Source: Stigmatella aurantiaca DW4/3-1 (GTDB lineage: Bacteria > Myxococcota > Myxococcia > Myxococcales > Myxococcaceae). From it: a stretch of 64,000 bases of DNA. Each line of letters starts with the position of its first letter. Positions within the stretch are counted from its first letter, which is position 1. The DNA is taken from the NCBI RefSeq assembly GCF_000165485.1, contig NC_014623.1, forward strand, positions 10,186,893 through 10,250,892. The letters are read 5' to 3'. Shown here piece after piece: positions 1-64,000 of the stretch. The translations under genes were made by a program, and so were the position numbers. The notes beneath the pieces were generated by a model that made no database searches, had not been told where the DNA came from, and saw only the letters and a program-made list of their open reading frames with translations.

Positions 1-417
1 GAATGCGCGTGACCATTCTTGTGGCAACGCATAGTCCGCCACCGCGAAGATGCTGGCATCCATGCGAAGGCGCCCCAGCCCTTCATTCGCCAAGTCCACC
101 AGCTTGAGCGGCTGTGAGCGCGTGAGCTTTGTCAGGCTACGGTCCTCCAGGTCTTTTCGGCTCACTCGCCCACGGCTCTGGGGGACACGCCCGAATGTCT
201 CCAAAAAAGCGCAGCCAAAGCTTTCGCCTGAATACATGACGCCATACGCCTGCTTTGGATCATCGAAGCGGTAGGCCTTGGCTTTTCCGAAGTAGAGGGC
301 TCCCAACGCGGCGCGGTGAATGCGGTACCAGGGGCCACCCGCCTGAACGAGCGGAAGGGGCCTTTTCGCCAAATCGACCGGGGGTGCTTGCAGCGTATAG
401 GGGTTGCTAGAGACCAC
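1..417 (-). CDS. RES-domain toxin, C-terminus beyond the window edge
   Basis: Read from a GTG at 417 that overlaps the stop of the upstream antitoxin gene, the frame stays open for 139 codons to the window edge. The protein shows the RES-family core: WYRIHR near residue 30, ALYFG, YRFDDP, YGVMYSGES and CAFLETFGR around residue 73. RES toxins (MbcT/ParT type) degrade or transfer ADP-ribose from NAD+, using a conserved Arg, Glu and Ser. The Arg and Glu are visible here; the Ser would lie beyond the edge. Gene order (antitoxin first, overlapping stop and start) is typical of RES-Xre modules. The assignment rests on motifs I recognise. The exact start is uncertain because the GTG has no clear separate ribosome binding site and is probably translationally coupled. 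Confidence 0.85.
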   Translation of the reverse strand, partial: MVSSNPYTLQAPPVDLAKRPLPLVQAGGPWYRIHRAALGALYFGKAKAYRFDDPKQAYGVMYSGESFGCAFLETFGRVPQSRGRVSRKDLEDRSLTKLTRSQPLKLVDLANEGLGRLRMDASIFAVADYALPQEWSRAF

Positions 418-1021
418 CGTGCTCCCCGTAGGTCTTTGCGATTCCCACGGCCTTGTCGACTTCTCCCGCGCGAAGGGCATCGAGCGGATGCTTGTGTTCG
501 GGCAGGCGAGGATCCTTGGACAAGAAGAAGTTCAGCTTGCTCCACGTGTCATGATCCCGGAGCGCGGCAAGAACCTCTTCCAACCCCTTCAGGGGTTGAC
601 CCTCCTCAGAAACCTGCCAAATCGGGTATGCGTAGCCGTGCTTCCCTCGCTCGACTCCCAGCAACTTCCCGGCTTTTCGACGGTCATCCACGGTCTGGCG
701 GGTGACCTCCAACAACTTGGCCAGGTCGCTTGCCCCCACCGAGCCCCCTTCCGCAGAGAGCAGTTCCTGCCGGGCACGCAAGCCACGAACCCGCGCGAGT
801 GCGAGCGGGTCCACGGTCTGGATCATCTTGAGCACTTCTGGCTGCTCAAGCACGCGCAGAACAATCTCGAACGATGACTCAAGTTCCTTGAGAAGAGACT
901 CAAGAGAGGATTGGTCCAACTCAAGCACGAGGCTTCGGGACGCTTCTTGGACCGACGTCATGACCAAGGCACGCGCTGGGTCCGCCAGCATCCTCGAACC
1001 CGTTTCATGTCGATCCGACAT
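407..1021 (-). CDS. Xre/MbcA/ParS-like antitoxin of the RES pair
   Basis: A 204-residue cytoplasmic protein whose last 60 residues carry a toxin-binding (DUF2384-like) pattern: a WSKLNFFLSKDPRLP stretch, then HPLDALRAGEVDKAVGIA and a C-terminal YGEHGG. The middle part (about 100-125, DLAKLLEVTRQTVDDRRKAG) reads as a helix-turn-helix. The N-terminal third is rich in Leu/Glu and probably helical. The start ATG has the SD AGGAGG six bases upstream. The stop overlaps the RES toxin start, so the two are co-expressed. Antitoxins of this family neutralise the toxin and repress their own promoter. The length is somewhat above the usual 120-160 residues, because of the N-terminal helical extension. 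Confidence 0.75.
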   Translation of the reverse strand: MSDRHETGSRMLADPARALVMTSVQEASRSLVLELDQSSLESLLKELESSFEIVLRVLEQPEVLKMIQTVDPLALARVRGLRARQELLSAEGGSVGASDLAKLLEVTRQTVDDRRKAGKLLGVERGKHGYAYPIWQVSEEGQPLKGLEEVLAALRDHDTWSKLNFFLSKDPRLPEHKHPLDALRAGEVDKAVGIAKTYGEHGGL

Positions 1022-1052
1022 GCGGAGCCTCCTGAAAGCCGACCACCTCCTT

Positions 1053-1081
1053 AACGTAATTGCACACTATGAGCACGTCAA
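1053..1081 (-). promoter_or_regulatory. Possible promoter of the RES/Xre operon
   Basis: On the minus strand a TTGACG hexamer is followed after 17 bases by TACGTT, about 35 bases upstream of the antitoxin ATG. The -35 is good and the -10 is poor. A second TTGACG lies nine bases further upstream. The stretch is AT-richer than its surroundings. No convincing inverted repeat for autoregulation was found. Confidence 0.3.
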
Positions 1082-1273
1082 TTCCGTCAAGCTCGCTTGC
1101 TCCGTCGGATGGCTCCCATACCGAAGGCCAATCCATTCGACCCCTTGCCTTGAGTCCACGGAGGTGATCAGGCCTGTCCGCTTCCCGACGCGCCATCCGC
1201 TCTCCCGGCACTTCGTCTCCCCTGAGAGCTCGAACCCTCTCAGGCTGGAGGGACCTTCCTCCCATGAGGTGCC

Positions 1274-2605
1274 ATGCCAAGCCCTGCTGACCGTCCGGAT
1301 CCAGCGCGTGTCACGCCCCAGCCGTGGAAGTCTCTCGCCTGGCAGGCGCTCGAAGCCGCCCGGCGCCGCACCCTGAACATGCTCGCCGGCCTCCCCGAGG
1401 CCGAGCTGCTCCGTCAGCACTCGCCCCTCATGTCCCCGCTCGTCTGGGATGTGGCCCACGTCGCCAACTATGAGGAGCAGTGGCTCCTGCGCGCCCTCGG
1501 CGGCCCCGCCCTCACCGACGCCGCCTTCGACGCCGTCTACGACGCCTTCCGCCACCCCCGCCGCACCCGCTCGGCCCTGCCCATCCTCTCCCCCGAGGCC
1601 GCCTTCGCCTATGCCGCCCGCGTCCGCGACGCCGTGCGCGAGCACCTGGAGCACCTCCCCGAAGACGCTCCCCTGCCCCTGCTCCAGGGCGGCTTCGTCT
1701 TCGGCATGGTCGCCCAGCACGAGCAGCAACACGCCGAGACCCTCGCCGCCACCCTCCAGTTGATGACCACCTGGGAGTATCGCCCCGCCGCTCGCCCCCT
1801 CCCTCGCCCCGGCGCCGTCCCCCTCCACGAGGTGTTCATCCCCGGTGGCCCCTCCCTCCAGGGCAGCCACGCCCCTTGGGCCTACGACAACGAGCGCCCC
1901 CCCCACCCCGTTCACCTGGCCCCTTTCTTCCTCGATGCCCACCCCACCACCCAGGGCGACTACCTCGTCTTCGTCGAGTCCGGCGGCTACGAAGATCCTC
2001 GCTGGTGGCACCCTGAAGGCTGGGCGTTCATTCAGGCCGAGGGCATTCGCCACCCGCTCTTCTGGGCCCGCCTCGGCCCCCACCTCTGGGCCCGCCGGCG
2101 TTTCGGGTTCGTGGAGCCCCTGCCCCGCGACGAGCCCGTGCAGCACGTGTGCTGGTACGAGGCGGACGCCTATGCCCGTTGGGCCGGCAAGCGGCTGCCC
2201 ACCGAGGCCGAGTGGGAGCGCGCCGCCACGGGCGGGGCCTCGAGCCCTCCTGCCTTCCCTTGGGGGAACGCCCCCGCCTCCCCCTCCCACGCCAACCTCG
2301 GCGGCGAGGCGTGGGCCCCTGCCCCCGTGGGTGCCTTTCCCGAGGGAAAGAGCGCAGAGGGTGTCTGGGGCCTGCTCGGGGACGTGTGGGAGTGGACAGC
2401 CAGTGACTTCGGCGCCTACCCGGGCTTTCAGGCCCATCCTTATCGTGAGTACTCCGAGGTGTTCTTCGGCCCCGGGCACAAGGTGCTCCGAGGTGGCGCC
2501 TGGGCCAGTGCGCCCGTCGCGGTTCGCAACAGCTTCCGCAACTGGGACTTGCCCATCCGCCGGCAGATCTTCGCCGGCTTCCGCTGCGCACGGGATGCCC
2601 CGTGA
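1274..2605 (+). CDS. egtB: Ergothioneine biosynthesis sulfoxide synthase EgtB
   Basis: EgtB joins cysteine or gamma-glutamylcysteine to hercynine (trimethylhistidine) in an iron- and oxygen-dependent C-S bond formation. The 443-residue protein has the expected two parts. An N-terminal DinB-like helical domain carries the iron-ligand candidates (WDVAHVANYEEQW near residue 60 and HEQQHAETL near 152, the H-x3-H-x-E pattern). A C-terminal formylglycine-generating-enzyme fold runs from about residue 185 (GDVWEWT, VLRGGAWAS, FAGFRCA). The ATG at 1274 is preceded by GAGG. egtD follows after 18 bases, so the two form an operon. EgtC and EgtA genes are not nearby, as in many bacteria where EgtB can use cysteine directly. 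Confidence 0.93.
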   Translation: MPSPADRPDPARVTPQPWKSLAWQALEAARRRTLNMLAGLPEAELLRQHSPLMSPLVWDVAHVANYEEQWLLRALGGPALTDAAFDAVYDAFRHPRRTRSALPILSPEAAFAYAARVRDAVREHLEHLPEDAPLPLLQGGFVFGMVAQHEQQHAETLAATLQLMTTWEYRPAARPLPRPGAVPLHEVFIPGGPSLQGSHAPWAYDNERPPHPVHLAPFFLDAHPTTQGDYLVFVESGGYEDPRWWHPEGWAFIQAEGIRHPLFWARLGPHLWARRRFGFVEPLPRDEPVQHVCWYEADAYARWAGKRLPTEAEWERAATGGASSPPAFPWGNAPASPSHANLGGEAWAPAPVGAFPEGKSAEGVWGLLGDVWEWTASDFGAYPGFQAHPYREYSEVFFGPGHKVLRGGAWASAPVAVRNSFRNWDLPIRRQIFAGFRCARDAP

Positions 2606-2623
2606 ATCACGAAGGGGGAGAGC

Positions 2624-3634
2624 ATGAACGGAATGGATGCGCCGCAAGCGGACGGGCCTTGTCGAAGCCTCGTCTCGGTGGAAGTTCACCTGCACCCGGA
2701 CGAGGCCCGCCACGCGCTGCACGCCGAGGCCCTGACAGGGCTGTGCCACCGCCCCAAGGAGCTGTCCCCCAAGTGGCTCTACGATGAGCGCGGCAGCCAG
2801 CTCTTCGACGACATCACCCGGCTGCCCGAGTACTACCCCACCCGCCGCGAGCGCGAGATTCTCCTGGAGCACGCCCACGAGGTGGCCCGGCTCAGCGGCG
2901 CCGACACCCTCATCGAGCTCGGCAGCGGCACCAGTGAGAAGACCCGCCTGCTCCTCGGCGCCCTGCGGCGCACCGGCCGGCTCCGGCGCTTCATCCCCTT
3001 CGATGTGAGCGAGCACTTCCTGCGGCGCGCCGCCGCCACGCTCGCCCGCGACTACCCCGGCCTGCGCGTGCACGCCGTGGTGGGCGACTTCGAGCGCCAC
3101 CTGGCATACCTGCCCCGCGAAGGCCGAAGGCTCGTCGCCTTCCTCGGGGGCACCATCGGCAACTTCAAGCCCGCCGCGCGCGCGCGCTTCTTCCAGGAAG
3201 TGGCCCACAGCCTCGCCCCCGGAGATGGGCTCCTGCTCGGAACGGATTTGATCAAGGACCGCTCACGCCTGTTCGCCGCCTACAACGACAGCGCGGGCGT
3301 CACGGCCGAGTTCAACCGCAACGTGCTGCACGTGCTCAACCGCGAGCTGGGCGCCAACTTCGACGTGAACGCCTTCGCGCACCTGGCCCCCTTCGACGAA
3401 GAGCAGGGCTGGATCGAAATGCGCCTCATCTCCCAGCGCCCCCAGTGGGTGCACTTGCCCGCCCTCCGGCGCTCCGCCCACTTCGACGCGGGCGAGGTGC
3501 TGCGCACGGAGGTGAGCTGCAAGTTCCGCCCCCAGCAGGTGGAGTCGGAGCTGTTCGCCGCGGGGCTTCATCTGGCCGCGGGGTGGACGGATCGCGCGCG
3601 GGACTTCGCGCTCTCCTTGGCCTTCAAGCCCTGA
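2624..3634 (+). CDS. egtD: L-histidine N-alpha-methyltransferase EgtD
   Basis: EgtD trimethylates histidine with three S-adenosylmethionine to give hercynine, the substrate of EgtB. The 336-residue protein matches the family length. It shows the opening block PKWLYDERGSQLFDDITRLPEYYPTR cut around residues 46-71, an SAM-binding ELGSGTSEKT near 105, and LGGTIGNF near 175. The C-terminal half contains the histidine-recognition region up to RDFALSLAFKP. The chosen ATG follows a purine-rich AAGGGG; a second ATG lies four codons later. Co-transcription with egtB is indicated by the 18-base spacing. The product probably acts in redox protection. Confidence 0.93.
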   Translation: MNGMDAPQADGPCRSLVSVEVHLHPDEARHALHAEALTGLCHRPKELSPKWLYDERGSQLFDDITRLPEYYPTRREREILLEHAHEVARLSGADTLIELGSGTSEKTRLLLGALRRTGRLRRFIPFDVSEHFLRRAAATLARDYPGLRVHAVVGDFERHLAYLPREGRRLVAFLGGTIGNFKPAARARFFQEVAHSLAPGDGLLLGTDLIKDRSRLFAAYNDSAGVTAEFNRNVLHVLNRELGANFDVNAFAHLAPFDEEQGWIEMRLISQRPQWVHLPALRRSAHFDAGEVLRTEVSCKFRPQQVESELFAAGLHLAAGWTDRARDFALSLAFKP

Positions 3635-3711
3635 GCGCCGCGGGCTCCGCGCCTCGGGGGCATTCAGGGGCTCGCGGCGTGCCCCAGGGAACCCCGGGTG
3701 CGGACGCCTGC

Positions 3712-3864
3712 CTAACGGCGGCGGCGCGGAGGATCGCGGCGCACCGGTACGGGGACCGGCTGCGGCCGAGCGCGCGTCCCCGCCAGTCCCGCGGCCACCA
3801 ACACACCCACCAAGATGGCGCCGGCGACATTCACAACGGAGGGGAGCAACTCGGGGAGAGTCAT
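3712..3864 (-). CDS. Small single-span membrane protein, 50 residues
   Basis: A short frame from the ATG at 3864 has the SD AGGAG eight bases upstream, far better than the longer upstream extension. It encodes one hydrophobic segment (about residues 12-31, VNVAGAILVGVLVAAGLAG) followed by a Pro/Arg-rich cytoplasm-type tail ending in five near-consecutive arginines. The distribution of positive charge suggests an N-out/C-in orientation. It is convergent with egtD. I do not recognise a family. It could be a small regulatory peptide or a structural membrane peptide. The SD and sharply bounded hydrophobic segment are the support. Confidence 0.5.
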   Translation of the reverse strand: MTLPELLPSVVNVAGAILVGVLVAAGLAGTRARPQPVPVPVRRDPPRRRR

Positions 3865-4084
3865 TGCTTTCACTCCTTCTGGTTCGGGGCGCGGGCTCCG
3901 GATAAGCCGCCCAACGCGAATAGTCCCAGCCTCTGAGGACGTAAGATATACGTTATGTACTCGTAATGAAAACGTGAAGCCCCCTCGTGTGCAATGGCTC
4001 ACGTACTTTCAGCGTAACCGGGGTTTCCCGCCGCGCCAGGGAGATTTCCCTCGGGGCTTTCTCGACCCCAGGCCCTCGGCGTTT
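3865..4084. other. Intergenic region between small membrane protein and lipoprotein
   Basis: This stretch of 220 bases contains an AT-rich patch (about 3940-3985, including ATATACGTTATGT) in otherwise GC-rich DNA. It is the likely promoter of the small membrane protein on the minus strand. No clear -35/-10 pair or terminator could be fixed by eye. Confidence 0.3.
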
Positions 4085-4648
4085 TTAACGCGCGGCGCCT
4101 TGAATCTGGATTTCCCGGCAAGCCTCGGTGGAGAGGCGCACTTCCTCTGTCTCCGCGCCCGGCAGCGAGGCGCACAGGAAGAGGTCCTCTCCCACGCGCT
4201 TGGCGCCCAGCATCGTCGGGGCGTGCATCCCCACGCCCCCATCGGCGAGCTTCGGGGCGATCGTGAGCCGCAGGAGCGCGAGGTTCTCCTCGTCCTCCTC
4301 CTGGTCCAGGGAGATTTCAAACTGGGAGAACTGCTCCCGCACCGACGCCATCAGGGCTTCCGACGAGGGGCGCTTTTCCCCCTCGCCCCGCCGGATGTCC
4401 ACCCGCAGCACCGGCTGGCCGGGCGGCCCCGCCTGGAAGCTGCCGTCCTCGGCCATGATCGCCGACCAGCCCGGCGGCAGCGGCACCTTCACGCCCGCCT
4501 TCGCGGCCGCCGGCCGCTCCCCGTGCCCCTCCACCGGGGCGGTGGGGCGCGGGGACTCGGCGGCCTTCTGGCCACACTGGCAACCGGCGGCCGGCACGGC
4601 AAGCGCCAGCACGGCCGCCCACCCCAGGCTGTGGCCCAGGGCGCGCAC
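4085..4648 (-). CDS. Lipoprotein of unknown function downstream of bactofilin
   Basis: The 187-residue product has a signal peptide with a lipobox (VPAAGC, Cys at about residue 23) followed by a second Cys pair. The mature part starts with a Pro/Ala linker and then a compact domain (KVPLPPGWSAIM onward) that resembles secreted domains of the form 'lipoprotein with PGWS core'. The GTG start overlaps the stop of the bactofilin gene by one base (TAGTG), so translation is coupled. It is the last gene of the parA-parB-bactofilin unit. No enzyme motif is visible. A role in envelope or polar organisation linked to the bactofilin is a guess from position only. Confidence 0.7.
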   Translation of the reverse strand: MRALGHSLGWAAVLALAVPAAGCQCGQKAAESPRPTAPVEGHGERPAAAKAGVKVPLPPGWSAIMAEDGSFQAGPPGQPVLRVDIRRGEGEKRPSSEALMASVREQFSQFEISLDQEEDEENLALLRLTIAPKLADGGVGMHAPTMLGAKRVGEDLFLCASLPGAETEEVRLSTEACREIQIQGAAR

Positions 4649-5112
4649 TACTTCTTGTCGCCGCCCGGAGGAGGCGGGAGCGCCTTCTGGGAGTTCGCCA
4701 GGTTCTCCATCTTCAGCGTCCCCTCGAAGATGACGCCCCGGTCCATGGAGAGCGAGGGCGTCTCGAGGTTGCCCTTCACGCGGCCCGGCTGCTTCAGCTC
4801 GATGAGCTGCGTGGCCTTCACGTTGCCCTCCACCGTCCCGTGGATGATGACGGTCCCGGCGTGGATCTCCGCCTGGACGCGCGCCCCATCTCCGATGATG
4901 AGCGAGTCCTTGGTGAAGATCTGCCCGTTGAATTTACCGTCGATCCGCACCTGCCCCTCGAAGCTGAGCTTGCCCTCGAACTCGCTCCCCTTCCCGAGCA
5001 GTGTGTGAATGTCCCCTGGACGCATCGACACGGATTCCTCCTCCCGCTTGAACAATGGCTTGCTGATGGTGCTGCTGAGTGTCTCTTCTTTTTTCCCGCC
5101 AAGGAGCGCCAC
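4648..5112 (-). CDS. bacM: Bactofilin (BacM-like)
   Basis: Bactofilins polymerise without nucleotide into filaments and scaffold envelope and chromosome-segregation proteins. The 154-residue protein has a disordered N-terminus, then a right-handed beta-helix core from about residue 30 to 135, with alternating hydrophobic/Gly repeats (GKLSFEGQVRIDGKFNGQI, IIHGTVEGNVKA), and a Pro-rich tail. Length and position directly after parB match my recollection of BacM of Myxococcus xanthus, where the N-terminus is processed. The GTG start sits six bases after the SD AGGAAGGAG, which itself overlaps the end of parB. The gene symbol is assigned by synteny and fold; other bactofilin paralogs exist in myxobacteria. 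Confidence 0.85.
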   Translation of the reverse strand: MALLGGKKEETLSSTISKPLFKREEESVSMRPGDIHTLLGKGSEFEGKLSFEGQVRIDGKFNGQIFTKDSLIIGDGARVQAEIHAGTVIIHGTVEGNVKATQLIELKQPGRVKGNLETPSLSMDRGVIFEGTLKMENLANSQKALPPPPGGDKK

Positions 5113-5115
5113 GCC

Positions 5116-6000
5116 CTACTCCTTCCTGAGAAGCTTCAAAAGCCTGTCGAGGTCATCGTACGAGAAGTAATCCACCTCCAGGGTCCCTTTTCCTTGGCCT
5201 TTTTCGGCCAGGCGCACCTTGGTGCCCAGGAGCCGCTGGAGTTCCTCCACCAGCGCCTTCACCTGGGGGCTCTGCTTGGAGGGCTTTCCCGTGTCCTTCT
5301 TCTGCGGCCGCTTCTGCTGCACCAGCTTCTCGGTGTCGCGCACCGAGAGCTTCTCCTCCACCACGCGCGTGGCCAGCGCCTGCAACTCCGGCAGCCGCGG
5401 CACCCCGAGCAGCGCGCGCGCGTGCCCCATGCTCAGCGCGCCCTCGGCCACCAGCGCCTTCACATCGTCCGGCAACCCCAAGAGCCGCAGGGCGTTGGCC
5501 ACCGTGGAGCGCTCCTTGCCCACGCGCTGGCTGACCTGCTCCTGCGTGAGTTTGAACTCCTCCACCAGGCGGTGGTAGCCCTCCGCCTCTTCCATGGGGT
5601 TCAGGTCCGAGCGCTGGAGGTTCTCCACCAGCGCCAGCTCGAAGGCCTGCCCCTCCGTCACCTCGCGCACGATGGCGGGCAGCTCGTGCAGCCCCGCCGC
5701 CTGCGCCGCGCGCCAGCGCCGCTCCCCCGCGATGAGCTTGTAGCCCTGACCGTCCTTGCGCACGAGCACCGGCTGGAGCAGCCCCTGCGCCTTGATGGAC
5801 TCGGTGAGTTCGGCCAGCTTCGCCTCGTCGAAGTGACGGCGCGGCTGGGCGGTGTCCCGGTGGATGGACTCGATGGGCAGCTTGAGCACCCCGGCCTTGG
5901 CGGCCTCGGGGCTCGCCGCGGGCGCCGGCGCCGCCTGCGGAATCAGGGCGGAGAGGCCCCGGCCCAACGCCCGCTTGTGTTTGTCTCCTGCGTTCAACAC
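5116..6000 (-). CDS. parB: Chromosome partitioning protein ParB
   Basis: ParB is the CTP-dependent clamp that loads at parS and spreads to organise and segregate the origin region. The 294-residue product shows the N-terminal [10 protein letters not shown] box that stimulates ParA, the CTP-binding ParB/Srx domain with [10 protein letters not shown] (GERRWRAA at residues 92-99), a helix-turn-helix near 152-178 ([20 protein letters not shown]) and a C-terminal dimerisation segment. The start is a GTG with SD GGAG seven bases upstream, 11 bases after the parA stop. Four matching parS sites lie 200-350 bases upstream of parA. An operon with parA, the bactofilin and the lipoprotein is indicated by tight spacing. 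Confidence 0.97.
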
Positions 6001-6011
6001 GGCGTGTCTCC

Positions 6012-6812
6012 TCAGGCCACGTGGCGCTTGGAGGGATGGTGGCCCTCGCGGTTCATGATCTCCCGGCCCAGCGCCAGGTAGCTCTCACAGCCCTTGGACT
6101 TGATGTCATAGAGGATGATGGGCTTGCCGAAGGAGGGGCACTCGGCGAGCCGCACGTTGCGCGGCACCACCGCGGTGAACACCTGGTCCTTGAAGTAGCC
6201 CCGCGCCTCCTCCACCACCTGGTTGGCGATGTTCGCCCGCGAGTCGAACATGGTGAGCAGGATGCCCTCCATCTTCAGCCCCGGGTTGAGCCCCTGCTGC
6301 ACCAGGTCCACCGTGTGCGTGAGCTGCGACAGCCCCTCCAGCGCGTAGTACTCGCACTGGAGCGGGATGAGCACCGAGTCCGCGGCCACCAGCGCGTTGA
6401 GCGTGAGCAGCCCCAAGGACGGCGGGCAGTCGATGAGGATGTAGTCGTAGTCGGCGGCCAGCGGGCGCAGCGCCTCGCGCAGGCGGAACTCGCGGCGCTC
6501 CTGGTTGACGAGCTCCACCTCCGCGCCGGTGAGGTCCGGCGTGGCCGGCACCACCTGGAGAAAGCGCAGCTCCGTGGGGTGCAGCAGCTCGCGCATGGGG
6601 CGCCCGCCCAGGATGGCGTCATAAACGGTGCCCTGGAGCATCTCGCGCTTCAGCCCCAGCCCACTGCCCGCGTTGCCCTGGGGGTCCATGTCCACCAGGA
6701 GCGTGCGGCGCTCGGCCGAGGCCAGGCTCGCCGCGAGGTTGATGGCGGTGGTGGTCTTTCCGACGCCGCCCTTCTGGTTCGAGATGCAGATGATTCGACC
6801 CACGTGTCCCAT
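6012..6812 (-). CDS. parA: Chromosome partitioning ATPase ParA (Soj)
   Basis: ParA is a Walker-type ATPase that binds DNA non-specifically and moves ParB-parS complexes. The deviant Walker A KGGVGKTT lies at residues 14-21, followed by LVDMDPQGNAGSGLG and the Walker B-type DYILIDCPPSLGLLT. The rest of the frame matches the usual 250-265 residues. The ATG at 6812 has its purine run GAAGAGG immediately adjacent, which is too close. A GTG nine bases later (6803) would be ideally spaced, so the true start may be 6803. Upstream in-frame sequence has no homology and overlaps the region near the parS cluster. Confidence 0.97.
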   Translation of the reverse strand: MGHVGRIICISNQKGGVGKTTTAINLAASLASAERRTLLVDMDPQGNAGSGLGLKREMLQGTVYDAILGGRPMRELLHPTELRFLQVVPATPDLTGAEVELVNQERREFRLREALRPLAADYDYILIDCPPSLGLLTLNALVAADSVLIPLQCEYYALEGLSQLTHTVDLVQQGLNPGLKMEGILLTMFDSRANIANQVVEEARGYFKDQVFTAVVPRNVRLAECPSFGKPIILYDIKSKGCESYLALGREIMNREGHHPSKRHVA

Positions 6813-7000
6813 CCTCTTCGAGTGCCCGGACGTTTCCGGGGTCCAGCGTTGCCCACGGCACGTTCCCCACACCCTGGAGGGCAACGCCCCAACGGGTGGA
6901 AGCATGCACGCGCGCTATTGATCCACCAAATCGGTGGAGGATCCAGTCCGCTGCCCGCCCGCCCCGCCTGCGGCCCTGGCGCGGGCGACAAGGGGCGGAA

Positions 7001-7176
7001 TGTTCCACGTGGAACAAGGGGACGCCCGGCGGGGCGGCGCCGGAGCGAACGGGCAACCGGGGTGTTCCACGTGGAACATCAATCTTGAGTTCTCGGCCCA
7101 GACCGGACCGGGTGTTCCACGTGGAACACTGGTCCGGGTCGAGGTCCGCCGTCGGCCGCGTGTTCCACGTGGAACA
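7001..7176. other. Cluster of four parS centromere sites
   Basis: Four perfect 16-bp palindromes TGTTCCACGTGGAACA occur at 7001-7016, 7063-7078, 7113-7128 and 7161-7176, in the gap between rsmG and parA. The sequence is the canonical parS recognised by ParB. Centre-to-centre spacings are 62, 50 and 48 bases, about five or six helical turns. No other copy was noticed in the window. Myxobacteria are known to carry clusters of parS near parAB. Confidence 0.97.
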
Positions 7177-7270
7177 TCGCGCGGTCCCTGGAACTCGATG
7201 GCTTCGGCTGCCCGTTGCCCCCGGCCTCCCCCTCCCGCCGCCCGGAGGAACCCTCCGGGCCGTGAGGGGC

Positions 7271-7924
7271 TCAGGCCTGGGAGAACACGGCGACTTGCCG
7301 CTCGGCGCCGGAGAACGGCAGGCGGTACTGGCGCGAGGACACCACGCGCAGTCCCCTCTCCGAGGCCCGCGCCGCCAGCTCGGACTCCGGTTGGGCCTTG
7401 CCGAGCATCGCCACCACGCGCCCTCCCGGCCGCACGTACGCGGGCGCCAGCGCGAGCCAGTCCGGCAGATCCATGAACGCCCGCGCGATCAGCAGCTCCG
7501 CGCGCGGAATGCCCTCTCGCTCCGGGTCTCCCTCCGCGCGCAGGTGCAGCCCGCGGGCCTCCTTCAGGCCCAGCGCCGCGATGGCCGCCTTGAGAAACCC
7601 CACCTTCTTGCCCACCGCGTCCACCAGCGTCACCGCCAGCGCCGGCCGGGCCAGCTTGAGCGGAAGGCCCGGAAAGCCGGCCCCGGCCCCCAGGTCCAAC
7701 AATGAGGCGGCGCCCTCCACCTCGGGCAGCACCGCCAGCGAGTCCAGGAAGTGCTTCTCCAGCACCTCCTCGGGCGCGGTGATGGCCGTGAGGTTCACCT
7801 TGGCGTTCCACTTGAGCAGCTCGGCCATGAGCCGCTGGAGCCCGGGCGCCACGCCCTCGCCCAGGCTCAGCCCGAGCGCCTCGCCTCCTCGTTGAAGCTG
7901 ATCCACGAACCGCGCGTTATCCAC
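7271..7924 (-). CDS. rsmG: 16S rRNA m7G methyltransferase RsmG (GidB)
   Basis: RsmG methylates N7 of G527 in 16S rRNA with S-adenosylmethionine. The 217-residue protein has the family signature: LLKWNAKVNLTAIT near residue 40, HFLDSL near 58, the SAM-binding LLDLGAGAGFPGLPLKL near 74, and a central RAFMDLP block. The start is a GTG with SD GGAGGT a few bases upstream. It heads the minus-strand block that continues into parA-parB, with the parS cluster between. mnmG, its usual partner, lies about 10 kb away in this window. Confidence 0.95.
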   Translation of the reverse strand: MDNARFVDQLQRGGEALGLSLGEGVAPGLQRLMAELLKWNAKVNLTAITAPEEVLEKHFLDSLAVLPEVEGAASLLDLGAGAGFPGLPLKLARPALAVTLVDAVGKKVGFLKAAIAALGLKEARGLHLRAEGDPEREGIPRAELLIARAFMDLPDWLALAPAYVRPGGRVVAMLGKAQPESELAARASERGLRVVSSRQYRLPFSGAERQVAVFSQA

Positions 7925-8010
7925 AACACCTCCCCAACCACGGGCCCTGCAACCGCCTGGATTTGCTGCATGCTACAGGTTGCTCCGAGTTGTCCACACG
8001 TTGTCCACAG
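7917..8010. other. Three DnaA-box-like sequences upstream of rsmG
   Basis: A perfect DnaA box TTATCCACA is at 7917-7925, overlapping the rsmG start codon. Two TTGTCCACA boxes (one mismatch) are at 7991-7999 and 8002-8010, in the same orientation and 11 bases apart. The stretch lies in the 230-base divergent gap next to rsmG and 0.75 kb from the parS cluster. No clear AT-rich unwinding element was seen. It may be part of an origin, or a DnaA-responsive regulatory site. Confidence 0.5.
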
Positions 8011-8153
8011 GGCCCTGGGAGATCCGTGCCACCGCCCACCGCCCCTCCACGCACCGTGCGGCCTCTCCCCTCCCCGAGCGCGGGACATGGTAAAGGGGGG
8101 GCGCGGCTCTTCTCACCGACAACCCCCGGCAGTTCTCTCAGGTGGACTTTGTC

Positions 8154-9344
8154 ATGCCCAGCGTCGCGCAGCAGGTGGAAGCCAAGCTCTCCTGTCACCT
8201 GTCCGAGGCGCTCGTCACCCCCTTGGAGCAGCGCGAGGTGGTGTCCCTGCTTCGGCGGGATTCGCACCTGGCCGCCACCCTGGGCGAGCTGCACCAGCGC
8301 GGCGCCCTGAAGGTGCTCGTGCGCCGGGTGGATGCCCCCGAGCCCCGGCGCTCGTTGATGGATCTGCTCGCCGCGCGCGCGGACACCGCCCAGGCCGGCG
8401 TCATCCGGGACGAGCTGGCCGCGATCGATCTGTCGGCCCCCCCGCTTCCCCTCCTTCATAAGGATGCGCGGCCCCAGGAGGGCGCGCGCGGCGCCGAGCT
8501 CACCGAGGAGCTCTGGCAGGTCCGCTTCCACCTGCTCCGGCTGGGGGTGCCCGCCCACGGCCAGCGCTTCGATGAGTCACCCTACCGCCGCGTGATTCCC
8601 CTGGACTCGCGCGAGCCCTTCACCGGCCAGGGCGCCACCGGCATCCGGCCCGACGCGCGCACCCTGCCCCGCAGCGACAAGTGGTCCCGGTGGCGTCAGG
8701 TGCCCCCGCCCCCCACGCTTGCCCCGGGCCCCTCGGGCGACTGGGCCAGCTACCTGGCCAAGCTCGGCGCCAAGGATCGGCTCCTCCAAGCCAAGCTGGT
8801 GCTGCGCCGCCCCCTCACCACGCTCATGCCCACCGTCTGGGGGCCCCTGCCCCCCTCGCGCGCGGAGCTCATCTCCGTGGCCGCGCGCCAGTACGGCCTC
8901 GAACCCGCGTTGGTGGCGGCCTTGCTCCTGGCCGGGCAGCGCGCCCAGTCCGCGCACGAAGAAGCCCGGCACTATGCGCTGGCCACCGGCGGCGAGCCCC
9001 ACTGCCTGCTCGGTCTCGGGCAGGTGGCCGTCTCTGTCGCCACCCGCGATGGGCTGCTCTCGGACGTGCTCTCCGCCGAGGCGCTGCGCCACGCCTCGCC
9101 CCTGCACCTGGCGCGGCTGCTGACCGATGACGCCCTCAACATCATGGCGGCCGCCAAGGCCCTGCGCCTCCTCGCGGAAACGCGCGCACCCGGGCCTCGC
9201 TTCGAGCACCTGCACGCTGGCCACATCCGCGCGCTCGCCACCGCCTACACGCGCCTCGCCCAGGACGGCCCGCAGGCCACCGCCTGGGGGGACTTCGTCT
9301 ATGAGGCCTACCTCGACATGAAGGCGACGCGCGCCTTTCCCTGA
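8154..9344 (+). CDS. Hypothetical protein, possible transglycosylase-like helical domain
   Basis: A cytoplasmic-looking protein of 396 residues without signal peptide or membrane segment. The ATG at 8154 has an AGGTGG eight bases upstream; a GTG at 8142 is the alternative. The first half is helical and ends in a Pro-rich linker. The second half (from about residue 240, SRAELISVAARQYGLEPALVAALLLAGQRAQ) resembles the opening helices of soluble lytic transglycosylase-type folds, but the catalytic Glu-Ser motif is replaced by QRAQS, so enzymatic activity is doubtful. It is divergent from rsmG and convergent with the RCC1 gene, overlapping it by 37 bases. I do not recognise a named family. Confidence 0.7.
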   Translation: MPSVAQQVEAKLSCHLSEALVTPLEQREVVSLLRRDSHLAATLGELHQRGALKVLVRRVDAPEPRRSLMDLLAARADTAQAGVIRDELAAIDLSAPPLPLLHKDARPQEGARGAELTEELWQVRFHLLRLGVPAHGQRFDESPYRRVIPLDSREPFTGQGATGIRPDARTLPRSDKWSRWRQVPPPPTLAPGPSGDWASYLAKLGAKDRLLQAKLVLRRPLTTLMPTVWGPLPPSRAELISVAARQYGLEPALVAALLLAGQRAQSAHEEARHYALATGGEPHCLLGLGQVAVSVATRDGLLSDVLSAEALRHASPLHLARLLTDDALNIMAAAKALRLLAETRAPGPRFEHLHAGHIRALATAYTRLAQDGPQATAWGDFVYEAYLDMKATRAFP

Positions 9345-10747
9345 GCCCACCCGGGGGCCGGCACGGGCATCAGCGGTGCCTCGCTGTCTCCCAACTGGCC
9401 GAAATCATTGAGCCCCCAGGCCCAAAGGCTGCCCCCGGCCTGCACCGACAGCGAGTGGTAGAAGCCGGCCGCCACCGCCACCTCCCCCTGGAGCCCGGGC
9501 ACCCGCACCGGCGTGGCGCGCTCCGGGGCGCGCTCATGGCCCAGCTGGCCCTCTTCGTTGCGGCCCCACGCCCAGACGGTGCCATCGGCCTGCACCGCCA
9601 CCGAGTGCATGCCCCCGGCCGCCACGGACGTCACCGCGCCCAACCCCTGCACGGGCGCGGGCCGGGCGCTCGAGGAGAAGGAGCCGTTGCCCAACTGACC
9701 GCTGTAGTTGTTGCCCCAGGACCAGAGGCTGCCCCCGGCCCGCACCGCCAGCGAGTGGTAGAAGCCTCCGGCCACGGCCACCACCTCGCGCAGCCCCTCC
9801 ACGCGCCCCGGCTTCGTGCGCTGGGTGGAGACGGCCTCTCCGAGCTGGCCGAAGCCGTTGTTGCCCCAGGCCCAGACGGTGCCATCCGCGCACAGCGCCA
9901 GCGAGTGGAAGCCTCCGGCCGCCACGGACACCACCTGGCTCAGCCCGGGAACGGGGACTGGCGTGGGGCTGTGCACGGTGGTGCCGTTGCCCAGCTGGCC
10001 ATAGTCATTGAAGCCCCACGCCCAGACGGTGCCGTCCGCGCACAGCGCCAGCGAGTGCATGTAGCCCCCCGCCACGGCCACCACGCCCTGGAGCCCGGGG
10101 ACCTGCACCGGCGTGGCGCGGTGGGCGGTGCTCCCGTTGCCCAGCTGGCCATAGCCGTTGTTGCCCCACGCCCAGACGGTGCCATCCGCGCACAGCGCCA
10201 GCGCGTGCGAGCCGCCGGCCGCCACGGCCACGGCCCGGCTCAGCCCAGGAACGGGCCGGGGCGCGGAGCGAGCCGCCGTGGTGCCGTTGCCCAGTTGCCC
10301 GGCGCTGTTGGAGCCACACGCCCAGACGGTGCCATCGGCATGCAGCGCCAGTGAGTATTGGTATCCACCCGCCACCGCCCTCACCCCGCGCTGATCCGCG
10401 GCCTGAGCCGGCGTGGCGCGGTGCTTCGAGGCCTCCCCTCCTCCGGCGCCCTCGCCGAGCCCCCGCAGCGTCCAACCCCCGCCCGAGGCGCGCAGCGCCA
10501 TCCCGTGGACACAGCAGGCGGCCAAGGCCGCCATGCCGCCCAGCCCCAAGGCTTGCACCGGTGAGGCGCGGCGGGAGGCGGCCCCCTTGGGCAGAAGCAC
10601 CTGCGGGGTGGAGGCCGCCGGGGTGCCCCGCCCGGAGGGTGAATCCGCCAGCCCACAGCCCGCGAGCAGACAGAAGCCCATCCATGGGAGGAGCTTCCGG
10701 GTCCGGCGCGTCTTCACTTGCGAATCCCTGCCACGGTATTTGGGCAT
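9308..10747 (-). CDS. RCC1-repeat lipoprotein (seven-bladed propeller)
   Basis: An exported lipoprotein: a basic N-terminus (KTRRTRK), a short hydrophobic stretch and the lipobox LLAGC. The mature protein consists of seven clear RCC1 repeats of about 50 residues, each with the pattern VAVAGG.HSLAL.ADGTVWAWG.N..GQLGNG, plus a degenerate first repeat. Seven repeats are enough to close a beta-propeller. Eukaryotic RCC1 is a nuclear exchange factor, but bacterial secreted copies are of unknown function and probably mediate binding at the surface. The start at 10747 has the SD GGAG eight bases upstream. A sigma54-type promoter and a palindrome lie directly upstream. The repeats are nearly identical in places, which suggests recent internal duplication. 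Confidence 0.88.
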   Translation of the reverse strand: MPKYRGRDSQVKTRRTRKLLPWMGFCLLAGCGLADSPSGRGTPAASTPQVLLPKGAASRRASPVQALGLGGMAALAACCVHGMALRASGGGWTLRGLGEGAGGGEASKHRATPAQAADQRGVRAVAGGYQYSLALHADGTVWACGSNSAGQLGNGTTAARSAPRPVPGLSRAVAVAAGGSHALALCADGTVWAWGNNGYGQLGNGSTAHRATPVQVPGLQGVVAVAGGYMHSLALCADGTVWAWGFNDYGQLGNGTTVHSPTPVPVPGLSQVVSVAAGGFHSLALCADGTVWAWGNNGFGQLGEAVSTQRTKPGRVEGLREVVAVAGGFYHSLAVRAGGSLWSWGNNYSGQLGNGSFSSSARPAPVQGLGAVTSVAAGGMHSVAVQADGTVWAWGRNEEGQLGHERAPERATPVRVPGLQGEVAVAAGFYHSLSVQAGGSLWAWGLNDFGQLGDSEAPLMPVPAPGWAQGKARVAFMSR

Positions 10748-10809
10748 GATGAGCACTCCGTCCCTGGGTGGACGGCTCTCCGCGCCTCATCGCGGGCACC
10801 CCCCTCAGA

Positions 10810-10823
10810 GCAAACGCTGTGCC
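10810..10823 (-). promoter_or_regulatory. Candidate sigma54 promoter of the RCC1 lipoprotein gene
   Basis: The minus strand reads GGGCACAGCGTTTGCT, close to the consensus TGGCACG-N4-TTGCT, with GG and GC exactly ten bases apart (GG at 10822-10823, GC at 10810-10811). The GC element is 63 bases upstream of the ATG. A palindrome centred 42 bases further upstream could be the activator site. Confidence 0.6.
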
Positions 10824-10854
10824 CCCCTCTCCCCAAGCGGAGCGGCCCGGCCCC

Positions 10855-10874
10855 GTGTCCACCCGGGTGGACAC
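10855..10874. promoter_or_regulatory. Perfect 20-bp palindrome, putative activator site
   Basis: GTGTCCACCCGGGTGGACAC is its own reverse complement. It lies in the divergent gap between the RCC1 lipoprotein and the enhancer-binding protein gene, upstream of a sigma54-like promoter. A copy differing at one base lies at 17617-17636, upstream of another sigma54-like promoter. Confidence 0.6.
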
Positions 10875-10993
10875 CCCCCCGCGCCAGCGTCCAACCGGCT
10901 CGACAGACCTACACGCGCGGCGCCCGTCGGCCACCTTCACCCGTCATGTACGCTTGGCTTACACTCTGGCATGTGCCCACCGCCCCCAACGAT

Positions 10994-12517
10994 GTGACGC
11001 AGGACGGCGAGCGCGACAGGCTTCAACAGGAACGGGACTTCTACCGGAGCCTCCTCGAGTTGGGGGCCCGGGACTCCCTCGAACCATTCCTCGAAGAAGC
11101 CCTCGCCCTCAGCGCGAGCATGTCCGGTGCGAAGCGCGGCTACATCGAGCTCCAGGAGGATCAGCGCCCCGAGGGCCCCCCGCGCTTCTGGATGGCGCAC
11201 GGCTGTTACGATGAGGAAGTCGAAGAGATCCGCGCCACGTTCTCGCGCGGGGTCATCGCCGAGGCGCTCGCCACCGGGCAGACCATCGTCACCGAGTCCG
11301 CGCTGAGAGACCCGCGCTTCGGCTCGCGCAACAGCGTGCGGCGCAACCGCAGCGAGGCCGTGCTCTGCGCCCCCATTGGCGCCAGCCCCACCCTGGGCGT
11401 GGTGTACCTTCAGGATCGCCACCAGCCGGGCCCCTTCTCCGAGGAGGACCGCAAGCGGCTGGAGATCTTCGCCCGCTACCTGGCCACCTTCGCCGAGCGC
11501 CTGCTCACCCTGCACCGCCAGCGCGAGGCCGCCGACGCCACGCAGCCCTTCCGCGGCCGGCTCCGGGCCGAGGGCGTCATCGGCCGGAGCGCCTCGCTGG
11601 CGCGCGTGCTGGAGCAGGTGTCGCTCGTGGCGCCGCTGGATGTGAACGTGCTGCTCACGGGCCCCTCGGGCACGGGCAAGACGCAGCTGGCCCGCGTCAT
11701 TCACGACAACAGCCCGCGCGCCTCCCACCCCTTCCTGGAGCTCAACTGCGCCGCGCTGCCGGAGACGCTCGTGGAGAGCGAGCTGTTCGGCGTGCTGCCC
11801 GGCGCGCACTCCACCGCCTCGCGCAAGGTGGAGGGCAAGGTGGCCGCGGCCGAGGGGGGCACGCTCTTCCTGGACGAGGTGGGCGACTTGCCGCTCACCT
11901 CCCAGGCCAAGCTGCTCCAGCTGCTCCAGTCCCGGGAGTACTACCCGCTGGGCGGCACCCGGCCCCAGCGCGCCGACGTGCGGATTCTCGCCGCCACCAA
12001 CGTGGACCTGCGCGCCGCGGTGGCCCGGAAAACCTTCCGCGAGGACCTGCTGTACCGGCTCGAGGTGTTGCCGGTGCGCCTGCCCTCGCTGGCGGAGCGG
12101 CCCGAGGACTTGCTGGAGCTGGCCGAGTACTTCTGCGCCTCGGCGTGCGAGCAGCACCACCTGCCCCGGCTGCGGTTGTCCCCGGGGGCGCTGCGGGCGG
12201 TGGAGGCCGCGGAGTGGCCCGGCAACGTGCGGGAGCTCGCGCACAAGGTGCAGGCCGCCGTCATCCGCGCCTCGGGCGAGGGGGTGGCGCGCATCGAGCG
12301 CCGGCACCTGTTCCCCGAGGCCAAGGGCGAGGGCGCGCGGGGCCCCGAGCCGCTCACCTTCCAGGAGGCCACGCGCCGCTTCCAGGAGCAGCTGCTCCTC
12401 AAGACGCTGGAGGACACGGCCTGGAACATCACCGAGGCGGCGAGCAAGCTGGAGCTGTCGCGCTCACACATTTATAACCTGATCGCGGCCTTCGGCCTCG
12501 AGCGGAGGAAGCCCTGA
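10994..12517 (+). CDS. GAF-AAA+-Fis enhancer-binding protein (sigma54 regulator type)
   Basis: About 507 residues with three domains: an N-terminal GAF sensor (roughly 15-180), a central AAA+ ATPase (about 194-420) with Walker A GPSGTGKT near 222 and Walker B GGTLFLDEVGDLPL near 288, and a C-terminal Fis-type helix-turn-helix (EAASKLELSRSHIYNLIAAFGL cut near 480-500). Such proteins remodel sigma54 RNA polymerase. The loop that contacts sigma54, normally GAFTGA, reads GAHSTA here. GTG 10994 was chosen because homology begins just after it; an in-frame ATG at 10946 is an alternative, and neither has a strong SD. The kinase/STAND/FGE gene follows after 44 bases, so the two probably form an operon. 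The GAF domain suggests a small-ligand or redox signal. Confidence 0.88.
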   Translation: MTQDGERDRLQQERDFYRSLLELGARDSLEPFLEEALALSASMSGAKRGYIELQEDQRPEGPPRFWMAHGCYDEEVEEIRATFSRGVIAEALATGQTIVTESALRDPRFGSRNSVRRNRSEAVLCAPIGASPTLGVVYLQDRHQPGPFSEEDRKRLEIFARYLATFAERLLTLHRQREAADATQPFRGRLRAEGVIGRSASLARVLEQVSLVAPLDVNVLLTGPSGTGKTQLARVIHDNSPRASHPFLELNCAALPETLVESELFGVLPGAHSTASRKVEGKVAAAEGGTLFLDEVGDLPLTSQAKLLQLLQSREYYPLGGTRPQRADVRILAATNVDLRAAVARKTFREDLLYRLEVLPVRLPSLAERPEDLLELAEYFCASACEQHHLPRLRLSPGALRAVEAAEWPGNVRELAHKVQAAVIRASGEGVARIERRHLFPEAKGEGARGPEPLTFQEATRRFQEQLLLKTLEDTAWNITEAASKLELSRSHIYNLIAAFGLERRKP

Positions 12518-12561
12518 GCCCAGGCCCCGTGCGCGGCGTGTCCGCGCAGGAATGAAGGAGA

Positions 12562-15500
12562 ATGCCGCGGCCACTGCCAAAACCGGGGTGGAGCCCTCCG
12601 GAAACGATGGGAGAGTACCGGCTGCTGCGCCTGCTGGGCCGCGGCGGCATGGGCCAGGTGTACCTGGCCGAGGACACCCTGCTGGAGCGCACCGTGGCGC
12701 TCAAGCTCATCGCCTCGGTGCGGCCGGACGAGGCCGCGCGCAAGCGCTTCCACGCCGAAGCCCGCGCCATCGCGCGCCTGTCCCACCCCAACGTCGTCAC
12801 CGTGCACCGGGTGGGGGAGGTGGACGGGCGCCCGTACCTCGTCACCGAGTTCATCCGCGGCCAGACGCTCGGTGAGCTGGCGCGGCCCATCGCCCCGGAG
12901 CGCGTGCTGACCATCGCCCTGGGGCTGGCGCGCGGGCTGGCGGCGGCGCACCGGCAGGGGGTGCTCCACCGCGACATCAAGCCGGCCAACGCCATGCTCA
13001 CCGAGGATGGCGAGGTGAAGCTGCTCGACTTCGGGCTGGCCAAGCTCCTGGAGGGCCCACGCATGGCCCCCCTGGAGGCGCCCGCCCGCGCCGCCCCCCC
13101 CGTGCCCGCCTTGCGCGAGCTGAGCGACGCGGAAGACCTGATGGGCACGCCGCTCTACATGGCGCCCGAGGCCCTGCGCGGGGAGCCCTCCACGCGCCGG
13201 AGCGATCTCTACTCGCTGGGGGCGGTGCTGTACGAGCTGTGCGCGGGCATTGCCCCGCGGCAGACGCTGGACGAGCAGATGCCCTTCGAGGCGTGGGCGT
13301 CGGCCGAGCCCACCCCGCTGCCGGAGCGGGTGAAGGACGTGGATCCGCGCTTCGCCGCGCTGGTGACGCGCTGCCTGCACACCGAGCCGGAGCGGCGCTT
13401 CGCCTCCGCGGACGAGCTGTGCGCGGCCCTGAGCGAGCTCAAGCGGGAGCGGGAGCAGCCCCCCGAGGGCGAGGTGCCCGAGGGCAACCCGTACCGGGGC
13501 CTGCGGCCCTTCGAGGCCGAGCACCGGGCGTTCTTCTTCGGCCGGAGCATGGAGGTGGAGGCGGTGCTGGAGCGGCTGCGCGCCGAGCCGCTCGTGCTGG
13601 TGACGGGGGACTCCGGGGTGGGCAAGTCCTCGCTGTGCCGCGCCGGGGTGCTGCCGCGCGTGGCGGAAGGGGCACTGGGGCCGGGGCGGCACTACCGCAC
13701 GCTGAGCCTCATCCCGGGCGCGCGCCCGCTGGCGGCGCTGGCCTCGGCGACCGAGTCCCTGCTGGAGAAGGGCGAGGCGCTGCCCAGCGAGTTGCTGCGC
13801 ACGGATCCCCGGGCCTTCGTGCGGGAGCTGTTGCGCACGCAAGGGCGCCAAGCGGGCACGCTGCTCTTCGTGGATCAGCTCGAGGAGTTGTTCACCATCG
13901 GCGCCCCGGAGGAGGCGGCGCCGTTCGCCGAAGGGGTGGTGCGGCTGTCGGACCTGCCCGGGGTGCGGGTGCTGCTGACGGTGCGCGGGGACTTCTTCAC
14001 GCGCCTGGCCTCGCTGCCGGGGCTGGGCGAGCAGGTGGCCCGCGCCCTGTACCTGCTCCGGCCGCTGTCGGCCGAGGCGGCGCGGGGGGCCATCGTGGGG
14101 CCGGCCCAGAGCCAGGGCATCCACTTCGAGTCCGAGGCGCTGGTGAGCACGCTGGCCGAGTCCGCGGTGAGCTCCGCCGGGGGCCTGCCGCTGCTCCAGT
14201 TCGCCATGGCGGAGCTGTGGGAGGCGCGGGACGAGGCGCGCCGGTGCATTCCGGCCTCGGCGCTGGAGGCGCTGGGGGGCGTGGACGGGGCGCTCTCGCG
14301 GCATGCGGACCGGGTGCTCGCGGGGCTGCAACCGGAGCAGCGCCGGGCGGCGCGCGCGCTGCTGCCGCGGCTGGTGAGCCCCGAGGGCACGGGGGCCCGG
14401 CGCAGCGGGGCGGAGCTGGACGCGGGGGAGCCCGCCACGCAAGGCGCGCTGGATGCGCTGGTGAAGGGGCGGCTGGTGGTGGCGCGGGAGACGGACGGGG
14501 AGACGACGTACGAGGTGGCGCACGAGGCGCTCTTGCGCGGGTGGGGCACGCTGCGCAGCTGGCTGGTGACGGAAGGGGAGAAGCGCCCGGTGCGCGAGCG
14601 GCTGGAGGCGGCGGCGGCGGAGTGGGCCCGGCTGGAGCGCACGCGCGAGGCGCTGTGGAGCGAGCGGCTGCTGCTGGAGACGCAAGGGGTGGACCGGGAC
14701 GCGCTGTCGCCCCGGGGCACGGAGTTCCTCGATGCCTCGCACTCGGCGACGCGGCGGCGGCGGTGGCGCCAGCGCGCGCTGCTCATGGCGGTGCCGCTGG
14801 CGCTGGTGCTGGCGCTGGGCGGGGTGCGGCTCCAGGCGCAGTGGACGCGGGCGCGGAAGGTGGCGTGGTACGAGGCGCAGGCCACGGGGCTCACCGAGCG
14901 GGGGCTGGCGCGCAAGCAGGCGGCGGAGGCGCTGCGGCTCCGGGCGCATGGCCTCTTCGAGGCGGTGGGCGGCGGGACGGTGGAGGAGACGGCGGCGCGC
15001 CGGGAGAGCGCCGAGCGCGCCTGGGAGGAGGCCCTCACGGCGCTGCACGAGGCGGACGACGCGCTCGATGAGGCGGGCCAATCGCTGGAGGCGGCGCTCG
15101 TGGTGGACCTCTCGAACGACCGGGTGCGGGGCCGCATCGTGGACGTGCTCATCGAGCGGCTCGAGCTGGCGGAGTCCTTCCACCAGCAGAACCGGCTCCG
15201 GGAGCTGACACGCCGGATCCGCGCCTATGACAGCGATGGGCTGCGCCAGGAGCGGCTCCAGGCCCCACCCGAGCTGTCGCTCACCTCGTCCCCCTCGGGC
15301 GCCGAGGTGGTGCTGGAGCGGTACCAGGAGGACGCGAAGGGCTACCGGACGCTCTCGGGCGCCCAGCGCCTGGGCCGCACGCCGCTCGCGAAGCTCGTGC
15401 TGGAGGAGGGCCCGGGCTCCTACCGGCTGACGCTCCACGCGCCCGGCCACGTGCCAGTGCAGGCCCCGGTGCTGTTGGGGCGCGGCGAGCACCTGCCGCT

Positions 15501-16359
15501 CCACGTGCCGTTGCCGGCGGAGGGCGCGGTGCCGGAGGGCTTCGTCTACGTGCCGCCGGGCCGGTTCCTGGTGGGCAGCGCGGAGCCCGAGGACATGCGA
15601 CGGGGGCTGCTGAACGCGCCGCCGCTGCACGAGAGCCAGACGGGGGGCTTCCTGGTGGCGCGCACGGAAGTCACCTTCGGCCAGTGGCTGGAGTTTCTCC
15701 GGGACGAGTCCCCGGGGGGCCTGGCCCAGGGGCGGAGGCCGTACTCGGACGTGCGCCAGTGGGGGGTGGAGCTGACGCCGGCGGCCTCGGGGCGGTGGCG
15801 GCTGACGTTCCAACTCAACAAGCGCTCCCTGTCGGCGAGCGAGGGCGAGCCGTTGCTGTTCCCGGGCCGGGCGGTGCGGCGGGAGCAGGACTGGTCGCGC
15901 CTGCCGGTGTCGGGCATCTCCTTCGAGGATGCGCGGGCGTACCTGGCGTGGCTGAACCGGACGGGCCGGGTGCCCGGGGCGCGCTTCTGCCACGAGCGGG
16001 AGTGGGAGCGGGCGGCGCGGGGGGCGGATGGGCGGGCGTTCCCGCACGGCAACCGGCTCGAGGCGGAGGATGCGAACTTCGACCAGACGTACGGGCGGAA
16101 GACGGATGCGTTCGGACCGGACGAGGTGGGCTCGCACCCGGCGTCGGCGAGCCCCTTCGGGCTCCTGGACATGACGGGCAACGTGTATGAGTTCACGCTG
16201 TCGATGGGGGCCCGGGAGGAGATCGCCATCCGGGGAGGCTCCTGGTACTTCGACCGGGTGTCGGTGCTGGCGGCGAACCGGACGTTCGTGGAGCCGCGGA
16301 CGCGGGACATCGGCACGGGGATGCGCGTGTGCGCCGATGCGCCCGCGGTGGGGCCGTGA
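12562..16359 (+). CDS. Ser/Thr kinase - STAND NTPase - formylglycine-enzyme-like fusion
   Basis: A 1265-residue signalling protein. Residues 17-290 are a Hanks-type kinase (LLGRGGMGQVYLAE, catalytic LHRDIKPANAM near 135, DFGLAK near 155, MGTPLYMAPE). Residues about 309-735 resemble the nSTAND1 module (NPYRGLRPFEAEHRAFFFGR, P-loop GDSGVGKSSL near 348, LLFVDQLEELF). A transmembrane segment lies near 737-756 after an Arg-rich stop. A helical stretch and a PEGA-like beta domain follow. A C-terminal FGE-sulfatase fold occupies 993-1262 (FVYVPPGRFLVGS, VTFGQWLEFL, GNVYEFT, IRGGSWYF, GMRVCA). The kinase is cytoplasmic and the FGE-like domain probably periplasmic. ATG 12562 has AAGGAG almost adjacent; the ATG at 12607 (GEYRLLRLLG) is an alternative. 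FGE catalytic cysteines are not evident, so it may be a binding domain. Confidence 0.9.
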   Translation: MPRPLPKPGWSPPETMGEYRLLRLLGRGGMGQVYLAEDTLLERTVALKLIASVRPDEAARKRFHAEARAIARLSHPNVVTVHRVGEVDGRPYLVTEFIRGQTLGELARPIAPERVLTIALGLARGLAAAHRQGVLHRDIKPANAMLTEDGEVKLLDFGLAKLLEGPRMAPLEAPARAAPPVPALRELSDAEDLMGTPLYMAPEALRGEPSTRRSDLYSLGAVLYELCAGIAPRQTLDEQMPFEAWASAEPTPLPERVKDVDPRFAALVTRCLHTEPERRFASADELCAALSELKREREQPPEGEVPEGNPYRGLRPFEAEHRAFFFGRSMEVEAVLERLRAEPLVLVTGDSGVGKSSLCRAGVLPRVAEGALGPGRHYRTLSLIPGARPLAALASATESLLEKGEALPSELLRTDPRAFVRELLRTQGRQAGTLLFVDQLEELFTIGAPEEAAPFAEGVVRLSDLPGVRVLLTVRGDFFTRLASLPGLGEQVARALYLLRPLSAEAARGAIVGPAQSQGIHFESEALVSTLAESAVSSAGGLPLLQFAMAELWEARDEARRCIPASALEALGGVDGALSRHADRVLAGLQPEQRRAARALLPRLVSPEGTGARRSGAELDAGEPATQGALDALVKGRLVVARETDGETTYEVAHEALLRGWGTLRSWLVTEGEKRPVRERLEAAAAEWARLERTREALWSERLLLETQGVDRDALSPRGTEFLDASHSATRRRRWRQRALLMAVPLALVLALGGVRLQAQWTRARKVAWYEAQATGLTERGLARKQAAEALRLRAHGLFEAVGGGTVEETAARRESAERAWEEALTALHEADDALDEAGQSLEAALVVDLSNDRVRGRIVDVLIERLELAESFHQQNRLRELTRRIRAYDSDGLRQERLQAPPELSLTSSPSGAEVVLERYQEDAKGYRTLSGAQRLGRTPLAKLVLEEGPGSYRLTLHAPGHVPVQAPVLLGRGEHLPLHVPLPAEGAVPEGFVYVPPGRFLVGSAEPEDMRRGLLNAPPLHESQTGGFLVARTEVTFGQWLEFLRDESPGGLAQGRRPYSDVRQWGVELTPAASGRWRLTFQLNKRSLSASEGEPLLFPGRAVRREQDWSRLPVSGISFEDARAYLAWLNRTGRVPGARFCHEREWERAARGADGRAFPHGNRLEAEDANFDQTYGRKTDAFGPDEVGSHPASASPFGLLDMTGNVYEFTLSMGAREEIAIRGGSWYFDRVSVLAANRTFVEPRTRDIGTGMRVCADAPAVGP

Positions 16360-16362
16360 GGC

Positions 16363-17415
16363 TCAATCCGGCTGGAACTCGCAGCCGACGTTCTCCACGC
16401 CCTCCACGGGGCACAGGAAGGGCATGGACGCGGAGGAGACCGCATCGAAGTTCTGGAGCCCCCGGTCCGCGGAGCTGCGGATGCCAATGAGGTCGCCCCC
16501 CCAACTCTGGCCGAGCACGGGCTCCGGGCACGCGCCGAGCACCCCGGCGAGATCCGACTCACACCCCTTCCAGCGGGGCCGCGCCACGCAGGTGAGGCCG
16601 TGCTGGTTCCACCGGGACTCGAAGGAGAAGGCCGAGCCCTCTCTGCGGCGCAGCAGGCCCAGGTTGTCGAAGATGTCGATGGCGGTGTTGGCGCAGGTGT
16701 AGGCCTTCACATGGTCATACTCGGCGCGGGCGGCGGGGACGCAGGCCTGGTGATAGGGCTGGAGGCTCTTGCCGGCGTAGCGGCCCCAGGGGACGTAGCC
16801 CCAGTGGGCGCACTTGGCGACCGTGCCGTCGTAGCAGGCGGCGGTGAACACGCTCTCGCCCTTGTACTGGGCGCGCCAGACGCCATCGGCCTCGTCCCAG
16901 TAGCCGGGGATGAGGAGCGCGGTGCCGCCCGGGGGCTCGGGGGCCAGCTCCCCCTCGGGGCCGGGCTGATACATGGAATCGGCGCAGAGGTTGGTGCCCT
17001 CGTAGGAGATTTCATAGGGCGTCAGCGAGGCGTTGACCTTGCCGAGGGTGTACGGGCTCTTGCGCACGAGCTTGACGGGGGCGGAGGGGCGGGAGCCGGT
17101 GGTGAGGTTGCGGCGGAAGAAGGCGTCGGCCTGGTTGCCGCCGAGGAACACGCCATCCCGGAGCGAGCCCTTGAGGAACACGACATGCTCCAGACACCCG
17201 CCGCGGTAGAGGGGGGACTGTGGCCGGGAGTCGAGAACGGCGCGGAACTGGAACTGCGAGTGCCGCACACCAAAGGGGCAGCGAGGATCCTCGATGACGG
17301 GCCGCTCGCGCGCCAAGGGGGCTTCGTCTGGAGCGGGAGGGGAACCGGAGGAGAGGAACGAGAGAACGGCGAGGACCCACATGGACACGATGGCGCTCAA
17401 GTCAGGCAGGCTCAT
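16363..17415 (-). CDS. Secreted ADYC-domain-like protein
   Basis: A 350-residue protein with an N-terminal hydrophobic segment (SAIVSMWVLAVLSFLSS) that looks like a signal peptide. The mature part has many cysteines and the pattern CYDGTVAKCAHWGYVPWG followed by HQACV, a KAYTCANTAIDIFDNLG block and a late ESRW stretch. This order resembles the ADYC-domain proteins common in myxobacteria, although the name-giving ADYC motif reads AYTC here. Function is unknown; extracellular adhesion or developmental roles are guesses. It is convergent with the kinase fusion, three bases apart. A sigma54-type promoter about 105 bases upstream and a palindrome 200 bases upstream suggest control by the neighbouring enhancer-binding protein. 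Confidence 0.7.
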   Translation of the reverse strand: MSLPDLSAIVSMWVLAVLSFLSSGSPPAPDEAPLARERPVIEDPRCPFGVRHSQFQFRAVLDSRPQSPLYRGGCLEHVVFLKGSLRDGVFLGGNQADAFFRRNLTTGSRPSAPVKLVRKSPYTLGKVNASLTPYEISYEGTNLCADSMYQPGPEGELAPEPPGGTALLIPGYWDEADGVWRAQYKGESVFTAACYDGTVAKCAHWGYVPWGRYAGKSLQPYHQACVPAARAEYDHVKAYTCANTAIDIFDNLGLLRRREGSAFSFESRWNQHGLTCVARPRWKGCESDLAGVLGACPEPVLGQSWGGDLIGIRSSADRGLQNFDAVSSASMPFLCPVEGVENVGCEFQPD

Positions 17416-17515
17416 GGCGTTGGCTCGAATGCAGGAGGTGGCGGCGAACGGGGAGGGCTGCGCGGGCCGTCTCGGATCCTCTCACACCCTCCCGGAGTGA
17501 GAGCAGGGGAGGGGA

Positions 17516-17535
17516 ATAGCAAGCGCCGCGCCGAC
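17516..17535 (-). promoter_or_regulatory. Candidate sigma54 promoter of the ADYC-like gene
   Basis: The minus strand has CGGCGCGGCGCTTGCTATT, where GG (17531-17532) and GC (17519-17520) are exactly ten bases apart and the -12 element TTGCT is perfect. The -24 half is weaker (CGGCGCG against TGGCACG). In GC-rich DNA this pattern can occur by chance. The palindrome about 95 bases upstream raises its credibility. Confidence 0.45.
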
Positions 17536-17560
17536 GGGCGTCGAGGGCCAACCCCGCGAG

Positions 17561-17590
17561 GAGACACTGTCTCAAGGGCAGCGGAGACAG
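17561..17590. repeat. Overlapping inverted repeats upstream of the ADYC-like gene
   Basis: GAGACACTGTCTC (17561-17573) is a palindrome with one central base, and its CTGTCTC half pairs again with GAGACAG at 17584-17590 across ten bases. They lie between the 20-bp palindrome and the sigma54-like promoter, so could be a second regulator site. Confidence 0.4.
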
Positions 17591-17616
17591 GAGCGCGCAC
17601 ACTCGGCTGGACAGCG

Positions 17617-17636
17617 GTGTCCACCCGGATGGACAC
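17617..17636. promoter_or_regulatory. Second copy of the 20-bp palindrome
   Basis: GTGTCCACCCGGATGGACAC differs from the copy at 10855-10874 by one central base. Here the symmetry extends outward, giving ten-base arms GCGGTGTCCA and TGGACACCGC around CCCGGA. It is about 95 bases upstream of the GG of a sigma54-like promoter, a usual distance for an enhancer site. Confidence 0.6.
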
Positions 17637-17879
17637 CGCGCACGGAGCGCCCCTCCTTCAAAAAACTGCTATCAAAAAACCGGTGTGATTTCTCAGCGGT
17701 TGAGAACACCGCGGAAGATCAGTGTTTCTGACCTGGCGAGGCCCTGCTCCCAGTTTGAACACCCAGAGACGTGCGTGTTCCTCGTCGCCCGCCTTGAACG
17801 CCCGGATCAGCTCCTCACGGGCTTTGCCCCATCGATCTTGGATGCCATCTTCAGAGCCCTGACCTCCGCGCCCAGCGAA
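17637..17879. other. Gap downstream of mnmG with an unexplained open frame
   Basis: On the minus strand, in the same frame as mnmG and directly after its stop, codons stay open for about 75 residues to a TGA near 17659. The sequence looks protein-like in the middle (DRWGKAREELIRAFKAG, then DEEHARLWVFKLG) with GC-rich third positions, but has no start codon. It may be the remnant of a lost gene or chance. AT-rich bases near 17660-17695 contain runs of A and T. Confidence 0.3.
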
Positions 17880-19703
17880 TCAATCCCGGGCACGCTCGCG
17901 CTTGAGCGCCACCAGCACCAGCGACAGCGCCGCGGGCGTGAGGCCCGGAATGCGCCGCACCTGGCCCACGGTGCCGGGCCGGTGCGCGCTGAGCTTCTCC
18001 ACCGCCTCGGAGGACAGGCCGCGCACCTCGGCGAAACGGAAGCCCGCGGGAATCACCCAGCCATCCCAGGCATCCGCCTCCCGCGCGGCGGCCCGCTCGG
18101 CCTGGGCGATGTAGCCCTCGTACTTCACCTCCACCTCCACCTCCTCGGCCACCTCCGGAGGCACCTCGGGCCACTCGCGCGCCTCGGCCGCCAGGGAGGC
18201 ATAGGTCACCTCGGGCCGCTTGAGCCGGGCGCCCAGCCCGGAGCGCTTGAGCCGGGCCACCTCGCGCTGCACCGCATGCACCCGGGCCTCCACACGCTCC
18301 AGGGCCTCGCGGGGCAGGAGCCCCACGCGGTGCCCGTGGCGGGCCAAGCGCGCCTCGGCGTTGCCCTCGCGCAGCTTGAGCCGGTGCTCCGAGCGGCTGG
18401 TGAACATGCGGAACGGCTCGTCCACGCCCTTGGTCACGAGCTCGTCCACGAGCACCGCGCCGTGGGCCTCCTCGCGGCCGAGCAAGAGGGGCGGCTCGCC
18501 CTTCACCTGGAGCGCGGCGTTGAGGCCGGCGTAGAGCCCCTGGAAGGCGGCCTCCTCGTAGCCGGAGGTGCCGTTGAGCTGCCCGGCGAAGAACAGGCCG
18601 CGCACGGCCTTGGTCTCCAGGGTGGAGGACAGCTGCGTGGGCGGGGCGTAGTCGTACTCCACGGCGTAGCCAAAGCGCACCACCTCCACCTGGGCAAGGC
18701 CGGGGATGGAGCGCAGAAAGTCGAGCTGCACGTCCGCGGGCATGCTGGTGGACAGGCCGGCGGGGTAGACGAGGGGCGAGTCCGGCCCCTCGGGCTCGAG
18801 AAACACCTGGTGGCGCTCGCGGGCGGCGAAGCGCACCACCTTGTCCTCCAGCGAGGGGCAGTAGCGGGGACCCCGGCCGACAATGTCTCCCTGAAACAGG
18901 GGCGAGCGGTGAAGGTTGTCGCGCAACAACCGGTGGGTGGCCTCGGTGGTGAAGGTGATGCCACAGGTGACGGAGGGCTGGAGGGGGAAGGGGACGCCGG
19001 AGGCGATGTCCTGGCGGGTGCGCCACGAGAAGGGGCGGGGAGGGGCGTCGGTGGGCTGAGGCTCGACGGCATCCCAGTCGATGCTGTCGCGGCGAAGACG
19101 GGCGGGGGTGCCGGTCTTGAAGCGGCCCAGGGTGAAGCCGAGCGAGCGCAGCGAGAGGGACAAGCCGCGAGCGGCCTCATCGCCGAGCCGGCCACCGACC
19201 TCCTTCTTCTCGCCCACGTGCATGAGGGCCTGGAGGAAGGTGCCGGTGGTGAGGAGCACGGCGCGGGCCTGCACCTGGGAGCCATCGCCGAGCACCACCC
19301 CGGCCACGTGGCCGTCCTCGACGGCGAGGGAGGACACCTCGGCCTCGTGAACGGTGAGGTGGGGCTGGGAGAAGAGGGCGGCCTGGACGGTGCGGGCGTA
19401 GGCGTCGCGGTCACAGAGGATGCGGGTGGCCTGGACGGCAGGGCCCTTGGAGGCGTTGAGGGTCTTGAAGTGGGTGCCGGAGAGATCCGCGGCGCGGCCC
19501 ATTTCACCGCCGAGCGCATCGAGCTCACGCACGAGGTGGCCCTTGGCGGTGCCGCCGACAGCGGGGTTGCAGCTCATGACGGCGGCGCGGTCGCGCTTGA
19601 GGGTGAGCCCCAGGGTGGACAGGCCCAGGCGGGAGCAGGCGAGGGCGGCCTCGCAGCCCGCGTGGCCCAGGCCCACCACGATGACGTCATACCGGTGCTT
19701 CAT
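17880..19703 (-). CDS. mnmG: tRNA U34 modification enzyme MnmG (GidA)
   Basis: MnmG, with MnmE, installs the carboxymethylaminomethyl group on U34 of certain tRNAs using FAD, NADH and methylenetetrahydrofolate. The 607-residue length fits. The N-terminal FAD-binding motif VVGLGHAGCEAA follows six residues after the start, then CNPAVGGTAKGHLVRELDALGG, GRGPRYCPS in the middle and a helical C-terminal region ending in RIPGLTPAALSLVLVALKR. The ATG at 19703 was chosen because homology begins with MKHRYDVIV; the upstream extension has no homology. The SD is weak. The preceding frameshifted abiEii gene ends within the first codon. Confidence 0.96.
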   Translation of the reverse strand: MKHRYDVIVVGLGHAGCEAALACSRLGLSTLGLTLKRDRAAVMSCNPAVGGTAKGHLVRELDALGGEMGRAADLSGTHFKTLNASKGPAVQATRILCDRDAYARTVQAALFSQPHLTVHEAEVSSLAVEDGHVAGVVLGDGSQVQARAVLLTTGTFLQALMHVGEKKEVGGRLGDEAARGLSLSLRSLGFTLGRFKTGTPARLRRDSIDWDAVEPQPTDAPPRPFSWRTRQDIASGVPFPLQPSVTCGITFTTEATHRLLRDNLHRSPLFQGDIVGRGPRYCPSLEDKVVRFAARERHQVFLEPEGPDSPLVYPAGLSTSMPADVQLDFLRSIPGLAQVEVVRFGYAVEYDYAPPTQLSSTLETKAVRGLFFAGQLNGTSGYEEAAFQGLYAGLNAALQVKGEPPLLLGREEAHGAVLVDELVTKGVDEPFRMFTSRSEHRLKLREGNAEARLARHGHRVGLLPREALERVEARVHAVQREVARLKRSGLGARLKRPEVTYASLAAEAREWPEVPPEVAEEVEVEVKYEGYIAQAERAAAREADAWDGWVIPAGFRFAEVRGLSSEAVEKLSAHRPGTVGQVRRIPGLTPAALSLVLVALKRERARD

Positions 19704-20679
19704 GGGGCGGACGATAGACCAGGAAGAGGGGTGCGCGAGAGCCACGCGCCAATGACGGACACCGTCTCATCCAACGTCTGTCGCGGCCCCCAGAACATCC
19801 GCCCGATCGCCCCATAGGCCTTGCGAATGGCTTCGGTCCGAGCCCCGGGAGGCAACGTGAAAGCGGAAGAGCCAGGTTCTGGCGGCGGAGCGATCTGCTT
19901 CTGGCCGAGCATCTCCTTTGCGAGCGCTTTCACATCGGCGAAGTCCGGAAGGGGGGAAGGTTGGGCTCTGCGGCGATGATGCGCGCGGCGTCCTCGTAGT
20001 GACGCACGAAAGAAGCAGGCTCGATGTCTTCCCTCGGTACCTTCCTCTGAAGGGCATCGAGCTTCTCGAGGAGCGTGACAAGGGGGTGCACACACCGCAC
20101 GCCCTTGGGACGGTTGTCGTCGTAGTCGTCCAGGTGCCCCGTGGTCGCAAGATGGTCGTGTACGAAGGACGACATGTCGCGCGGCATGAAGGGCGTCACG
20201 CGCGCGTGGCCGACCTCCAACAACACGAAGGGCCTGAGGACGTCAGCAAGAGCGCCCAGGTGGCGAGCAGGGTAGAGGACACGCACGTTGCCGCTGCGCC
20301 AGCGGTCATCCGGGGTGTTCCGGTCGAGTTCGACCGTCGTGCCGGGGACGCGGATGAATGACGGGAGGGCTTCGAAGTAAGCGCGGCGCGCGTTCGTCGC
20401 CTGCGTCCCGTCACTCTTCCAATTGGAGACGGGGGACAATCTCACCCTTCCGGGCTCAATCTTCAGGTCCAGATCCTCGGAGAACCGGTGGATGAGGGAA
20501 AATCCTTTGGAAAGGGAGGTTCCCCCCTTGAACCAGACGTCAAAGCCTTCTTCATGGAGCGCCCAGAGCGTGTGGGTGACCCAATAGTCCTTCTCCACGA
20601 GCGCCAACGAGAGCTTGCGGTTGTCGGCAACAATCCGCAGCAGATCATCAAAGTCGGGGTCGGCGTGGATGAAACTCAA
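19700..20679 (-). pseudogene. abiEii: AbiEii-type nucleotidyltransferase toxin, frameshifted
   Basis: From a TTG at 20679 that overlaps the abiEi stop (TTGA), 249 codons run to a stop at 19930. The product shows the nucleotidyltransferase motifs of AbiEii/AbiGii toxins: WFKGGTSLSKG near residue 50 and FSEDLDL. After AEPNLPP the reading frame changes at a run of six C. One added C would join it to a frame encoding LPDFADVKALAKEMLGQKQ and the plausible C-terminal helix IRKAYGAIGRMFW, ending at 19700. The intact protein would have about 327 residues. The N-terminal NTase core is intact, so a truncated toxin may still be made. A sequencing error in the homopolymer or slippage-based switching is also possible. 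Confidence 0.8.
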
Positions 20680-21257
20680 ACAGCAACGTCCTGGAGTGCC
20701 GAATAGACCAAGACCCGGGTCGCCTTCGTCCCATACCGCTGCGCCATGGCCCCCAGACGCTCACGGTCAAAGGAGCCTCGCGCAAGCGCGCGCGAGAGCG
20801 CTCCCGCCAGTTCCGTGCGCGAAGTACCAGCACGCTCAGCGTTCTCGAAGAGATCCACCACGAACCACTCTGGCGAGGGCACCTGTGGGAACGGCACCCG
20901 CCGCAGCTCGAACCGCCGCCCCCCCAGCTCGAAGACCCCGGAACGCTTGATGTTGTAGACGAGCGGTGCCGCAAACAAGGCCGTTGCGCCAAGCCCGAGC
21001 GCGTTCCAGCGCTCGGGACCGGTGAAGACGAAGGGACTGCCCTCCAAGAACGCTTTCATGAGCGCATCGTCCCCAGGAGGCACCACGCCAAACTTGCTCC
21101 GCTTGGGGCAAGCAAACAGCCCCTGCGCTACCCGCACGAGCACTCCTCTTTCCACCAAGCGCTTGGCAAGCCGCGGGGGATTCGTGCTCCAGGGCTCGAA
21201 ATCCCGTGTGCGGTAGACGCATCCCGCCTCAAGAGGTGGCAGTGCCTTGGAAGCCAT
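20676..21257 (-). CDS. abiEi: AbiEi-family antitoxin/transcriptional regulator
   Basis: A 193-residue protein with an N-terminal winged-helix-like part (PPRLAKRLVERGVLVRVAQGLFACPKRSKFG) and a C-terminal domain (SPFVFTGPERWNALGLGATALF, ELGGRRFELRRVPFP) typical of AbiEi antitoxins. Type IV AbiE systems pair it with a nucleotidyltransferase toxin, and AbiEi represses the operon. The toxin start overlaps its stop by four bases. The ATG has GGAG about ten bases upstream. The operon sits between mnmG and the NACHT remnant. No clean operator repeat was found upstream, only an AT-richer TTTGTACGC / CATACG pair. Confidence 0.8.
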   Translation of the reverse strand: MASKALPPLEAGCVYRTRDFEPWSTNPPRLAKRLVERGVLVRVAQGLFACPKRSKFGVVPPGDDALMKAFLEGSPFVFTGPERWNALGLGATALFAAPLVYNIKRSGVFELGGRRFELRRVPFPQVPSPEWFVVDLFENAERAGTSRTELAGALSRALARGSFDRERLGAMAQRYGTKATRVLVYSALQDVAV

Positions 21258-21559
21258 CGTATGAATTCTCCGCAGAAAGCGTACAAACTGTGGTCTCCAT
21301 CGGCAAGGTTCCCTCCACGTGCATGGGCGGGAGCTCTCAAGGTTTCCACTTCAAAAACCTAATAATTCTGGCAGCTTAGGAAACTGGACCCACAGGAACT
21401 GCTCTGCCTCGGCTTCGCACTGGCTTGCTCCTCCTCGGCGACCTGGGACCCCCCTGGGAGCAAGCCCCATGGGACGGGTACTCCTGCCCCTCGCAAACCC
21501 CATGGGGTTGAGTTGCGAACGATCGTCGCCCCCTGTCGCAGGGTGGAGCTGACGCACCA
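21258..21559. other. Gap between the AbiE operon and NACHT remnant
   Basis: Contains the likely abiE promoter (minus strand, 21260-21340). It then has 200 bases with no convincing coding signal except short frames in several phases, which may be the eroded 5' end of the NACHT gene. The SD and start for that gene were not found. Confidence 0.3.
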
Positions 21560-23128
21560 GGGATGGCGCTGAAGCCCAGTGGTCAGATCCTCATCTCGGG
21601 GGTTCAGCACCCACCCGGAGCTGTACACACCCAGAAGGCATCTGACCTCGCTGCTCCTGAAGACCGTGGGCACGCCCGTGGCCAAGCTTCTGCTCAAGAA
21701 GCCGCAGAAAAGCTCAGCGGCATGGCGGAGCAACGGCAAGCCGTCCGCGTCTTCGAGGACATCGCGGACAAGATCATCCTCCAGTTGGCCCCGCTCTTCG
21801 AGGAAGCACAGAAGCGCGGACACCTGAACTTGGAGGCGGTCGCCCACGAACTGGCAAGCGCCCTGTCGGGACGCATCTCGGCGGACTTCCTCGTGGCCCG
21901 AAAGCTGGATCCCGCGAAGCTGGCCAGGGCCTTCCGCGAGGCGCATCCCCTTCCTCGCGCGCAGCTCTCCGTGGCCGGGCGCTGGTGTTTCTCGACGGCG
22001 TGAATGAAGTGCCTGACCGAGACCGCGTCGAGATACCCAAGGCCATCGCGCAACTCATCGGCCGCTGGCACGAGGCCATCGCGAAGGAGTTTGAGAGCAG
22101 AGGACTGCCGTCAACGGGATTGGGCGAGCAGGCCGAGAAGCTCAAGCGCGAGTTACGGGAGAATCCTCCCATCGCGCAGCTCGCCACCAACCCCCTGCTC
22201 GCGGCAATGATCTGCGCGCTCCACCGTGAGCGGAACCAGCGGCTTCCAGAGAGCCAAGCCGAACTGTGCGAGGCGCTGTGCCACATGCTCCTCCGCCGGC
22301 GCGAGCGGGAGAGCCAGCCGAGGCTCGAAGAGTTCCCCAAGGCCTACCGGGCCCTGAGCTATCCCCAGAAGCGGGCCATCGTCGCGGAGCTGGCAGTCCA
22401 CATGGTGCGCAATGAGACCTCCGCAAGGTGGGCGATGTGCTTGAACCGCTTCGAGCCCATCAGCGTGAAGGGGACCGTGCGGTCCTGGATGGGCTGATCC
22501 AGCGCAGTGGAATGCTCCGCGAAGCACGCCCTGGGGCCGTGGCCTTCATCCACAACATTGAGCCCCGAGCAGCGAACACGCGCCTTGATGGCCATCCGGT
22601 TGCGTTCCGCCGTGCAGTTTTTGGACAAGACACTGGAAGCACGAATCGAGTCTTTGCAAAAAGCACTCTTCCCCCCCCCAACACCATGGCCGACGCCGAT
22701 GCACTCGCGACTGCCGGGGATTCGGTGGTTCCTTATCTCAGATACCAGCCCGCGTTTCCGGCGCGCAGCACGACGGACACAGTTCTTGGGGAACTGGCTC
22801 AAGCCGTCAACCCACTGGAAATCCACCATGTCTTGGAGACGTTGCGCCGAGACGGGTCTCTTTCACCTGAGATTCTGAGGCAACTTTCAAAAAATCACGC
22901 ACCTACGAGCCTTTCGGCCTCGATGGCCTGCTTGATGTCCCCGGAGACGATGAGTGCGATGCCTCCCCCAAAGGCAGAACCCCCACCTTCGATGCAACAA
23001 TGCGAAGCCCGATCACAGACTCGCACCTGGCATCATCGACGCAACGGATGGCGCGCAGCGCGTTGTGGATGAATGACGAGGGCATGGACCTGCTCCCGCC
23101 TCAACTCTTGGGTTTGGTCGCCAGTTGA
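21560..23128 (+). pseudogene. Decayed NACHT/STAND NTPase (defence-type)
   Basis: Several frames on the plus strand form pieces of one protein. An N-terminal helical region is split over two frames (RRHLTSLLLKTVGTPVAKLL at about 21625, then AVRVFEDIADKIILQLAP and LNLEAVAHELASALSG to 21960). The NACHT Walker B part is VFLDGVNEVPDRDRVEIP from 21985, then QLATNPLLAAMICALHRE and a winged-helix region to about 22420. After another frame change, VLDGLIQRSGMLREARPGAVAFIHN continues to about 22560. A late open piece (FGLDGLLDVPGDDECDASP, then ALWMNDEGMDLLPPQLLGL) ends with a stop at 23128. No P-loop is left. At least three frame breaks and a deletion show it is not functional. Such NTPases act in anti-phage defence in bacteria. 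Confidence 0.75.
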
Positions 23129-23288
23129 TGAAGCACTGAGCCAGAGGGGGCGCGGCCGGGGGCTACGGTGCCAGGGGCAGTTCGTCCAGTTGCTCTCAGC
23201 ACTCGGACATAGAAAACGACTCCCCTCTCCCACCCTGTCAGCCCCAGGTGGTGTAATGGACCTGCCTGAAACCAGGAGGGGGACGGAC
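23129..23288 (+). promoter_or_regulatory. Upstream region of the GntR regulator gene
   Basis: About 160 bases lead to the GntR gene. An SD AGGAGG at 23274-23279 lies nine bases before the ATG at 23289. A second start with AGGTGG lies at 23256. No clear palindromic operator was seen. Confidence 0.35.
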
Positions 23289-24407
23289 ATGGAAGGGTTG
23301 GGGCTCGTCGGACGAGTGGAGCAGGACCTGGAGCAGATGATTTCGCAAGGCCTGCTGCCCCAGGACGGCTTTCTTCCCTCGGAAAACTCGCTGGCCAAGC
23401 ACTACGGCCTTTCACGCAGCACCGTCCGGGAAGCGCTGAAGCGCCTGGCCGCCAGAGCGTTGATAGAGCAGCACCCAGGCCGCCGCAGCCGAGCCCTCCC
23501 CTTGGAGGGGGCGGTGACCCTGGAGAACCTGGGAGTGGTGCTGGAGGGCCCGGGCGCCGCTCAACCGGAGAGGCGGAGGCTGCTGGAGGGTTTTCTGGCC
23601 CTCAAGCGAGAGACGGCTGTGGAACTGTTGGCGGCGTGTTGCCAGCAGGCCTCTGCCAGGGACTTGGACACGCTGGCAGGCCTGTGCTTCGAGTTGGCGG
23701 AGGCGGCCCGTTGGGACGACAACCCCGGCAGGTGGGCAGAGCTGGAGTTCGAGTTGCTGAGGCAAGCAGCCCGCGCGGTGGACCGTCCCGGACAGGCCCT
23801 GTTGCTGCAATCCCTGGAGCGCTCGTACCGGGGAATGGCTCGGCGGCTGAGGCCGCACCTGAATGCGCGGGCCACTCGACAGTGGGCACTCTGTGTGCTG
23901 CGCGCCTTGGCAGCCAAGGACGCGCAGCCCCTGCGCCAGGAACTGCCCGCCTTGCTCCAGGCGAGCGATTCACACCTGCTTGCCAGCCTCCCACCTCCGC
24001 AGGAGCCGAGGGGGTCGTCACGGCCCCCACTCTGCGCAGACACAGCCCCCTCTCACTCCACCTCGGAGCATGAGGAGGCCCCGGAGAGGCTGCCGGAGGC
24101 GACGGGGCCCAACCTGTCTGCTTGCCCTACAGGTTCGAGCCAACGGGCGCCCACGGGGGGCCCCCCATCCGAGGCTCCCTCCTCGGACTTACGCACCCCT
24201 CTGGGAGACGGAGCTCCCGGCGGGGAAGTGCCTCAGGGTCAGGAAGAATCGCGAAGGGTGCAGCCTGGCCTCCAGAAGCAACAGTCCCAGGCTCCGGTTG
24301 GCTCTGGAATTGAGCGCCTGGGCAAAGAGGGCGGACACCTCCTCCTGCATGGAACGGATGCCCTTGCTGGACGAGGTGGCGAAGAATGGGCAGCACGCTG
24401 GCGGTAG
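23289..24407 (+). CDS. GntR/FadR-family transcriptional regulator with long C-terminal tail
   Basis: The N-terminus (residues 1-70) is a GntR winged helix: LPSENSLAKHYGLSRSTVRE, then ALKRLAARALIEQHPGRRSR. Residues about 80-240 are helical as in the FadR C-terminal effector domain (VELLAACCQQASARDLDTL, ARWDDNPGRWAELEFELL). After about residue 240 the sequence turns into a Pro/Ser/Gly-rich tail of some 130 residues without recognisable fold. The ATG at 23289 is favoured by a perfect SD. FadR-type regulators bind acyl-CoA or other acids, and the ligand here is unknown. A decayed second copy, missing two internal segments, is at 49379-49875. The reverse strand of the tail also reads as an open frame in both copies, so the tail may not be translated as drawn. 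Confidence 0.8.
   Translation: MEGLGLVGRVEQDLEQMISQGLLPQDGFLPSENSLAKHYGLSRSTVREALKRLAARALIEQHPGRRSRALPLEGAVTLENLGVVLEGPGAAQPERRRLLEGFLALKRETAVELLAACCQQASARDLDTLAGLCFELAEAARWDDNPGRWAELEFELLRQAARAVDRPGQALLLQSLERSYRGMARRLRPHLNARATRQWALCVLRALAAKDAQPLRQELPALLQASDSHLLASLPPPQEPRGSSRPPLCADTAPSHSTSEHEEAPERLPEATGPNLSACPTGSSQRAPTGGPPSEAPSSDLRTPLGDGAPGGEVPQGQEESRRVQPGLQKQQSQAPVGSGIERLGKEGGHLLLHGTDALAGRGGEEWAARWR
24110..24310. repeat. Repeat shared with 49675-49875 (copy A)
   Basis: The stretch beginning CCCAACCTGTCTGCTTGCCC and continuing through a CCCTACAGGTT block and a G-rich GGGGGGCCCCCC occurs again near 49672-49735. Similarity extends on to about 24310 / 49875 at lower identity. On the minus strand both copies read as related protein fragments (LLLEARLHPSRFFLTLRHFP here, LLEAKRNPSRRLVTRKHFRA there) ending at a stop. 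Confidence 0.6.
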
Positions 24408-24433
24408 AGCGGTACGCCCTCAACATGCCGGGT

Positions 24434-24826
24434 TCAGGGCGGAGCCGGAGTGATGGAGACCTTGAGGCTCTTGACCTCCTCTCCGGTCGGCGCTCGCGGT
24501 GGCCCACCGGTTCCGGTGACCTTCAACCGCAGCGCGAGCTTGCCGTCCTTCACGGCCTCCGCCGGCACTGGCAGCGCGTAGGAGCCTGCCGCCTGCCCAG
24601 AACGGATGCCGAAGGGCGAAACGGTCCCGAGCAGCTGTCCGGACGCGGTGGTGACGACGATCTCGTGTCCGCGCTGGAGGATGCCGACCTCCACGAGCAC
24701 CGTCGCCGCCTCCCCGGCTTTCAGGGGACGGGGCAGGGTGAGCACCACCTCGCCGCTCGCGGCCGAGGCGCACGCGGGCAGCGCCAGGAGCATCAGCAGC
24801 GCGAGCGCGGCGAGGGAGGAGCCCAT
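24434..24826 (-). CDS. Small secreted protein next to tyrosinase
   Basis: A 130-residue product with a typical signal peptide (SSLAALALLMLLALPACASAASG, cleavage probably after ASA) and a predicted beta-sandwich mature domain (GEVVLTLPRPLKAGEAATVLVEVG, then GSYALPVPAEAVKDGKLALRLKV). A Cys in the signal region could also be a lipobox (LPAC). It starts four bases after the tyrosinase stop, so the pair is co-transcribed. I recognise no family. It might assist copper loading, export or activity of the tyrosinase, as small partner proteins do for Streptomyces tyrosinase. That is inference, because it lacks the His-rich stretch of those partners. Confidence 0.7.
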   Translation of the reverse strand: MGSSLAALALLMLLALPACASAASGEVVLTLPRPLKAGEAATVLVEVGILQRGHEIVVTTASGQLLGTVSPFGIRSGQAAGSYALPVPAEAVKDGKLALRLKVTGTGGPPRAPTGEEVKSLKVSITPAPP

Positions 24827-24830
24827 GGCG

Positions 24831-26447
24831 TTAGAGCCTCCGGAGGGTGGCGGCCTTGAGGGCCGGCGGGGCCTTGTCCTTGGCGGTGCTGGGCGCCAGG
24901 CGGATCTCCAGCTTCACCGCGCCCTTGGCCCCCTTCAGCGAGGCGGGTGCCGAGAGGGCCTGGAGTCTGGGGGACAGCGGCACGGCAAAGGTGGTGTCGT
25001 GCTTCATGCCGTGCATCGGAGGGCCGAAGAAGGCCACCGTGCCGCCGTAGTACGGGCTGTCGGCATCGACCGAGGTGACGTCGGCGGGCGCGTTGACCAG
25101 CACGTCGAACTCCCGGGGGCTCGATGGCTCGGTGGGGCGAGACACCGTGAGGGTGGCCACCACCGGCCGCGCGGGCGCGTTGGCGTCCGCCGCCTTCGCC
25201 ACCGGTGCCGGGAGGGTGAGGGCGGCGACGCCCTTCTTGAGCGTGGCCTTGGCCGGAGCCTCGGCCTTCGCCGCCACCAGCCGTGCCCCTGCCGGCGCCG
25301 TGACCGGCTCCTCGTAGGTGTACCCAAACCGCTCGGTGCTGAGGTAGTCACCGGCCTTGCCATCGAGCACGAAGGTGCCGTCCGAGCGAACGAAAAACAG
25401 GAACGGATCGTTGGACAGCTGCTCCAGCTCCTTGCCCTGCGGGAGGATGTGCAGGCCCAGCCGCTGCTGCTTGCGCGTCCACACATCCCAGAGCCGGTCC
25501 ATGTTCGCGTGGTGCAGGAAGAAGATCGGGTCCACGGGAGACAGGAAGTTGGTCATGCTGCCGAAAGGGCCCGGGTTCCAGGGTCCCACGCCACCGATGT
25601 AATTGTGGACCTTGTTGTGCGGATGGCCCTCGAGCACGGAGAACTGGGTGGCCGAGCCCGGCATGGTGACGTGCGACGGCGTCTTGGAGCTGGTGAAGCT
25701 CAGCGTCACGTCATTGTTGTAGAACTGGACCGGCAGCAGCCCGGGGCCGACCACATCCCAGGAGACCTCGTGTGCCGTCTTGGGATCGAGCTTCGGATTG
25801 TCACGGGTGAGGTAGCGCGCCCGAGCGTTCGCGGCGAAGGCGGCGTCGCCCGGGTCCACGGAGCCCGTGCCCGGGTTGACGCCAATGACGCCATCCCAGA
25901 GCAGCTTGAAGTGGGTGTAACCGCGGGCAGCCATCTGCTGGAGCTGCGTGGGGTTGAGCTGGTTCCAGTAGGCCTCCAGCGCTGGCTGGATGAAGGAGGT
26001 GAAGGTGCCGATGTCCTGGGTGTAGGGCGCGTACGCCGCGTCGGCCGGCGTCAGCACGCTGTCGAACATCTCGCCGGGGATCTGCGGCAGCTCCGTCCAG
26101 TCCCAGTACGGGAAGGCGAAGGAGGGATCGCCGCTGAGCGAGCGGATCGTCTCCTCGACGTAGCCCACGTAGCCCCGGTGCCAGACATAGAACCACCAAT
26201 TGCCGTGCGGGCAGTCCATGAAGTGGATGAAGGCGTTGCGGAACCAGTTGCGCGGATCGCTCGCAGGCAGCTTGAGCATCGCTTGGATGCCTTTGGCATA
26301 GCTCTTGAGCATCTCCTTGCCCTTGTCGGTCGTCACGTTGTAGCGGATGTACTTCGCGGATTGCGCTCGTGCGCTCTGGAAGGGCAGCATCGAAGCGCCA
26401 GCGAGGGTGGACGTCGTGACAAGGAATTCTCGCCGGGTGAAGGCCAT
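24831..26447 (-). CDS. Tat-exported tyrosinase (type 3 copper oxidase)
   Basis: Tyrosinases oxidise phenols to quinones through a binuclear copper site. The 538-residue protein begins with a Tat signal peptide (TRREFL at residues 4-9, cleavage near RAQ). CuA ligands are His75 (FIHFM), His81 (CPHGN) and His90 (VWHRGY). CuB has EGHPHNKVHNYIGG and the signature DPIFFLHHANMDRLW. The C-terminal about 200 residues form two beta-rich parts with an Ala/Lys-rich linker, which may shield the site as a plant-type polyphenol-oxidase extension does. The ATG at 26447 has AGGAG ten bases upstream. Downstream lies the small secreted protein. A role in melanin, protein cross-linking or phenolic defence is possible. 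Confidence 0.92.
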   Translation of the reverse strand: MAFTRREFLVTTSTLAGASMLPFQSARAQSAKYIRYNVTTDKGKEMLKSYAKGIQAMLKLPASDPRNWFRNAFIHFMDCPHGNWWFYVWHRGYVGYVEETIRSLSGDPSFAFPYWDWTELPQIPGEMFDSVLTPADAAYAPYTQDIGTFTSFIQPALEAYWNQLNPTQLQQMAARGYTHFKLLWDGVIGVNPGTGSVDPGDAAFAANARARYLTRDNPKLDPKTAHEVSWDVVGPGLLPVQFYNNDVTLSFTSSKTPSHVTMPGSATQFSVLEGHPHNKVHNYIGGVGPWNPGPFGSMTNFLSPVDPIFFLHHANMDRLWDVWTRKQQRLGLHILPQGKELEQLSNDPFLFFVRSDGTFVLDGKAGDYLSTERFGYTYEEPVTAPAGARLVAAKAEAPAKATLKKGVAALTLPAPVAKAADANAPARPVVATLTVSRPTEPSSPREFDVLVNAPADVTSVDADSPYYGGTVAFFGPPMHGMKHDTTFAVPLSPRLQALSAPASLKGAKGAVKLEIRLAPSTAKDKAPPALKAATLRRL

Positions 26448-26527
26448 ACCTGAGCGTCTCCTGAGCTGCGGGTTGGCCGGAGCATGACCACGTTTCCAAT
26501 GCCCCATCAATCCTTTCGGCGCCGCGC

Positions 26528-27247
26528 TCACCGGGACGGGGGGCGCTGGAGTTCCAGGCGCAGTGACTCCAAGAGGCCAGGCGGGTCTCCGTCCCGAAAG
26601 CCCGCGAGGCCCGCCTCGAAGTCGGCGCGCGCTCCAGCCCTGTCTCCCAGCCGGGCGCGCAGCGTTCCCCGCTCGTAAAGCAGCTCAGGGTCCACCGACT
26701 CCTCCTGCTCCGAGGCGATCGCGTCGGTGAGATCCTGAATGGCCTCCGTCAGTTGGCCCAACTGCGCCCGCGTCTGGGCGCGCTGCTGAAGCAGCCAGGA
26801 ATTGCCAGGGTCCTCGACCAAGGCCTGGGTCCAATCGCGCTCGGCCTCGGTGTGCTGGCCTGCCGCCTGGAGGGACTCGGCGCGCTTGGCATAGAGAATC
26901 AGCTTGCGGTGCCCCACGGACTCCACCGTGTTGAAGTCCGCCACGGCCTCCGCGTGACGGCCCAGCCGGGCCAAGGTGAGCGCCCGGTGGAACCGGGTGG
27001 TGAGGTGCCCTGGCGCCATCGTCAGGATGCGATCGAACCAGGGGAGCGCCTCGGCGGGGGCATGCCCCCAAATGCCGAGCGTCAGCCCCATCTCCAGCAG
27101 CACGCGCAGCTGTTCCGGGTGGGCTTCTGCCAGCTGCCGGATCTGGGCGAGCGCCTGCGCGTACCGCCCCCCGCGCCGCAGGCGATCCACCTCACGGAGC
27201 TGCCCGGACAGCTCCGGCGGCCACGGTATGCGTCCCTTGCGCTTCAT
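26528..27247 (-). CDS. Tetratricopeptide-repeat protein
   Basis: A 239-residue, all-helical cytoplasmic protein with about five TPR units: GGRYAQALAQIRQLAEAHPE, then APAEALPWFDRILTMAPGH, LGRHAEAVADFNTVES, AGQHTEAERDWTQALVEDPG and LGQLTEAIQDLTDAIAS. No signal peptide or membrane segment is visible. TPR proteins mediate protein-protein contacts. It lies upstream of the tyrosinase on the same strand with an 80-base gap and may be independently expressed. The N-terminus (MKRKGRIPWPPELSGQLREVDRL) has no strong SD. The partner is unknown. Confidence 0.8.
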   Translation of the reverse strand: MKRKGRIPWPPELSGQLREVDRLRRGGRYAQALAQIRQLAEAHPEQLRVLLEMGLTLGIWGHAPAEALPWFDRILTMAPGHLTTRFHRALTLARLGRHAEAVADFNTVESVGHRKLILYAKRAESLQAAGQHTEAERDWTQALVEDPGNSWLLQQRAQTRAQLGQLTEAIQDLTDAIASEQEESVDPELLYERGTLRARLGDRAGARADFEAGLAGFRDGDPPGLLESLRLELQRPPSR

Positions 27248-27348
27248 CCGTCGCGTCCTCCGTCAGCGGCATCCTGCCGGGGGAGGCCCCTGTGCACCAG
27301 TCCACCCCCTGCCACCGGCCTGCCAGCCGCCTGTTTCCGCGCGTCTGC

Positions 27349-27759
27349 TCAGGAGCGCTTTTGCGACTCGAGAAACGTCCCCACTTCTTGTTGAACATCC
27401 GGGGGGAAGTCCGCGAACTCCTGCACTTGGCGAACCTCGATCACCTCGTTCTCCGAGGCGGGGCAGCGCGATGCCCACGCGATGGCCTCCTCCTTGGACT
27501 TCACCTGGATCATCCAGTAGCCGCCGAGCACTTCCTTGGTCTCGGCGAACGGCCCATCGGTCACCCGGGGCTTGCCGCCGGGGAACGAGACGCGCGCGCC
27601 CATGGAGGGAGGGTGCAGCCCATCGAGCGCGAGCAGAACGCCGGCCTGCTGGAGGGACTCGTTGTACTTCATCATCGCGGCAACGGCCTGGGCGTCTGGC
27701 ATCGTGCCTGGCTCGGCCTTCTCGTATCCCTTGGGAATCATCAGCATCATGAAACGCAT
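27349..27759 (-). CDS. YCII-related (YciI family) protein
   Basis: A 136-residue protein starting MRFMMLMIPKGYEKAEPG. The YCII-related DGPI/DGPF fold is shown by AAMMKYNESLQQAGVLLALDGLHPP, TDGPFAETKEVLGGYWMIQV and KSKEEAIAWASRCP, with the C-terminal IEVRQVQEF. This family is typically associated with ECF sigma factors in other bacteria, but no sigma factor is nearby. ATG 27759 was chosen because the fold starts there. It is related to the protein at 48629-49060. Function is not known; some family members are thought to bind small molecules. Confidence 0.85.
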   Translation of the reverse strand: MRFMMLMIPKGYEKAEPGTMPDAQAVAAMMKYNESLQQAGVLLALDGLHPPSMGARVSFPGGKPRVTDGPFAETKEVLGGYWMIQVKSKEEAIAWASRCPASENEVIEVRQVQEFADFPPDVQQEVGTFLESQKRS

Positions 27760-28039
27760 GGCTTGCTCTCTTTGGGACTGCGGGTTCCGTGGGTGCGTCG
27801 AACCAGGGGCCGCGAGATCGACACGCCCCTCTTCTTTTTTTGACGTCCGCCAAGCATTCGAAATCACAGGGCTTGGCGGGGAGGCGGCATCCCCTCCGCC
27901 CGTTCACATCCCGGAAATCGCTATCACTGTGCAACCCAGCAGGTGGGTTTCTCTTTCAAAATCTCCTCCTTGAGACAAAGAAAAGTAAACTGCCCCGTCT
28001 TCACAGGTCGACGGCTCCCGGGGAGGGGGGCTTTCCACC

Positions 28040-28552
28040 ATGCATGCGCTTGTCCCTTCAGTCAGCGTTGGCCACGGCGCCCGCGGGGTCCTCCTGATCT
28101 CGGGGCTGCTTCTGACGGGATGCCGGCCAGCGCCGCTCTCCATTGAATCCAGCCGCGCCTGGAGCCCAGAGGAGACCGCCCAGCGGCTTCAGTGCACGCC
28201 CGAGCGGACCCACGGCACGTGGCAAGCCACCTCCACCCGGTACGACAGCGAATGTGACATGAAGATCGACGCGGTCCGCTACCTCCAATCCGCCCGGCTC
28301 AACGGCCGGCTCCCGGGCCTGGCCGAGCGAGACAACCTGGGCCTCTTCTTGCGTGCCGAGGGCCTGGCCGCCGCGGACATCGGGCCCAGCGTGCGGTTCA
28401 CGGGGTTCGAGGTGGTCAACGCGCTGCGGGGACCGCACGTGCTGAAGGTGAGGCTCTCCTCGGGCAAGGAGCTGGCCTTCTGCTGCGAGAAGGTGAAGGC
28501 CTGTGCCTCCGCGGAGGCGTGTACCTGCCGGAGTGATTGCAACGACGAGTGA
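28040..28552 (+). CDS. Lipoprotein of unknown function with Cys-rich C-terminus
   Basis: A 170-residue product with a signal peptide and lipobox LLLTGC (Cys at about residue 28). The mature part contains CDMKIDAVRYLQSARLNGRLPG and a C-terminal cluster of cysteines (FCCEKVKACASAEACTCRSDC), which could form disulfides outside the cytoplasm. It precedes the LysM gene by 15 bases on the same strand, so the two may be co-transcribed. The SD is weak. I do not recognise a family. Confidence 0.65.
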   Translation: MHALVPSVSVGHGARGVLLISGLLLTGCRPAPLSIESSRAWSPEETAQRLQCTPERTHGTWQATSTRYDSECDMKIDAVRYLQSARLNGRLPGLAERDNLGLFLRAEGLAAADIGPSVRFTGFEVVNALRGPHVLKVRLSSGKELAFCCEKVKACASAEACTCRSDCNDE

Positions 28553-28567
28553 CACAGGAGGCGCTTC

Positions 28568-29641
28568 ATGATCCAGCGGCACACGGTGAGACCCGGTGAA
28601 TCCCTGTCCACCATCGCGAGCAAGTACGGCATCAGGCGCTGGGAGCACATCTACCAATACCCCCTGAACAAGGCCTTCCGGGAGCGCACGCCCAACGCCA
28701 GCCTCATCCGCCCGGGCGACGTCGTCATCATTCCGGACAAGAGCCCGTCGCGCCAAGACACCCCTTTTGGAGACTACCTGGAGCAGCTCTTCGCGCTGGA
28801 GGAGGCAGCGATCCGGCAACAGTATTCGTTCCTGGATCGCATCACGGCGTTCCGGCTGATCCGGTATCCCAACACCCCCGTCCGGCAGTACGGCGGCACC
28901 ACCCTGGGAGGAGGTCCCTGGCCGCTCATCATTCCGGGGGCCGCGCAGGTCCAGATGCCGTCCTCCTGGCGGGAGAGCCCGCACAGGGAGCGCGTCCAGT
29001 TCCTGAGGGACCACTCCAACCCGGTCATCCACGGGGCGAAGGTGGACATGGGGCATGTCTTCGCGGGCCTGGACGCGCGCCTGCGCCCGTCGAGACTCCG
29101 CCTCACCCTCACGGGCATCCCCGCCATCGAGATGCGCTCCAACCACGAGGCCGCCACGTACGTGGGGGACCTGGGCAGCGTGGTGGCGCACTACGGGCCC
29201 AGCGCCGCGCGCACGCTGTGGAAAAAGGCCAAGGTGCCGGACCTCGTCTTGCAGAAAGCCTATTCCGACTGGGCCAGCGAGGAGGACATGCTGGGCAACA
29301 TCGACTCGTATTGCCTGCCCTTGGCCCCGGCGAAGACGGTGACCCAGAACCTGCTCGACTACTACCTGGACCCAGTCCAGGGCGTGCGCAAGCGCTTCTC
29401 GACATTCCTGGAGACGGTGCGGCTGACCCAGCCAGAAACCCGTCAAGCGCTCGACCGGGAGATGTTTCAAGCGGCCCTGTTGGTGCTCGCGGGAGACAAG
29501 TTGATGGGCGAGCTGTACCTTCTTTTCCAGCCCTCGGGCAGCATGGTTCAGGTCCCCAAGACCCTTCTCTACGCGGAAGCCATCCAGTGGACCCTCGAGC
29601 ACTTCACGGAGTGGTGCCAGCAGCGAGCCCGGAAGGAGTGA
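28568..29641 (+). CDS. LysM-domain protein
   Basis: A 357-residue protein with a single N-terminal LysM domain (HTVRPGESLSTIASKYGIR near residue 5, PGDVVIIPD near 57) that binds peptidoglycan or related glycans. There is no signal peptide, so export would need another route, or the domain acts inside. The remaining 300 residues contain VIHGAKVDMGHVFAGLDARLRP and a long helical C-terminal half without catalytic motif that I recognise. The SD AGGAGG lies six bases before the ATG. It follows a lipoprotein gene 15 bases upstream. A toxin/effector delivery role is possible because LysM proteins without signal peptides occur in contractile systems, but no such genes are nearby. Confidence 0.75.
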   Translation: MIQRHTVRPGESLSTIASKYGIRRWEHIYQYPLNKAFRERTPNASLIRPGDVVIIPDKSPSRQDTPFGDYLEQLFALEEAAIRQQYSFLDRITAFRLIRYPNTPVRQYGGTTLGGGPWPLIIPGAAQVQMPSSWRESPHRERVQFLRDHSNPVIHGAKVDMGHVFAGLDARLRPSRLRLTLTGIPAIEMRSNHEAATYVGDLGSVVAHYGPSAARTLWKKAKVPDLVLQKAYSDWASEEDMLGNIDSYCLPLAPAKTVTQNLLDYYLDPVQGVRKRFSTFLETVRLTQPETRQALDREMFQAALLVLAGDKLMGELYLLFQPSGSMVQVPKTLLYAEAIQWTLEHFTEWCQQRARKE

Positions 29642-29773
29642 GCCACCGGGCATCAAAACTGTCTCTGCCTCCGACCTGGAGCCCCTCTCCGGCGACAGCT
29701 ATGCGGCGGCGCTGCTGCAAGACGGCACGGAGGCATCCCCAACGCGGAGCTGTATTCGCCCTGAAGACATTCG
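29642..29773. other. Short gap between LysM gene and kinase gene
   Basis: About 130 bases. A plus-strand fragment near 29750 reads GAVFALKTFATAG in one frame, recalling the kinase beta-3 strand (VAxK), so a small kinase remnant may lie here. The evidence is too thin for a separate gene call. Confidence 0.2.
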
Positions 29774-31162
29774 CTACTGCGGGTGAGAGGTCTGCGGCCG
29801 GAGCGGGGAGAACATGGGCACGTAGCACCCCTTCTTCCATTCGTAATAGTTGGCGCCGCAAGGGGGCATCACATCGCCTGCCCGTACCCAGCACCCACCG
29901 TTGACCGTTGCCAAAGGTTTCTCGCAAGGGGGCAGCCGCTGACCGGGAAAGGGCTGCTTGGGCATGTCCAAGCTCACCCCACCCGATGCTGGCTCAAGGG
30001 AGGACAGAACGGTGGGCGCTTCGAGCACGGCATCCGCCAATCCCACCGTTCCCGCGTCCCGCTCCTCTCCCGCCTGGGCAGCCCAAGGACTTGTCTCAAG
30101 CCCCTCTTCCGGGCACGCCCCTCGCGCCCACTCCACCGAGAGCGCCACCGCCGCCCCCACGCATGCCGCCACCCACGGCACCCACTTCCGGGCTCGCCTC
30201 CCATCCGTCGCACGGCCGAAGCGCACCTCAGCAGCTTTTTCCACGGGCGACCCCATACGCCGTTCTGTCTCTGGATCCTGGCGCTCCGCAACGCGCTCCA
30301 GCGCTTGGGCCACCTCGGCAGCGCTGCCTCGCGCTGACGGCTCTTCCGAAAGCATTTGCTGAATGAGTTCGCCCCATTCTGCGCTCCCATCCACCCACTG
30401 CTCGGGCCCCGCCCACTCACGCCCCAATACCCGGTAGCCCTCTTCCGTCTTCTCCACCTTCACCTCTGGTGGATACCGGCCCGTCACCACACGGTACGCC
30501 GTCACTCCCAACGCATACACATCGTCCGCTGGCCCCGCCTCGTACCGGCCCACTCGCTGCCCCAGCCCCTCCCACTGAAATCTCAGCGACTCGGGGCTCT
30601 GGTACTCATACGTCCCGGGCGGCGGCGGCTCATGCGTCAGCGGACGGGCCCCCTCGTAATTCCCTGAGCCGAAGTCCATCAGCACCGCCCTCCCGTCCCC
30701 ACTCCTCACACGCACGTTGTCTCCCTTTACGTCCCGATGCACCCCTCCCACCTTGTGCGTCGCCTCCAGCGCCCTGGCCACCTGCCCCAACACCCGCGCT
30801 ACCTCTTTCGACGACACAAGCCGCTGCGCCGCCCACTCGTACAAACCCACCCCTTCCACCCACTCCATCACCAGATACGGGTACACACCTCCCCCCCGCA
30901 CCTTCCACTCTCCCCAGTCCTCCAGCCTCGGCACGCTCTCGTGCTTCACCCTCCTCAGCAACTCCCCCTCTCTCTCGAAGCGCGGATCCCACGCGTGCAA
31001 CGCCAGCTTCAGCGCGAACGCTTCGCCCTGCGGCTCCCCCGTTTTCTCCACTCGGTACACCGCGCCATAGGAGCCTCGGCCGCACGGGCTCACCACGCGC
31101 CAGGGGCCCACCTCCTCTCCTTCCTGGAGGGCCGCAGGTCTCATCCGGCGTGACGTTTCCAT
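29774..31162 (-). CDS. Transmembrane Ser/Thr protein kinase with Cys-rich exterior tail
   Basis: A 462-residue Hanks-type kinase. The glycine loop is GRGSYGAVYRVEK (about 28-40), Lys in FALKL, the catalytic loop VHRDVKGDNVRV (about 139), MDFGSGNYEG in place of a DFG loop with usual surroundings, and GTYEYQSPES in the activation segment. A transmembrane segment (WVPWVAACVGAAVALSVEW) near residue 330-350 separates it from an extracytoplasmic tail with a conserved-looking Cys pattern (PPCEKPLATVNGGCWVRAG, then PPCGANYYEWKKGCYVP). That tail motif recurs in myxobacterial kinases by my recollection. The ATG has a weak SD. Regulation of the kinase by ligand binding to the tail is inference. Confidence 0.88.
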   Translation of the reverse strand: METSRRMRPAALQEGEEVGPWRVVSPCGRGSYGAVYRVEKTGEPQGEAFALKLALHAWDPRFEREGELLRRVKHESVPRLEDWGEWKVRGGGVYPYLVMEWVEGVGLYEWAAQRLVSSKEVARVLGQVARALEATHKVGGVHRDVKGDNVRVRSGDGRAVLMDFGSGNYEGARPLTHEPPPPGTYEYQSPESLRFQWEGLGQRVGRYEAGPADDVYALGVTAYRVVTGRYPPEVKVEKTEEGYRVLGREWAGPEQWVDGSAEWGELIQQMLSEEPSARGSAAEVAQALERVAERQDPETERRMGSPVEKAAEVRFGRATDGRRARKWVPWVAACVGAAVALSVEWARGACPEEGLETSPWAAQAGEERDAGTVGLADAVLEAPTVLSSLEPASGGVSLDMPKQPFPGQRLPPCEKPLATVNGGCWVRAGDVMPPCGANYYEWKKGCYVPMFSPLRPQTSHPQ

Positions 31163-31172
31163 GGGCCGCAGC

Positions 31173-31397
31173 CTACCTGCTCTCCCTACAACACAGGTAA
31201 AGCGTAGGAACCCCTGTTGCTTGGCGCATCGCCTCGTCCTTGTGCACTCTCTTCCAGGAAATCCCTCTCTCCATGCAACCCCTCAGGTAGGCTGCTTTCG
31301 CACCTACTTCCCAGCCCAGATCGATCACAGCGGGGCTTGGGCAACAGGCAAGGCTCAGCCCCCTCTGGCGGGAGGGGGCCCGCGCCAGGTTATCCAA
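31173..31397 (-). CDS. Possible small ORF upstream of the kinase, uncertain
   Basis: A 74-codon frame ends 11 bases before the kinase start. Its C-terminal 50 residues look protein-like (DLGWEVGAKAAYLRGCMER, then GISWKRVHKDEAMRQATG), but the beginning is low-complexity and lacks an SD. It may be the tail of an eroded gene or chance. I recognise no family. Confidence 0.25.
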   Translation of the reverse strand: MDNLARAPSRQRGLSLACCPSPAVIDLGWEVGAKAAYLRGCMERGISWKRVHKDEAMRQATGVPTLYLCCRESR

Positions 31398-31554
31398 GCG
31401 CAGCGGCCATCAGGAGGATTCGGTCCGGGTTGGTTCGAGGTGTCGCCCCTCGGCGCCCTCGGGACGAACGGGTACGGCTGTCCTACAGGTTTGAACGGAC
31501 CTTCGTCGGCAAGGGCGCCTGCCCCCGCATGCGTCTGGGCAAGTCGGCAATGGA
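31398..31554. other. Gap with no identified gene
   Basis: Nothing convincing on either strand. The region contains a CCTACAGGTTTGAAC stretch that resembles the core of the repeat near 24130 and 49690, but matches only over about 14 bases. Confidence 0.3.
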
Positions 31555-32205
31555 CCGCTGGCGAACCCGTTGGCTGCGATGCAGGTGGTGAATGGCCTTG
31601 AAGGCGGATGGAACCGTGGTGGCGTGGGGCGCCAACGCACATGAGGCTCCCGTCATGGACTCCCTCGTCTCCCTGTCCGCCACCGTCCATGACCCCCACC
31701 CGGGAGACTCCCTCTCCCTGGCTTGGACGGCTTCCGGCGGCTCCTTCTCCGATTCCTCCTCTCCGGCCACCTCCTGGACAGCGCCTTCCGCCACCGGCGT
31801 TCAGACCCTCACCCTCACCGTGTGACGGACTCTCAGGGCGCCGCCGTCTCCCTCTCCGTCAACGTCCTCTCCGGCGCTTCCTCCGGCAACGCCGCCCTCA
31901 ACATCTCCTTCAACCTCTGGCCCTCCGTCTGCCCGGGCACCTGGACCAACGCCTCCTCCCGCTCCGCCTCCTTCGTCCCCTCATCCATTCCCGCGGGCGC
32001 CTGCAACAACTGCCTTCTACCAGTCCGCTCTCTCCGCCTCTCCGGGGCAGACGGTCACCATTGACGTCAACGCCCTGGAGCCCCAGTCCAGCTCGCTCAC
32101 GTTTGCCTGGAGCGCTGTCGCGGGCTCGCGGGGCTCACCCTCCCAGGGTGCCTCCTCCAGCCGCGTCACCTGGACGGCCCCTTCCTGCAACCCCGTGGGC
32201 ACCAC
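31555..32205 (+). pseudogene. Fragment of an RCC1/Ig-like-domain secreted protein
   Basis: A plus-strand fragment starts with an RCC1 repeat piece (MALKADGTVVAWGAN) and continues with an Ig-like bacterial module (VSLSATVHDPHPGDSLSLAW, then TASGGSFSDSSSPATSWTAP). A stop at about 31825 breaks it. The next frame continues the same style of module (DSQGAAVSLSVNVLSGASSG, then NAALNISFNLWPSVCPGTW). Another frame carries an Ig-like block (ALEPQSSSLTFAWSAVAG) to about 32190. No start or signal peptide remains. It is a truncated and frameshifted relic whose 3' end abuts the FHA-MBL gene. Confidence 0.65.
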
Positions 32206-32206
32206 C

Positions 32207-33967
32207 TCACTTGAGGATCTTTTGGAGAAACGCCTCCAGCGCTCCCGCGGACTCGATCCGCGTGATGCTGGGCTGGTGGCTCGAGATCAACTGCTGCACC
32301 CGGCGGACGGCCTCCCCGCTGTAGTTGCTCCGGGCGCTCCGGGCGATTCGCGCCGTGTGCTTCGCCACCCCAGGGGCACTCCACCAGGCCTCTTGGATCG
32401 GCGTACCCGTTCCAAACCGCGCCTGGGCACCCTGCGTGATGGCGGTGAGGATGGGGGCCTCCCGGTCCTCCTTCCTCTTCTTGGAGAGAAGAATGCTCTC
32501 GGGGGTCTGCTTGCGCTTCGCGGCGTTCGTGGAAACCTTCAGGCCGTCCTCGGCCTTGGCATCATAGGCCCTCATTCCGCAGTTGAACTTCGTGCCGGAT
32601 GGGAACGACTTCGAGCTCACCGTGAACGCATGTGTCCGGGCCTGCTCCCCGGTCACGCGGATGACGACCGTGCCCTGGTTGTGCGAGCCGCTGCCAGCCG
32701 GGGGCAACTGGCCGATCGAGAACTTTTGTCCCGTGGCGGGCACCACCCTCGCCGTGACGAAGTAACTGCATTTGAACAGGCTCTCGTTGAACTTCTCCAA
32801 CCGGTTGAGGGTGTCCTGGGCGGGGTGGCCATACCCATTGTCACTCCCACAGGAGATCACCCCGAACCGAGGGCGGAACGTCGACAGGAGCTTGGGGCTC
32901 GTTGCTTCGGCGGCGCCATGGTGTCCCAGCTTCCATGCGCAGACGTGGCGGTCCGCGACGAAGAAGTTCATGTAATTGCAGACGAGATCTTCGTAGTAGC
33001 CGCAGAGGTCGCCCGCGGTGAAATAGCGGAAGGCGCCAAACTCCAGCAGCAGGGCCGCGCTGCAATGGTTCTTTTCGTGGGCCGGAATGTGACTGGTCCT
33101 GTCGGCCCAAGGCACGTCCGCATTCTCGCTCATGGACCAGAAGCGCCCGCTCCGCTCGGACTTCATGAAGCCGTTGTAGGCGAGGCACCGGAGCTTCACC
33201 CCGTGTAAGTCCACCAGGGGCGTGTCCAGCGGCAGGACTTGGCGTTTGTCCTTGAGGATGGCGAGGTTGGCGTAGTCTGTGTACTCCGTGTCCCCCGCGT
33301 CCAAAGGCACGCCCAGGTCGTAGAAGCAGACGCTGTCCTGCAAGTACTTCTTCTGGAAAACAGCGCGGGCCCCTCCGATGTGGTCGGAGTCGTAATGGGA
33401 GATGACGCAGGCATCGATCCGCCGGAAAGCGTCCTTGTGGATGAGCGTGTCGAGGTAGCTGGCGGTCTCCGCACCCGTCCGGCCCGTGTCGATCAGCATC
33501 GAATAGGCGAGCGCTCCTGCTCCATTGCGGATCTGGATGAGGGTGGCATCGCCCTGGCCCACATCGATGTGATGGATCTCCAGGACGGGGGTGGCAGCCT
33601 CTTCCTCTTCTTCCTTCTTCGCCGAGCTGGACGAGGACACGGCGCCAAAGGCCAGGGGGGACGAAGGGGCCTTGGGGACCATGGAATTGAAGGTCGCCAC
33701 GCTCTCTCCGATTTGAATCGTGTCTCCTGGCGCGAGCGTGACAGGACCCGAGAGTTTCTTCCCATTGACCTTGGTGCCGATGAGGGATCCCAGGTCCTCC
33801 AGCGTGACTCCAGACTTCGAGACGGTCAGCTTGGCATGTTTCCCGGAGGCACTCTTGTCTCCCTCCAAGATCAGCGTCCCTTCCAGGGATCCGATGATGA
33901 CCTCCTTCTTCATCAATTGGATGCGCCGACCATTCAGCGGGCCTGCCGTAAAGGTGAGGTGGTTCAT
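32207..33967 (-). CDS. FHA-domain/metallo-beta-lactamase-fold protein (ComEC-like)
   Basis: A 586-residue cytoplasmic protein. Residues 5-95 form an FHA domain (phosphothreonine-binding; LEDLGSLIGTKVNGKKL pattern, GDTIQIGESV). A Ser/Glu-rich linker follows. Residues 130-400 form a metallo-beta-lactamase fold of ComEC/Rec2 type: HHIDVGQGDATLIQ, YSMLIDTG, and the metal motif SHYDSDHIGG at 190-199. The C-terminal 170 residues are basic and lack a known domain. The fusion suggests a hydrolase recruited by a phosphorylated partner, plausibly a product of the nearby Ser/Thr kinase. ATG 33967 was chosen by the FHA start; the SD is weak. No signal peptide, so the substrate is cytoplasmic and unknown. 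Confidence 0.82.
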   Translation of the reverse strand: MNHLTFTAGPLNGRRIQLMKKEVIIGSLEGTLILEGDKSASGKHAKLTVSKSGVTLEDLGSLIGTKVNGKKLSGPVTLAPGDTIQIGESVATFNSMVPKAPSSPLAFGAVSSSSSAKKEEEEEAATPVLEIHHIDVGQGDATLIQIRNGAGALAYSMLIDTGRTGAETASYLDTLIHKDAFRRIDACVISHYDSDHIGGARAVFQKKYLQDSVCFYDLGVPLDAGDTEYTDYANLAILKDKRQVLPLDTPLVDLHGVKLRCLAYNGFMKSERSGRFWSMSENADVPWADRTSHIPAHEKNHCSAALLLEFGAFRYFTAGDLCGYYEDLVCNYMNFFVADRHVCAWKLGHHGAAEATSPKLLSTFRPRFGVISCGSDNGYGHPAQDTLNRLEKFNESLFKCSYFVTARVVPATGQKFSIGQLPPAGSGSHNQGTVVIRVTGEQARTHAFTVSSKSFPSGTKFNCGMRAYDAKAEDGLKVSTNAAKRKQTPESILLSKKRKEDREAPILTAITQGAQARFGTGTPIQEAWWSAPGVAKHTARIARSARSNYSGEAVRRVQQLISSHQPSITRIESAGALEAFLQKILK

Positions 33968-34231
33968 GCGCGGGAGTTTATCCTGATGCCACCTGGCCCC
34001 CACGTGAGACCGAGGTCATCCACGCGCCCGAAGCCAAGCCCTCATGCGCACCCCTTGAGGGGTACGTAAGCCCTTGAGTTCACGGCCGACACACGCACGG
34101 GATCCGTTGGCTGGAAGGCGCACGAGGAAATCTCCGACAGAAACCCGAAGCCGTGAAAAGCTTCGAGTTCGGCGGCTTCAAGAGACTTTCCTCGTTGTTC
34201 GGACCTAGGCCAACGAGCCGGTCGTGTCCTG

Positions 34232-34402
34232 CTACCAGTCCTGGTCCGGCAGCGGCTTGCGGACCTCTTCGGGGGGCTGGCCGTAGCCGGGCATCCCGTC
34301 CTTGGCCTGGTCCGCATTGTCCGCCTTCTTCTGCGGCGCTTCTTGCCCGCCGGCCTGACGGGGTTGCTTCTGCTCCTTCGGCTTCTTCGGATCAGCGGCC
34401 AT
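34232..34402 (-). CDS. Small hydrophilic Lys/Pro/Gln-rich protein
   Basis: A 56-residue product beginning MAADPKKPKEQKQPRQAGG, very polar, rich in Lys, Gln, Pro and Asp, and probably disordered. An SD AGGAGG five bases upstream of the ATG at 34402 strongly supports a real gene; the six-codon longer start is less well placed. No family is recognised. It lies alone between the FHA-MBL gene and the LysR gene on the same strand. Confidence 0.55.
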   Translation of the reverse strand: MAADPKKPKEQKQPRQAGGQEAPQKKADNADQAKDGMPGYGQPPEEVRKPLPDQDW

Positions 34403-34523
34403 CACGTCCTCCTTCGGCATTCACCGGTCTTGGAGGAAAGCTCGGCACCCGGCATCGGACAGGCCCGGAGTCCTCGGCGCCTGACCGCCGGGCGTCCAAG
34501 ACAGCGCGGGGTGGGGGCTCCCA

Positions 34524-35330
34524 TCACGGGGCAGGGGAGAGGACTTCACGGGCCTTGAGCGCATCGGCCAGCAGGCGGGCAGGCGCGGAGAGCTGCTGGG
34601 CGTCGCGGACACAGAGCAACAGGTCGCGCAGCGCCCAGGACTCACGCAGGGGAATCCGGCGGATCGCCATCGACCGCTGACAGCGCCGGCCCAGCCGGGA
34701 GGCGTGCGAGGCCAGATGGTCTTGCAGTGCGCTGCCTTCACCCAGGCCGATGAACGGCTCTTCGAGCAACTCGGCGAAGCCCAGCGAGCGCTGCCCGGCC
34801 AACCGGTGGCCGCGCGCGGTCACCACCACCAGCCGGTCCCGGCGGAAGGGAAACGTTTGGAGCGCGCCCAACGAGACGGTGTCCGAGACGATGCCCAGCT
34901 CCGCGCGGCCCTCGGCGATGGCCTGCACGATGCCATAGCTGAGCCGCTCCTCGAGATCGACATTGATGCCGGGGTGGGCGGCGAGAAACTCACCGAGCGG
35001 CTCCGGCAGGAACTCACTGATCGCCGCGGTGTTGGCGAGCATCCGGACATGGCCCTTGAGGCCGTGCGCATAATCGCCGAGTTCGCCGCGCAGCCGGTCG
35101 AGCTGCTGCACCACGATGCGCGCATGGTGCGCCAGCGCGTGGCCCGCGGGCGTCAGGAGCACCCCCCGGCGGCCACGCTCCAATAACCGCACGCCCAGCG
35201 CCTCCTCCATGCCCCGGATGCGCTCGCTGGCCGAAGCGAGCGCCAGATGCGCACGCGCCGCGCCGCGCGTGATGCTGCCGTGCTCGGAGACGTGAAGAAA
35301 CAGCGAGAGATCCGTGAGATCGAAGTGCAT
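34524..35330 (-). CDS. LysR-family regulator, shortened effector domain
   Basis: A 268-residue regulator. Residues 1-65 form the winged helix (MHFDLTDLSLFLHVSEHGSI, then TRGAARAHLALASASERIR). The effector domain begins normally (VRMLANTAAISEFLPEPLGEFLAA) and reaches a typical second subdomain. Then the segment after ALQDHLASHASRLGRRC passes directly into QRSMAIRRIPLRESWALRD. Compared with the usual 290-300-residue pattern, about 30-40 residues around the second crossover strand seem to be missing, so ligand sensing may be altered. It is divergent from the TSUP transporter by 101 bases, the usual place for its target promoter. Function in sulfur or organosulfonate export control is inferred from the neighbour. 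Confidence 0.82.
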   Translation of the reverse strand: MHFDLTDLSLFLHVSEHGSITRGAARAHLALASASERIRGMEEALGVRLLERGRRGVLLTPAGHALAHHARIVVQQLDRLRGELGDYAHGLKGHVRMLANTAAISEFLPEPLGEFLAAHPGINVDLEERLSYGIVQAIAEGRAELGIVSDTVSLGALQTFPFRRDRLVVVTARGHRLAGQRSLGFAELLEEPFIGLGEGSALQDHLASHASRLGRRCQRSMAIRRIPLRESWALRDLLLCVRDAQQLSAPARLLADALKAREVLSPAP

Positions 35331-35431
35331 GCGGCCCTCCCCGGGCAGCGCCGTCAGCGTTCGTCCAGGCCGAAGGCTGTCTTCGCGCCTTCCACATTGT
35401 CGCGCTGTCCTGGCGGGGTCAATCTCGTGGA

Positions 35432-36181
35432 ATGATCCATTTTCTACTGCTCATGGGAGCGGGCTTCCTCGCGGGAGCGATGAATGCGCTGGCCGGGGGC
35501 GGCTCGTTCGTCACGCTGCCCGCGCTCGTCCTCGCGGGGCTGCCTTCGGTTTCGGCGAATGCATCCAGCGCCGTGGCCCTCTTCCCAGCCAGCCTCGCGA
35601 GCACCTGGGCCTACCGCCGGGAGCTGTCCGGCATTGGCACCGTCTCGCTGCGCGCCTTGCTGCCGGTGAGTCTGGCCGGCGGCGCGCTGGGGGCGCTGCT
35701 GCTGCTCGCCACGCCGCCGGAGCGGTTCGATGAGATCCTCCCCTGGCTGCTGCTCCTGGCCTCGCTGACCTTCGCCTTCGGACAGCGGGCGGGAGCCGTG
35801 CTGCGCCGCCGCGTCTCCACCGGCCCGGCGATGATCCTCCTGGTGCAATTCCTGCTCGCGGTCTACGGAGGCTATTTCGGGGGGGCCGTGGGCATCATGA
35901 TGATGGCGGCCTGGAGCCTGCTGAGCACCGCCGATGTCCAGGCGATGAACCCCGCCAAGACGGTCCTGGTCGCGGCGGCCAACGCCGTCGCGGTGCTCTG
36001 CTTCATCGCCGCAAGCGAAGTCTGGTGGAAGGAGACGCTGGCGATGCTGATCGCCGCGACGGCAGGAGGCTATGCGGGCGCACGCCTCGCCCGGCGCCTG
36101 GAGCCACGGAGCATCCGCCGTGGCGTCCTCCTGCTCACCGCGGTGATGACGGTGGGGTTCTTCCTCCGCGCCGCTGGATGA
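35432..36181 (+). CDS. TSUP/TauE-SafE family membrane transporter
   Basis: A 249-residue polytopic protein with about seven to eight hydrophobic segments and the family pattern: GAGFLAGAMNALAGGGSFVT at the start, SANASSAVALFPASLASTWA, and in the second half YGGYFGGAVGIMMMAAW and MNPAKTVLVAAANAVAVLCF. These proteins export sulfite, sulfonates or similar anions. The ATG has a plausible but weak SD. It is divergent from the LysR gene, which probably regulates it. The sequence looks intact. Confidence 0.88.
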   Translation: MIHFLLLMGAGFLAGAMNALAGGGSFVTLPALVLAGLPSVSANASSAVALFPASLASTWAYRRELSGIGTVSLRALLPVSLAGGALGALLLLATPPERFDEILPWLLLLASLTFAFGQRAGAVLRRRVSTGPAMILLVQFLLAVYGGYFGGAVGIMMMAAWSLLSTADVQAMNPAKTVLVAAANAVAVLCFIAASEVWWKETLAMLIAATAGGYAGARLARRLEPRSIRRGVLLLTAVMTVGFFLRAAG

Positions 36182-36238
36182 CCATGGGCGTTCCCCACAG
36201 TGAACATGATTGGCCCCCCGGTCCTACATGAGACTGCT

Positions 36239-37069
36239 ATGAAGACTGCCAATGCCCGAAGAATGACGTCAGCTCCAGGGGCCTTCTCCATCGTGAATGA
36301 CCCGAAGATTGAACAGGACCTCCGAACCCTCGGCGTTCGCGAGGGAGGCGTGCTGCTGGTGCACACGTCGTTCCGCGCGGTCCGGCCCGTTGAGGGTGGG
36401 CCCTTGGGGCTGATCGGTGCGCTGCAAGCAGCGCTCGGCCCCACGGGGACGTTGGTGATGCCCACGATGACGGACGGCGAAACGGTGTTCGATCCACGGT
36501 CCACCCCCACGGAGGGGATGGGCATCACCGCGGAGGTGTTCTGGCGGCAGCCGGGGGTTTTGCGGAGCACCCACCCTGGAGGCTCCTTCGCGGCCTCGGG
36601 TCCGCTCGCTGCCCGGATCTGCGAGCCCCAACCGCTCTCTCCTCCCCATGGGCCGGACAGCCCCGTGGGCCGCGTTCACTCGCTGGACGGGCAGGTGCTC
36701 CTGCTGGGGGTCACCCACAGCGAGAACACGACCCTGCACGTCGCGGAGGCACTTGCCGGGGTGCCGTATTCGGTGTCGCACCCATGTGTCGTGGAGGACA
36801 ACGGGACCGCGAAGACCGTGCTGATCGCGGAGACCGATCACTGTTGCCGCGGCTTTCGAGTGGCCGATGACTGGCTGCGCCCACGAGGCCTTCAGCGAGA
36901 AGGGCAGGTCGGAAACGCCCATGCCCGCCTCTGCAACGCACGCGATCTGGTCCGGCTCGCGGTCGAACACCTCGCTGCCGATCCGCTCACTTTCCTGTGC
37001 GCCCCAGAAACCGGCTGTGAGGAGTGTGACGCAGCCCACGCGAGCATTCCTGCCGGGGTCCGAAGGTGA
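36239..37069 (+). CDS. Aminoglycoside 3-N-acetyltransferase family (AAC(3)-like) protein
   Basis: A 276-residue protein with the AAC(3)/YokD fold: LLVHTSFRAV near residue 40, GPTGTLVMPTMTDGE, the strongly conserved STHPGGSFAASGPLAA and LLLGVTHSENTTLHVAEALA. These enzymes use acetyl-CoA to acetylate the 3-amino group of aminoglycosides, or in YokD-type members other substrates. The C-terminal end has a short Cys motif (CGCEECDAAH-like, residues 254-265). Several starts are possible; ATG 36239 was chosen ahead of the longer 36200 because no SD supports either. The neighbours do not suggest an antibiotic cluster, so resistance is not established. Confidence 0.8.
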   Translation: MKTANARRMTSAPGAFSIVNDPKIEQDLRTLGVREGGVLLVHTSFRAVRPVEGGPLGLIGALQAALGPTGTLVMPTMTDGETVFDPRSTPTEGMGITAEVFWRQPGVLRSTHPGGSFAASGPLAARICEPQPLSPPHGPDSPVGRVHSLDGQVLLLGVTHSENTTLHVAEALAGVPYSVSHPCVVEDNGTAKTVLIAETDHCCRGFRVADDWLRPRGLQREGQVGNAHARLCNARDLVRLAVEHLAADPLTFLCAPETGCEECDAAHASIPAGVRR

Positions 37070-37141
37070 TGTGATTGGAGCCCGAGACAGCATGGGGCGC
37101 TGCGTGTTCATCGGCTCGGCCTTTCCCTTGGTGCTGTCGCG

Positions 37142-37600
37142 TCAAACCGCCTCGACGAGCGCCGCGAGCTTCGCGAGTGACATCCGCCAACCGGTCTCGT
37201 TGTCGGCGGGGGGCACACCACTCGGCAATCCCTCGTGCACGGCGAGCAAGTCGGTGCCGCCCTCCGCGTCGGAGAGCGTGATCGTGATCGTCATCTCGCC
37301 GCGCAGCGCGGGATCCTCCGTCTCGAACTCGACCACTTCGACCACCTGCTCGTCCGGCACGAGTTTCACGAAGCGGCCGTGGTACGTGTCCGTCTGTGCC
37401 GTCGTCTTTCCGGTCTCTGTGGGCGCATCGTACGTGAGCGAGATACGGACCGAGCCCCCTTCGCGGGGGTCGAACACGTGCACGTGGCTGGTCATGCCGT
37501 CCGGTACTCTCCACGCCGTGACCGAGCGCTCATCCAGAAGCGCGCGATAGACGCTCGCGCGGGGCGCATTGACATGGCGGCGGATGCGGGTCGAGCTCAT
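37142..37600 (-). CDS. SRPBCC/AHSA1-like protein
   Basis: A 152-residue protein of the START-like superfamily: IRRHVNAPRASVYRALLDE at the start, WRVPDGMTSHVHVFDPREGG, TYDAPTETGKTTAQTDTYHGRF, VVEFETEDPALRGEMTI and the last helix GWRMSLAKLAALVEAV. Members bind hydrophobic ligands; the Hsp90-activator-type name is a family label only. It stands alone, convergent with the AAC(3)-like gene. No specific role can be given. Confidence 0.85.
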   Translation of the reverse strand: MSSTRIRRHVNAPRASVYRALLDERSVTAWRVPDGMTSHVHVFDPREGGSVRISLTYDAPTETGKTTAQTDTYHGRFVKLVPDEQVVEVVEFETEDPALRGEMTITITLSDAEGGTDLLAVHEGLPSGVPPADNETGWRMSLAKLAALVEAV

Positions 37601-38000
37601 GCCCGGAAATTAGCACGCACCGATCACCCTGGGATGTAGCTCCTCCCAGGCGGTCCTCCCGCGTCGGCCGTCCCGCTCTTCCCTCGGCACACGGCTCCTC
37701 TTCGCTCAACCCGTTCGAGGGGACCCCTCTCGGGCGCGCTCTGGACGAACGGGTACCCCTCACGACTCTGTTGAAGAACTTGTAAGACACTCCACTAGAT
37801 TTGAATGCTGTGCAAGCGGCGTTCGACCATGACCGCCCTTGGAAGGACTTGGGACCGTGGCTGCGCAGGACAATGAATGGCAGACATCCGTGACATGTCA
37901 CCGGCCGCTGGCCAGGATTTGACGCAATTGCCGCGCAAAGAAAGCGGGGGACTGAGGCACCTTGGCGCCCGTCAACGCCTCTCAACACGGAGCAACCCGC
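37601..38000. other. Gap upstream of the PstS-like gene
   Basis: About 400 bases without a supported gene. On the minus strand an open stretch (about 37770-37900) ends in SSGVSYKFFNRV and has no start; it could be an eroded gene but matches nothing I can name. The promoter of the PstS-like gene should lie near 37900-37990; no clear boxes were seen. Confidence 0.3.
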
Positions 38001-39071
38001 ATGAAGACGATGAAGTGGATGATGCCGGCCGCAGTGGTGGTGTCGATGTCCCTCTCGCTGGTGGGCTGTGGTGGCCAGCCTTCTGACAATGGCCAATCGC
38101 CGCGGACCCAAGAGCAGAACCTGGGCCCCAACAAGGAGTTCTACGGCTCGGACACCTTGAAGGAGGTCTTGATCGCCGCCAACGTTCAGTCGGCCGCGGG
38201 CCTGACCATCGAGGGCAAGGGTTCGGGCGTGGGAGAGGGCTGCCTGCGCAATGGCTCGAGCCCCTACTGCATCGGCCGTCAGCAGACGCTCGCGCCCATG
38301 TCCCGTGACTTCAAGGCGGGCACCTGTCCGGGGGGCACCGCCTCGGGCGGCGCCTGCTGCCCTGGCGAGTCCAGCAACGCCGTGGCGCTCGACGCGGTGA
38401 GCGCGTTTGTCCGCAGCACCACCTACAGCGCCCTGCCCAACAACAGCATCTCCACGGCCGACCTCAAGAAGGTCTTCTGCGGCGACGGCACCGGCAGCGC
38501 CTCCACCTGCGTCAGCAACTGGTCCGCGCTGGGCCGCCCCACCGCGGGCGCCATCGCCAAGTACCGCCGGGACGATCTGTCCGGCACGACCGACACCTTC
38601 AAGTCGCTGGTCGGCTGCACCACGTTCTGCTCCGACGTGACCGTCATCCTCGATGAGTCGAGCGCCAACCCCGCCGCCTGCGCCACCACCGACAGCGCCA
38701 CCGTCTGCATTGGCAAGCTGGCGGCGAGCAATGCCAACGCCATCGGCTACGCCGGTGACTCCGCCCGGCGCACCGGCAACGCGGCGCTCAAGGTGAACGG
38801 CATCGCCCCCACCCCCGCCAACGTCCGCAAGCTGCTCGCCAGCAACCCCGCGGGCGTCTACCCGCTCTCGCGCAAGCTCTTCCTCAACGAGAACGTGAAC
38901 TACACGAAGACGGCCGAGGAGCAGGCCCTCTATGACTGGGTTTACAGCACCAACACCCAGGACTTCGAGAATCTCCTGGTTGAGCAGGGTTTCATTGCTT
39001 GCAGCGATGTCAGCCCGCTCGATTGTGGCGGGGATCTGGGCCGCGGCTCTGGCGTGTGCCAGGGCTTGTGA
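38001..39071 (+). CDS. PstS-like phosphate-binding-type lipoprotein
   Basis: A 356-residue lipoprotein: signal peptide WMMPAAVVVSMSLSLVGCGG with the lipobox LVGC. The mature part has the substrate-binding-protein pattern of PstS relatives: FYGSDTLKEVLIAANVQ, a GSGVGEGCLR block, a Cys-rich loop (FKAGTCPGGTASGGACCPGE) and a C-terminal IGYAGDSARRTGN, PLSRKLFLNEN. Known PstS proteins bind phosphate for an ABC transporter, but no pstCAB genes are near, so a different ligand or a surface role is possible. The ATG has GGAG about 11 bases upstream. A strong terminator follows. The Cys-rich insertion is unusual for PstS. Confidence 0.75.
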   Translation: MKTMKWMMPAAVVVSMSLSLVGCGGQPSDNGQSPRTQEQNLGPNKEFYGSDTLKEVLIAANVQSAAGLTIEGKGSGVGEGCLRNGSSPYCIGRQQTLAPMSRDFKAGTCPGGTASGGACCPGESSNAVALDAVSAFVRSTTYSALPNNSISTADLKKVFCGDGTGSASTCVSNWSALGRPTAGAIAKYRRDDLSGTTDTFKSLVGCTTFCSDVTVILDESSANPAACATTDSATVCIGKLAASNANAIGYAGDSARRTGNAALKVNGIAPTPANVRKLLASNPAGVYPLSRKLFLNENVNYTKTAEEQALYDWVYSTNTQDFENLLVEQGFIACSDVSPLDCGGDLGRGSGVCQGL

Positions 39072-39099
39072 GCCGAAGCCTCTCCTCTGAGTGAGCCCG

Positions 39100-39137
39100 G
39101 GGCCGGGGGAGCTTTTGCTCCTCCGGCCCTTCTCTTT
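39100..39137 (+). terminator. Rho-independent-type terminator
   Basis: A 13-bp stem (GGGCCGGGGGAGC with GCTCCTCCGGCCC, one G-T pair) with a TTTT loop is followed by TTCTCTTT. It lies 30 bases after the PstS-like gene and separates it from the cytochrome gene. Confidence 0.75.
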
Positions 39138-39269
39138 CTGAAAGACATCTGCTCGTCACAAACGCCGCGGGCTGAAAGATTCCAGCCAGGCTTTCGTTAC
39201 CATTTCTTGTCAATCCCTCGCACCCCTTCTCCGGTAAGCGTTGCGCAGCGCAGGAGGAGAACCGGTCTC

Positions 39270-42002
39270 ATGGGGATGACAAGGAATAGGCCCGGCAAGG
39301 GTCTCGCCTTCGGTGTACCGCTGCTCATGCTGGTCTTGGCGGGAGGGTGCTCGTCCCAGGAAGGGCCTCCTGCCGCCCCGGATGGAGGGCCGCCCGGCAC
39401 GGGCACGCCCGACGCGGGCAGCGACGGCGGCCCAGGCCCCACGCCCGTCACGTGTCTGCCGACGAACTCGAACGAGCGCATTCCCCTGCGCCTCGCGGCC
39501 ACCCGCGAGCCGGTCTTCGAGACCTTCGACAACCTGAGGGCGCGCGTGGACACGCAGTGTGGCACGTGCCACAAGGCCCCCGAGATCCGAGGCGGCTTCC
39601 AGTACACCTCCAGCCATGCGGGGCTGAGGGACGCGGCCACGTCCATGGCCCGGATGGCCACGCAGGGCGCCATGCCGCCCCTGCCCACCTCGGACCAGCT
39701 CAAGCAGGCCGTGGCGCTCGGCCAGGCGCTCTCGTCCTGGCTGGCGCAGGGCACGCCCGAGGGCTCCTTCGAGGTGCGGGAAGAGGGCTCGAGCGACGGG
39801 GGCGTGGCGGTGGCGCGCGACGTGGGCGAGGCGATGACCGACCTGGGCCACTGCATCCCCGGGGCCGCGCCGCTGGGCCGTGATCCGGAGAAGGACGCCT
39901 GGTTCGCCCAACTCACCACGCTGCCCCGCCTCCTGTCCGAGACGGACACCGGCATCGTGACGTTCGACGCGCGGACGCTCGCCCAGCACGGCACCGTGGC
40001 GTTCGCGCCCACCTATCCCCTCTTCTCGGATCACGCCAAGAAGCTGCGCCAGGTGCACGTGCCCGCGGGGAGCTCCATCCGGTACGAGCCCTCCACCCAG
40101 CGCTTCGACATCCCTCCCAACACCCGCTTCTACAAGACGTTCTTCAAGCCGGTGAAGGATGCCCAGGGCCGCGTGGGCTACCGGAAGATCGAAACGCGGC
40201 TCATCGTCGTGCGCCAGCCCTGGCAGGACTCGCTCTTCGGCACGTACCTGTGGAACGAGGAAGAGACGGTGGCGGAGTTGCATGACTTGCGCTACCGCGA
40301 CGGCTCGAGCTTCTCGGACCGCGTCCTCGTCTACCGCACGGACGAGGCCACCGGCACCACGCGCAACTACGCCATCCCCGGCCGGCACCGCTGCATCGAC
40401 TGCCACACCGGCTCCGAGGCGCAGAACTTCGTCCTTGGCTTCACCCCCTTGCAGCTCAACCGGCGGCCCGCCGGAGAGGGAGGCGTGGACGCCTCGGCGA
40501 GCGTGCTCCCGGATGAGCTGTCCCAGGTGGACCGGATGATCCAGTACGGCGTCCTCACCGGCATTCGCTCGAGCGCGGACCTGCCGAAGCTGGAGACGTA
40601 TGGCAGCAAGCGCCCGCGCAACCTCCAGGAGCTGGAGCTTCAGGGCTATTTCATTGGCAACTGCGCGCAGTGCCACAACCCCGAGGGCTTCGCGGTGAAG
40701 AGCAACCCCGCGATCGCCTCGTTGGACTTCTCCGCCGGCGGCATCCTGTACCAGTTCCCACCGTCGCTGAAGGAGAGCAACGGGCTGCGCCCCTATGTCC
40801 ACCTGGGGGTAACGGACTTCGCCGCGGACCTGCGGAGCCCAGCGCCCGCCAGCACGCTCTTCCAGCGCGTCGCCCGCGACACCGACGAGCGCATCATCCA
40901 CATGCCCGCCAACGTCCCAGGCCAGGACTGCCGCGCCGCGCTCCTGGTGGCGCGGTGGATCGCCTCGCTGGATTGGCCCCGGGACAACGGGCTGAGCCAG
41001 GAGCAGAAGGAAGCCCAGCGTCAGGAGCGCCTGCGCCAGGCGGAGCTGGCCGTGAGAGACACCTGCCAGGACCCGCCCGATGTGCGCTGGGTCTCCGAGG
41101 ATTTCACCGACAAGGTCCCCTACGAGCCGCGCAACCCCCACTGGGCCACCAGCATGGGCACCCCGCCTTTCGAGTACCTGACGCGCTACCCCATCACCCA
41201 GGCCCACGAGACACTCGCCCGCCAGCGCATCCCCACCAACTTCTGGATTCCGAAGCCGGGCTGCCACTTCGAGTCCAGCGCCCCGCCGCCGTCCATCGAG
41301 CCGTGGATGAAGGACGCGCTGGGCAATCCCAAACAGCCCTGGGGAGAGCTCTATTACGCCACCCCCGGTGCCGTGGTGTTCCAGGGCATCTGCGCCAACT
41401 GCCATGGCCGCGCGGGGGATGGGCAGAGCGGCGCCGCCAAGACGTTGGTGGCGCTCAACGGGTCGCGCGTGGCCAACCTCGTGAAGGGGCTGGCCGGCAC
41501 CTCCTCCACGGGCGAGCCCCACATGGCGATGTTCGAGCGGGTGCTGGGCCCTCATGGCGGGGCCCGCTACCTGGCATGGATGGCCTCGGGGGGCACCACG
41601 GTGACGTTCACCCCGGAGTTCATGCAGGCGTGGATCAAATACGGCGATGTGGACATCGACTTCTCGCCCCGGGAGACGGACTGGGGCAAGTGGGGCGCCA
41701 ACATGCTCGGAGCCGCCCGCGGCGCGTGTGATCTCGTGCGCGCCGGCAAGTTTGGCACGGGCTCGAGCGAGCCCCCCAGCGGCAATCCCAACGCCCTGGG
41801 CGGCGCCACCCTGTGGAAGCGGGTCTGCACCCTCGACAACCCCCTGACGCCGGACATCGAAGCCGGGACGGATGACGCCGCAGTCGCGGAGTGGCTCCAG
41901 CGCGCGCAGTTCAACGCGGGCGTGATGGCCTACTTCTACCTGCGCGACGAGCTGTCCCAGGGCCGCATCGCTCCGCTGCGCAGCGAGTGCGCCAAGCGGT
42001 GA
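39270..42002 (+). CDS. Four-heme cytochrome c lipoprotein
   Basis: A 910-residue lipoprotein with lipobox LAGGC and an Asp/Gly/Pro-rich linker. Four CXXCH heme motifs are visible: CGTCH at 97, CIDCH at 375, CAQCH at 465 and CANCH at 708. The regions between contain FAPTYPLFSDHAKKLRQVHV and RYDGSSFSDRVLVYRT-like blocks that resemble the large cytochrome c/oxidoreductase-like proteins of myxobacteria. It is probably attached to the outer membrane, where it could carry electrons or bind ligands. The ATG follows AGGAGGAG at ten bases. The DUF4397-like gene follows after 49 bases. No partner oxidoreductase is nearby. Confidence 0.82.
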   Translation: MGMTRNRPGKGLAFGVPLLMLVLAGGCSSQEGPPAAPDGGPPGTGTPDAGSDGGPGPTPVTCLPTNSNERIPLRLAATREPVFETFDNLRARVDTQCGTCHKAPEIRGGFQYTSSHAGLRDAATSMARMATQGAMPPLPTSDQLKQAVALGQALSSWLAQGTPEGSFEVREEGSSDGGVAVARDVGEAMTDLGHCIPGAAPLGRDPEKDAWFAQLTTLPRLLSETDTGIVTFDARTLAQHGTVAFAPTYPLFSDHAKKLRQVHVPAGSSIRYEPSTQRFDIPPNTRFYKTFFKPVKDAQGRVGYRKIETRLIVVRQPWQDSLFGTYLWNEEETVAELHDLRYRDGSSFSDRVLVYRTDEATGTTRNYAIPGRHRCIDCHTGSEAQNFVLGFTPLQLNRRPAGEGGVDASASVLPDELSQVDRMIQYGVLTGIRSSADLPKLETYGSKRPRNLQELELQGYFIGNCAQCHNPEGFAVKSNPAIASLDFSAGGILYQFPPSLKESNGLRPYVHLGVTDFAADLRSPAPASTLFQRVARDTDERIIHMPANVPGQDCRAALLVARWIASLDWPRDNGLSQEQKEAQRQERLRQAELAVRDTCQDPPDVRWVSEDFTDKVPYEPRNPHWATSMGTPPFEYLTRYPITQAHETLARQRIPTNFWIPKPGCHFESSAPPPSIEPWMKDALGNPKQPWGELYYATPGAVVFQGICANCHGRAGDGQSGAAKTLVALNGSRVANLVKGLAGTSSTGEPHMAMFERVLGPHGGARYLAWMASGGTTVTFTPEFMQAWIKYGDVDIDFSPRETDWGKWGANMLGAARGACDLVRAGKFGTGSSEPPSGNPNALGGATLWKRVCTLDNPLTPDIEAGTDDAAVAEWLQRAQFNAGVMAYFYLRDELSQGRIAPLRSECAKR

Positions 42003-42051
42003 GTTCCCGGTGTGCCATGTCGTGTCTGTGTCTTCCTTGGGGAGAATCCGC

Positions 42052-43776
42052 GTGAAGAAAAACATTCCAGGTATCTGGTGGTTGGTGACCGTCCTCGCCC
42101 TGTCGGCCGGCGTCACCGGTTGCGGCGATGACCCGGTGGATCCGCCCAGCGTCGAGGACGCCGGTGTGCCCCGTCCGGATGGGGGAGACGGACTTCCCGA
42201 TGGGGGAGGGGGACCTCCCGACGGGGGTGGCGGCCTTCCGGACGGAGGGGGCTCTCCGCCAGATGGAGGAAGCGATGGGGGCACCGATGCCGGACCTCCC
42301 GCGCTCAAGGCCTCCGTCCGTTTCGTCAATGCCTACCTGGGCGTGAAGAACAACCCCAGCGACAAAGCCGACGCCCCGTGGGAGCCGTACCCGATGGAGG
42401 TCTACGCCGGAAACACCCGGCTGTTCTCCACGCCGGTGGAGCCGGGGGACGAGGCGGTCACGGACTACCAGACGTTCGAGCTGCCCCCCGGCCAAAGCGT
42501 GCGGTTCACCGTGCGCGTCGCGGCGTCCTCCCCCACGGACAGCCCGGTGGCGATCTCGGAGGACATCTCCCTCCAGGATGGGGAGCGGCTCACGCTCGTG
42601 GGCACTGGCAATGTCACGTATGCCGGCATGGACCGGATGGAATCCCCGCGGCTGCTGGCGCTGAAGGAGGCCTTCGAGCCGGCAGAGGCAGGCACCCTCC
42701 GGGTCCGCTATGTGACGGCGGACCGGGTCACCGGCACCAATCGCAACCGGCGGCTCGCCAACGACACGGGCTCGACGCCCTACACCACGGCGGAGCCTTA
42801 CTCGGCCGACACGACCACGGGCGGCGTGTCCCTTCCGGCACACCCCCAGCGGCTGGCGATCATCGGCTCGCCGAACTTCACGCCCTCGCAAAGCGGCAAG
42901 CTGTTCTTCTCTCCCCCGGCGGAGACGCTGGTAGCGGGCAGCGCCTGGTTCGCCATCACCACGGGCGATGACCGGCGCACCCTCCAGGACGAGGGGGCTC
43001 CCGCGCTGCTGCTGATCCCCGCGGGCAGGAACGGCGCCATCCGCCTGAAGCGCGATCCGCTCATCTACTTCTTCCATGCGATCAACCCGGCCACGGACGG
43101 CCCGGCCCCCGCGGCCTTGCAGGTGCTCCACGGCTCGCAGCTCATCGCCAACAACGTGCGGTACGGGGCCACCCCGGCCATCGGCGAGCTGCCGGTCCTC
43201 CCGGCGGGCGGGACGCTCCGGTTCACCCGGTCCGGTGACAGCACCGCGACGGTGCTGGCCGATGCCCCAACGGGCCCCCTGGAGGCGGGCCGCCGGTACC
43301 TGGCCGTGGTGAGCGGCACGGAGGGCGCGCAGGTGCAGCTGACCGTGGTGAAGGAGGCGTTCGATCCTGATCCGGTGCCGACGCCCCGGGTGCGGCTCAT
43401 CCAGGCCTCGGCCAATGCGCCGGCGGCGCTCGGCTTTGGCCACTTCGCGGTGGCGCCAGACGGCATCACCCCGGGAGCCTTCACGCCCGTGGTCACCGGC
43501 GCGGAGTACGGCACGGCGGCCGGGCCAGCCCTGGGGGCGCCCTTCACCCCCCAGGTGGTGACCCCCCCGTCCGGCAGCTCTTACCTCTATTACGGCATCC
43601 AGGCGTCCGTGGACGGAACGGTCATCGAACGCTCCGTCACGGGCCGGCCGCTGACCACGCCGAACTTCATCGTGTTGATGGGAGATTGGAGCACCTCCCT
43701 GCAATTCCGGGCGCTCAACGTCCGCATCAACACCTGGTCCGCCACGGCGCCGGAGGGCACCTTCAGCACGCCGTGA
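42052..43776 (+). CDS. DUF4397-like lipoprotein
   Basis: A 574-residue lipoprotein with signal peptide, the lipobox VTGC and a highly repetitive Asp/Gly/Pro linker (PDGGDGLPDGGGGPPDGGGG). The mature part has two or three beta-rich repeats of the DUF4397 type: VRFVNAYLG, PMEVYAGNTRLF, VEPGDEAVTDYQTFELPPGQ and later LQVLHGSQLIANNVRYGA, then VRLIQASANAPAALGFG. The GTG start follows GGAGA at six bases. It lies in the same direction as the cytochrome gene and may be co-transcribed. The domain is thought to be adhesion- or binding-related; the function is unknown. Confidence 0.75.
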   Translation: MKKNIPGIWWLVTVLALSAGVTGCGDDPVDPPSVEDAGVPRPDGGDGLPDGGGGPPDGGGGLPDGGGSPPDGGSDGGTDAGPPALKASVRFVNAYLGVKNNPSDKADAPWEPYPMEVYAGNTRLFSTPVEPGDEAVTDYQTFELPPGQSVRFTVRVAASSPTDSPVAISEDISLQDGERLTLVGTGNVTYAGMDRMESPRLLALKEAFEPAEAGTLRVRYVTADRVTGTNRNRRLANDTGSTPYTTAEPYSADTTTGGVSLPAHPQRLAIIGSPNFTPSQSGKLFFSPPAETLVAGSAWFAITTGDDRRTLQDEGAPALLLIPAGRNGAIRLKRDPLIYFFHAINPATDGPAPAALQVLHGSQLIANNVRYGATPAIGELPVLPAGGTLRFTRSGDSTATVLADAPTGPLEAGRRYLAVVSGTEGAQVQLTVVKEAFDPDPVPTPRVRLIQASANAPAALGFGHFAVAPDGITPGAFTPVVTGAEYGTAAGPALGAPFTPQVVTPPSGSSYLYYGIQASVDGTVIERSVTGRPLTTPNFIVLMGDWSTSLQFRALNVRINTWSATAPEGTFSTP

Positions 43777-43785
43777 GCCCTGGCG

Positions 43786-45402
43786 CTACTGCGGCGGCGT
43801 CCAGTGCTCCATGGCCCGGGCCACGTAGGGGTCCTGGACGCGGCCCCGCTGGCCGAAGCTCGCCAGCAAACCACTGAGCGCGCCCATGCCCCGGTTGTGC
43901 ACGAGCATCGTGGCCTCCGCGGCCTCCGCGGGGGTCAGCGGGCGTCCCAGTTGCCGGGCGCCCGTGCTGACCACCCGGTCGTAGTTGTCCTGGATGAGGC
44001 CACGCGCCAGCGGAATGCCCCCGTTGTCGGTCATCGCATTGCGCAGCGCCTGGCCGTTCTCGCTGGAGAACAGCGCCCGGGTGACGAAGCCCTGACGGTG
44101 CTCGCCGTGGAAGTCCGGATTGTTGATGTAGGTCCTGACATCCGACGCGCGCAGCCCGAGCGCCTCGACGTTCGCGGCGATGTCGGGATCCTCCATGGCC
44201 CGGTCCACGGTGCCCACGCCCTGCAACTGCTCGCGGAGCTGGGCGGCACGGAACATGTTCTCGATGTCCGCGTCCTGAAGGCCCGTCTGCTCCCGGAACT
44301 CCGCGCCATGGGCCTCGGTGTATTCGGTGATCCGGGTCTGCAGGTCCGCCTCGGAGAGGCCTCCGTCGGGAATCTGGCCCAGGATGTCGTTGTACGTGGC
44401 GGTGGTCTGCTGGGCGATGGTGTTCAGCTCCGCCACCTCCGTGGCGTCCAGACCATAATGCTCCGCCACCTCCGGGTACTCGGCGAGCACGCCCACGGCG
44501 GTGCCTCCCACGAGCTGGCCCTGGCCAAAGGACGCGGGCGTTCCCGAGGCATTGCGCAACATCGCGGGGCTCTCACCGAGCTCGCCCGTGCCCGTCTCCA
44601 CGGTCTCGATGGCCTCGACGATCTCCTCGACCTCGGGCGAGAGCTGGAACGTGTCCACGGGCACACCGGCCGTGGAATCCGCGGCGCCCGGGTTGAAGGT
44701 GGTCTGGGTGCCGTAGGTCGGATCCCTCATGCTGAACACGGTGCCGCCGTTGGGCCCGACGTTCCCGTCAGGCGTGATGCCCGCCACTTCCCGCTGGAAC
44801 TCGCGGATGGCCTCGATCGTCTGGGGCATCGCCGCCTCGGCAACGGCCTCGGTCTGGGCAGGGTCCGCCTGCTCGGCCGTGTAGGCCTCGTCGCTGAGGA
44901 AGCCCAGCTCGTGCAGCCGGTCCTGGACCTGACGGACATCGGCGGGAACGTTGGCCCCACGGGCGCCCACGGCGTCGCTCAGATCGAGCGCCGCGGGCGC
45001 GGGAAGCGTCCCCGGGCGGGGCTCGAACGTCGCGGCGGGACCGAGGGCCTCCAGCGAGAGCACCTCGGAGGAGAGTTCCGGGGCCTGGAGCGGCAGGTCC
45101 TGCTCGGCCATGGGGGTGGGCGAGAGGAGCTTGTCCGAGAGCGAGAAATCAGGCGCCTTGAGGAGGTTCTGGGCCTTGGCGTTCGCCGCCGGGGTGGCGT
45201 CGAAGCGGCTTTGGTCAAAGGCCGCCCGCGTCTGCGTGGACTTCGCCGGGGTGGCCGCCACGTCCTTGCCGACGGCCGTCTTGTCGCCCGTCTTCTGGGA
45301 GGACTCCTGTGTGCTTTGAGAAGAGACCGAACTCCGCTGAGAAGACGATGAGGCGGAGTTTCGAGCGCTCGAGTTGGAACTGCTGCTGGAACTGACACTC
45401 AT
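43786..45402 (-). CDS. Peptidoglycan-binding-domain protein with Ser-rich N-terminus
   Basis: A 538-residue protein without signal peptide. The first 60 residues are Ser/Thr/Gln-rich and disordered. Residues about 150-220 contain a PGRP-type peptidoglycan-binding helix pair (VRQVQDRLHELGFLSDEAYT, TIEAIREFQREVAGITPDG, then GNVGPNGG). The C-terminal half is helical and includes a lysozyme-like or chitinase-like stretch (TMLVHNRGMGALSGLLASFG). Such proteins without signal peptides are seen as phage- or contractile-system cargo, or as proteins exported by unusual routes. It is convergent with the DUF4397-like gene. The assignment of the second half is uncertain. Confidence 0.65.
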   Translation of the reverse strand: MSVSSSSSSNSSARNSASSSSQRSSVSSQSTQESSQKTGDKTAVGKDVAATPAKSTQTRAAFDQSRFDATPAANAKAQNLLKAPDFSLSDKLLSPTPMAEQDLPLQAPELSSEVLSLEALGPAATFEPRPGTLPAPAALDLSDAVGARGANVPADVRQVQDRLHELGFLSDEAYTAEQADPAQTEAVAEAAMPQTIEAIREFQREVAGITPDGNVGPNGGTVFSMRDPTYGTQTTFNPGAADSTAGVPVDTFQLSPEVEEIVEAIETVETGTGELGESPAMLRNASGTPASFGQGQLVGGTAVGVLAEYPEVAEHYGLDATEVAELNTIAQQTTATYNDILGQIPDGGLSEADLQTRITEYTEAHGAEFREQTGLQDADIENMFRAAQLREQLQGVGTVDRAMEDPDIAANVEALGLRASDVRTYINNPDFHGEHRQGFVTRALFSSENGQALRNAMTDNGGIPLARGLIQDNYDRVVSTGARQLGRPLTPAEAAEATMLVHNRGMGALSGLLASFGQRGRVQDPYVARAMEHWTPPQ

Positions 45403-45465
45403 GGGCTGGGCCTTGGAAGAGGTGAAACGTTGGCGCCAGCCTACACTGTGAGTAAACCTAAGGCC

Positions 45466-45987
45466 ATGCCTTCCCTACGCCCTGTTCATCCCACGGACGA
45501 CGCGTTTCTGTTCAAGCTCTATGCCAGCACCCGGCAGGACCTGGCCCACCTGGGCCTCGCGGAGCCACAGAAGGAGCTGCTCCTGCGCATGCAGTGGAAG
45601 GCGCAGTGGCAAAGCTACTCCTCCCGCTATCCGGGAAGCGCCCCCCAGCTCGTGCTCGTGAACGGACAGCCCGTGGGCCGGCTCTGGGTGGCGCGCGTGC
45701 CCGGGGAGCTGCGGGTGATGGACATCTCGCTGTTGCCCGAGCACCGGGGGGCGGGGCTGGGCACCGGGCTGCTGCGAGCCCTTCAGCAAGAGGCCACCGC
45801 GGCGGGCACGCCCGTGCGTCTGAGCGTGGCCCACGACAACCCGGCGAGGCGGCTCTACGAGCGGCTCGGCTTCACGCGCCGGGAGGGAGGGACGGCCCTC
45901 GCGGAGCCGTTCCTCCTCCTGGAATGGACGCCCCCTGCGGCGCCTACAGCAGCAAGTTCTCCGGCGCCGCGGCCACCGTCTGAATGA
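45466..45987 (+). CDS. GNAT-family N-acetyltransferase
   Basis: A 173-residue acetyltransferase with the acetyl-CoA motif [22 protein letters not shown] and the closing block [16 protein letters not shown]. The protein acetylated is unknown. ATG 45466 is preceded by TAAGG; the longer frame has only a TTG start. It is convergent with the collagen-like gene and overlaps it by 44 bases. Family membership is firm; the specific substrate is not. Confidence 0.88.
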
Positions 45988-47650
45988 TGTGGCCCGCCGC
46001 ACCCGCGCCCGGCGTGGAGGCAGGGTTCGAACTGCCTCCGTTTCCGCCATTGCCACCGCAAGCACCTCCGCCTCCTCCGGCGTTGATCGTCCCAGTTCCC
46101 GCGTTCGCTCCCGCGGCACCGCCATTGGCCTGGAGGGTGCCGCTCACGCTCGGCGTCGCGGAAGCCACCAGGTGAATGATGCCGCCGCCGCCGCCTCCTC
46201 CTCCTCCTTCCGCGTTGCCTCCGTTCCCATCGAAGCCGGCGGAGCCAGCGCCTCCGTTGGCCTGCACGGTGCCCGCCACCGTGAGCGTCCCCTTCGTTAG
46301 CAGCACGATGACGCCTCCCGCGCCGCCCCCGCCGCCCACGATGCCCAAACCGGCCGTGTTCGGATTCGCGGAAGGGTTTCCATTGGCGCGGACCAGCGAC
46401 GAGCCCGTGACGGTGATGTTGCCTCGGGCGTGGATCATCAAGGAGCCGCCGCCCTCACCTCCCGAGACGGTGAAGGTGCGCGCCCCCGCGCCTCCGCCCA
46501 CGGACGTGCGATGCAGGACGTTCGCCGCCTGGAGGATCTTCAGGCCGGTACCGCCCTGAGTGTTCGCCGCGGCGCTGGTGGCCACGCCCGGCAAAGGCCG
46601 GAAGGTGCCATTGTCCGTGGTGGCGGGCGCCACGTTGATGGTGCCGCTCAGGCTCACGTTGCCCGTCGCGCGCAGCAGGGTGCCGCTGGGGAGGGTGAGC
46701 GTGCCCGCGATGTTGATGTCGGTGAACTGAAGGTTGCCGCCCGCGGGCAGGCTGGACAGCCCCGCGGCGGTCGTCAGATCCAGGGTTTGCCCCGAATTCA
46801 CGTTGAATACTCCCGCCGAGCCGTCTCCATAGACGCCGAGCGCGCCGGCCGCCCCCGCGGGCCCAGAGGGACCGGTGGCTCCCACGGGGCCTGTGGCGCC
46901 CACAGGACCCGCCGGGCCGGCCGCTCCCGCTGGACCCGTGGCTCCCGCGGGGCCCGTGGCTCCCGCAGGGCCGGCGGGGCCCGCGGCTCCCGTAGGACCG
47001 GCGGGGCCCGCGGCTCCAGCCGGGCCCGTAGCGCCAGCCGGGCCGACGGGACCGGCAGGGCCTGCCGCTCCCGCTGGACCGGTGGCTCCCGCTGGACCGG
47101 TGGCTCCCGCGGGGCCCGTGGCTCCCGGAAGCCCCTGAGGCCCCTGAGCACCGTTGCAGGCATACCGGGTGTTGGCCACGTCGATCTCCGCGGGCTCGAG
47201 CGTGCCGTTGTTGTTCTGATCCAGCCCCACCTCGACCTTGAAGCCTCCCGTGGCGCATTGGGCTCCCGCGGCCTCGGCGGTCGTCTTCACCAGCGAGGTG
47301 AAGCCATCGGCCCCCGCTGCGCCCGATGGTCCCGCGGGACCTGCCACCCCCGCGGGACCGGGAGGACCGGCAGGACCCGCGGGCCCCTGCGCACCGGCGG
47401 GACCCGCAGGGCCAGCGGGACCGGGGGGGCCATCCGCGGGACCGGGAGGACCCACGGGCCCCTGCGCACCCTCGGGACCGGCGGGACCCGCAGGACCCTG
47501 CGCACCCTCGGGACCGGCGGGGCCCTGCTCACCCGCGGGGCCCGCGGGCCCTTGCGGACCGACCGAGCCCTCACCGTCCTTGCAACCCGCAACGGAGAGC
47601 GCCGCGGTCACCAACAGCCATCCGCCCCATGCCAGACGAGACGAAGCCAT
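45944..47650 (-). CDS. Collagen-like lipoprotein with DUF7151-type insert
   Basis: A 568-residue lipoprotein (lipobox SVAGC, Cys23). Residues about 28-115 and 168-275 are Gly-X-Y collagen-like repeats rich in GPAGPAG and GATGPAG. Between them lies a small domain ([45 protein letters not shown]) that matches DUF7151. The C-terminal 280 residues are Gly-rich and beta-like, with runs of GGGGGGGG that look like secreted autotransporter-type repeats. It would form trimeric triple helices outside the cell. The ATG at 47650 is preceded by GAGG at six bases. The repeats cause an open frame on the opposite strand, which is not a gene. Confidence 0.85.
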
Positions 47651-47800
47651 GAACTGCCTCACTTGTTCGAGAAATCTCCCGCGAGGACACGCGAGGTCCC
47701 GCCACATCCCCGTTCGGGGCGGGCTGGCTGAAGCAGTCTGATACAACACAGTTCTGGAGGCCAATGGGATTCCGGGGGGCGTGTGGATCCGGACCCGGCG

Positions 47801-47852
47801 GAACACCGGGCGTGTAAACAGCGCGTTTCCGTGCTGTTTACACGCCGTGTTC
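47801..47852. promoter_or_regulatory. Large inverted repeat upstream of the tail-collar gene
   Basis: Perfect 13-base arms GCGTGTAAACAGC (47810-47822) and GCTGTTTACACGC (47833-47845) flank ten bases. The symmetry extends outward as GAACAC and GTGTTC with a small bulge. It lies 42 bases before the ATG of the tail-collar gene and 150 bases from the collagen-like gene. It could be an operator for a dimeric regulator or a hairpin in the leader RNA. Confidence 0.65.
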
Positions 47853-47893
47853 TGTTAAAGGCTCCACACTTCACTCCCGAAAGGAAGCCCCGC

Positions 47894-48424
47894 ATGGCCG
47901 AACCGTTCCTTGGTGAGATCCGGATGTTTGGTGGCAACTTCGCTCCGACTGGCTGGGCCTTCTGCAATGGCCAGATACTGTCCATCGCGCAAAACCAGGC
48001 GCTCTTCTCCCTGCTGGGCACCACTTACGGCGGAAACGGGCAGACCACCTTCGCCTTGCCGGATCTGCGCGGCCGCGTTCCCATGCACTGGGGGTCGGGC
48101 CCCGGCCTGACCACTCGCACCTTGGGTGAAGCCGCGGGCACGGAGACGGTGACCCTCCTCCAAACCCAGATGCCGACCCACACCCACGCCGCGACCGCCA
48201 GCGCGCAGCCAGGCAACAGCACCGAGCCCACGGGCACCTTTTGGGCCGCTGCCGTGGACGGCAACAGCCAGCAGGTGTCCGCCTACGGCACCCAACCCAG
48301 CACCACCCTGAACCCGCAGGCCATTGGCATTGCCGGCGGCAACCAGCCGCACAACAACATGCAGCCCTACCTGTGCGTGACCTTCATCATCGCGCTCCAG
48401 GGCATCTACCCCTCGCGCAACTGA
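47894..48424 (+). CDS. Phage tail-collar / microcystin-dependent-type protein
   Basis: A 176-residue protein of the tail collar family: FLGEIRMFGGNFAPTGWAFC, NGQILSIAQNQALFSLLGTT, YGGNGQTTFALPDLRGRVPM and the close LCVTFIIALQGIYPSRN. Such proteins, first named in phage tail fibres and in MdpB of cyanobacteria, are common outside phages and are thought to be surface or tail-associated. There is no signal peptide. ATG 47894 follows AAGGAAG at six bases. A palindrome lies upstream. No other phage gene is nearby. Confidence 0.9.
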   Translation: MAEPFLGEIRMFGGNFAPTGWAFCNGQILSIAQNQALFSLLGTTYGGNGQTTFALPDLRGRVPMHWGSGPGLTTRTLGEAAGTETVTLLQTQMPTHTHAATASAQPGNSTEPTGTFWAAAVDGNSQQVSAYGTQPSTTLNPQAIGIAGGNQPHNNMQPYLCVTFIIALQGIYPSRN

Positions 48425-48628
48425 GTCCGCTCCTGCCAGTCGAAGGAGGGAGCGGTCGGCTCCATCGGCCTGACATTTCAAGCGGTTGGCGCGCGTCGAA
48501 AAAATCGATGCCGCCGTGTCGATCTGCCAAAGCCTCCTTCGACGTCATTTTAGAAGCTCGGGAGGCGCTCCGGCTGGAACCGGCCGGAAACCCGGCTCTG
48601 AACTGAAACCCTGTAAGGAGAAACAACC

Positions 48629-49060
48629 ATGCGATTCATGATTCTGGTCAAGGCGGACAAGACGAGTGAGACGGGGCAACTGCCGGACGAGAAGCTCCTG
48701 ACCGCGATGGGGAAGTACAACGAGGAGTTGGTGAAGGCCGGGGTGCTGCTGGCGGGCGAGGGGCTCCACCCGAGCTCCAAGGGCGCACGCGTGCGGTTCT
48801 CGGGGGACAAGCGCACCGTCATCGACGGGCCGTTCTCCGAGACGAAGGAGCTGATCGCCGGCTTCTGGCTGTTCCAGGTGAAGTCGAAGGAGGAGGCGAT
48901 CGAGTGGGTCAAGCGTTGCCCCAACCCGATGCTCGGGGAATCCGAGATCGAGATCCGCCAGGTGTTCGAGGCGGAGGACTTCGCGCCGGTCGATCCCACG
49001 GGCGAGCACCGGAAGAAGGAAGAGGAGCTGCGCAAGCTCTCCGAGTCCCAGCGCCGGTAG
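48629..49060 (+). CDS. YCII-related protein
   Basis: A 143-residue protein with the same fold as the one at 27349-27759: MRFMILVKADKTSETGQLPDE, NEELVKAGVLLAGEGLHPSS, IDGPFSETKELIAGFWLFQV, KSKEEAIEWVKRCPNPM, then the C-terminal IEIRQVFEAEDF and a charged tail. The ATG follows AAGGAG at nine bases, a strong SD. Identity between the two paralogs is moderate. No sigma-factor gene is nearby. Function is unknown. Confidence 0.88.
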   Translation: MRFMILVKADKTSETGQLPDEKLLTAMGKYNEELVKAGVLLAGEGLHPSSKGARVRFSGDKRTVIDGPFSETKELIAGFWLFQVKSKEEAIEWVKRCPNPMLGESEIEIRQVFEAEDFAPVDPTGEHRKKEEELRKLSESQRR

Positions 49061-49378
49061 GCGCCGCGAAGCGCACGGCTCGACCTTGAGCTTGCGCTGA
49101 AAGGTAGACCTGCATCCAAGCCTTCCCCGGCGAGAGGTGATCGAACTGGAGGCAGCGCGCCGCGGCGGCATGAACAGGACGCGCGGCCTCCAGGCGAGTT
49201 CCATCGTCCCCAGGTTCGAGTTTCGCACTTTTGAGAGGGATTAAAACCATCCACTCAGGTAGGAGCACATGGTGGCTCACGTTCCATCTTGAGGCATTCG
49301 CCCTCGGCCAGGACTCCTCTTCACGGAAGAAGATGAAGCAGCCGCTCAGAGCAAGGAAGCCGAAGTGGACCTCGTCGC
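49061..49378. other. Gap before the GntR remnant
   Basis: Just over 300 bases with no supported gene. A minus-strand open stretch (about 49090-49245, reading MVLIPLKSAKLEPGDDGTRL near its start) has some protein character, but no recognised relative or SD. Confidence 0.25.
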
Positions 49379-49875
49379 GCTGCTTGAGCAGCACCCGGGC
49401 CGCCGCAGCCGAGCCCGCCCCCTGAAGGGGGCGGTGACCCTGGAGAACCTGGGGTGATGCTGGGGGGCTGTGGAACTGCTGGCGGCGAGTTGCCAGCAGG
49501 CCTCCGCCAGGAACTTGGACTCGCTGGCTGGCCTGTGCTTCGAGTTGGCGGCGGAAGCCCGTTGGGACGAAGCCCCCGGCAGGCGGGCAGCGCTGGAGTT
49601 CGAGTTGCTGAAGCGGCCGCCCGCGCGGTGGACCGGCCCGGACAAGGGAGAGGCTGTCGGAGGCGAAGGGCCCCAACCTGTCTGCTTGCCCTACAGGTTT
49701 GAGCCAACGGACGCCCACGGGGGGCCCCCCACCCGAGGTGCTCTCGGCTGACTCATGCACTCCGCAGGGAGAGGGGACTCCCTGCACGGAAGTGCTTCCG
49801 GGTCACGAGGCGCCGCGAAGGGTTCCGCTTGGCCTCCAGGAGCGACCGCCCCAGGCGCTGGCTGCCTTTGGAGAC
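49379..49875 (+). pseudogene. Decayed copy of the GntR/FadR regulator
   Basis: The DNA matches the GntR gene at 23289-24407 closely in pieces (LLEQHPGRRSRARPLKGAVT, then VTLENLG, and the VELLAASCQQASARNLDSLA block in another frame). Two internal deletions are visible: about 70 bases after GAGAACCTGGG, and about 300 bases joined near GGCCCGGACA / GAGAGGCTG. Frame changes, no start and no winged-helix region remain. The 3' part includes the repeat listed at 49675-49875. Confidence 0.75.
49675..49875. repeat. Repeat shared with 24110-24310 (copy B)
   Basis: Copy of the stretch starting CCCAACCTGTCTGCTTGCCC with a CCCTACAGGTTTGAGCC block and GGGGGGCCCCCC. Identity is high over about 65 bases and lower beyond that. 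The minus strand carries the related fragment LLEAKRNPSRRLVTRKHFRA. Confidence 0.6.
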
Positions 49876-49887
49876 GCGGACACTTGA

Positions 49888-49954
49888 CGCGCTCCCACAA
49901 CGTGTCCGGTACGAGGTCGCGAGCTACGAGGCTCAGGTGCTCATAGACCTCCTG
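49888..49954 (-). mobile_element. Possible transposase N-terminus remnant
   Basis: A short minus-strand frame reads YEHLSLVARDLVPDTLWERV, which resembles the beginning of IS5-family transposases (xLVPDELWERV). It starts inside the 3' end of the DUF6088 gene and breaks into the repeat after about 22 residues. No inverted ends were found, so this is only suggestive. Confidence 0.3.
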
Positions 49955-50570
49955 AAACCTTAATTTTTGTTAGGCGCTCTCCGCCATGGAGGAAGACACT
50001 CACCTGGTCTGCCATCCACGACGGAATTTGTCCACGCATTGACGCAAGTTCCTGAAGATCGCTCGGAGAAAGGGCCCGTCCCAGGGACGGCAGACGCGTG
50101 GGCCCTTCCTCCGGTCCAAGCCACGCAAGGGCGCGAATCACCTGGCCCGCGGGACGATGAGCCAGGGCCAGTTGCCAGGAGGGGACGTGCCGCAATTCCA
50201 GTTCCTGCGCACCCAGTCTCAGACGACGGCTGCGCCCCGAAGTGAGGTACACAGTCCGGACCGGAATCTGCGTCGTCAGCCCCAGCGCGTTCGCTGACGC
50301 GGCTCCGTGCGGAGCGAGCTTCTCTCCCTTCAAGAAAGCCAGCGCCTCAACGGCTTTGGAGACAGAAGGAGGACGCACACCAAACCGTGTCTCGACGGGC
50401 CGGACATAGACACCACGCTCCACCCGGAGGAGCCGATTCCTCCGTGTGAGGCGCGACAAGGCTTGGTCGATCGCGGCCCTGCTCCCCAGGTGGAGGAACT
50501 CCCTGGCTACAACGGGGGTACCTTCGGGAAGTTCCGACGCCCGCTTCATGATGGATTCGGCCAGGGTCAT
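49941..50570 (-). CDS. DUF6088/AbiEi-like antitoxin, orphan
   Basis: A 209-residue protein that starts MTLAESIMKRASELPEGTPV and follows the DUF6088 pattern: AREFLHLGSRAAIDQALSRL, RRNRLLRVERGVYVRPV, PHGAASANALGLTTQIPV and the helical end. Members are antitoxin-type regulators with an N-terminal winged helix. The ATG 50570 was chosen because AGGAGG is eight bases away; an ATG two codons upstream (50576) has it only two bases away. No toxin gene follows; the space downstream has a transposase-like remnant and the GntR relic. The SD lies inside the large inverted repeat, suggesting autoregulation. Confidence 0.8.
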   Translation of the reverse strand: MTLAESIMKRASELPEGTPVVAREFLHLGSRAAIDQALSRLTRRNRLLRVERGVYVRPVETRFGVRPPSVSKAVEALAFLKGEKLAPHGAASANALGLTTQIPVRTVYLTSGRSRRLRLGAQELELRHVPSWQLALAHRPAGQVIRALAWLGPEEGPTRLPSLGRALSPSDLQELASMRGQIPSWMADQVSVFLHGGERLTKIKVSGGL

Positions 50571-50574
50571 CGTC

Positions 50575-50620
50575 ATTGCCTCCTGTCAGAAACCTAAGCC
50601 GCTTTCTGACAGGAGGCAAT
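50575..50620. promoter_or_regulatory. Perfect 18-bp inverted repeat covering the antitoxin SD
   Basis: ATTGCCTCCTGTCAGAAA (50575-50592) and TTTCTGACAGGAGGCAAT (50603-50620) are exact reverse complements separated by ten bases. On the minus strand the second arm's AGGAGG repeats in the first arm just before the DUF6088 start. It could be an operator for the protein, a hairpin that hides the SD, or an insertion-sequence end. Confidence 0.75.
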
Positions 50621-50749
50621 CCGCATTCACACCCCGTCCCTGTCGCAGGCCTGGCCCCAGGCGCTCGCCACTGGACACTCCCCCTTGTTCTTCAAGGGGT
50701 TGCGCCCCTACCTCTTCGGGAGAACCGGGGACAAGAGGGGTGCGGGGCG

Positions 50750-51823
50750 ATGGGACCAAGCGTGGAGGGGGAGCAGCTTCCCGAAGCAAGCAGCCAGGCA
50801 GACGAGCGCTCCCGGCTGGTGGTGGTCAAACACGAGCCCTTCAACGCGGAGACTCCGCCCGAGGCCCTGGCCGCCGCCCGCACGCCCACCCCCTCCTTCT
50901 TCGTCCGGAGCAATTCCGCGGAGCCCGAGCTGTCCCTGGCCACGCACCGGGTGACGGTGGAGGGCGCGGTGGAACATCCCTTCACGCTGAAGGTGGCGGA
51001 GCTGGCCCGAGGCCCCCTGCGCTCGCTGCCGGTCACCCTGGAGTGCGCGGGCAACGGGCGCACCTCGATGACGCCGCTGCCCGAGGGCGAGCCCTGGCAG
51101 CAGGGCGCCCTGGGCACGGCGGTCTGGAGCGGAGTCCCCCTGGCGGAGGTGCTCCAGCGCGCCCGCCTGAAGCCCGGGGCCCTGGAGGTCCTGGTGGAAG
51201 GGGCGGACGGAGATGCGAGCAAGCGCTTCGCCCGGGCGCTGCCGCTGGCGAAGGCGCTGCACCCGGACACGCTCCTGGCGCTGGAGATGAACGGGGCGCC
51301 CCTCACACGGGCCCATGGCGCACCGATGCGGCTCCTGGTGCCAGGGTGGTACGGCATGGCGAGCGTGAAGTGGGTGACGCGGTTGGAGGTGCGCACCCAG
51401 CCCTTCGAGGGCTACTACCAGCGCGAGCGCTACATCTACGATCGAGGCGACGGCCAGGCGATCGAACCGGTGACGCGGATGCAGGTGAAATCGCTCATCA
51501 CCTCACCGGCGGAAGGCACGCGGGTGGCACCGGGCCGGGTGGTGGTGCAGGGAATGGCCTGGAGTGGCGAGCGGCGGGTGGTGCGGGTGGAAGTCGCGGT
51601 GGACGGCGGCGATCACTGGCGGGCGGCCACGCTGCTGGAGACGCCGAGACCCTCGGCCTGGGTGCGCTGGGCCTTCACGTGGGAGGGAGCCAAGGCGGGG
51701 CGGCACACGCTCCGGGCCCGGGCCACGGATGAGGCGGGCGAGACCCAACCCGAGCGCGCCCCCTGGAACCGGCTGGGCTACGGCAACAACGCGGTGCCGG
51801 TGCGGGTGGTGGAGGTGGGCTGA
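50750..51823 (+). CDS. Sulfite-oxidase-family molybdopterin enzyme
   Basis: A 357-residue protein. The molybdopterin domain (about 45-240) has the catalytic Cys99 in TLECAGNGR, WSGVPLAEVL, DGDASKRFARALPLAKALHPD and PGWYGMASVKWVTRLE. The C-terminal part (about 250-357) is the dimerisation domain (VRVEVAVDGGDHWRAATLLE, WNRLGYGNNAVPVRVVEV). Family members oxidise sulfite or other substrates. There is no signal peptide and no heme domain, so it would be cytoplasmic with an unknown electron acceptor. ATG 50750 follows GAGGGG at nine bases; the upstream extension has no homology and covers the inverted repeat. Confidence 0.88.
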   Translation: MGPSVEGEQLPEASSQADERSRLVVVKHEPFNAETPPEALAAARTPTPSFFVRSNSAEPELSLATHRVTVEGAVEHPFTLKVAELARGPLRSLPVTLECAGNGRTSMTPLPEGEPWQQGALGTAVWSGVPLAEVLQRARLKPGALEVLVEGADGDASKRFARALPLAKALHPDTLLALEMNGAPLTRAHGAPMRLLVPGWYGMASVKWVTRLEVRTQPFEGYYQRERYIYDRGDGQAIEPVTRMQVKSLITSPAEGTRVAPGRVVVQGMAWSGERRVVRVEVAVDGGDHWRAATLLETPRPSAWVRWAFTWEGAKAGRHTLRARATDEAGETQPERAPWNRLGYGNNAVPVRVVEVG

Positions 51824-51836
51824 GAGGCCTGCTTCT

Positions 51837-52031
51837 TCAGAACAGACATTCCAACACATCCACGAAGCTGCGCTCCGGCTTGGTGCGAGGACCCGAGCGA
51901 GGCGGTGCCGGAGGCGTCTCGGTCTGACGGGTCGTGGACGCAGGAGGCAGCGGGAACGGAGGAGGCTGCACCTCGGGGATGAGGACTGGAACGGGAGAGG
52001 GAAGGGAAATGGAAGCAAGGGCGGGCCGCAT
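51837..52031 (-). CDS. Small Pro-rich protein
   Basis: A 64-residue frame with the SD AAGGAG seven bases before the ATG at 52031. It is rich in Pro, Ser and Thr (MRPALASISLPSPVPVLIPE at the start) and ends VDVLECLF. A short hydrophobic start could be a weak signal, but no membrane segment is clear. It is convergent with the sulfite-oxidase gene. No family is recognised. Confidence 0.45.
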   Translation of the reverse strand: MRPALASISLPSPVPVLIPEVQPPPFPLPPASTTRQTETPPAPPRSGPRTKPERSFVDVLECLF

Positions 52032-52109
52032 GACAGGACTCCTTTGTGTCATAGAACGAGCAGATAGCCCTCGGGTCTGACACGAGCAGGGTCGATTTGC
52101 TGCTTTGCG

Positions 52110-52493
52110 TTACATCAAGGGATGGGGCGTGGGACAGTGGACGTTGGCGGGGCAGGCCTTTTCCGATTTTGGAACACACGCACCACAGCACTCCATCTCA
52201 TCGGGCCCACAACGAGAGCAGGACCCACAGTCCAGCACGCCACCACACCCATCGCCCACCTGCCCACACCGCCGTCCACCAGAGGAACAAGTGAGCGGCT
52301 GACATACACAGCGCCCCTCCACACAGAGATCCTGAGGGCCACAGGCCGCGCAGGCCCTTGCATCCGCCGAGGCGGAGGAGGGCGGAGGGGGGGGCGGCTC
52401 CCGCCGGGATTCACCCTGGCGGGAGGTGCAGGCCGAGAGCGCCACGGCCACGGCCAGCCCCCACGGTCTCCAAAAGCAGTGACGGATCATCAT
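52110..52493 (-). CDS. Small Cys-rich lipoprotein
   Basis: A 127-residue lipoprotein with signal peptide and lipobox LSAC (Cys at about residue 22), a Pro/Ser linker (REPPPPPPSSASADARAC) and a Cys-rich module: CAACGPQDLCVEGRCVCQPL, CGGVLDCGSCSRCGPDEMEC and a terminal CGACVPKSEKAC. The spacing CGGVLDCG recurs in myxobacterial secreted proteins. It would sit on the outer membrane and may be disulfide-bonded. The ATG codons 1 and 2 are both possible. Function unknown. Confidence 0.7.
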   Translation of the reverse strand: MMIRHCFWRPWGLAVAVALSACTSRQGESRREPPPPPPSSASADARACAACGPQDLCVEGRCVCQPLTCSSGGRRCGQVGDGCGGVLDCGSCSRCGPDEMECCGACVPKSEKACPANVHCPTPHPLM

Positions 52494-52517
52494 TGAATCC
52501 AGGTCTCTCCGGCAGGG

Positions 52518-52715
52518 CTACAGACCATTCGCGATGGGAGTAACAGGATTGCCGGTGTTGCGCGCGTCATGTTGGTCCTTGGGCCAGGGGGCGCTGGGGT
52601 CCATGCCCGGGCTGTCGACGATGAAGGCGCGGTAAGCCCTATCCCCCAAAACTGTCACCACGAACTCTCCCCAGCACACCTCGCGGCCAACCAGAGCGCG
52701 AAGGAATGGATTCAC
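52518..52715 (-). CDS. Possible small protein, uncertain
   Basis: A 65-codon frame from a GTG at 52715 reads NPFLRALVGREVCWGEFVVT then DRAYRAFIVDSPGMDPSAPW. It looks more protein-like than chance, but has no SD or recognised relative. The GTG lies inside a 17-base direct repeat. It may be a fragment of a larger lost gene together with the frame at 52776-52988. Confidence 0.3.
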   Translation of the reverse strand: MNPFLRALVGREVCWGEFVVTVLGDRAYRAFIVDSPGMDPSAPWPKDQHDARNTGNPVTPIANGL

Positions 52716-52782
52716 TCAAAACATCATACCGCGCTTGGGAAGACCTTCACGGCATAGGCCATGTGAGGAATGGATTCACTCA
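52702..52782. repeat. 17-base direct repeat, 64 bases apart
   Basis: AGGAATGGATTCACTCA occurs at 52702-52718 and again at 52766-52782. The unit length of 64 bases between them suggests a local duplication or insertion inside a decaying gene. Confidence 0.6.
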
Positions 52783-52988
52783 GGTCTGGGGCGCCGCATC
52801 TCTTCGAAATTCCGGGCGACCTTGGGAGCAACTTTGAAAGGCAATTGCGCCACGGGGGCAAGCAGAAGCGCCGCATGGAAGACCGCCAGGTTCTCGTAGA
52901 ACCGCTCTGTTTCAACCTGAGCATGGGCTCCCCCATTCTTTGTGCTATCTCTGCGCAATATCGGAAAAACCAGACGCCCGTCAGGCAA
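52776..52988 (-). CDS. Possible gene fragment, uncertain
   Basis: A 70-codon minus-strand frame with the middle part ERFYENLAVFHAALLLAPVA then QLPFKVAPKVARNFEEMRRP. It ends at the direct repeat. There is no convincing start or SD. The region from 52494 to 53123 otherwise has no supported gene, and this may be a pseudogene piece. Confidence 0.3.
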   Translation of the reverse strand: MPDGRLVFPILRRDSTKNGGAHAQVETERFYENLAVFHAALLLAPVAQLPFKVAPKVARNFEEMRRPRPE

Positions 52989-53123
52989 GCAAGGCCCGTA
53001 CTGCTCTGAGAGAGGATTTCCTTGTCCCTGGAGTCTGTGTCAATTTCCCCTTCTCCGGGGGCGCTGCCCCCGCTGGCTCCCGGGTGGGGTGCCGGGCCAG
53101 GGCCCAAAGGAGCGTGACGGTTC

Positions 53124-54980
53124 GTGACGGAGCAAGTGGGCAAGTACCAGCTGATCCGCAAACTCGCCACGGGCGGCATGGCCGAAGTCTTTCTCGCCAA
53201 GGCCGCCGGCCCCATGGGCTTCGAGAAGACGCTGGTGCTCAAGCGCATCCTCCCCCACCTCGCCGAGGAGACCTCCTTCGTCGAGATGTTCCTCTCCGAG
53301 GCCAAGCTGGCCGCCCAGCTCACCCACCCCAACATCGTTCAAATCTTCGACTTCGGTGAGGCCGACGGCGCGTATTTCCTCGCCATGGAGTACATCGATG
53401 GGCCTCACCTGCGGGCCCTCGTCAAAGGCGCCCGCGCCCAGGGCCGCCCCCTGCCTCCCGCCATCTGCGCCCGGATCATCTCCCTGGCCTGCGAGGGGCT
53501 CGCCTTCGCCCATGACTTCGCCGATCCTCAGACCGGCGAGCCCATGGGCCTCATCCACCGCGACATCAGCCCGGACAACATCCTGATGTCCCGTCAGGGC
53601 GCGGTGAAGGTGGTGGACTTCGGCATCGCCAAGGCCGCCGGTCAGAGCCACCGCACCCAGAGCGGCGTCATCAAAGGCAAGCTCGCCTACATGCCGCCCG
53701 AGCAGATCCGCGCCAAGACGCTGGATCGGCGCGTGGATGTGTATGCGTTGGGCGTCGTCCTCTATGAGCTGCTCACCACCCGCAAGCCGTTCGAGTCGAC
53801 CTCCGACGTGGGGCTGATGCAGGCCATCCTCTTCGAACAGCCGGTGCCCGCCTTCCAGCTCCGCCCCGAGCTGCCCGAGTCCCTGCTGCGCATCCTCGAC
53901 CGGGCCCTCACCAAGGAGCGCGAGCAACGCTACCCGGACTGTCTCGCCTTCCAGTCGGACCTGGAGGACTTCATCCTCTCGGTCGGCAAACCGGTGACGA
54001 CGCAGCAACTCGCGCAGCTCATCTCTCAGACCACCGCGTCCACGAACACCCCCGTGCCGCTGCACGACACGCCGCGCGGCGGGAAGGCCCTGCCCACCAC
54101 CACCCCGATTCACACCCCCGTTCCCGCCAGCATCCCCGGGACCAACCCGAGCGCCTGGGCCGAGCCGCCCACCCTCAAGACGCCCCGGCCCCAGGAGCCA
54201 GACGCCGAGAGCCTCCAGCCCCAGGCCCCGCCCAGCATTTCCGCCCCCGCCACAAGAGCGGATGCACCCCAGGCAAAGTCTTTCGTGGCGGCGCCTCCCG
54301 CCACGGAGCCCTCTCATGACGTGGAGGCCTATGAGGCTCGCCTGAAAACGAGGCGGTGGATTCCTCCCCTGCTCGGAGGTGTCTTGTTGGCGGCGGCCTC
54401 CGCCATCCTCCTCTCGCGGACAGGGGAGCCCTCGGCGGCTCCCCCCGAGGCGGCCCCTGCCGTCGCCGAAGTTCTCCCGCACGCGGTTCCCGCCGAGCCC
54501 CTCCCATCCCAGGAGGAATCCCCCCCCGCGCCTCCCCCGCGGGAGCCCCAGGCCGCCGCGGCTCCCGCCCCCTCGCAGACACCGTCTCTCGGGGACGCGC
54601 CTCCCGCCGCACCCACCCCGTCCCCGGCCGAGCCCTCCACCGTCCCGGCGCCCGTGGCCCGCGAAATACCTGCCCCCGAGTCCAAACCTCTCCGAAGCGC
54701 GCAGCCGCCGAAGACCCCTCCCCCCTCGAAGGGGACCCGGCCCCCCGCGGCCCCCAAATCCTTGGCGAAGGGCTCGCTCGAGTTCCGCATCCGCCCTTAC
54801 GCCACCGTCTTCATCGACGGGAAGAAGCACGGGGACACCCCCATGCCCCCCGTGGAGCTGGCGGCCGGGCGCTACATCGTGAAGCTCGTGAACCCGGACC
54901 TGCCGAAGACGGTGACCAAGACCGTCGAGGTGGAGCCCCAGAAGTCCACCCTGCTCAAGATCAATCTGCTCGAGGAATGA
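53124..54980 (+). CDS. Transmembrane Ser/Thr protein kinase with PEGA domain
   Basis: A 618-residue kinase. The glycine loop is LATGGMAEVFLAK, the Lys sits in TLVLKRI, and IHRDISPDNILMS (about 149) and VVDFGIAKA follow, with KGKLAYMPPE in the activation segment; the kinase domain spans about 8-275. A Pro/Thr linker (residues 300-410) leads to a transmembrane segment near 411-432, a long Pro/Ala-rich extracytoplasmic stretch, and a PEGA domain from about 550 to the end (FRIRPYATVFIDGKKHGDTP, LAAGRYIVKLVNPDLPK). The GTG start has AAAGGAG about 11 bases away. The HRDISPDN variant is common in myxobacterial kinases. The substrate is unknown. Confidence 0.9.
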   Translation: MTEQVGKYQLIRKLATGGMAEVFLAKAAGPMGFEKTLVLKRILPHLAEETSFVEMFLSEAKLAAQLTHPNIVQIFDFGEADGAYFLAMEYIDGPHLRALVKGARAQGRPLPPAICARIISLACEGLAFAHDFADPQTGEPMGLIHRDISPDNILMSRQGAVKVVDFGIAKAAGQSHRTQSGVIKGKLAYMPPEQIRAKTLDRRVDVYALGVVLYELLTTRKPFESTSDVGLMQAILFEQPVPAFQLRPELPESLLRILDRALTKEREQRYPDCLAFQSDLEDFILSVGKPVTTQQLAQLISQTTASTNTPVPLHDTPRGGKALPTTTPIHTPVPASIPGTNPSAWAEPPTLKTPRPQEPDAESLQPQAPPSISAPATRADAPQAKSFVAAPPATEPSHDVEAYEARLKTRRWIPPLLGGVLLAAASAILLSRTGEPSAAPPEAAPAVAEVLPHAVPAEPLPSQEESPPAPPPREPQAAAAPAPSQTPSLGDAPPAAPTPSPAEPSTVPAPVAREIPAPESKPLRSAQPPKTPPPSKGTRPPAAPKSLAKGSLEFRIRPYATVFIDGKKHGDTPMPPVELAAGRYIVKLVNPDLPKTVTKTVEVEPQKSTLLKINLLEE

Positions 54981-55569
54981 GGCGCGGCCGGCTCTCCTTG
55001 GAAGCGAAGCGCTCGTACTTGCGCAGCACCTCGGGCCGCCCTTCGCGCAGCTCCGCGTCGCGCCGGGCCTCGTAGGCCCGCCGGTACTCGGCGCGCGTCA
55101 TCTGGTGGGCCACGCTGAAGCGCTTCAGCCGCTCCGGGCCGTCGTCGATGGCATCCTCGCCCTCCTCGTCTTCCCAGCCGCAAACCGGGCAGAGGTCATG
55201 CTCCCCTCTCCACTCGAACGTCCGGTAGCCACAGCAGGGGCAGGGCTCGGCGGCATCCGGCGTGCCCTCCACCGCCTCCACGGAGAGCCCCAGCGCCAAG
55301 GCCTCGGTGCGCAGTGCCTCGTTGCGGACGATGCGCCGCGCGTCCTCCTCCACGAACTCGAAGAAGGCATCGTAATGCGAGCGCCAGAGGCGCGGCGCCG
55401 CGTCCTCCCGCTCGAGCATCTCCTCGCGCACGCGCGGGGACAGCCGCTCCCAACCTGGGGACACCTCATCCCAGCCCCAGTAGGCGGGCAGTTCGGCGAG
55501 CTTCTCGTGGGGAGGCCGCCGGGCCACCACCTCGCGGGCGATGAGGCGGATGAGCACTTCACGTCGCAT
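54961..55569 (-). CDS. CPCC-type Cys-rich protein
   Basis: A 202-residue cytoplasmic protein whose C-terminal half has the CPCC pattern (CPCCGYRTFEWRGEHDLCPV then CGWEDEEGEDAID), a small zinc-ribbon-like module usually found alone, in toxin/immunity loci. The N-terminal half (IAREVVARRPPHEKLAELPA) is helical. It is convergent with the PEGA kinase and overlaps it by 20 bases. The ATG SD is weak. The role of CPCC proteins is unknown; immunity is a suggestion from other genomes. Confidence 0.75.
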   Translation of the reverse strand: MRREVLIRLIAREVVARRPPHEKLAELPAYWGWDEVSPGWERLSPRVREEMLEREDAAPRLWRSHYDAFFEFVEEDARRIVRNEALRTEALALGLSVEAVEGTPDAAEPCPCCGYRTFEWRGEHDLCPVCGWEDEEGEDAIDDGPERLKRFSVAHQMTRAEYRRAYEARRDAELREGRPEVLRKYERFASKESRPRLIPRAD

Positions 55570-55617
55570 GGGGAGGGGTGCTCCGCGCCGGGCGGAGCCC
55601 CTCGCGCGTCACGCGGC

Positions 55618-56274
55618 TCAGTCGAACGACACGTCCTCGAGGATGGCGAGCGTCGCGTCCGCCGCGTCGATGGCGGAGCGGGACTCTTGCAGGTGCGCGC
55701 GGCAGGCGCCGAGGTACGCACGGAAGAAGTGTTCGCTGGCGTGGAGGAAGCGCCGGCGGACCTCGAGCGAGGCCTCCGCCAGCGGCACCGCGACAGGCTG
55801 GGCGCTCGCCCCGGCGCCGAGCACCGCCGGCTCCCGGTGGAACACGAGCCGCCAGGTGCCCTGGTGCTTCTCCAGCGCCACGTACTCCCGCACGAGCGAG
55901 GACTGCACGAACGCGGCGAAGAGGCTGCTCTCCGGGTTCAGCTTGAGCGCCTGGGCCGCCTCCTCGAAGAGGGCCTGCTCGTTGTCCGAGAGCAGCGAGA
56001 AGGGCGCGGACGGCAGGCCGAACCGGACGGCGAGCTGCGCGGCCTTTTGATTGAGCTGGAAGATCCGGTCGTCGATCGCTTCCACGTAGCTTTCGACCTG
56101 TGACTTCGGCGGCTGCATCAGGTTGCGCGGGAAGGCCAGGGGCTGCTTCTCCGCCTCGGGCCGCTTCTCCGCCTCGCTCCAGTCCATCTCTGAACGGGCC
56201 TTCGGGGCAGAGGCTTCCTGTTCGCTCGTCACCGAGTGAAGCACGGCTTGTCGTGCACGAAGATTGATGGCCAT
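55618..56274 (-). CDS. Hypothetical helical protein
   Basis: A 218-residue cytoplasmic protein with an N-terminal disordered part and a helical remainder (SYVEAIDDRIFQLNQKAAQL, then SDNEQALFEEAAQALKLNPE, RRFLHASEHFFRAYLGACRA). The ATG follows AGGAG at six bases, a good SD. No family is recognised. It is followed on the same strand by the CPCC gene after 48 bases, and preceded by a 250-base gap with a TTGACA near 56366-56371 on its own strand that may be part of its promoter. Confidence 0.65.
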   Translation of the reverse strand: MAINLRARQAVLHSVTSEQEASAPKARSEMDWSEAEKRPEAEKQPLAFPRNLMQPPKSQVESYVEAIDDRIFQLNQKAAQLAVRFGLPSAPFSLLSDNEQALFEEAAQALKLNPESSLFAAFVQSSLVREYVALEKHQGTWRLVFHREPAVLGAGASAQPVAVPLAEASLEVRRRFLHASEHFFRAYLGACRAHLQESRSAIDAADATLAILEDVSFD

Positions 56275-56521
56275 GCTCTTCTCCTCGCCAGACGTCGCTG
56301 GCGCACTGTGATGGTTTCACGGCCCCAGCCCTCAACAGGCGGGGGGAGGTCAGCGCCAATCCCTGTCAACAACACCCTTGCAGGCGGTTCAATGATAACG
56401 CAGATCGCCGCCCTGCTGGCAAGCGTGGCGGTGGATCAATTCCTTGCCGACATGCCCTCTGCAAACGCACCTCGGCCCCTCAGGACACACGCTGCTCCAC
56501 CCCTCCGCGCCCGTCCAAACC
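56275..56521. other. Gap between the M16 peptidase and the hypothetical protein
   Basis: About 250 bases. A minus-strand TTGACA (56366-56371) could be a -35 for the hypothetical gene. A plus-strand ATG near 56391 opens a short frame (ITQIAALLASVAVDQFLADM) without SD, judged too weak to call. Confidence 0.3.
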
Positions 56522-59305
56522 CTAGGGGGCCGCGGAGGCTGGCGCCTTTGCCGGAGCTTTCTGTTTTGCCCCCTCGAAATCGCCCGCCTTCACCACGGTG
56601 AGCTTCTTCGGGTCCACGTGCCGCGCGAGCGCCTGGCGCACGTCCTCCGGAGACAGCTTGGCCAGGCGCTGCTCCAGCGCGGCGTCGAAGCCCAGGGTGC
56701 GCCCATAGAACAGGTAGTTGGCCAGCGTCCACACCAGCCCATCGTCCTGCGCCCGCCTGGATTGGCGGTACTCCAACAAACCCGAGCGGGCCTTGGCCAC
56801 CTCTTCGGCGGTAAAGCCTTTCTCCAGCACCTTGCCCAGCTCCTCGCGCAGCGCCCCCTCCAGCCGCGCGGCGTTCTGGGGCGCGTAGATGGCATAAGCG
56901 GTGAATGAACCCACCTCGTCGAGCGGCGACGCGGTGAGTGCGCTGGACACGGTGTAGGACAAACCCTCCTGGTGGCGGATGCGCGTGGCCAGCCGCGAGT
57001 TGAGGAAGCCGCCGCCCAGCATGAAGTTGCCCAACATCAGCGCGGGCCAGTCCGGGTGGTCCTCGCGCAGTTGCACATTGTGCCCCGCCCGGAAGAAGGC
57101 ATTGGCCTTGTCCGGCGTCTCCAACACCAGCGAGCGCGGGGCCGCATCGAGGAACGTCTGCGGCACGCGGGCATACGGGGCAGGGCTCTTCCAGTCGCCG
57201 AACAGCTCGCCCACGAGCGCCTCCAGCGCCGGGGCCTCGAAGTCGCCCACGGCGGCGAGCTCCCCGTTCGAGGCGCCATAGACGTTCCGGTGGAAGGCCA
57301 TCACTTGCTCGCGCGTCACCGCCTTCACCATGCCGATGTTCTCATCCACGGTGGGCACGTAATACGGGTGGCCCTCCGGGTACTGGCCCCCGAGCACCCG
57401 GAGAAAGGCGCTGCCGCCTTGCGTCTCCGGCTCGCTCCGGGACTTCTCCAGCGAGGCCAGCCATTGCTGCTGGAGCAGCGTGAACTCCTGGGCGTCGAAG
57501 GCGGGCTCGCGCAACACCTCGGCCACCAGCCGCAGCACGGCGGGCAGGTTCTCGCGCGGCGTCTCCACGGAGATGGCCGCCCCCAACGGCCCGCCACTCA
57601 CCCCCACGCGGGCCTTGAGCTGATCCAGCGTGTCTTGAATCTGCTGGCGGCTCTTCGTCTTCGTGCCGCGCATGAGCATCGCCGCGGTGGCCTCGCCCAC
57701 CTTCACCTGGCCCTTCACCGCCTCCGCCGTGCCCCAGTGCAGGCTGAGCGCCACCTCCACCATCTGCCCCCGGGTCCGCTTGGGCAGCAGCGCCAGCCGG
57801 AGCCCGCCCACGGGCGCCGGGCGCAGCACGCGGGACTCGATGTGCGCGGGCGATGGATCGAACGCCTCGCCCTGGGTGACGGCCGCCCGGCCCTGGTAGC
57901 CCTGGAGCAGGGCGGCCAGGTCCACGCGCGGGGGCATCTCGGCACGCTCTGGCTTGGGCGTGGGGACGAACTGGCCCAGCGATCGGTTGGAGGGCTTGAG
58001 GTACGCCGCGGCCACGCGGGTGACGTCCTCGGGCTTCACCGCCTCCACGCGATCGCGGTGCAGGAAGAGCAGCCGCCAGTCGCCGATGGCGGCCCACTCG
58101 GACAGGGAGATGGCGGCGTTCTCCGAGTTGTTGAGCAGCAAGTCCACCCCCTTGAGCAGGCTCGTCTTCGCGCGAGCCACCTCCTCGGCGGTGAAGGGCG
58201 TGCGGGCGGCCTCTTCCACCGTCTGGAGCAGCGCGGCGCGGGCGGCCTCCACGCTCTGGCCTTCGCGCAACTGGGCGTTGAACACCAGCATGCCGGGGTC
58301 CTGGAGCTGGAGGTTGGAGGCGCTGGCGCGCACGGCCTTGCGCGTCTCCACCAGGGCCTTGTAGAGGCGCCCCGAGGGCGTGTCGCCGAGCACCTCGGTG
58401 AGCACGTCGATGGCCCCGAAGTCGGGGTGGGCGCCCTCGGGGATGTGGTAGACGGCGGTGAGCGCGGCCGTCTCGCCCACGCGGCGCAGGGTGACTTCGC
58501 GCTCGCCATCCTGGGTGGGCTCCTCGGTGTACGTGCGCGGCAGGGGCTGCGCGGGGCGGGGGAGCTTTCCGAACGAGCCCTGGATGAGCTGGAGCGCCTT
58601 CGCCTCGTCGAAGCGGCCGGCCACCACGAGCATGGCGTTATCGGGCCGGTAGTACTTCCGGTAGAAGGCCTGGAGCCGGTCGATGGGGACGTTCTCCACG
58701 TCCGCGCGGTTGCCGATGGTGGGCTTGCCATAAGGGTGGAAGAGGAAGGAGGCGCCGAGCACCCGGCGCAGGAGCACCGCGTGCGGGTTGTTCTCGCCGC
58801 GCTCCAGCTCGTTGCGCACCACGGTCATCTCGCTGTCGAGGTCCTTCTGGGCGATGAAGCTGTTGACCATGCGGTCCGCCTCGAAGGCCAGGGCCCAGGC
58901 GAGGTTGGCCTCGGAGGAGGGCAGCGTCTCGAAGTAGTTGGTGCGGTCCAGCCAGGTGGTGCCGTTGGGGCGGGCGCCGCGCTCGGTGAGCTCCTGCGGA
59001 ATGCGGGGGTGCTTCGGGGTGCCCTTGAAGAGCAGGTGCTCGAGCAGGTGGGCCATGCCCGCCTCGCCCACCCCCTCGTGCTTGCTGCCCACGAAATAGG
59101 TGACGTTGACGGTGACGGTGGGCTTGGAGGGGTCCGGAAAGAGGACGACGCGCAGGCCGTTGGGCAGGCGGTACTCGGTGATGCCCTCGACGCTCGTCAC
59201 GGGGGCGAGCGTCCCGGCGGGAGCCCTGGCAGCGGGCTTGGCGGCGAGCGCCGGGGAGGCAGCCACCAGGAGGGCGGCCACCAGGGCCAAGGGTGTACGG
59301 CGCAT
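56522..59305 (-). CDS. Secreted M16 zinc metallopeptidase, two-domain
   Basis: A 927-residue pitrilysin-family peptidase. The signal peptide (TPLALVAALLVAASPALAA) is followed by two M16 halves. The first has the inverted zinc motif HLLEH (His86-His90) with the third ligand Glu166 (RNELERGENNP). The second half lacks it, as in the A/B heterodimer fused into one chain. Positions such as GAPRTYTEEPTQ and the central helical linker fit. It cleaves small proteins or peptides outside the cytoplasm. The ATG has GAGG at five bases. It is divergent from sppA. No partner is nearby. Confidence 0.92.
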   Translation of the reverse strand: MRRTPLALVAALLVAASPALAAKPAARAPAGTLAPVTSVEGITEYRLPNGLRVVLFPDPSKPTVTVNVTYFVGSKHEGVGEAGMAHLLEHLLFKGTPKHPRIPQELTERGARPNGTTWLDRTNYFETLPSSEANLAWALAFEADRMVNSFIAQKDLDSEMTVVRNELERGENNPHAVLLRRVLGASFLFHPYGKPTIGNRADVENVPIDRLQAFYRKYYRPDNAMLVVAGRFDEAKALQLIQGSFGKLPRPAQPLPRTYTEEPTQDGEREVTLRRVGETAALTAVYHIPEGAHPDFGAIDVLTEVLGDTPSGRLYKALVETRKAVRASASNLQLQDPGMLVFNAQLREGQSVEAARAALLQTVEEAARTPFTAEEVARAKTSLLKGVDLLLNNSENAAISLSEWAAIGDWRLLFLHRDRVEAVKPEDVTRVAAAYLKPSNRSLGQFVPTPKPERAEMPPRVDLAALLQGYQGRAAVTQGEAFDPSPAHIESRVLRPAPVGGLRLALLPKRTRGQMVEVALSLHWGTAEAVKGQVKVGEATAAMLMRGTKTKSRQQIQDTLDQLKARVGVSGGPLGAAISVETPRENLPAVLRLVAEVLREPAFDAQEFTLLQQQWLASLEKSRSEPETQGGSAFLRVLGGQYPEGHPYYVPTVDENIGMVKAVTREQVMAFHRNVYGASNGELAAVGDFEAPALEALVGELFGDWKSPAPYARVPQTFLDAAPRSLVLETPDKANAFFRAGHNVQLREDHPDWPALMLGNFMLGGGFLNSRLATRIRHQEGLSYTVSSALTASPLDEVGSFTAYAIYAPQNAARLEGALREELGKVLEKGFTAEEVAKARSGLLEYRQSRRAQDDGLVWTLANYLFYGRTLGFDAALEQRLAKLSPEDVRQALARHVDPKKLTVVKAGDFEGAKQKAPAKAPASAAP

Positions 59306-59555
59306 GCGGGCCTCGTGGGTCGGCAGGGAAAGCACGGCGCTTGCAACCCGGTGAACCCTACCGGTCATCCCGGGAAACCACCGTCCTTCCGAAGGGCTGG
59401 AAGCCCCGGAGTGCGGATTGTTCAACAGGCGCGCAGTCCTGGGGCGCCGGCACCCGCGCGTTCAGGAACACCGCCCCCGGGTGGCGATTGGTAGTAAGCA
59501 CCCTTTCCGCGCGGGCCGTTCCATCCATCGCCGGTCCGGGAAGTGCGAGGGATTT

Positions 59556-61352
59556 ATGAAACGCTTCATCGTGGGAGCCCTGGCCGTCATGGGCGCGCTC
59601 TCCCTGCTGTCTGTCGCGGGCCTGGTCCTGCTGCTCATGCTGGCCGCAGCGAGCAAGCCCTCGGTGCCGGGCACCCTGGTGCTGGAGTTGGAGTTGAACG
59701 AGCCCCTGCTGGAGCAGGTGCCGGAGGACTCGCTGGCGGGGGCCTTTGGCCCGAAGCGGGCCACCGTCCGGGACGTGGTGGAGGCCCTGGAGAAGGCGGC
59801 GCAGGACAAGCGGGTGAAGTCGCTGCTGGTGCACATCGACCAGCCCGGCGGGGTCGCGGTGGCGCAGGAGCTGCGGGACGCGGTGAAGGCGTTCCGCGCC
59901 AGCGGCAAGAAGGCCGTGGCCTTCACGGACACCTTCGGCGAGGGGGGCAGCGCCACCGGGGCCTATTACCTGGCCACCGCCTTCGATGAGATTTACATCC
60001 AGCCCTCGGGGGACGTGACGCTCACGGGCATCGCGATGGAGACGCCCTTCGCGCGCGACGCGTTCGCCAAGCTGGGCGTGCAGCCGCGCATCGGCCAGCG
60101 CTACGAGTACAAGAACGCCGTCAACACCTATACCGAGCAGGGCTACACGGCCGCGCACCGCGAGGCCACGGAGAAGTTCCTGGGCAGTCTCTTCGGGCAG
60201 TTGGTGCGCGGCATCGCCGAGGGGCGCAAGCTGAGCGAGGACGAGGTGAAGGGGCTCATCGACCGGGCCCCCCTCTTGGGCCAGGCCGCGCTGGAGGCGA
60301 AGCTGGTGGATGGGCTGCTCTACCGCGACGAGGTGCTGGCCAAGGTGAAGGAGGAGGCGGGCAAGGGCGCCCAGCTGTTGTTCCTGGACAAGTACCTGGA
60401 CCGCACGGGAGGGGCCCGCGAGGAGGGCGAGACGGTGGCGCTGGTGTACGGCGTGGGCGGCATCGTGCGGGGCAAGAGCGAATCCAACCCGTTCGGAGGC
60501 GAGGCCACGTTCGGCGCCGAGAGCGTGGCGCTGGCGCTGCGCAAGGCCTCGGAGGACAAGGAGGTGAAGGCCATCCTCTTCCGGGTGGACAGCCCGGGGG
60601 GCAGCTACGTGGCCAGCGACACCGTGCGCCGCGAGGTGCAGCGCGCCCGGGAGAAGGGCAAGCCAGTCATCGTCTCCATGGCCACCTACGCGGCCAGCGG
60701 CGGTTACTTCGTCTCCATGGGGGCCGACAAGATCGTCGCCCAGCCGGGCACGCTCACCGGCAGCATCGGCGTGTACGGGGGGAAGATGGTGACGGCGGAC
60801 TTCTGGGCGAAGCTGGGCATCAACTTCGAGACCATCTCCCTGGGCAAGGACGCGACGCTGTACAGCACGGACTCGGACTTCACCCCGGAGCAGCAGGCCA
60901 AGAACGACGCCTCGCTGGACCGCGTCTACACGGACTTCACGCAGAAGGCGGCCGAGGGGCGCCACCTGCCGCTGGAGAAACTCCAGGCGGTGGCGCGCGG
61001 CCGCGTGTGGACGGGCGAGGACGCGAAGGAGCTGGGGCTGGTGGATGAGCTGGGCGGCTTCCCCAAGGCGCTGGAGCTGGTGCGCGAGGCGGCGAAGCTG
61101 CCCAAGGACGCGAAGGTGCACCTGCAGGTGTTCCCCCGCAAGAAGCAGCCCGCGGAGGTGATCGCCGACATCCTGGGCGGCGGGGAAGGGGACAACAGCG
61201 AGGACGAGGGAGGCGCCCAGGTGGCGGCGCTCTCGCCCCTCATCCCGGCGCTGGAGCAGACGCGGCAGATGTACCGGCTGGGCGCGCGGCTGGGGCTGTG
61301 GGGGCCCCCGCACGGCACGCTGCAAGCCCCGCTGCCCGAGACGCGGTGGTAA
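59556..61352 (+). CDS. sppA: Signal peptide peptidase SppA (67K type)
   Basis: A 598-residue membrane-anchored peptidase that degrades cleaved signal peptides. The N-terminal membrane segment (IVGALAVMGALSLLSVAGLV) is followed by two homologous domains. The Lys base is Lys186 in RYEYKNAVN (first domain) and the Ser nucleophile Ser381 in YAASGGYFVS (second domain), matching the tandem Ser-Lys dyad of E. coli SppA. LTGSIGVYGGKM and KELGLVDELGG fit the family. The ATG has GAGGG at four bases. It is divergent from the M16 gene, 250 bases apart. Length agrees with the long form. Confidence 0.94.
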   Translation: MKRFIVGALAVMGALSLLSVAGLVLLLMLAAASKPSVPGTLVLELELNEPLLEQVPEDSLAGAFGPKRATVRDVVEALEKAAQDKRVKSLLVHIDQPGGVAVAQELRDAVKAFRASGKKAVAFTDTFGEGGSATGAYYLATAFDEIYIQPSGDVTLTGIAMETPFARDAFAKLGVQPRIGQRYEYKNAVNTYTEQGYTAAHREATEKFLGSLFGQLVRGIAEGRKLSEDEVKGLIDRAPLLGQAALEAKLVDGLLYRDEVLAKVKEEAGKGAQLLFLDKYLDRTGGAREEGETVALVYGVGGIVRGKSESNPFGGEATFGAESVALALRKASEDKEVKAILFRVDSPGGSYVASDTVRREVQRAREKGKPVIVSMATYAASGGYFVSMGADKIVAQPGTLTGSIGVYGGKMVTADFWAKLGINFETISLGKDATLYSTDSDFTPEQQAKNDASLDRVYTDFTQKAAEGRHLPLEKLQAVARGRVWTGEDAKELGLVDELGGFPKALELVREAAKLPKDAKVHLQVFPRKKQPAEVIADILGGGEGDNSEDEGGAQVAALSPLIPALEQTRQMYRLGARLGLWGPPHGTLQAPLPETRW

Positions 61353-61364
61353 CGCCCGGGAGGC

Positions 61365-61622
61365 CTACTTTCCCCGGGAGGCCTCCTTGCACTGGCGGGT
61401 GCACTGCTTCTGCTCCTTCTCGCAGGACTTGAGGCACTCGTCGCTGCCGCCGCCGGCGTACTTCTGACAGATGTCCCGGCACCGCTGGGACTCGTCGTCA
61501 CAGCGCTCCTGGCACGAGGACGGCTCGCGGCGCCGTCCCTCGGCCAGGGCCGGTGCGGTGAACAGCGCGAGCCCCAGGGCGAGGCTCCACGCCAGGGTTT
61601 GAATCCGTGTCTGAATCCGCAT
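61365..61622 (-). CDS. Small secreted Cys-rich protein
   Basis: An 85-residue protein with a signal peptide (LAWSLALGLALFTAPALAEG) and a mature domain with eight cysteines arranged as CQERC, CRDIC, CLKSC and CTRQC, each pair three residues apart. This is the arrangement of helical hairpins joined by disulfides. The ATG 61622 follows GGAGG at five bases. It is convergent with sppA. No family is named. Confidence 0.65.
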   Translation of the reverse strand: MRIQTRIQTLAWSLALGLALFTAPALAEGRRREPSSCQERCDDESQRCRDICQKYAGGGSDECLKSCEKEQKQCTRQCKEASRGK

Positions 61623-61708
61623 CACATCCTCCGAAGGCCCGGGGCCGGAGGGGTGCAGATTAGCCTGACCGGGTGACGGAGCGCGTCATGCCCCCGTCCC
61701 GGCCCCCC

Positions 61709-61903
61709 TCACGGCAGGGGGGACTGGATGACGTAGTAGAGGGAGCCAAAGTAGCGGCTCAAAGCATTGAGCAACTGCACCAGGAAGGGCCAGCCGATGG
61801 TCGTGGCGCCCAGGAGCGCGGCGCTGATGGTGACGTACTCCACCATGGACTGACCACGGCGAGCGCCTGGGGGACGCGGGGTGCTCCGAACCAAACTGCG
61901 CAT
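61709..61903 (-). CDS. Flp/Tad-type small pilin-like protein
   Basis: A 64-residue protein with a basic leader ending in RRGQSMVEYVTIS, followed by a hydrophobic segment (LLGATTIGWPFLVQLLNALS). The GQS-MVEY junction resembles the prepilin cleavage site of Flp/TadE pseudopilins. The ATG has GGAG seven bases upstream. It is the last gene of the cluster with two further pilus-assembly-like genes. It probably forms a fibre or pseudopilus subunit. Confidence 0.7.
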   Translation of the reverse strand: MRSLVRSTPRPPGARRGQSMVEYVTISAALLGATTIGWPFLVQLLNALSRYFGSLYYVIQSPLP

Positions 61904-61948
61904 GTCGTGTCTCCTGGCGTCCTTCATCCGCGTTCTCCGTCCACCAGC

Positions 61949-62797
61949 CTACTCCTGCTGCTCCAGGGTCAAATAGAGCCGCGCCGCCGCGCCTTCCCGC
62001 TGAACCGCCGCGTCGAACCGGCTGCTGCCCCGCCGGAAGGACACCTGGTTGCTTCCCGGCTCCGGCTCGTCCATCACCCACCCCTGGGGCTCCAGGGCCC
62101 CCCGGTAGAAGGCGTTCAGCGCGTTCACCTTCTCCGGCTCCAGGTCCGCGGTGATGACGTAGCGCACCCGGCCCTCTTCCCGGAAGGACAGCACCATGGG
62201 CTCGCCCGCCCCCGGGGGAAGCGAGAGCCCCGCGGGCATGGGCACCGGGTTGTCGAGCAGATCGGCCACCTTGCCCTTGGAGACGAACACGGCCGTCTGC
62301 TGCCCTTGGACCAACACCGACACCGTGTGCATCACCTTGGTGTGGGGCTCCATGTAGCCCACGTAGCCCGCGTTCTCGTTGTAGTTGTGAAAGTAGATGG
62401 GCAGTCCCGCGTCCAGCAGCGAGCCCTGGTAGAAGCCGAGCACTTCCTGCGGCGAGTCCTCCGTCATGAACCACGCCGCGGCCATGGGCGCGTTGGGCCC
62501 CAAGAAGTCCGCCGCCAGCGCCTGGGGGACAGCGCCCTTGTAGGGCGGCAACCCTTGCGTGGCCCGCTGGATGATGTTGCGCTCCGCCTCGGAGATGCCG
62601 GAGGACGCCTGCGCGCTGGAGGGCGCCCGCGAGGAGGCGTTCAGCTCCTGGGTGGCGCTCGTCATCAACGCCTCCAGCCGGGCCTCCTCCCGCTCATGCA
62701 CCTCCCCCTCCCACGCAAAGCCAATCAGCGCGCCCACCACCGCTACCGAGAACAACAACAACCCTGCGCGTGCGAGGGGGGAGAGGCGCTGCGTCAT
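61949..62797 (-). CDS. Pilus assembly-associated membrane protein
   Basis: A 282-residue protein with one N-terminal transmembrane segment (ARAGLLLFSVAVVGALIGFA) and a large extracytoplasmic part. The latter includes AERNIIQRATQGLPPYKGAV and a compact beta domain (VLVQGQQTAVFVSKGKVADL, MVLSFREEGRVRYVITADLE). The ATG overlaps the stop of the TadE-like gene (TGATG). I recognise no named family, but the operon context supports pilus or secretion. It is 45 bases upstream of the small pilin gene. Confidence 0.65.
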   Translation of the reverse strand: MTQRLSPLARAGLLLFSVAVVGALIGFAWEGEVHEREEARLEALMTSATQELNASSRAPSSAQASSGISEAERNIIQRATQGLPPYKGAVPQALAADFLGPNAPMAAAWFMTEDSPQEVLGFYQGSLLDAGLPIYFHNYNENAGYVGYMEPHTKVMHTVSVLVQGQQTAVFVSKGKVADLLDNPVPMPAGLSLPPGAGEPMVLSFREEGRVRYVITADLEPEKVNALNAFYRGALEPQGWVMDEPEPGSNQVSFRRGSSRFDAAVQREGAAARLYLTLEQQE

Positions 62798-63828
62798 CAG
62801 CAACCCGCCGCCTCCTTGCACCCCATGTAATGGTTGCCGCGCGCCTCACCCGTCTTCTGGTGCTGGCTGCCCGCCCCATCTTCCCACGGCGTGGCGAAGT
62901 AATCCGTCGAGCCCTTGTCCTCGGTGATGGACTGCGTCACCTCGCCCCCCGAGGGCAGGGAGACGTTGGGCTGGCTCCCATCCTCATCGCCGATCGTCCC
63001 CAGCAGCTCTCCCTTGAGGGATTGCTTGAACGTCCTGTACTCCTGAAAGACATTCTTGGCGGCGGCGTTGTTCGCATAAACGCTCTCCGCCCGGTCATAC
63101 ACATCGCCGCTGTACGTCCCCGGCTTCACGGCCAGGTCGCCGCCACCGGCGGCATAGTTGAGGGCCATGGGGTCCGTCACGATGGCGAAAAACTGCTTGT
63201 CCAAGTAGTACGCGGTGTCATCGGTGCCCGATTGGGCATTGCCGTGAATCGAGCCTTTGCCCTTCCAGTTCTCCTTGCTCAGTTGCTCCACCTGGGAGAA
63301 CTGCTGGAGGAACGTCTTGGGCATGAGGTAGTTCTCGACGATGGCCTGGGCATGGCACCGGTAGAGCCCGCCCGTGGAGAATTTCCCCTTGTAACGGCCG
63401 AAGTCACTGTCGCTGAAGTCACCCACGCTCTTGTCCACCGCGTCGCACGTCACCTGCTCGGCCCCATCGTTCAGCCAGCAGACATGGCCGCTCAGCGCGT
63501 TGTGGTGGTTCTCCGCGTCACAGTCCTGGGCGTGATCATAGCTGTCGCCGCTCGACTCATGATCGCAGTACAGCAACCGCGCGTTGTGCTGCACGCTCGC
63601 CAAGCCACCCGAGGTGCCGTCCTGCCCCGTCCCGCCCTCGTCCGAGTGGGCGTAGTCCTGGTTCGTCAGGTCCCACGGCGTGGAGGTCACCGTCTCCTGG
63701 ACGTCCGCGGCGTAGCGCAGCAGGTCATCCAGGAAGAGGGCATACATGAACGTGGGGATGATGATGATCATGCTCAGGGCGGCCTCGACCGAGGCGGCAC
63801 CGCGCTGATTCCGGAAGACTAGACGCAT
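62797..63828 (-). CDS. TadE-like pseudopilin-type protein
   Basis: A 343-residue protein whose N-terminus (RNQRGAASVEAALSMIIIIP) has the TadE-type prepilin motif: a basic leader, Gly-Ala and a hydrophobic stem. The remaining 300 residues are extracytoplasmic, with several cysteines (LLYCDHESSGDSYDHAQDCD, HVCW, VTCD) and polar repeats, far longer than a standard TadE of 150-200 residues. It could form a minor pseudopilin or surface adhesin. The ATG has GGAG seven bases upstream. It is followed by two related genes. Confidence 0.72.
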   Translation of the reverse strand: MRLVFRNQRGAASVEAALSMIIIIPTFMYALFLDDLLRYAADVQETVTSTPWDLTNQDYAHSDEGGTGQDGTSGGLASVQHNARLLYCDHESSGDSYDHAQDCDAENHHNALSGHVCWLNDGAEQVTCDAVDKSVGDFSDSDFGRYKGKFSTGGLYRCHAQAIVENYLMPKTFLQQFSQVEQLSKENWKGKGSIHGNAQSGTDDTAYYLDKQFFAIVTDPMALNYAAGGGDLAVKPGTYSGDVYDRAESVYANNAAAKNVFQEYRTFKQSLKGELLGTIGDEDGSQPNVSLPSGGEVTQSITEDKGSTDYFATPWEDGAGSQHQKTGEARGNHYMGCKEAAGC

Positions 63829-63858
63829 GAAGACTCTCCGTGGCTCCGGGCGCAGGGT

Positions 63859-64000
63859 TTACAGCGGCATCTTGGGGGTCGAGGCCAGCTCGGCGGCATC
63901 CGAGTTGCCCGCTTTGTTCAGGACGTTCTCCGCCTCGTTGGGCGTGAACGGGTGCAGCTTGGCGCGCCAGAACGGATTGAACATGTTGGGCGGCTCACTC
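63859..64000 (-). CDS. C-terminal end of a protein in the pilus cluster, partial
   Basis: An open frame from the right edge ends at a stop at 63859. The last 46 residues read PPNMFNPFWRAKLHPFTPNE and then AENVLNKAGNSDAAELASTP, which looks like a C-terminal tail of an envelope or pilus-related protein. The start lies beyond the window. It probably belongs to the same operon as the TadE-like gene, 30 bases downstream. Confidence 0.5.
   Translation of the reverse strand, partial: SEPPNMFNPFWRAKLHPFTPNEAENVLNKAGNSDAAELASTPKMPL

Follow-up and report, generated by a model that had tools for sequence, protein, structure and literature searches.

A predicted receptor kinase with a STAND NTPase and an FGE-fold ectodomain has a genetically linked ADYC partner of exported type in Myxococcota

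The window, a stretch of 64,000 nucleotides from the genome of Stigmatella aurantiaca DW4/3-1, contains a single uninterrupted ORF starting with ATG (12562-16359, + strand) that codes for a protein of 1265 aa with the domain order Ser/Thr (Hanks) kinase, nSTAND1, transmembrane (TM) helix, helical/PEGA region, and FGE-fold domain. The kinase domain (aa 19-286; 12616-13419, +) is recognized by Pfam (Pkinase, E 1.4e-46, 159.5 bits against a cut-off of 31.7) and displays the VALK, HRDIKPAN, and DFG motifs of Hanks-type Ser/Thr kinases; among the 73 family members whose kinase domain could be scored, any one of five catalytic motifs is found in 71-73. It is followed by an nSTAND1 NTPase domain (PF20703, aa 310-695; 13489-14646, +; E 1.4e-100, 338 bits against a cut-off of 27.1), with the Walker A motif GDSGVGKS and the Walker B motif FVDQLEEL. 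A simple pattern had indicated absence of Walker B in 30 of 67 family members, which was overturned by their alignment, where Walker B is present and the Walker A, D438, Q439, E441, and E442 columns are at least 95% identical.

Hydropathy indicates one hydrophobic segment in the protein (windows starting at aa 737-741), preceded by RRRRWRQR and representing a predicted TM helix (around aa 737-759; 14770-14838, +) that is arginine-rich on its N-terminal side. Among 39 homologues, the most hydrophobic window preceding the FGE domain lies 241-261 aa before it (Kyte-Doolittle mean 1.43-2.51). The predicted topology thus agrees with the initial annotation, which had placed the kinase and nSTAND1 in the cytoplasm and the FGE-type domain on the opposite side. 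The presumed periplasmic region aa 760-992 (14839-15537, +) is modelled by AlphaFold2 as helices followed by beta strands, and may correspond to a helical stalk plus a PEGA-like beta domain, the Pfam match to PEGA (aa 936-985, 21.3 bits) being barely above the cut-off of 20.8.

When used as a query against its own genome, the kinase gives 132 matches, almost all confined to the kinase domain, and three full-length paralogues exist (49, 50, and 47% identity), all without internal stops. Together with the uninterrupted ORF, these rule out a frameshift or chimera of two genes, the objection raised when a kinase, a STAND NTPase, and an FGE-like domain were initially read in one chain. The architecture is also conserved more broadly, with homologues of the ectodomain in 76 of the 195 Myxococcota genomes searched.

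The ectodomain (aa 993-1265; 15538-16356, +) adopts an FGE/C-type-lectin fold according to Pfam (FGE-sulfatase, PF03781, aa 993-1256, E 3.3e-28, 99.5 bits against a cut-off of 23.3) and to a structure model (pLDDT 89.1) that matches FGE-fold structures in Foldseek (best E 6e-14). It shares this fold with human SUMF2, FGE, EgtB, and PvdO, but the family differs from these in lacking the FGE catalytic cysteine pair. Counting from GGSW (aa 1225), where we assume the catalytic pair of true FGE to be sited, no cysteine occurs within 24 residues in the window copy, and across 111 aligned family domains, 107 have no cysteine there, four have one, and none has two. The earlier remark that the catalytic cysteines were not evident therefore extends from the window copy to the whole family, and an active formylglycine-generating enzyme can be rejected. 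Since the pair is missing from all 111 domains, the ectodomain is probably lectin-like rather than a formylglycine enzyme. Two cysteines, Cys1143 and Cys1257, are common to all 111 domains. Three basal members (L159, L208, and L209) keep a single cysteine at the position taken for the second catalytic one.

On the same strand, a gene coding for a regulator with GAF, sigma54-type AAA+, and Fis HTH domains (10946-12517, +; Pfam and loop motif) ends 44 nt upstream of the kinase ATG. The listed ORF begins at 10718, and the in-frame ATG at 10946 was chosen as the start. The initial annotation had proposed an operon with a GAF enhancer-binding protein. An adjacent same-strand AAA+ regulator is indeed there, but the GAF type occurs at only three of 75 loci, all specific to the window's clade, and the sigma54-contact loop of these three proteins reads GAHSTA instead of GAFTGA, whereas the other 26 of 29 carry GAF[TS]GA; the name of enhancer-binding protein is therefore doubtful for the window copy. 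FHA-domain enhancer-binding proteins are found in Myxococcus and other myxobacteria; the window copy has GAF in place of FHA, with no FHA match by Pfam, and lacks GAFTGA.

A regulator gene is found near 72 of the 75 family kinases, and its type follows the clades. Pfam scans of eight neighbours identified five FHA-sigma54 proteins, one FHA-GAF-HATPase, one receiver, and one sigma-region-4-like protein; Pfam is the better test here, as Walker A and FHA sequence patterns missed some enhancer-binding proteins. The idea that the kinase signals to its neighbouring regulator is strengthened by the 25 of 75 homologous loci where the gene for an FHA-sigma54 activator precedes the kinase gene in the same orientation, although the window's own regulator is without GAFTGA. 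No enrichment of sigma54 promoters was observed in 28 regions upstream of regulator genes. In one of them (L165), the score was reached by none of 100 shuffles.

At the other end, only 3 nt from the kinase gene and convergent with it, lies a gene that the initial annotation overlooked in taking the enhancer-binding protein as the neighbour, and that turns out to be the constant partner. It codes for a 350 aa protein with an ADYC domain (PF20032; 16363-17415, -; E 2.7e-27, 96.5 bits against a cut-off of 27, covering profile positions 39-176 of 176), in which the ADYC motif proper is degenerate. Its N-terminus displays a hydrophobic export-type segment, and ADYC proteins of the family loci, judged by eye, have export-type N-termini as well. 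We found no papers on the ADYC domain or on PF20032, a curated family, in the open-licence literature. A confident structure model of the ADYC fold gave no Foldseek match at E 0.001 or better, and a second structure comparison reached at best Z 3.6 over 66 residues. The profile also matched designed pentapeptide-repeat proteins at positions 28-119, which is a match to its N-terminal repeat-like part and not to the ADYC domain.

In the S. aurantiaca genome, four of the five ADYC genes lie beside the four kinases, one pair being separated by a divergent gene. In a sample of 79 genomes of the same taxonomic order, 71 of 75 kinases lie near 71 of 82 ADYC genes, with ADYC downstream on the same strand in 45 pairs, upstream on the same strand in 16, and convergent in 10. 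As all three arrangements keep the pair, the link survives rearrangement. Kinase and ADYC are both present in 30 of these genomes, both absent from 49, and never found singly; in the sample of 195 Myxococcota genomes, 74 have both, two the kinase only, one ADYC only, and 118 neither. Of the 11 ADYC genes away from family kinases, four converge on a Ser/Thr kinase gene of another kind, identified by Pfam in one case (kinase-TPR) and by an HRD-type motif plus similar length in three. Outside these pairings, ADYC occurs without a family kinase in Nannocystis, cyanobacteria, and rhizobia (at least 30 loci), and therefore has another role there. Correlation of distance matrices over 64 loci is 0.84 between FGE and ADYC and 0.91 between the kinase domain and ADYC. 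Since the latter is higher, the former can be put down to a common history and does not indicate a specific interface, and specific coevolution of ectodomain and ADYC is unsupported beyond this.

Sequence comparisons thus give good support to a genetic link between three elements: a predicted single-pass Hanks kinase with an FGE/lectin-fold ectodomain, an ADYC protein of exported type, and a single regulator gene. We propose, with a probability of about 50%, that the three genes form a receptor-kinase signalling module in which sensing at the envelope falls to ADYC together with the ectodomain, kinase activity is gated by STAND, and the adjacent regulator serves as output. We infer binding, order of steps, and phosphotransfer as follows: ADYC, in the envelope as a soluble protein or lipoprotein, would form a sensing unit with the non-catalytic FGE ectodomain, which would move in response to a ligand or an envelope change; nSTAND1, between the TM helix and the kinase, would be a switch that depends on NTP and either brings kinase domains together or sets them free; and the active kinase would phosphorylate the adjacent regulator, or feed an FHA domain reading phosphothreonine, altering transcription. 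For the window kinase, the GAF-AAA+ protein would take this output role. More tentatively, ADYC could serve a large myxobacterial receptor-kinase family as a dedicated, exported ligand or co-receptor subunit. In this family, an NLR-like STAND switch would lie directly under the membrane, and regulators of several kinds would replace one another as outputs, with ADYC and the ectodomain staying constant.

Alternatively, ADYC itself might be the output, an envelope protein turned on by the neighbouring regulator once the kinase has sensed another signal through FGE. Target genes often adjoin those of their regulators, ADYC looks exported, and its occurrence without the kinase in other groups is expected of a stand-alone envelope protein. 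However, 61 of the 71 paired ADYC genes lie on the kinase strand, 45 of these downstream and plausibly co-transcribed, the link holds whatever the type of regulator, and no clear sigma54 sites precede the convergent ADYC genes (nine regions showed no enrichment, the lowest p being 0.045 in a single region, and one more was of insufficient length), making this reading rather unlikely.

A role as conflict or immune receptor, with the FGS domain recognizing an invader and the kinase as effector, is less probable still. FGS/FGE domains fused to STAND NTPases including nSTAND1 are described in PMC8195603 (Kaur et al., 2021, eLife), with S/T/Y kinases among the N-terminal domains, as invader sensors often accompanied by EADs and diversity-generating retroelements (DGRs), the latter often but not always associated and possibly elsewhere in the genome. 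The window kinase likewise combines a STAND NTPase and an FGS domain in one chain, so that all three domain types recur, and the family has several copies per genome in multicellular hosts. It differs in the predicted TM helix between STAND and FGE, which in the 39 homologues examined would put FGE outside, and in its neighbours, ADYC and a regulator. The neighbouring regulators act in transcription or phosphosignalling, and each clade of the family tree (one midpoint-rooted FastTree run) has a stable neighbourhood. Pfam scans of the immediate neighbours listed no EAD domains or toxic effectors. In the S. aurantiaca genome, none of the seven reverse transcriptase matches, of whatever type, comes within ~160 kb of any of the four kinases, the nearest being ~166 kb away, and a DGR-diversified FGE domain seems unlikely there, as no linked reverse transcriptase was found. 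The same applies to the DGR-diversified STAND/CLec antigen sensors described in PMC10907252: the window kinase resembles them in having STAND plus a CLec/FGE-fold domain, but has no linked reverse transcriptase in its genome, is kinase-linked, and is predicted to be transmembrane. Mere hitch-hiking, adjacency by common ancestry with no functional link, would fit the derivation of most loci from few ancestral ones and the distance correlations expected from shared history, but is very improbable given the three arrangements, the joint presence and absence across 195 genomes, and the pairing of ADYC with a second kinase type.

Kinase-STAND-FGS fusions are already published. ADYC is not mentioned in the main text of PMC8195603, and the module of ADYC plus regulator was absent from the literature that we searched. 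Single-pass kinases with an FGE-type ectodomain similar by description are the Planctomycetota transmembrane Ser/Thr kinases with a periplasmic sulfatase-modifying-enzyme domain (PMC11032199, a paper in which the term nSTAND does not occur). This type of locus suggests a signalling-system family that is as yet undescribed, and provides the ADYC family with a first functional context.

To our knowledge, the inputs and outputs of such bacterial kinases are mostly unknown. Here, one short locus holds a candidate input (ADYC), switch (STAND), kinase, and candidate output regulator, and the combination of kinase and ADYC recurs in 74 of 195 Myxococcota genomes. With natural STAND-less variants as controls, this makes the role of a STAND NTPase inside a receptor kinase directly testable. 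The junction of a STAND switch with a kinase, put forward in the initial annotation, holds for the window chain but is not obligatory: a clade of seven loci has kinase, FGE, and ADYC without STAND, which suggests that the switch is an add-on to a kinase-FGE-ADYC core. STAND is missing from the protein of L118, the one read among homologues marked as containing one TGA; selenocysteine or readthrough was rejected for it, the TGA being its normal C-terminal stop.

The window covers positions 10,186,893-10,250,892 of one contig of 10,260,756 bp, and its frame at 12562-16359 (+) encodes a single 1265-aa protein with an ATG start. Pfam assigns to this protein a kinase domain (aa 19-286), an nSTAND1 NTPase domain (STAND, aa 310-695), a PEGA match barely above cut-off, and an FGE-sulfatase domain of the formylglycine-enzyme fold (aa 993-1256), and hydropathy gives a single hydrophobic segment at about aa 737-759, directly preceded by RRRRWRQR. 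A model of the ectodomain (aa 760-1265), with an input alignment of 31 sequences of the family (homologous kinases sharing the FGE ectodomain), reaches a mean pLDDT of 89.1 and retrieves FGE-fold structures in Foldseek, with CalU17 at the top (E 6e-14) and SUMF2, FGE, EgtB and PvdO among further matches. The topology and folds given here for the family are predictions. In the same genome, profile searches identified six FGE matches and seven full-length nSTAND1 matches above cut-off, an eighth, partial one passing only together with its in-frame neighbours; four proteins combine kinase, nSTAND1 and FGE.

The gene convergent with the window kinase (16363-17415, -) codes for a protein with the ADYC domain (Pfam). 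The genome has five ADYC matches, four of which adjoin the four kinase-STAND-FGE genes; at locus L063 a divergent sigma-region-4-like gene sits between kinase and ADYC. In a sample of 79 Myxococcales genomes, 82 ADYC matches are spread over 30 genomes. Homologues of the C-terminal part of the window kinase at E 5.6e-43 or better number 75 genes, after exclusion of weaker rows that cover FGE alone and of a second fragment from one gene; they occur in exactly the 30 genomes that carry ADYC, and the remaining 49 have none. With the kinase C-terminal match as reference point, 71/82 ADYC matches and 71/75 kinases have their partner at a distance of at most 3.5 kb, with ADYC downstream on the same strand in 45 pairs, upstream on the same strand in 16, and convergent downstream in ten. 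Among the 11 unlinked ADYC matches, four lie no more than 350 bp from the end of a contig, another four converge with a different Ser/Thr kinase of 1074-1078 aa (one identified by Pfam as kinase-TPR, three by motif), and one is 21 kb away from a family kinase. For the remaining two, the fifth copy of the S. aurantiaca genome and G072:C84, the surrounding 15-18 kb showed no kinase motif. In a Myxococcota sample of 195 genomes, 74 have both genes, two the kinase only, one ADYC only, and 118 neither. The fifth S. aurantiaca ADYC gene (L132, ~882112-882777) adjoins an M28-family peptidase gene and has a cyclase-AAA-TPR protein gene nearby, and three other loci (L231, L238, L240) carry a tandem pair of ADYC genes behind a single kinase.

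A scan of GTDB contigs for ADYC gave 189 confirmed matches, of which the best 80, at 79 loci, were kept. Within these best 80 matches, a family FGE domain lies beside ADYC in 40/79 loci, with the kinase in one ORF in 39 and split in L248; record titles are all Myxococcota, except one Comamonas that appears mislabelled. This last locus (L256, BNCN01000008.1, titled Comamonas sp. KCTC 72670) is a typical receiver-kinase-ADYC locus, and its organism label is probably wrong. Nine further myxobacterial loci among the best 80 have ADYC and no family FGE domain: L274 and L284 lie at the ends of their contigs, L263 has a kinase-TPR gene directly upstream, and L228 a kinase-AAA gene 2 kb upstream. The family FGE domain was found beside ADYC in none of the 13 cyanobacterial, 12 Nannocystis and five Mesorhizobium/Azospirillum loci of this set.

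By eye, a signal peptide or lipobox precedes the domain in most ADYC members, long or cut ORFs being ambiguous, and some have N-terminal NG-x-x-L type repeats. Five cysteines are invariant over 54 aligned sequences. A model of a Myxococcaceae MAG member (L227) has a mean pLDDT of 84.9 and a pTM of 0.80, with 235/353 residues at 90 or more, and gave no PDB match at E 0.001 or better. In cyanobacteria and Mesorhizobium (L261, L264, L298), a small exported-looking protein with repeats of the NG-x-x-L type, also seen by eye, is encoded right before the ADYC gene.

Kinase and STAND catalytic residues are retained. DFG is present in every one of the 73 family members whose kinase domain could be scored, while 72 have the Gly loop, 72 VAxK, 72 HRD and 71 APE. 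Over 67 aligned STAND domains the columns of Walker A and of the Walker B D-Q-x-E-E motif are at least 95% identical. For FGE, we compared 111 domains, 72 from the Myxococcales sample and 39 from the GTDB scan (best 80 of 189 matches), which comprise 101 distinct sequences, so that some genes are counted twice. In the 24 residues from GGSW, the site of the catalytic cysteine pair in true FGE, 107/111 have no cysteine, four have one and none has two; these domains therefore probably lack formylglycine-generating activity. In the GN..E motif, Glu1210, whose equivalent in FGE binds calcium, is conserved in 110/111, and Cys1143 and Cys1257, present in 111/111, likely form a structural disulfide. 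Three basal members (L159, L208, L209) keep one cysteine 11 residues into a GGSY stretch, possibly a remnant of the catalytic pair.

A regulator gene is found at most 2.5 kb from the kinase in 72/75 loci; the three others are L209 and L212, near contig ends, and L179, where ADYC is distant. Upstream on the kinase strand are FHA-sigma54 activators (25/75), one sigma54 activator truncated by a contig end, and GAF-AAA+ proteins in three loci, the window (10946-12517, +) and two congeners. Receivers accompany 26/75 kinases (25 upstream on the same strand, one downstream on the opposite strand). Upstream on the opposite strand are one FHA-GAF-HATPase protein and, in 16/75 loci (such as L063, L064 and L229), a protein of ~310 aa with a sigma-70 region-4-like HTH; outside this HTH, Pfam gave no match for the two examples scanned. 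Domains of neighbouring regulators were checked with Pfam in eight examples, and regulator type tracks the clades of the FGE tree. Since GAHSTA replaces, in the three GAF proteins, the GAF[TS]GA motif retained in the other 26 AAA+ regulators, the window regulator may not act on sigma54.

Seven kinases without STAND, with ORFs of 858-1035 aa (the longer of which probably start too far upstream), retain kinase, FGE, a convergent ADYC and an FHA enhancer-binding protein, one of these being cut; an eighth, L212, on a 5.8-kb contig, was left out of the count. In the tree they cluster as one group amid relatives that have STAND, a pattern suggesting that STAND was lost once.

The comparison shows the parts themselves, which catalytic residues they keep or have lost, and how the genes are coupled. 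Because an exported protein is coupled to a kinase whose outer domain has a lectin fold and is non-catalytic, ADYC may well belong to the sensing side. ADYC and this ectodomain would sense outside the membrane, STAND, placed between the membrane and the kinase, would serve as an NTP switch that controls clustering, and the neighbouring regulator would carry the output; binding, signal direction, STAND gating and phosphotransfer are what we infer from these parts. The chief rival reading is that ADYC is instead the regulated output.

The kinase-STAND-FGE chain itself belongs to a known type. STAND-FGS chains, nSTAND1 included and with kinases listed among the N-terminal domains, are described as conflict systems by Kaur et al. 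(2021; PMC8195603), and Planctomycete kinases with periplasmic sulfatase-modifying-enzyme domains have also been reported (PMC11032199). None of six domain terms matched outside the reference list of a genomic survey of Myxococcaceae signalling, and a 2010 kinase classification gave no match to FGE, sulfatase or formylglycine. Within the open-licence literature, we found no paper on ADYC, nor any joining Myxococcus, serine threonine kinase and formylglycine; the chain being published, the transmembrane form with ADYC and regulator partners thus appears to be an undescribed variant.

A second FGE-fold gene of the window by profile match (1274-2605, 443 aa) is followed by a methyltransferase-like gene (2624-3634), and by eye the two look like an EgtB-EgtD ergothioneine pair, separate from the kinase finding. 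Two more kinase-nSTAND1 proteins of the genome have no FGE domain (L065:6084-10063, L066:5284-9454). Each is followed by a protein of ~335 aa; judged by eye, these two look exported, resemble each other and share WA[QK]GVS, and they may represent another family of partners. In the same genome, nSTAND1 is also fused to an N-terminus that is TIR-like by eye (L067:5884-10206), likely a conflict-system protein. By eye, ParB/ParA and RsmG lie at one side of the kinase locus (5116-7924) and MnmG at the other (17880-19745), so that the locus seems to lie within an mnmG-rsmG-parAB cluster; a congener locus (L135) is likewise flanked by MnmG-like and RsmG-like genes. Further on, two overlapping genes (19930-21257, -) resemble, by eye, an AbiEii/AbiEi-type nucleotidyltransferase toxin-antitoxin pair.
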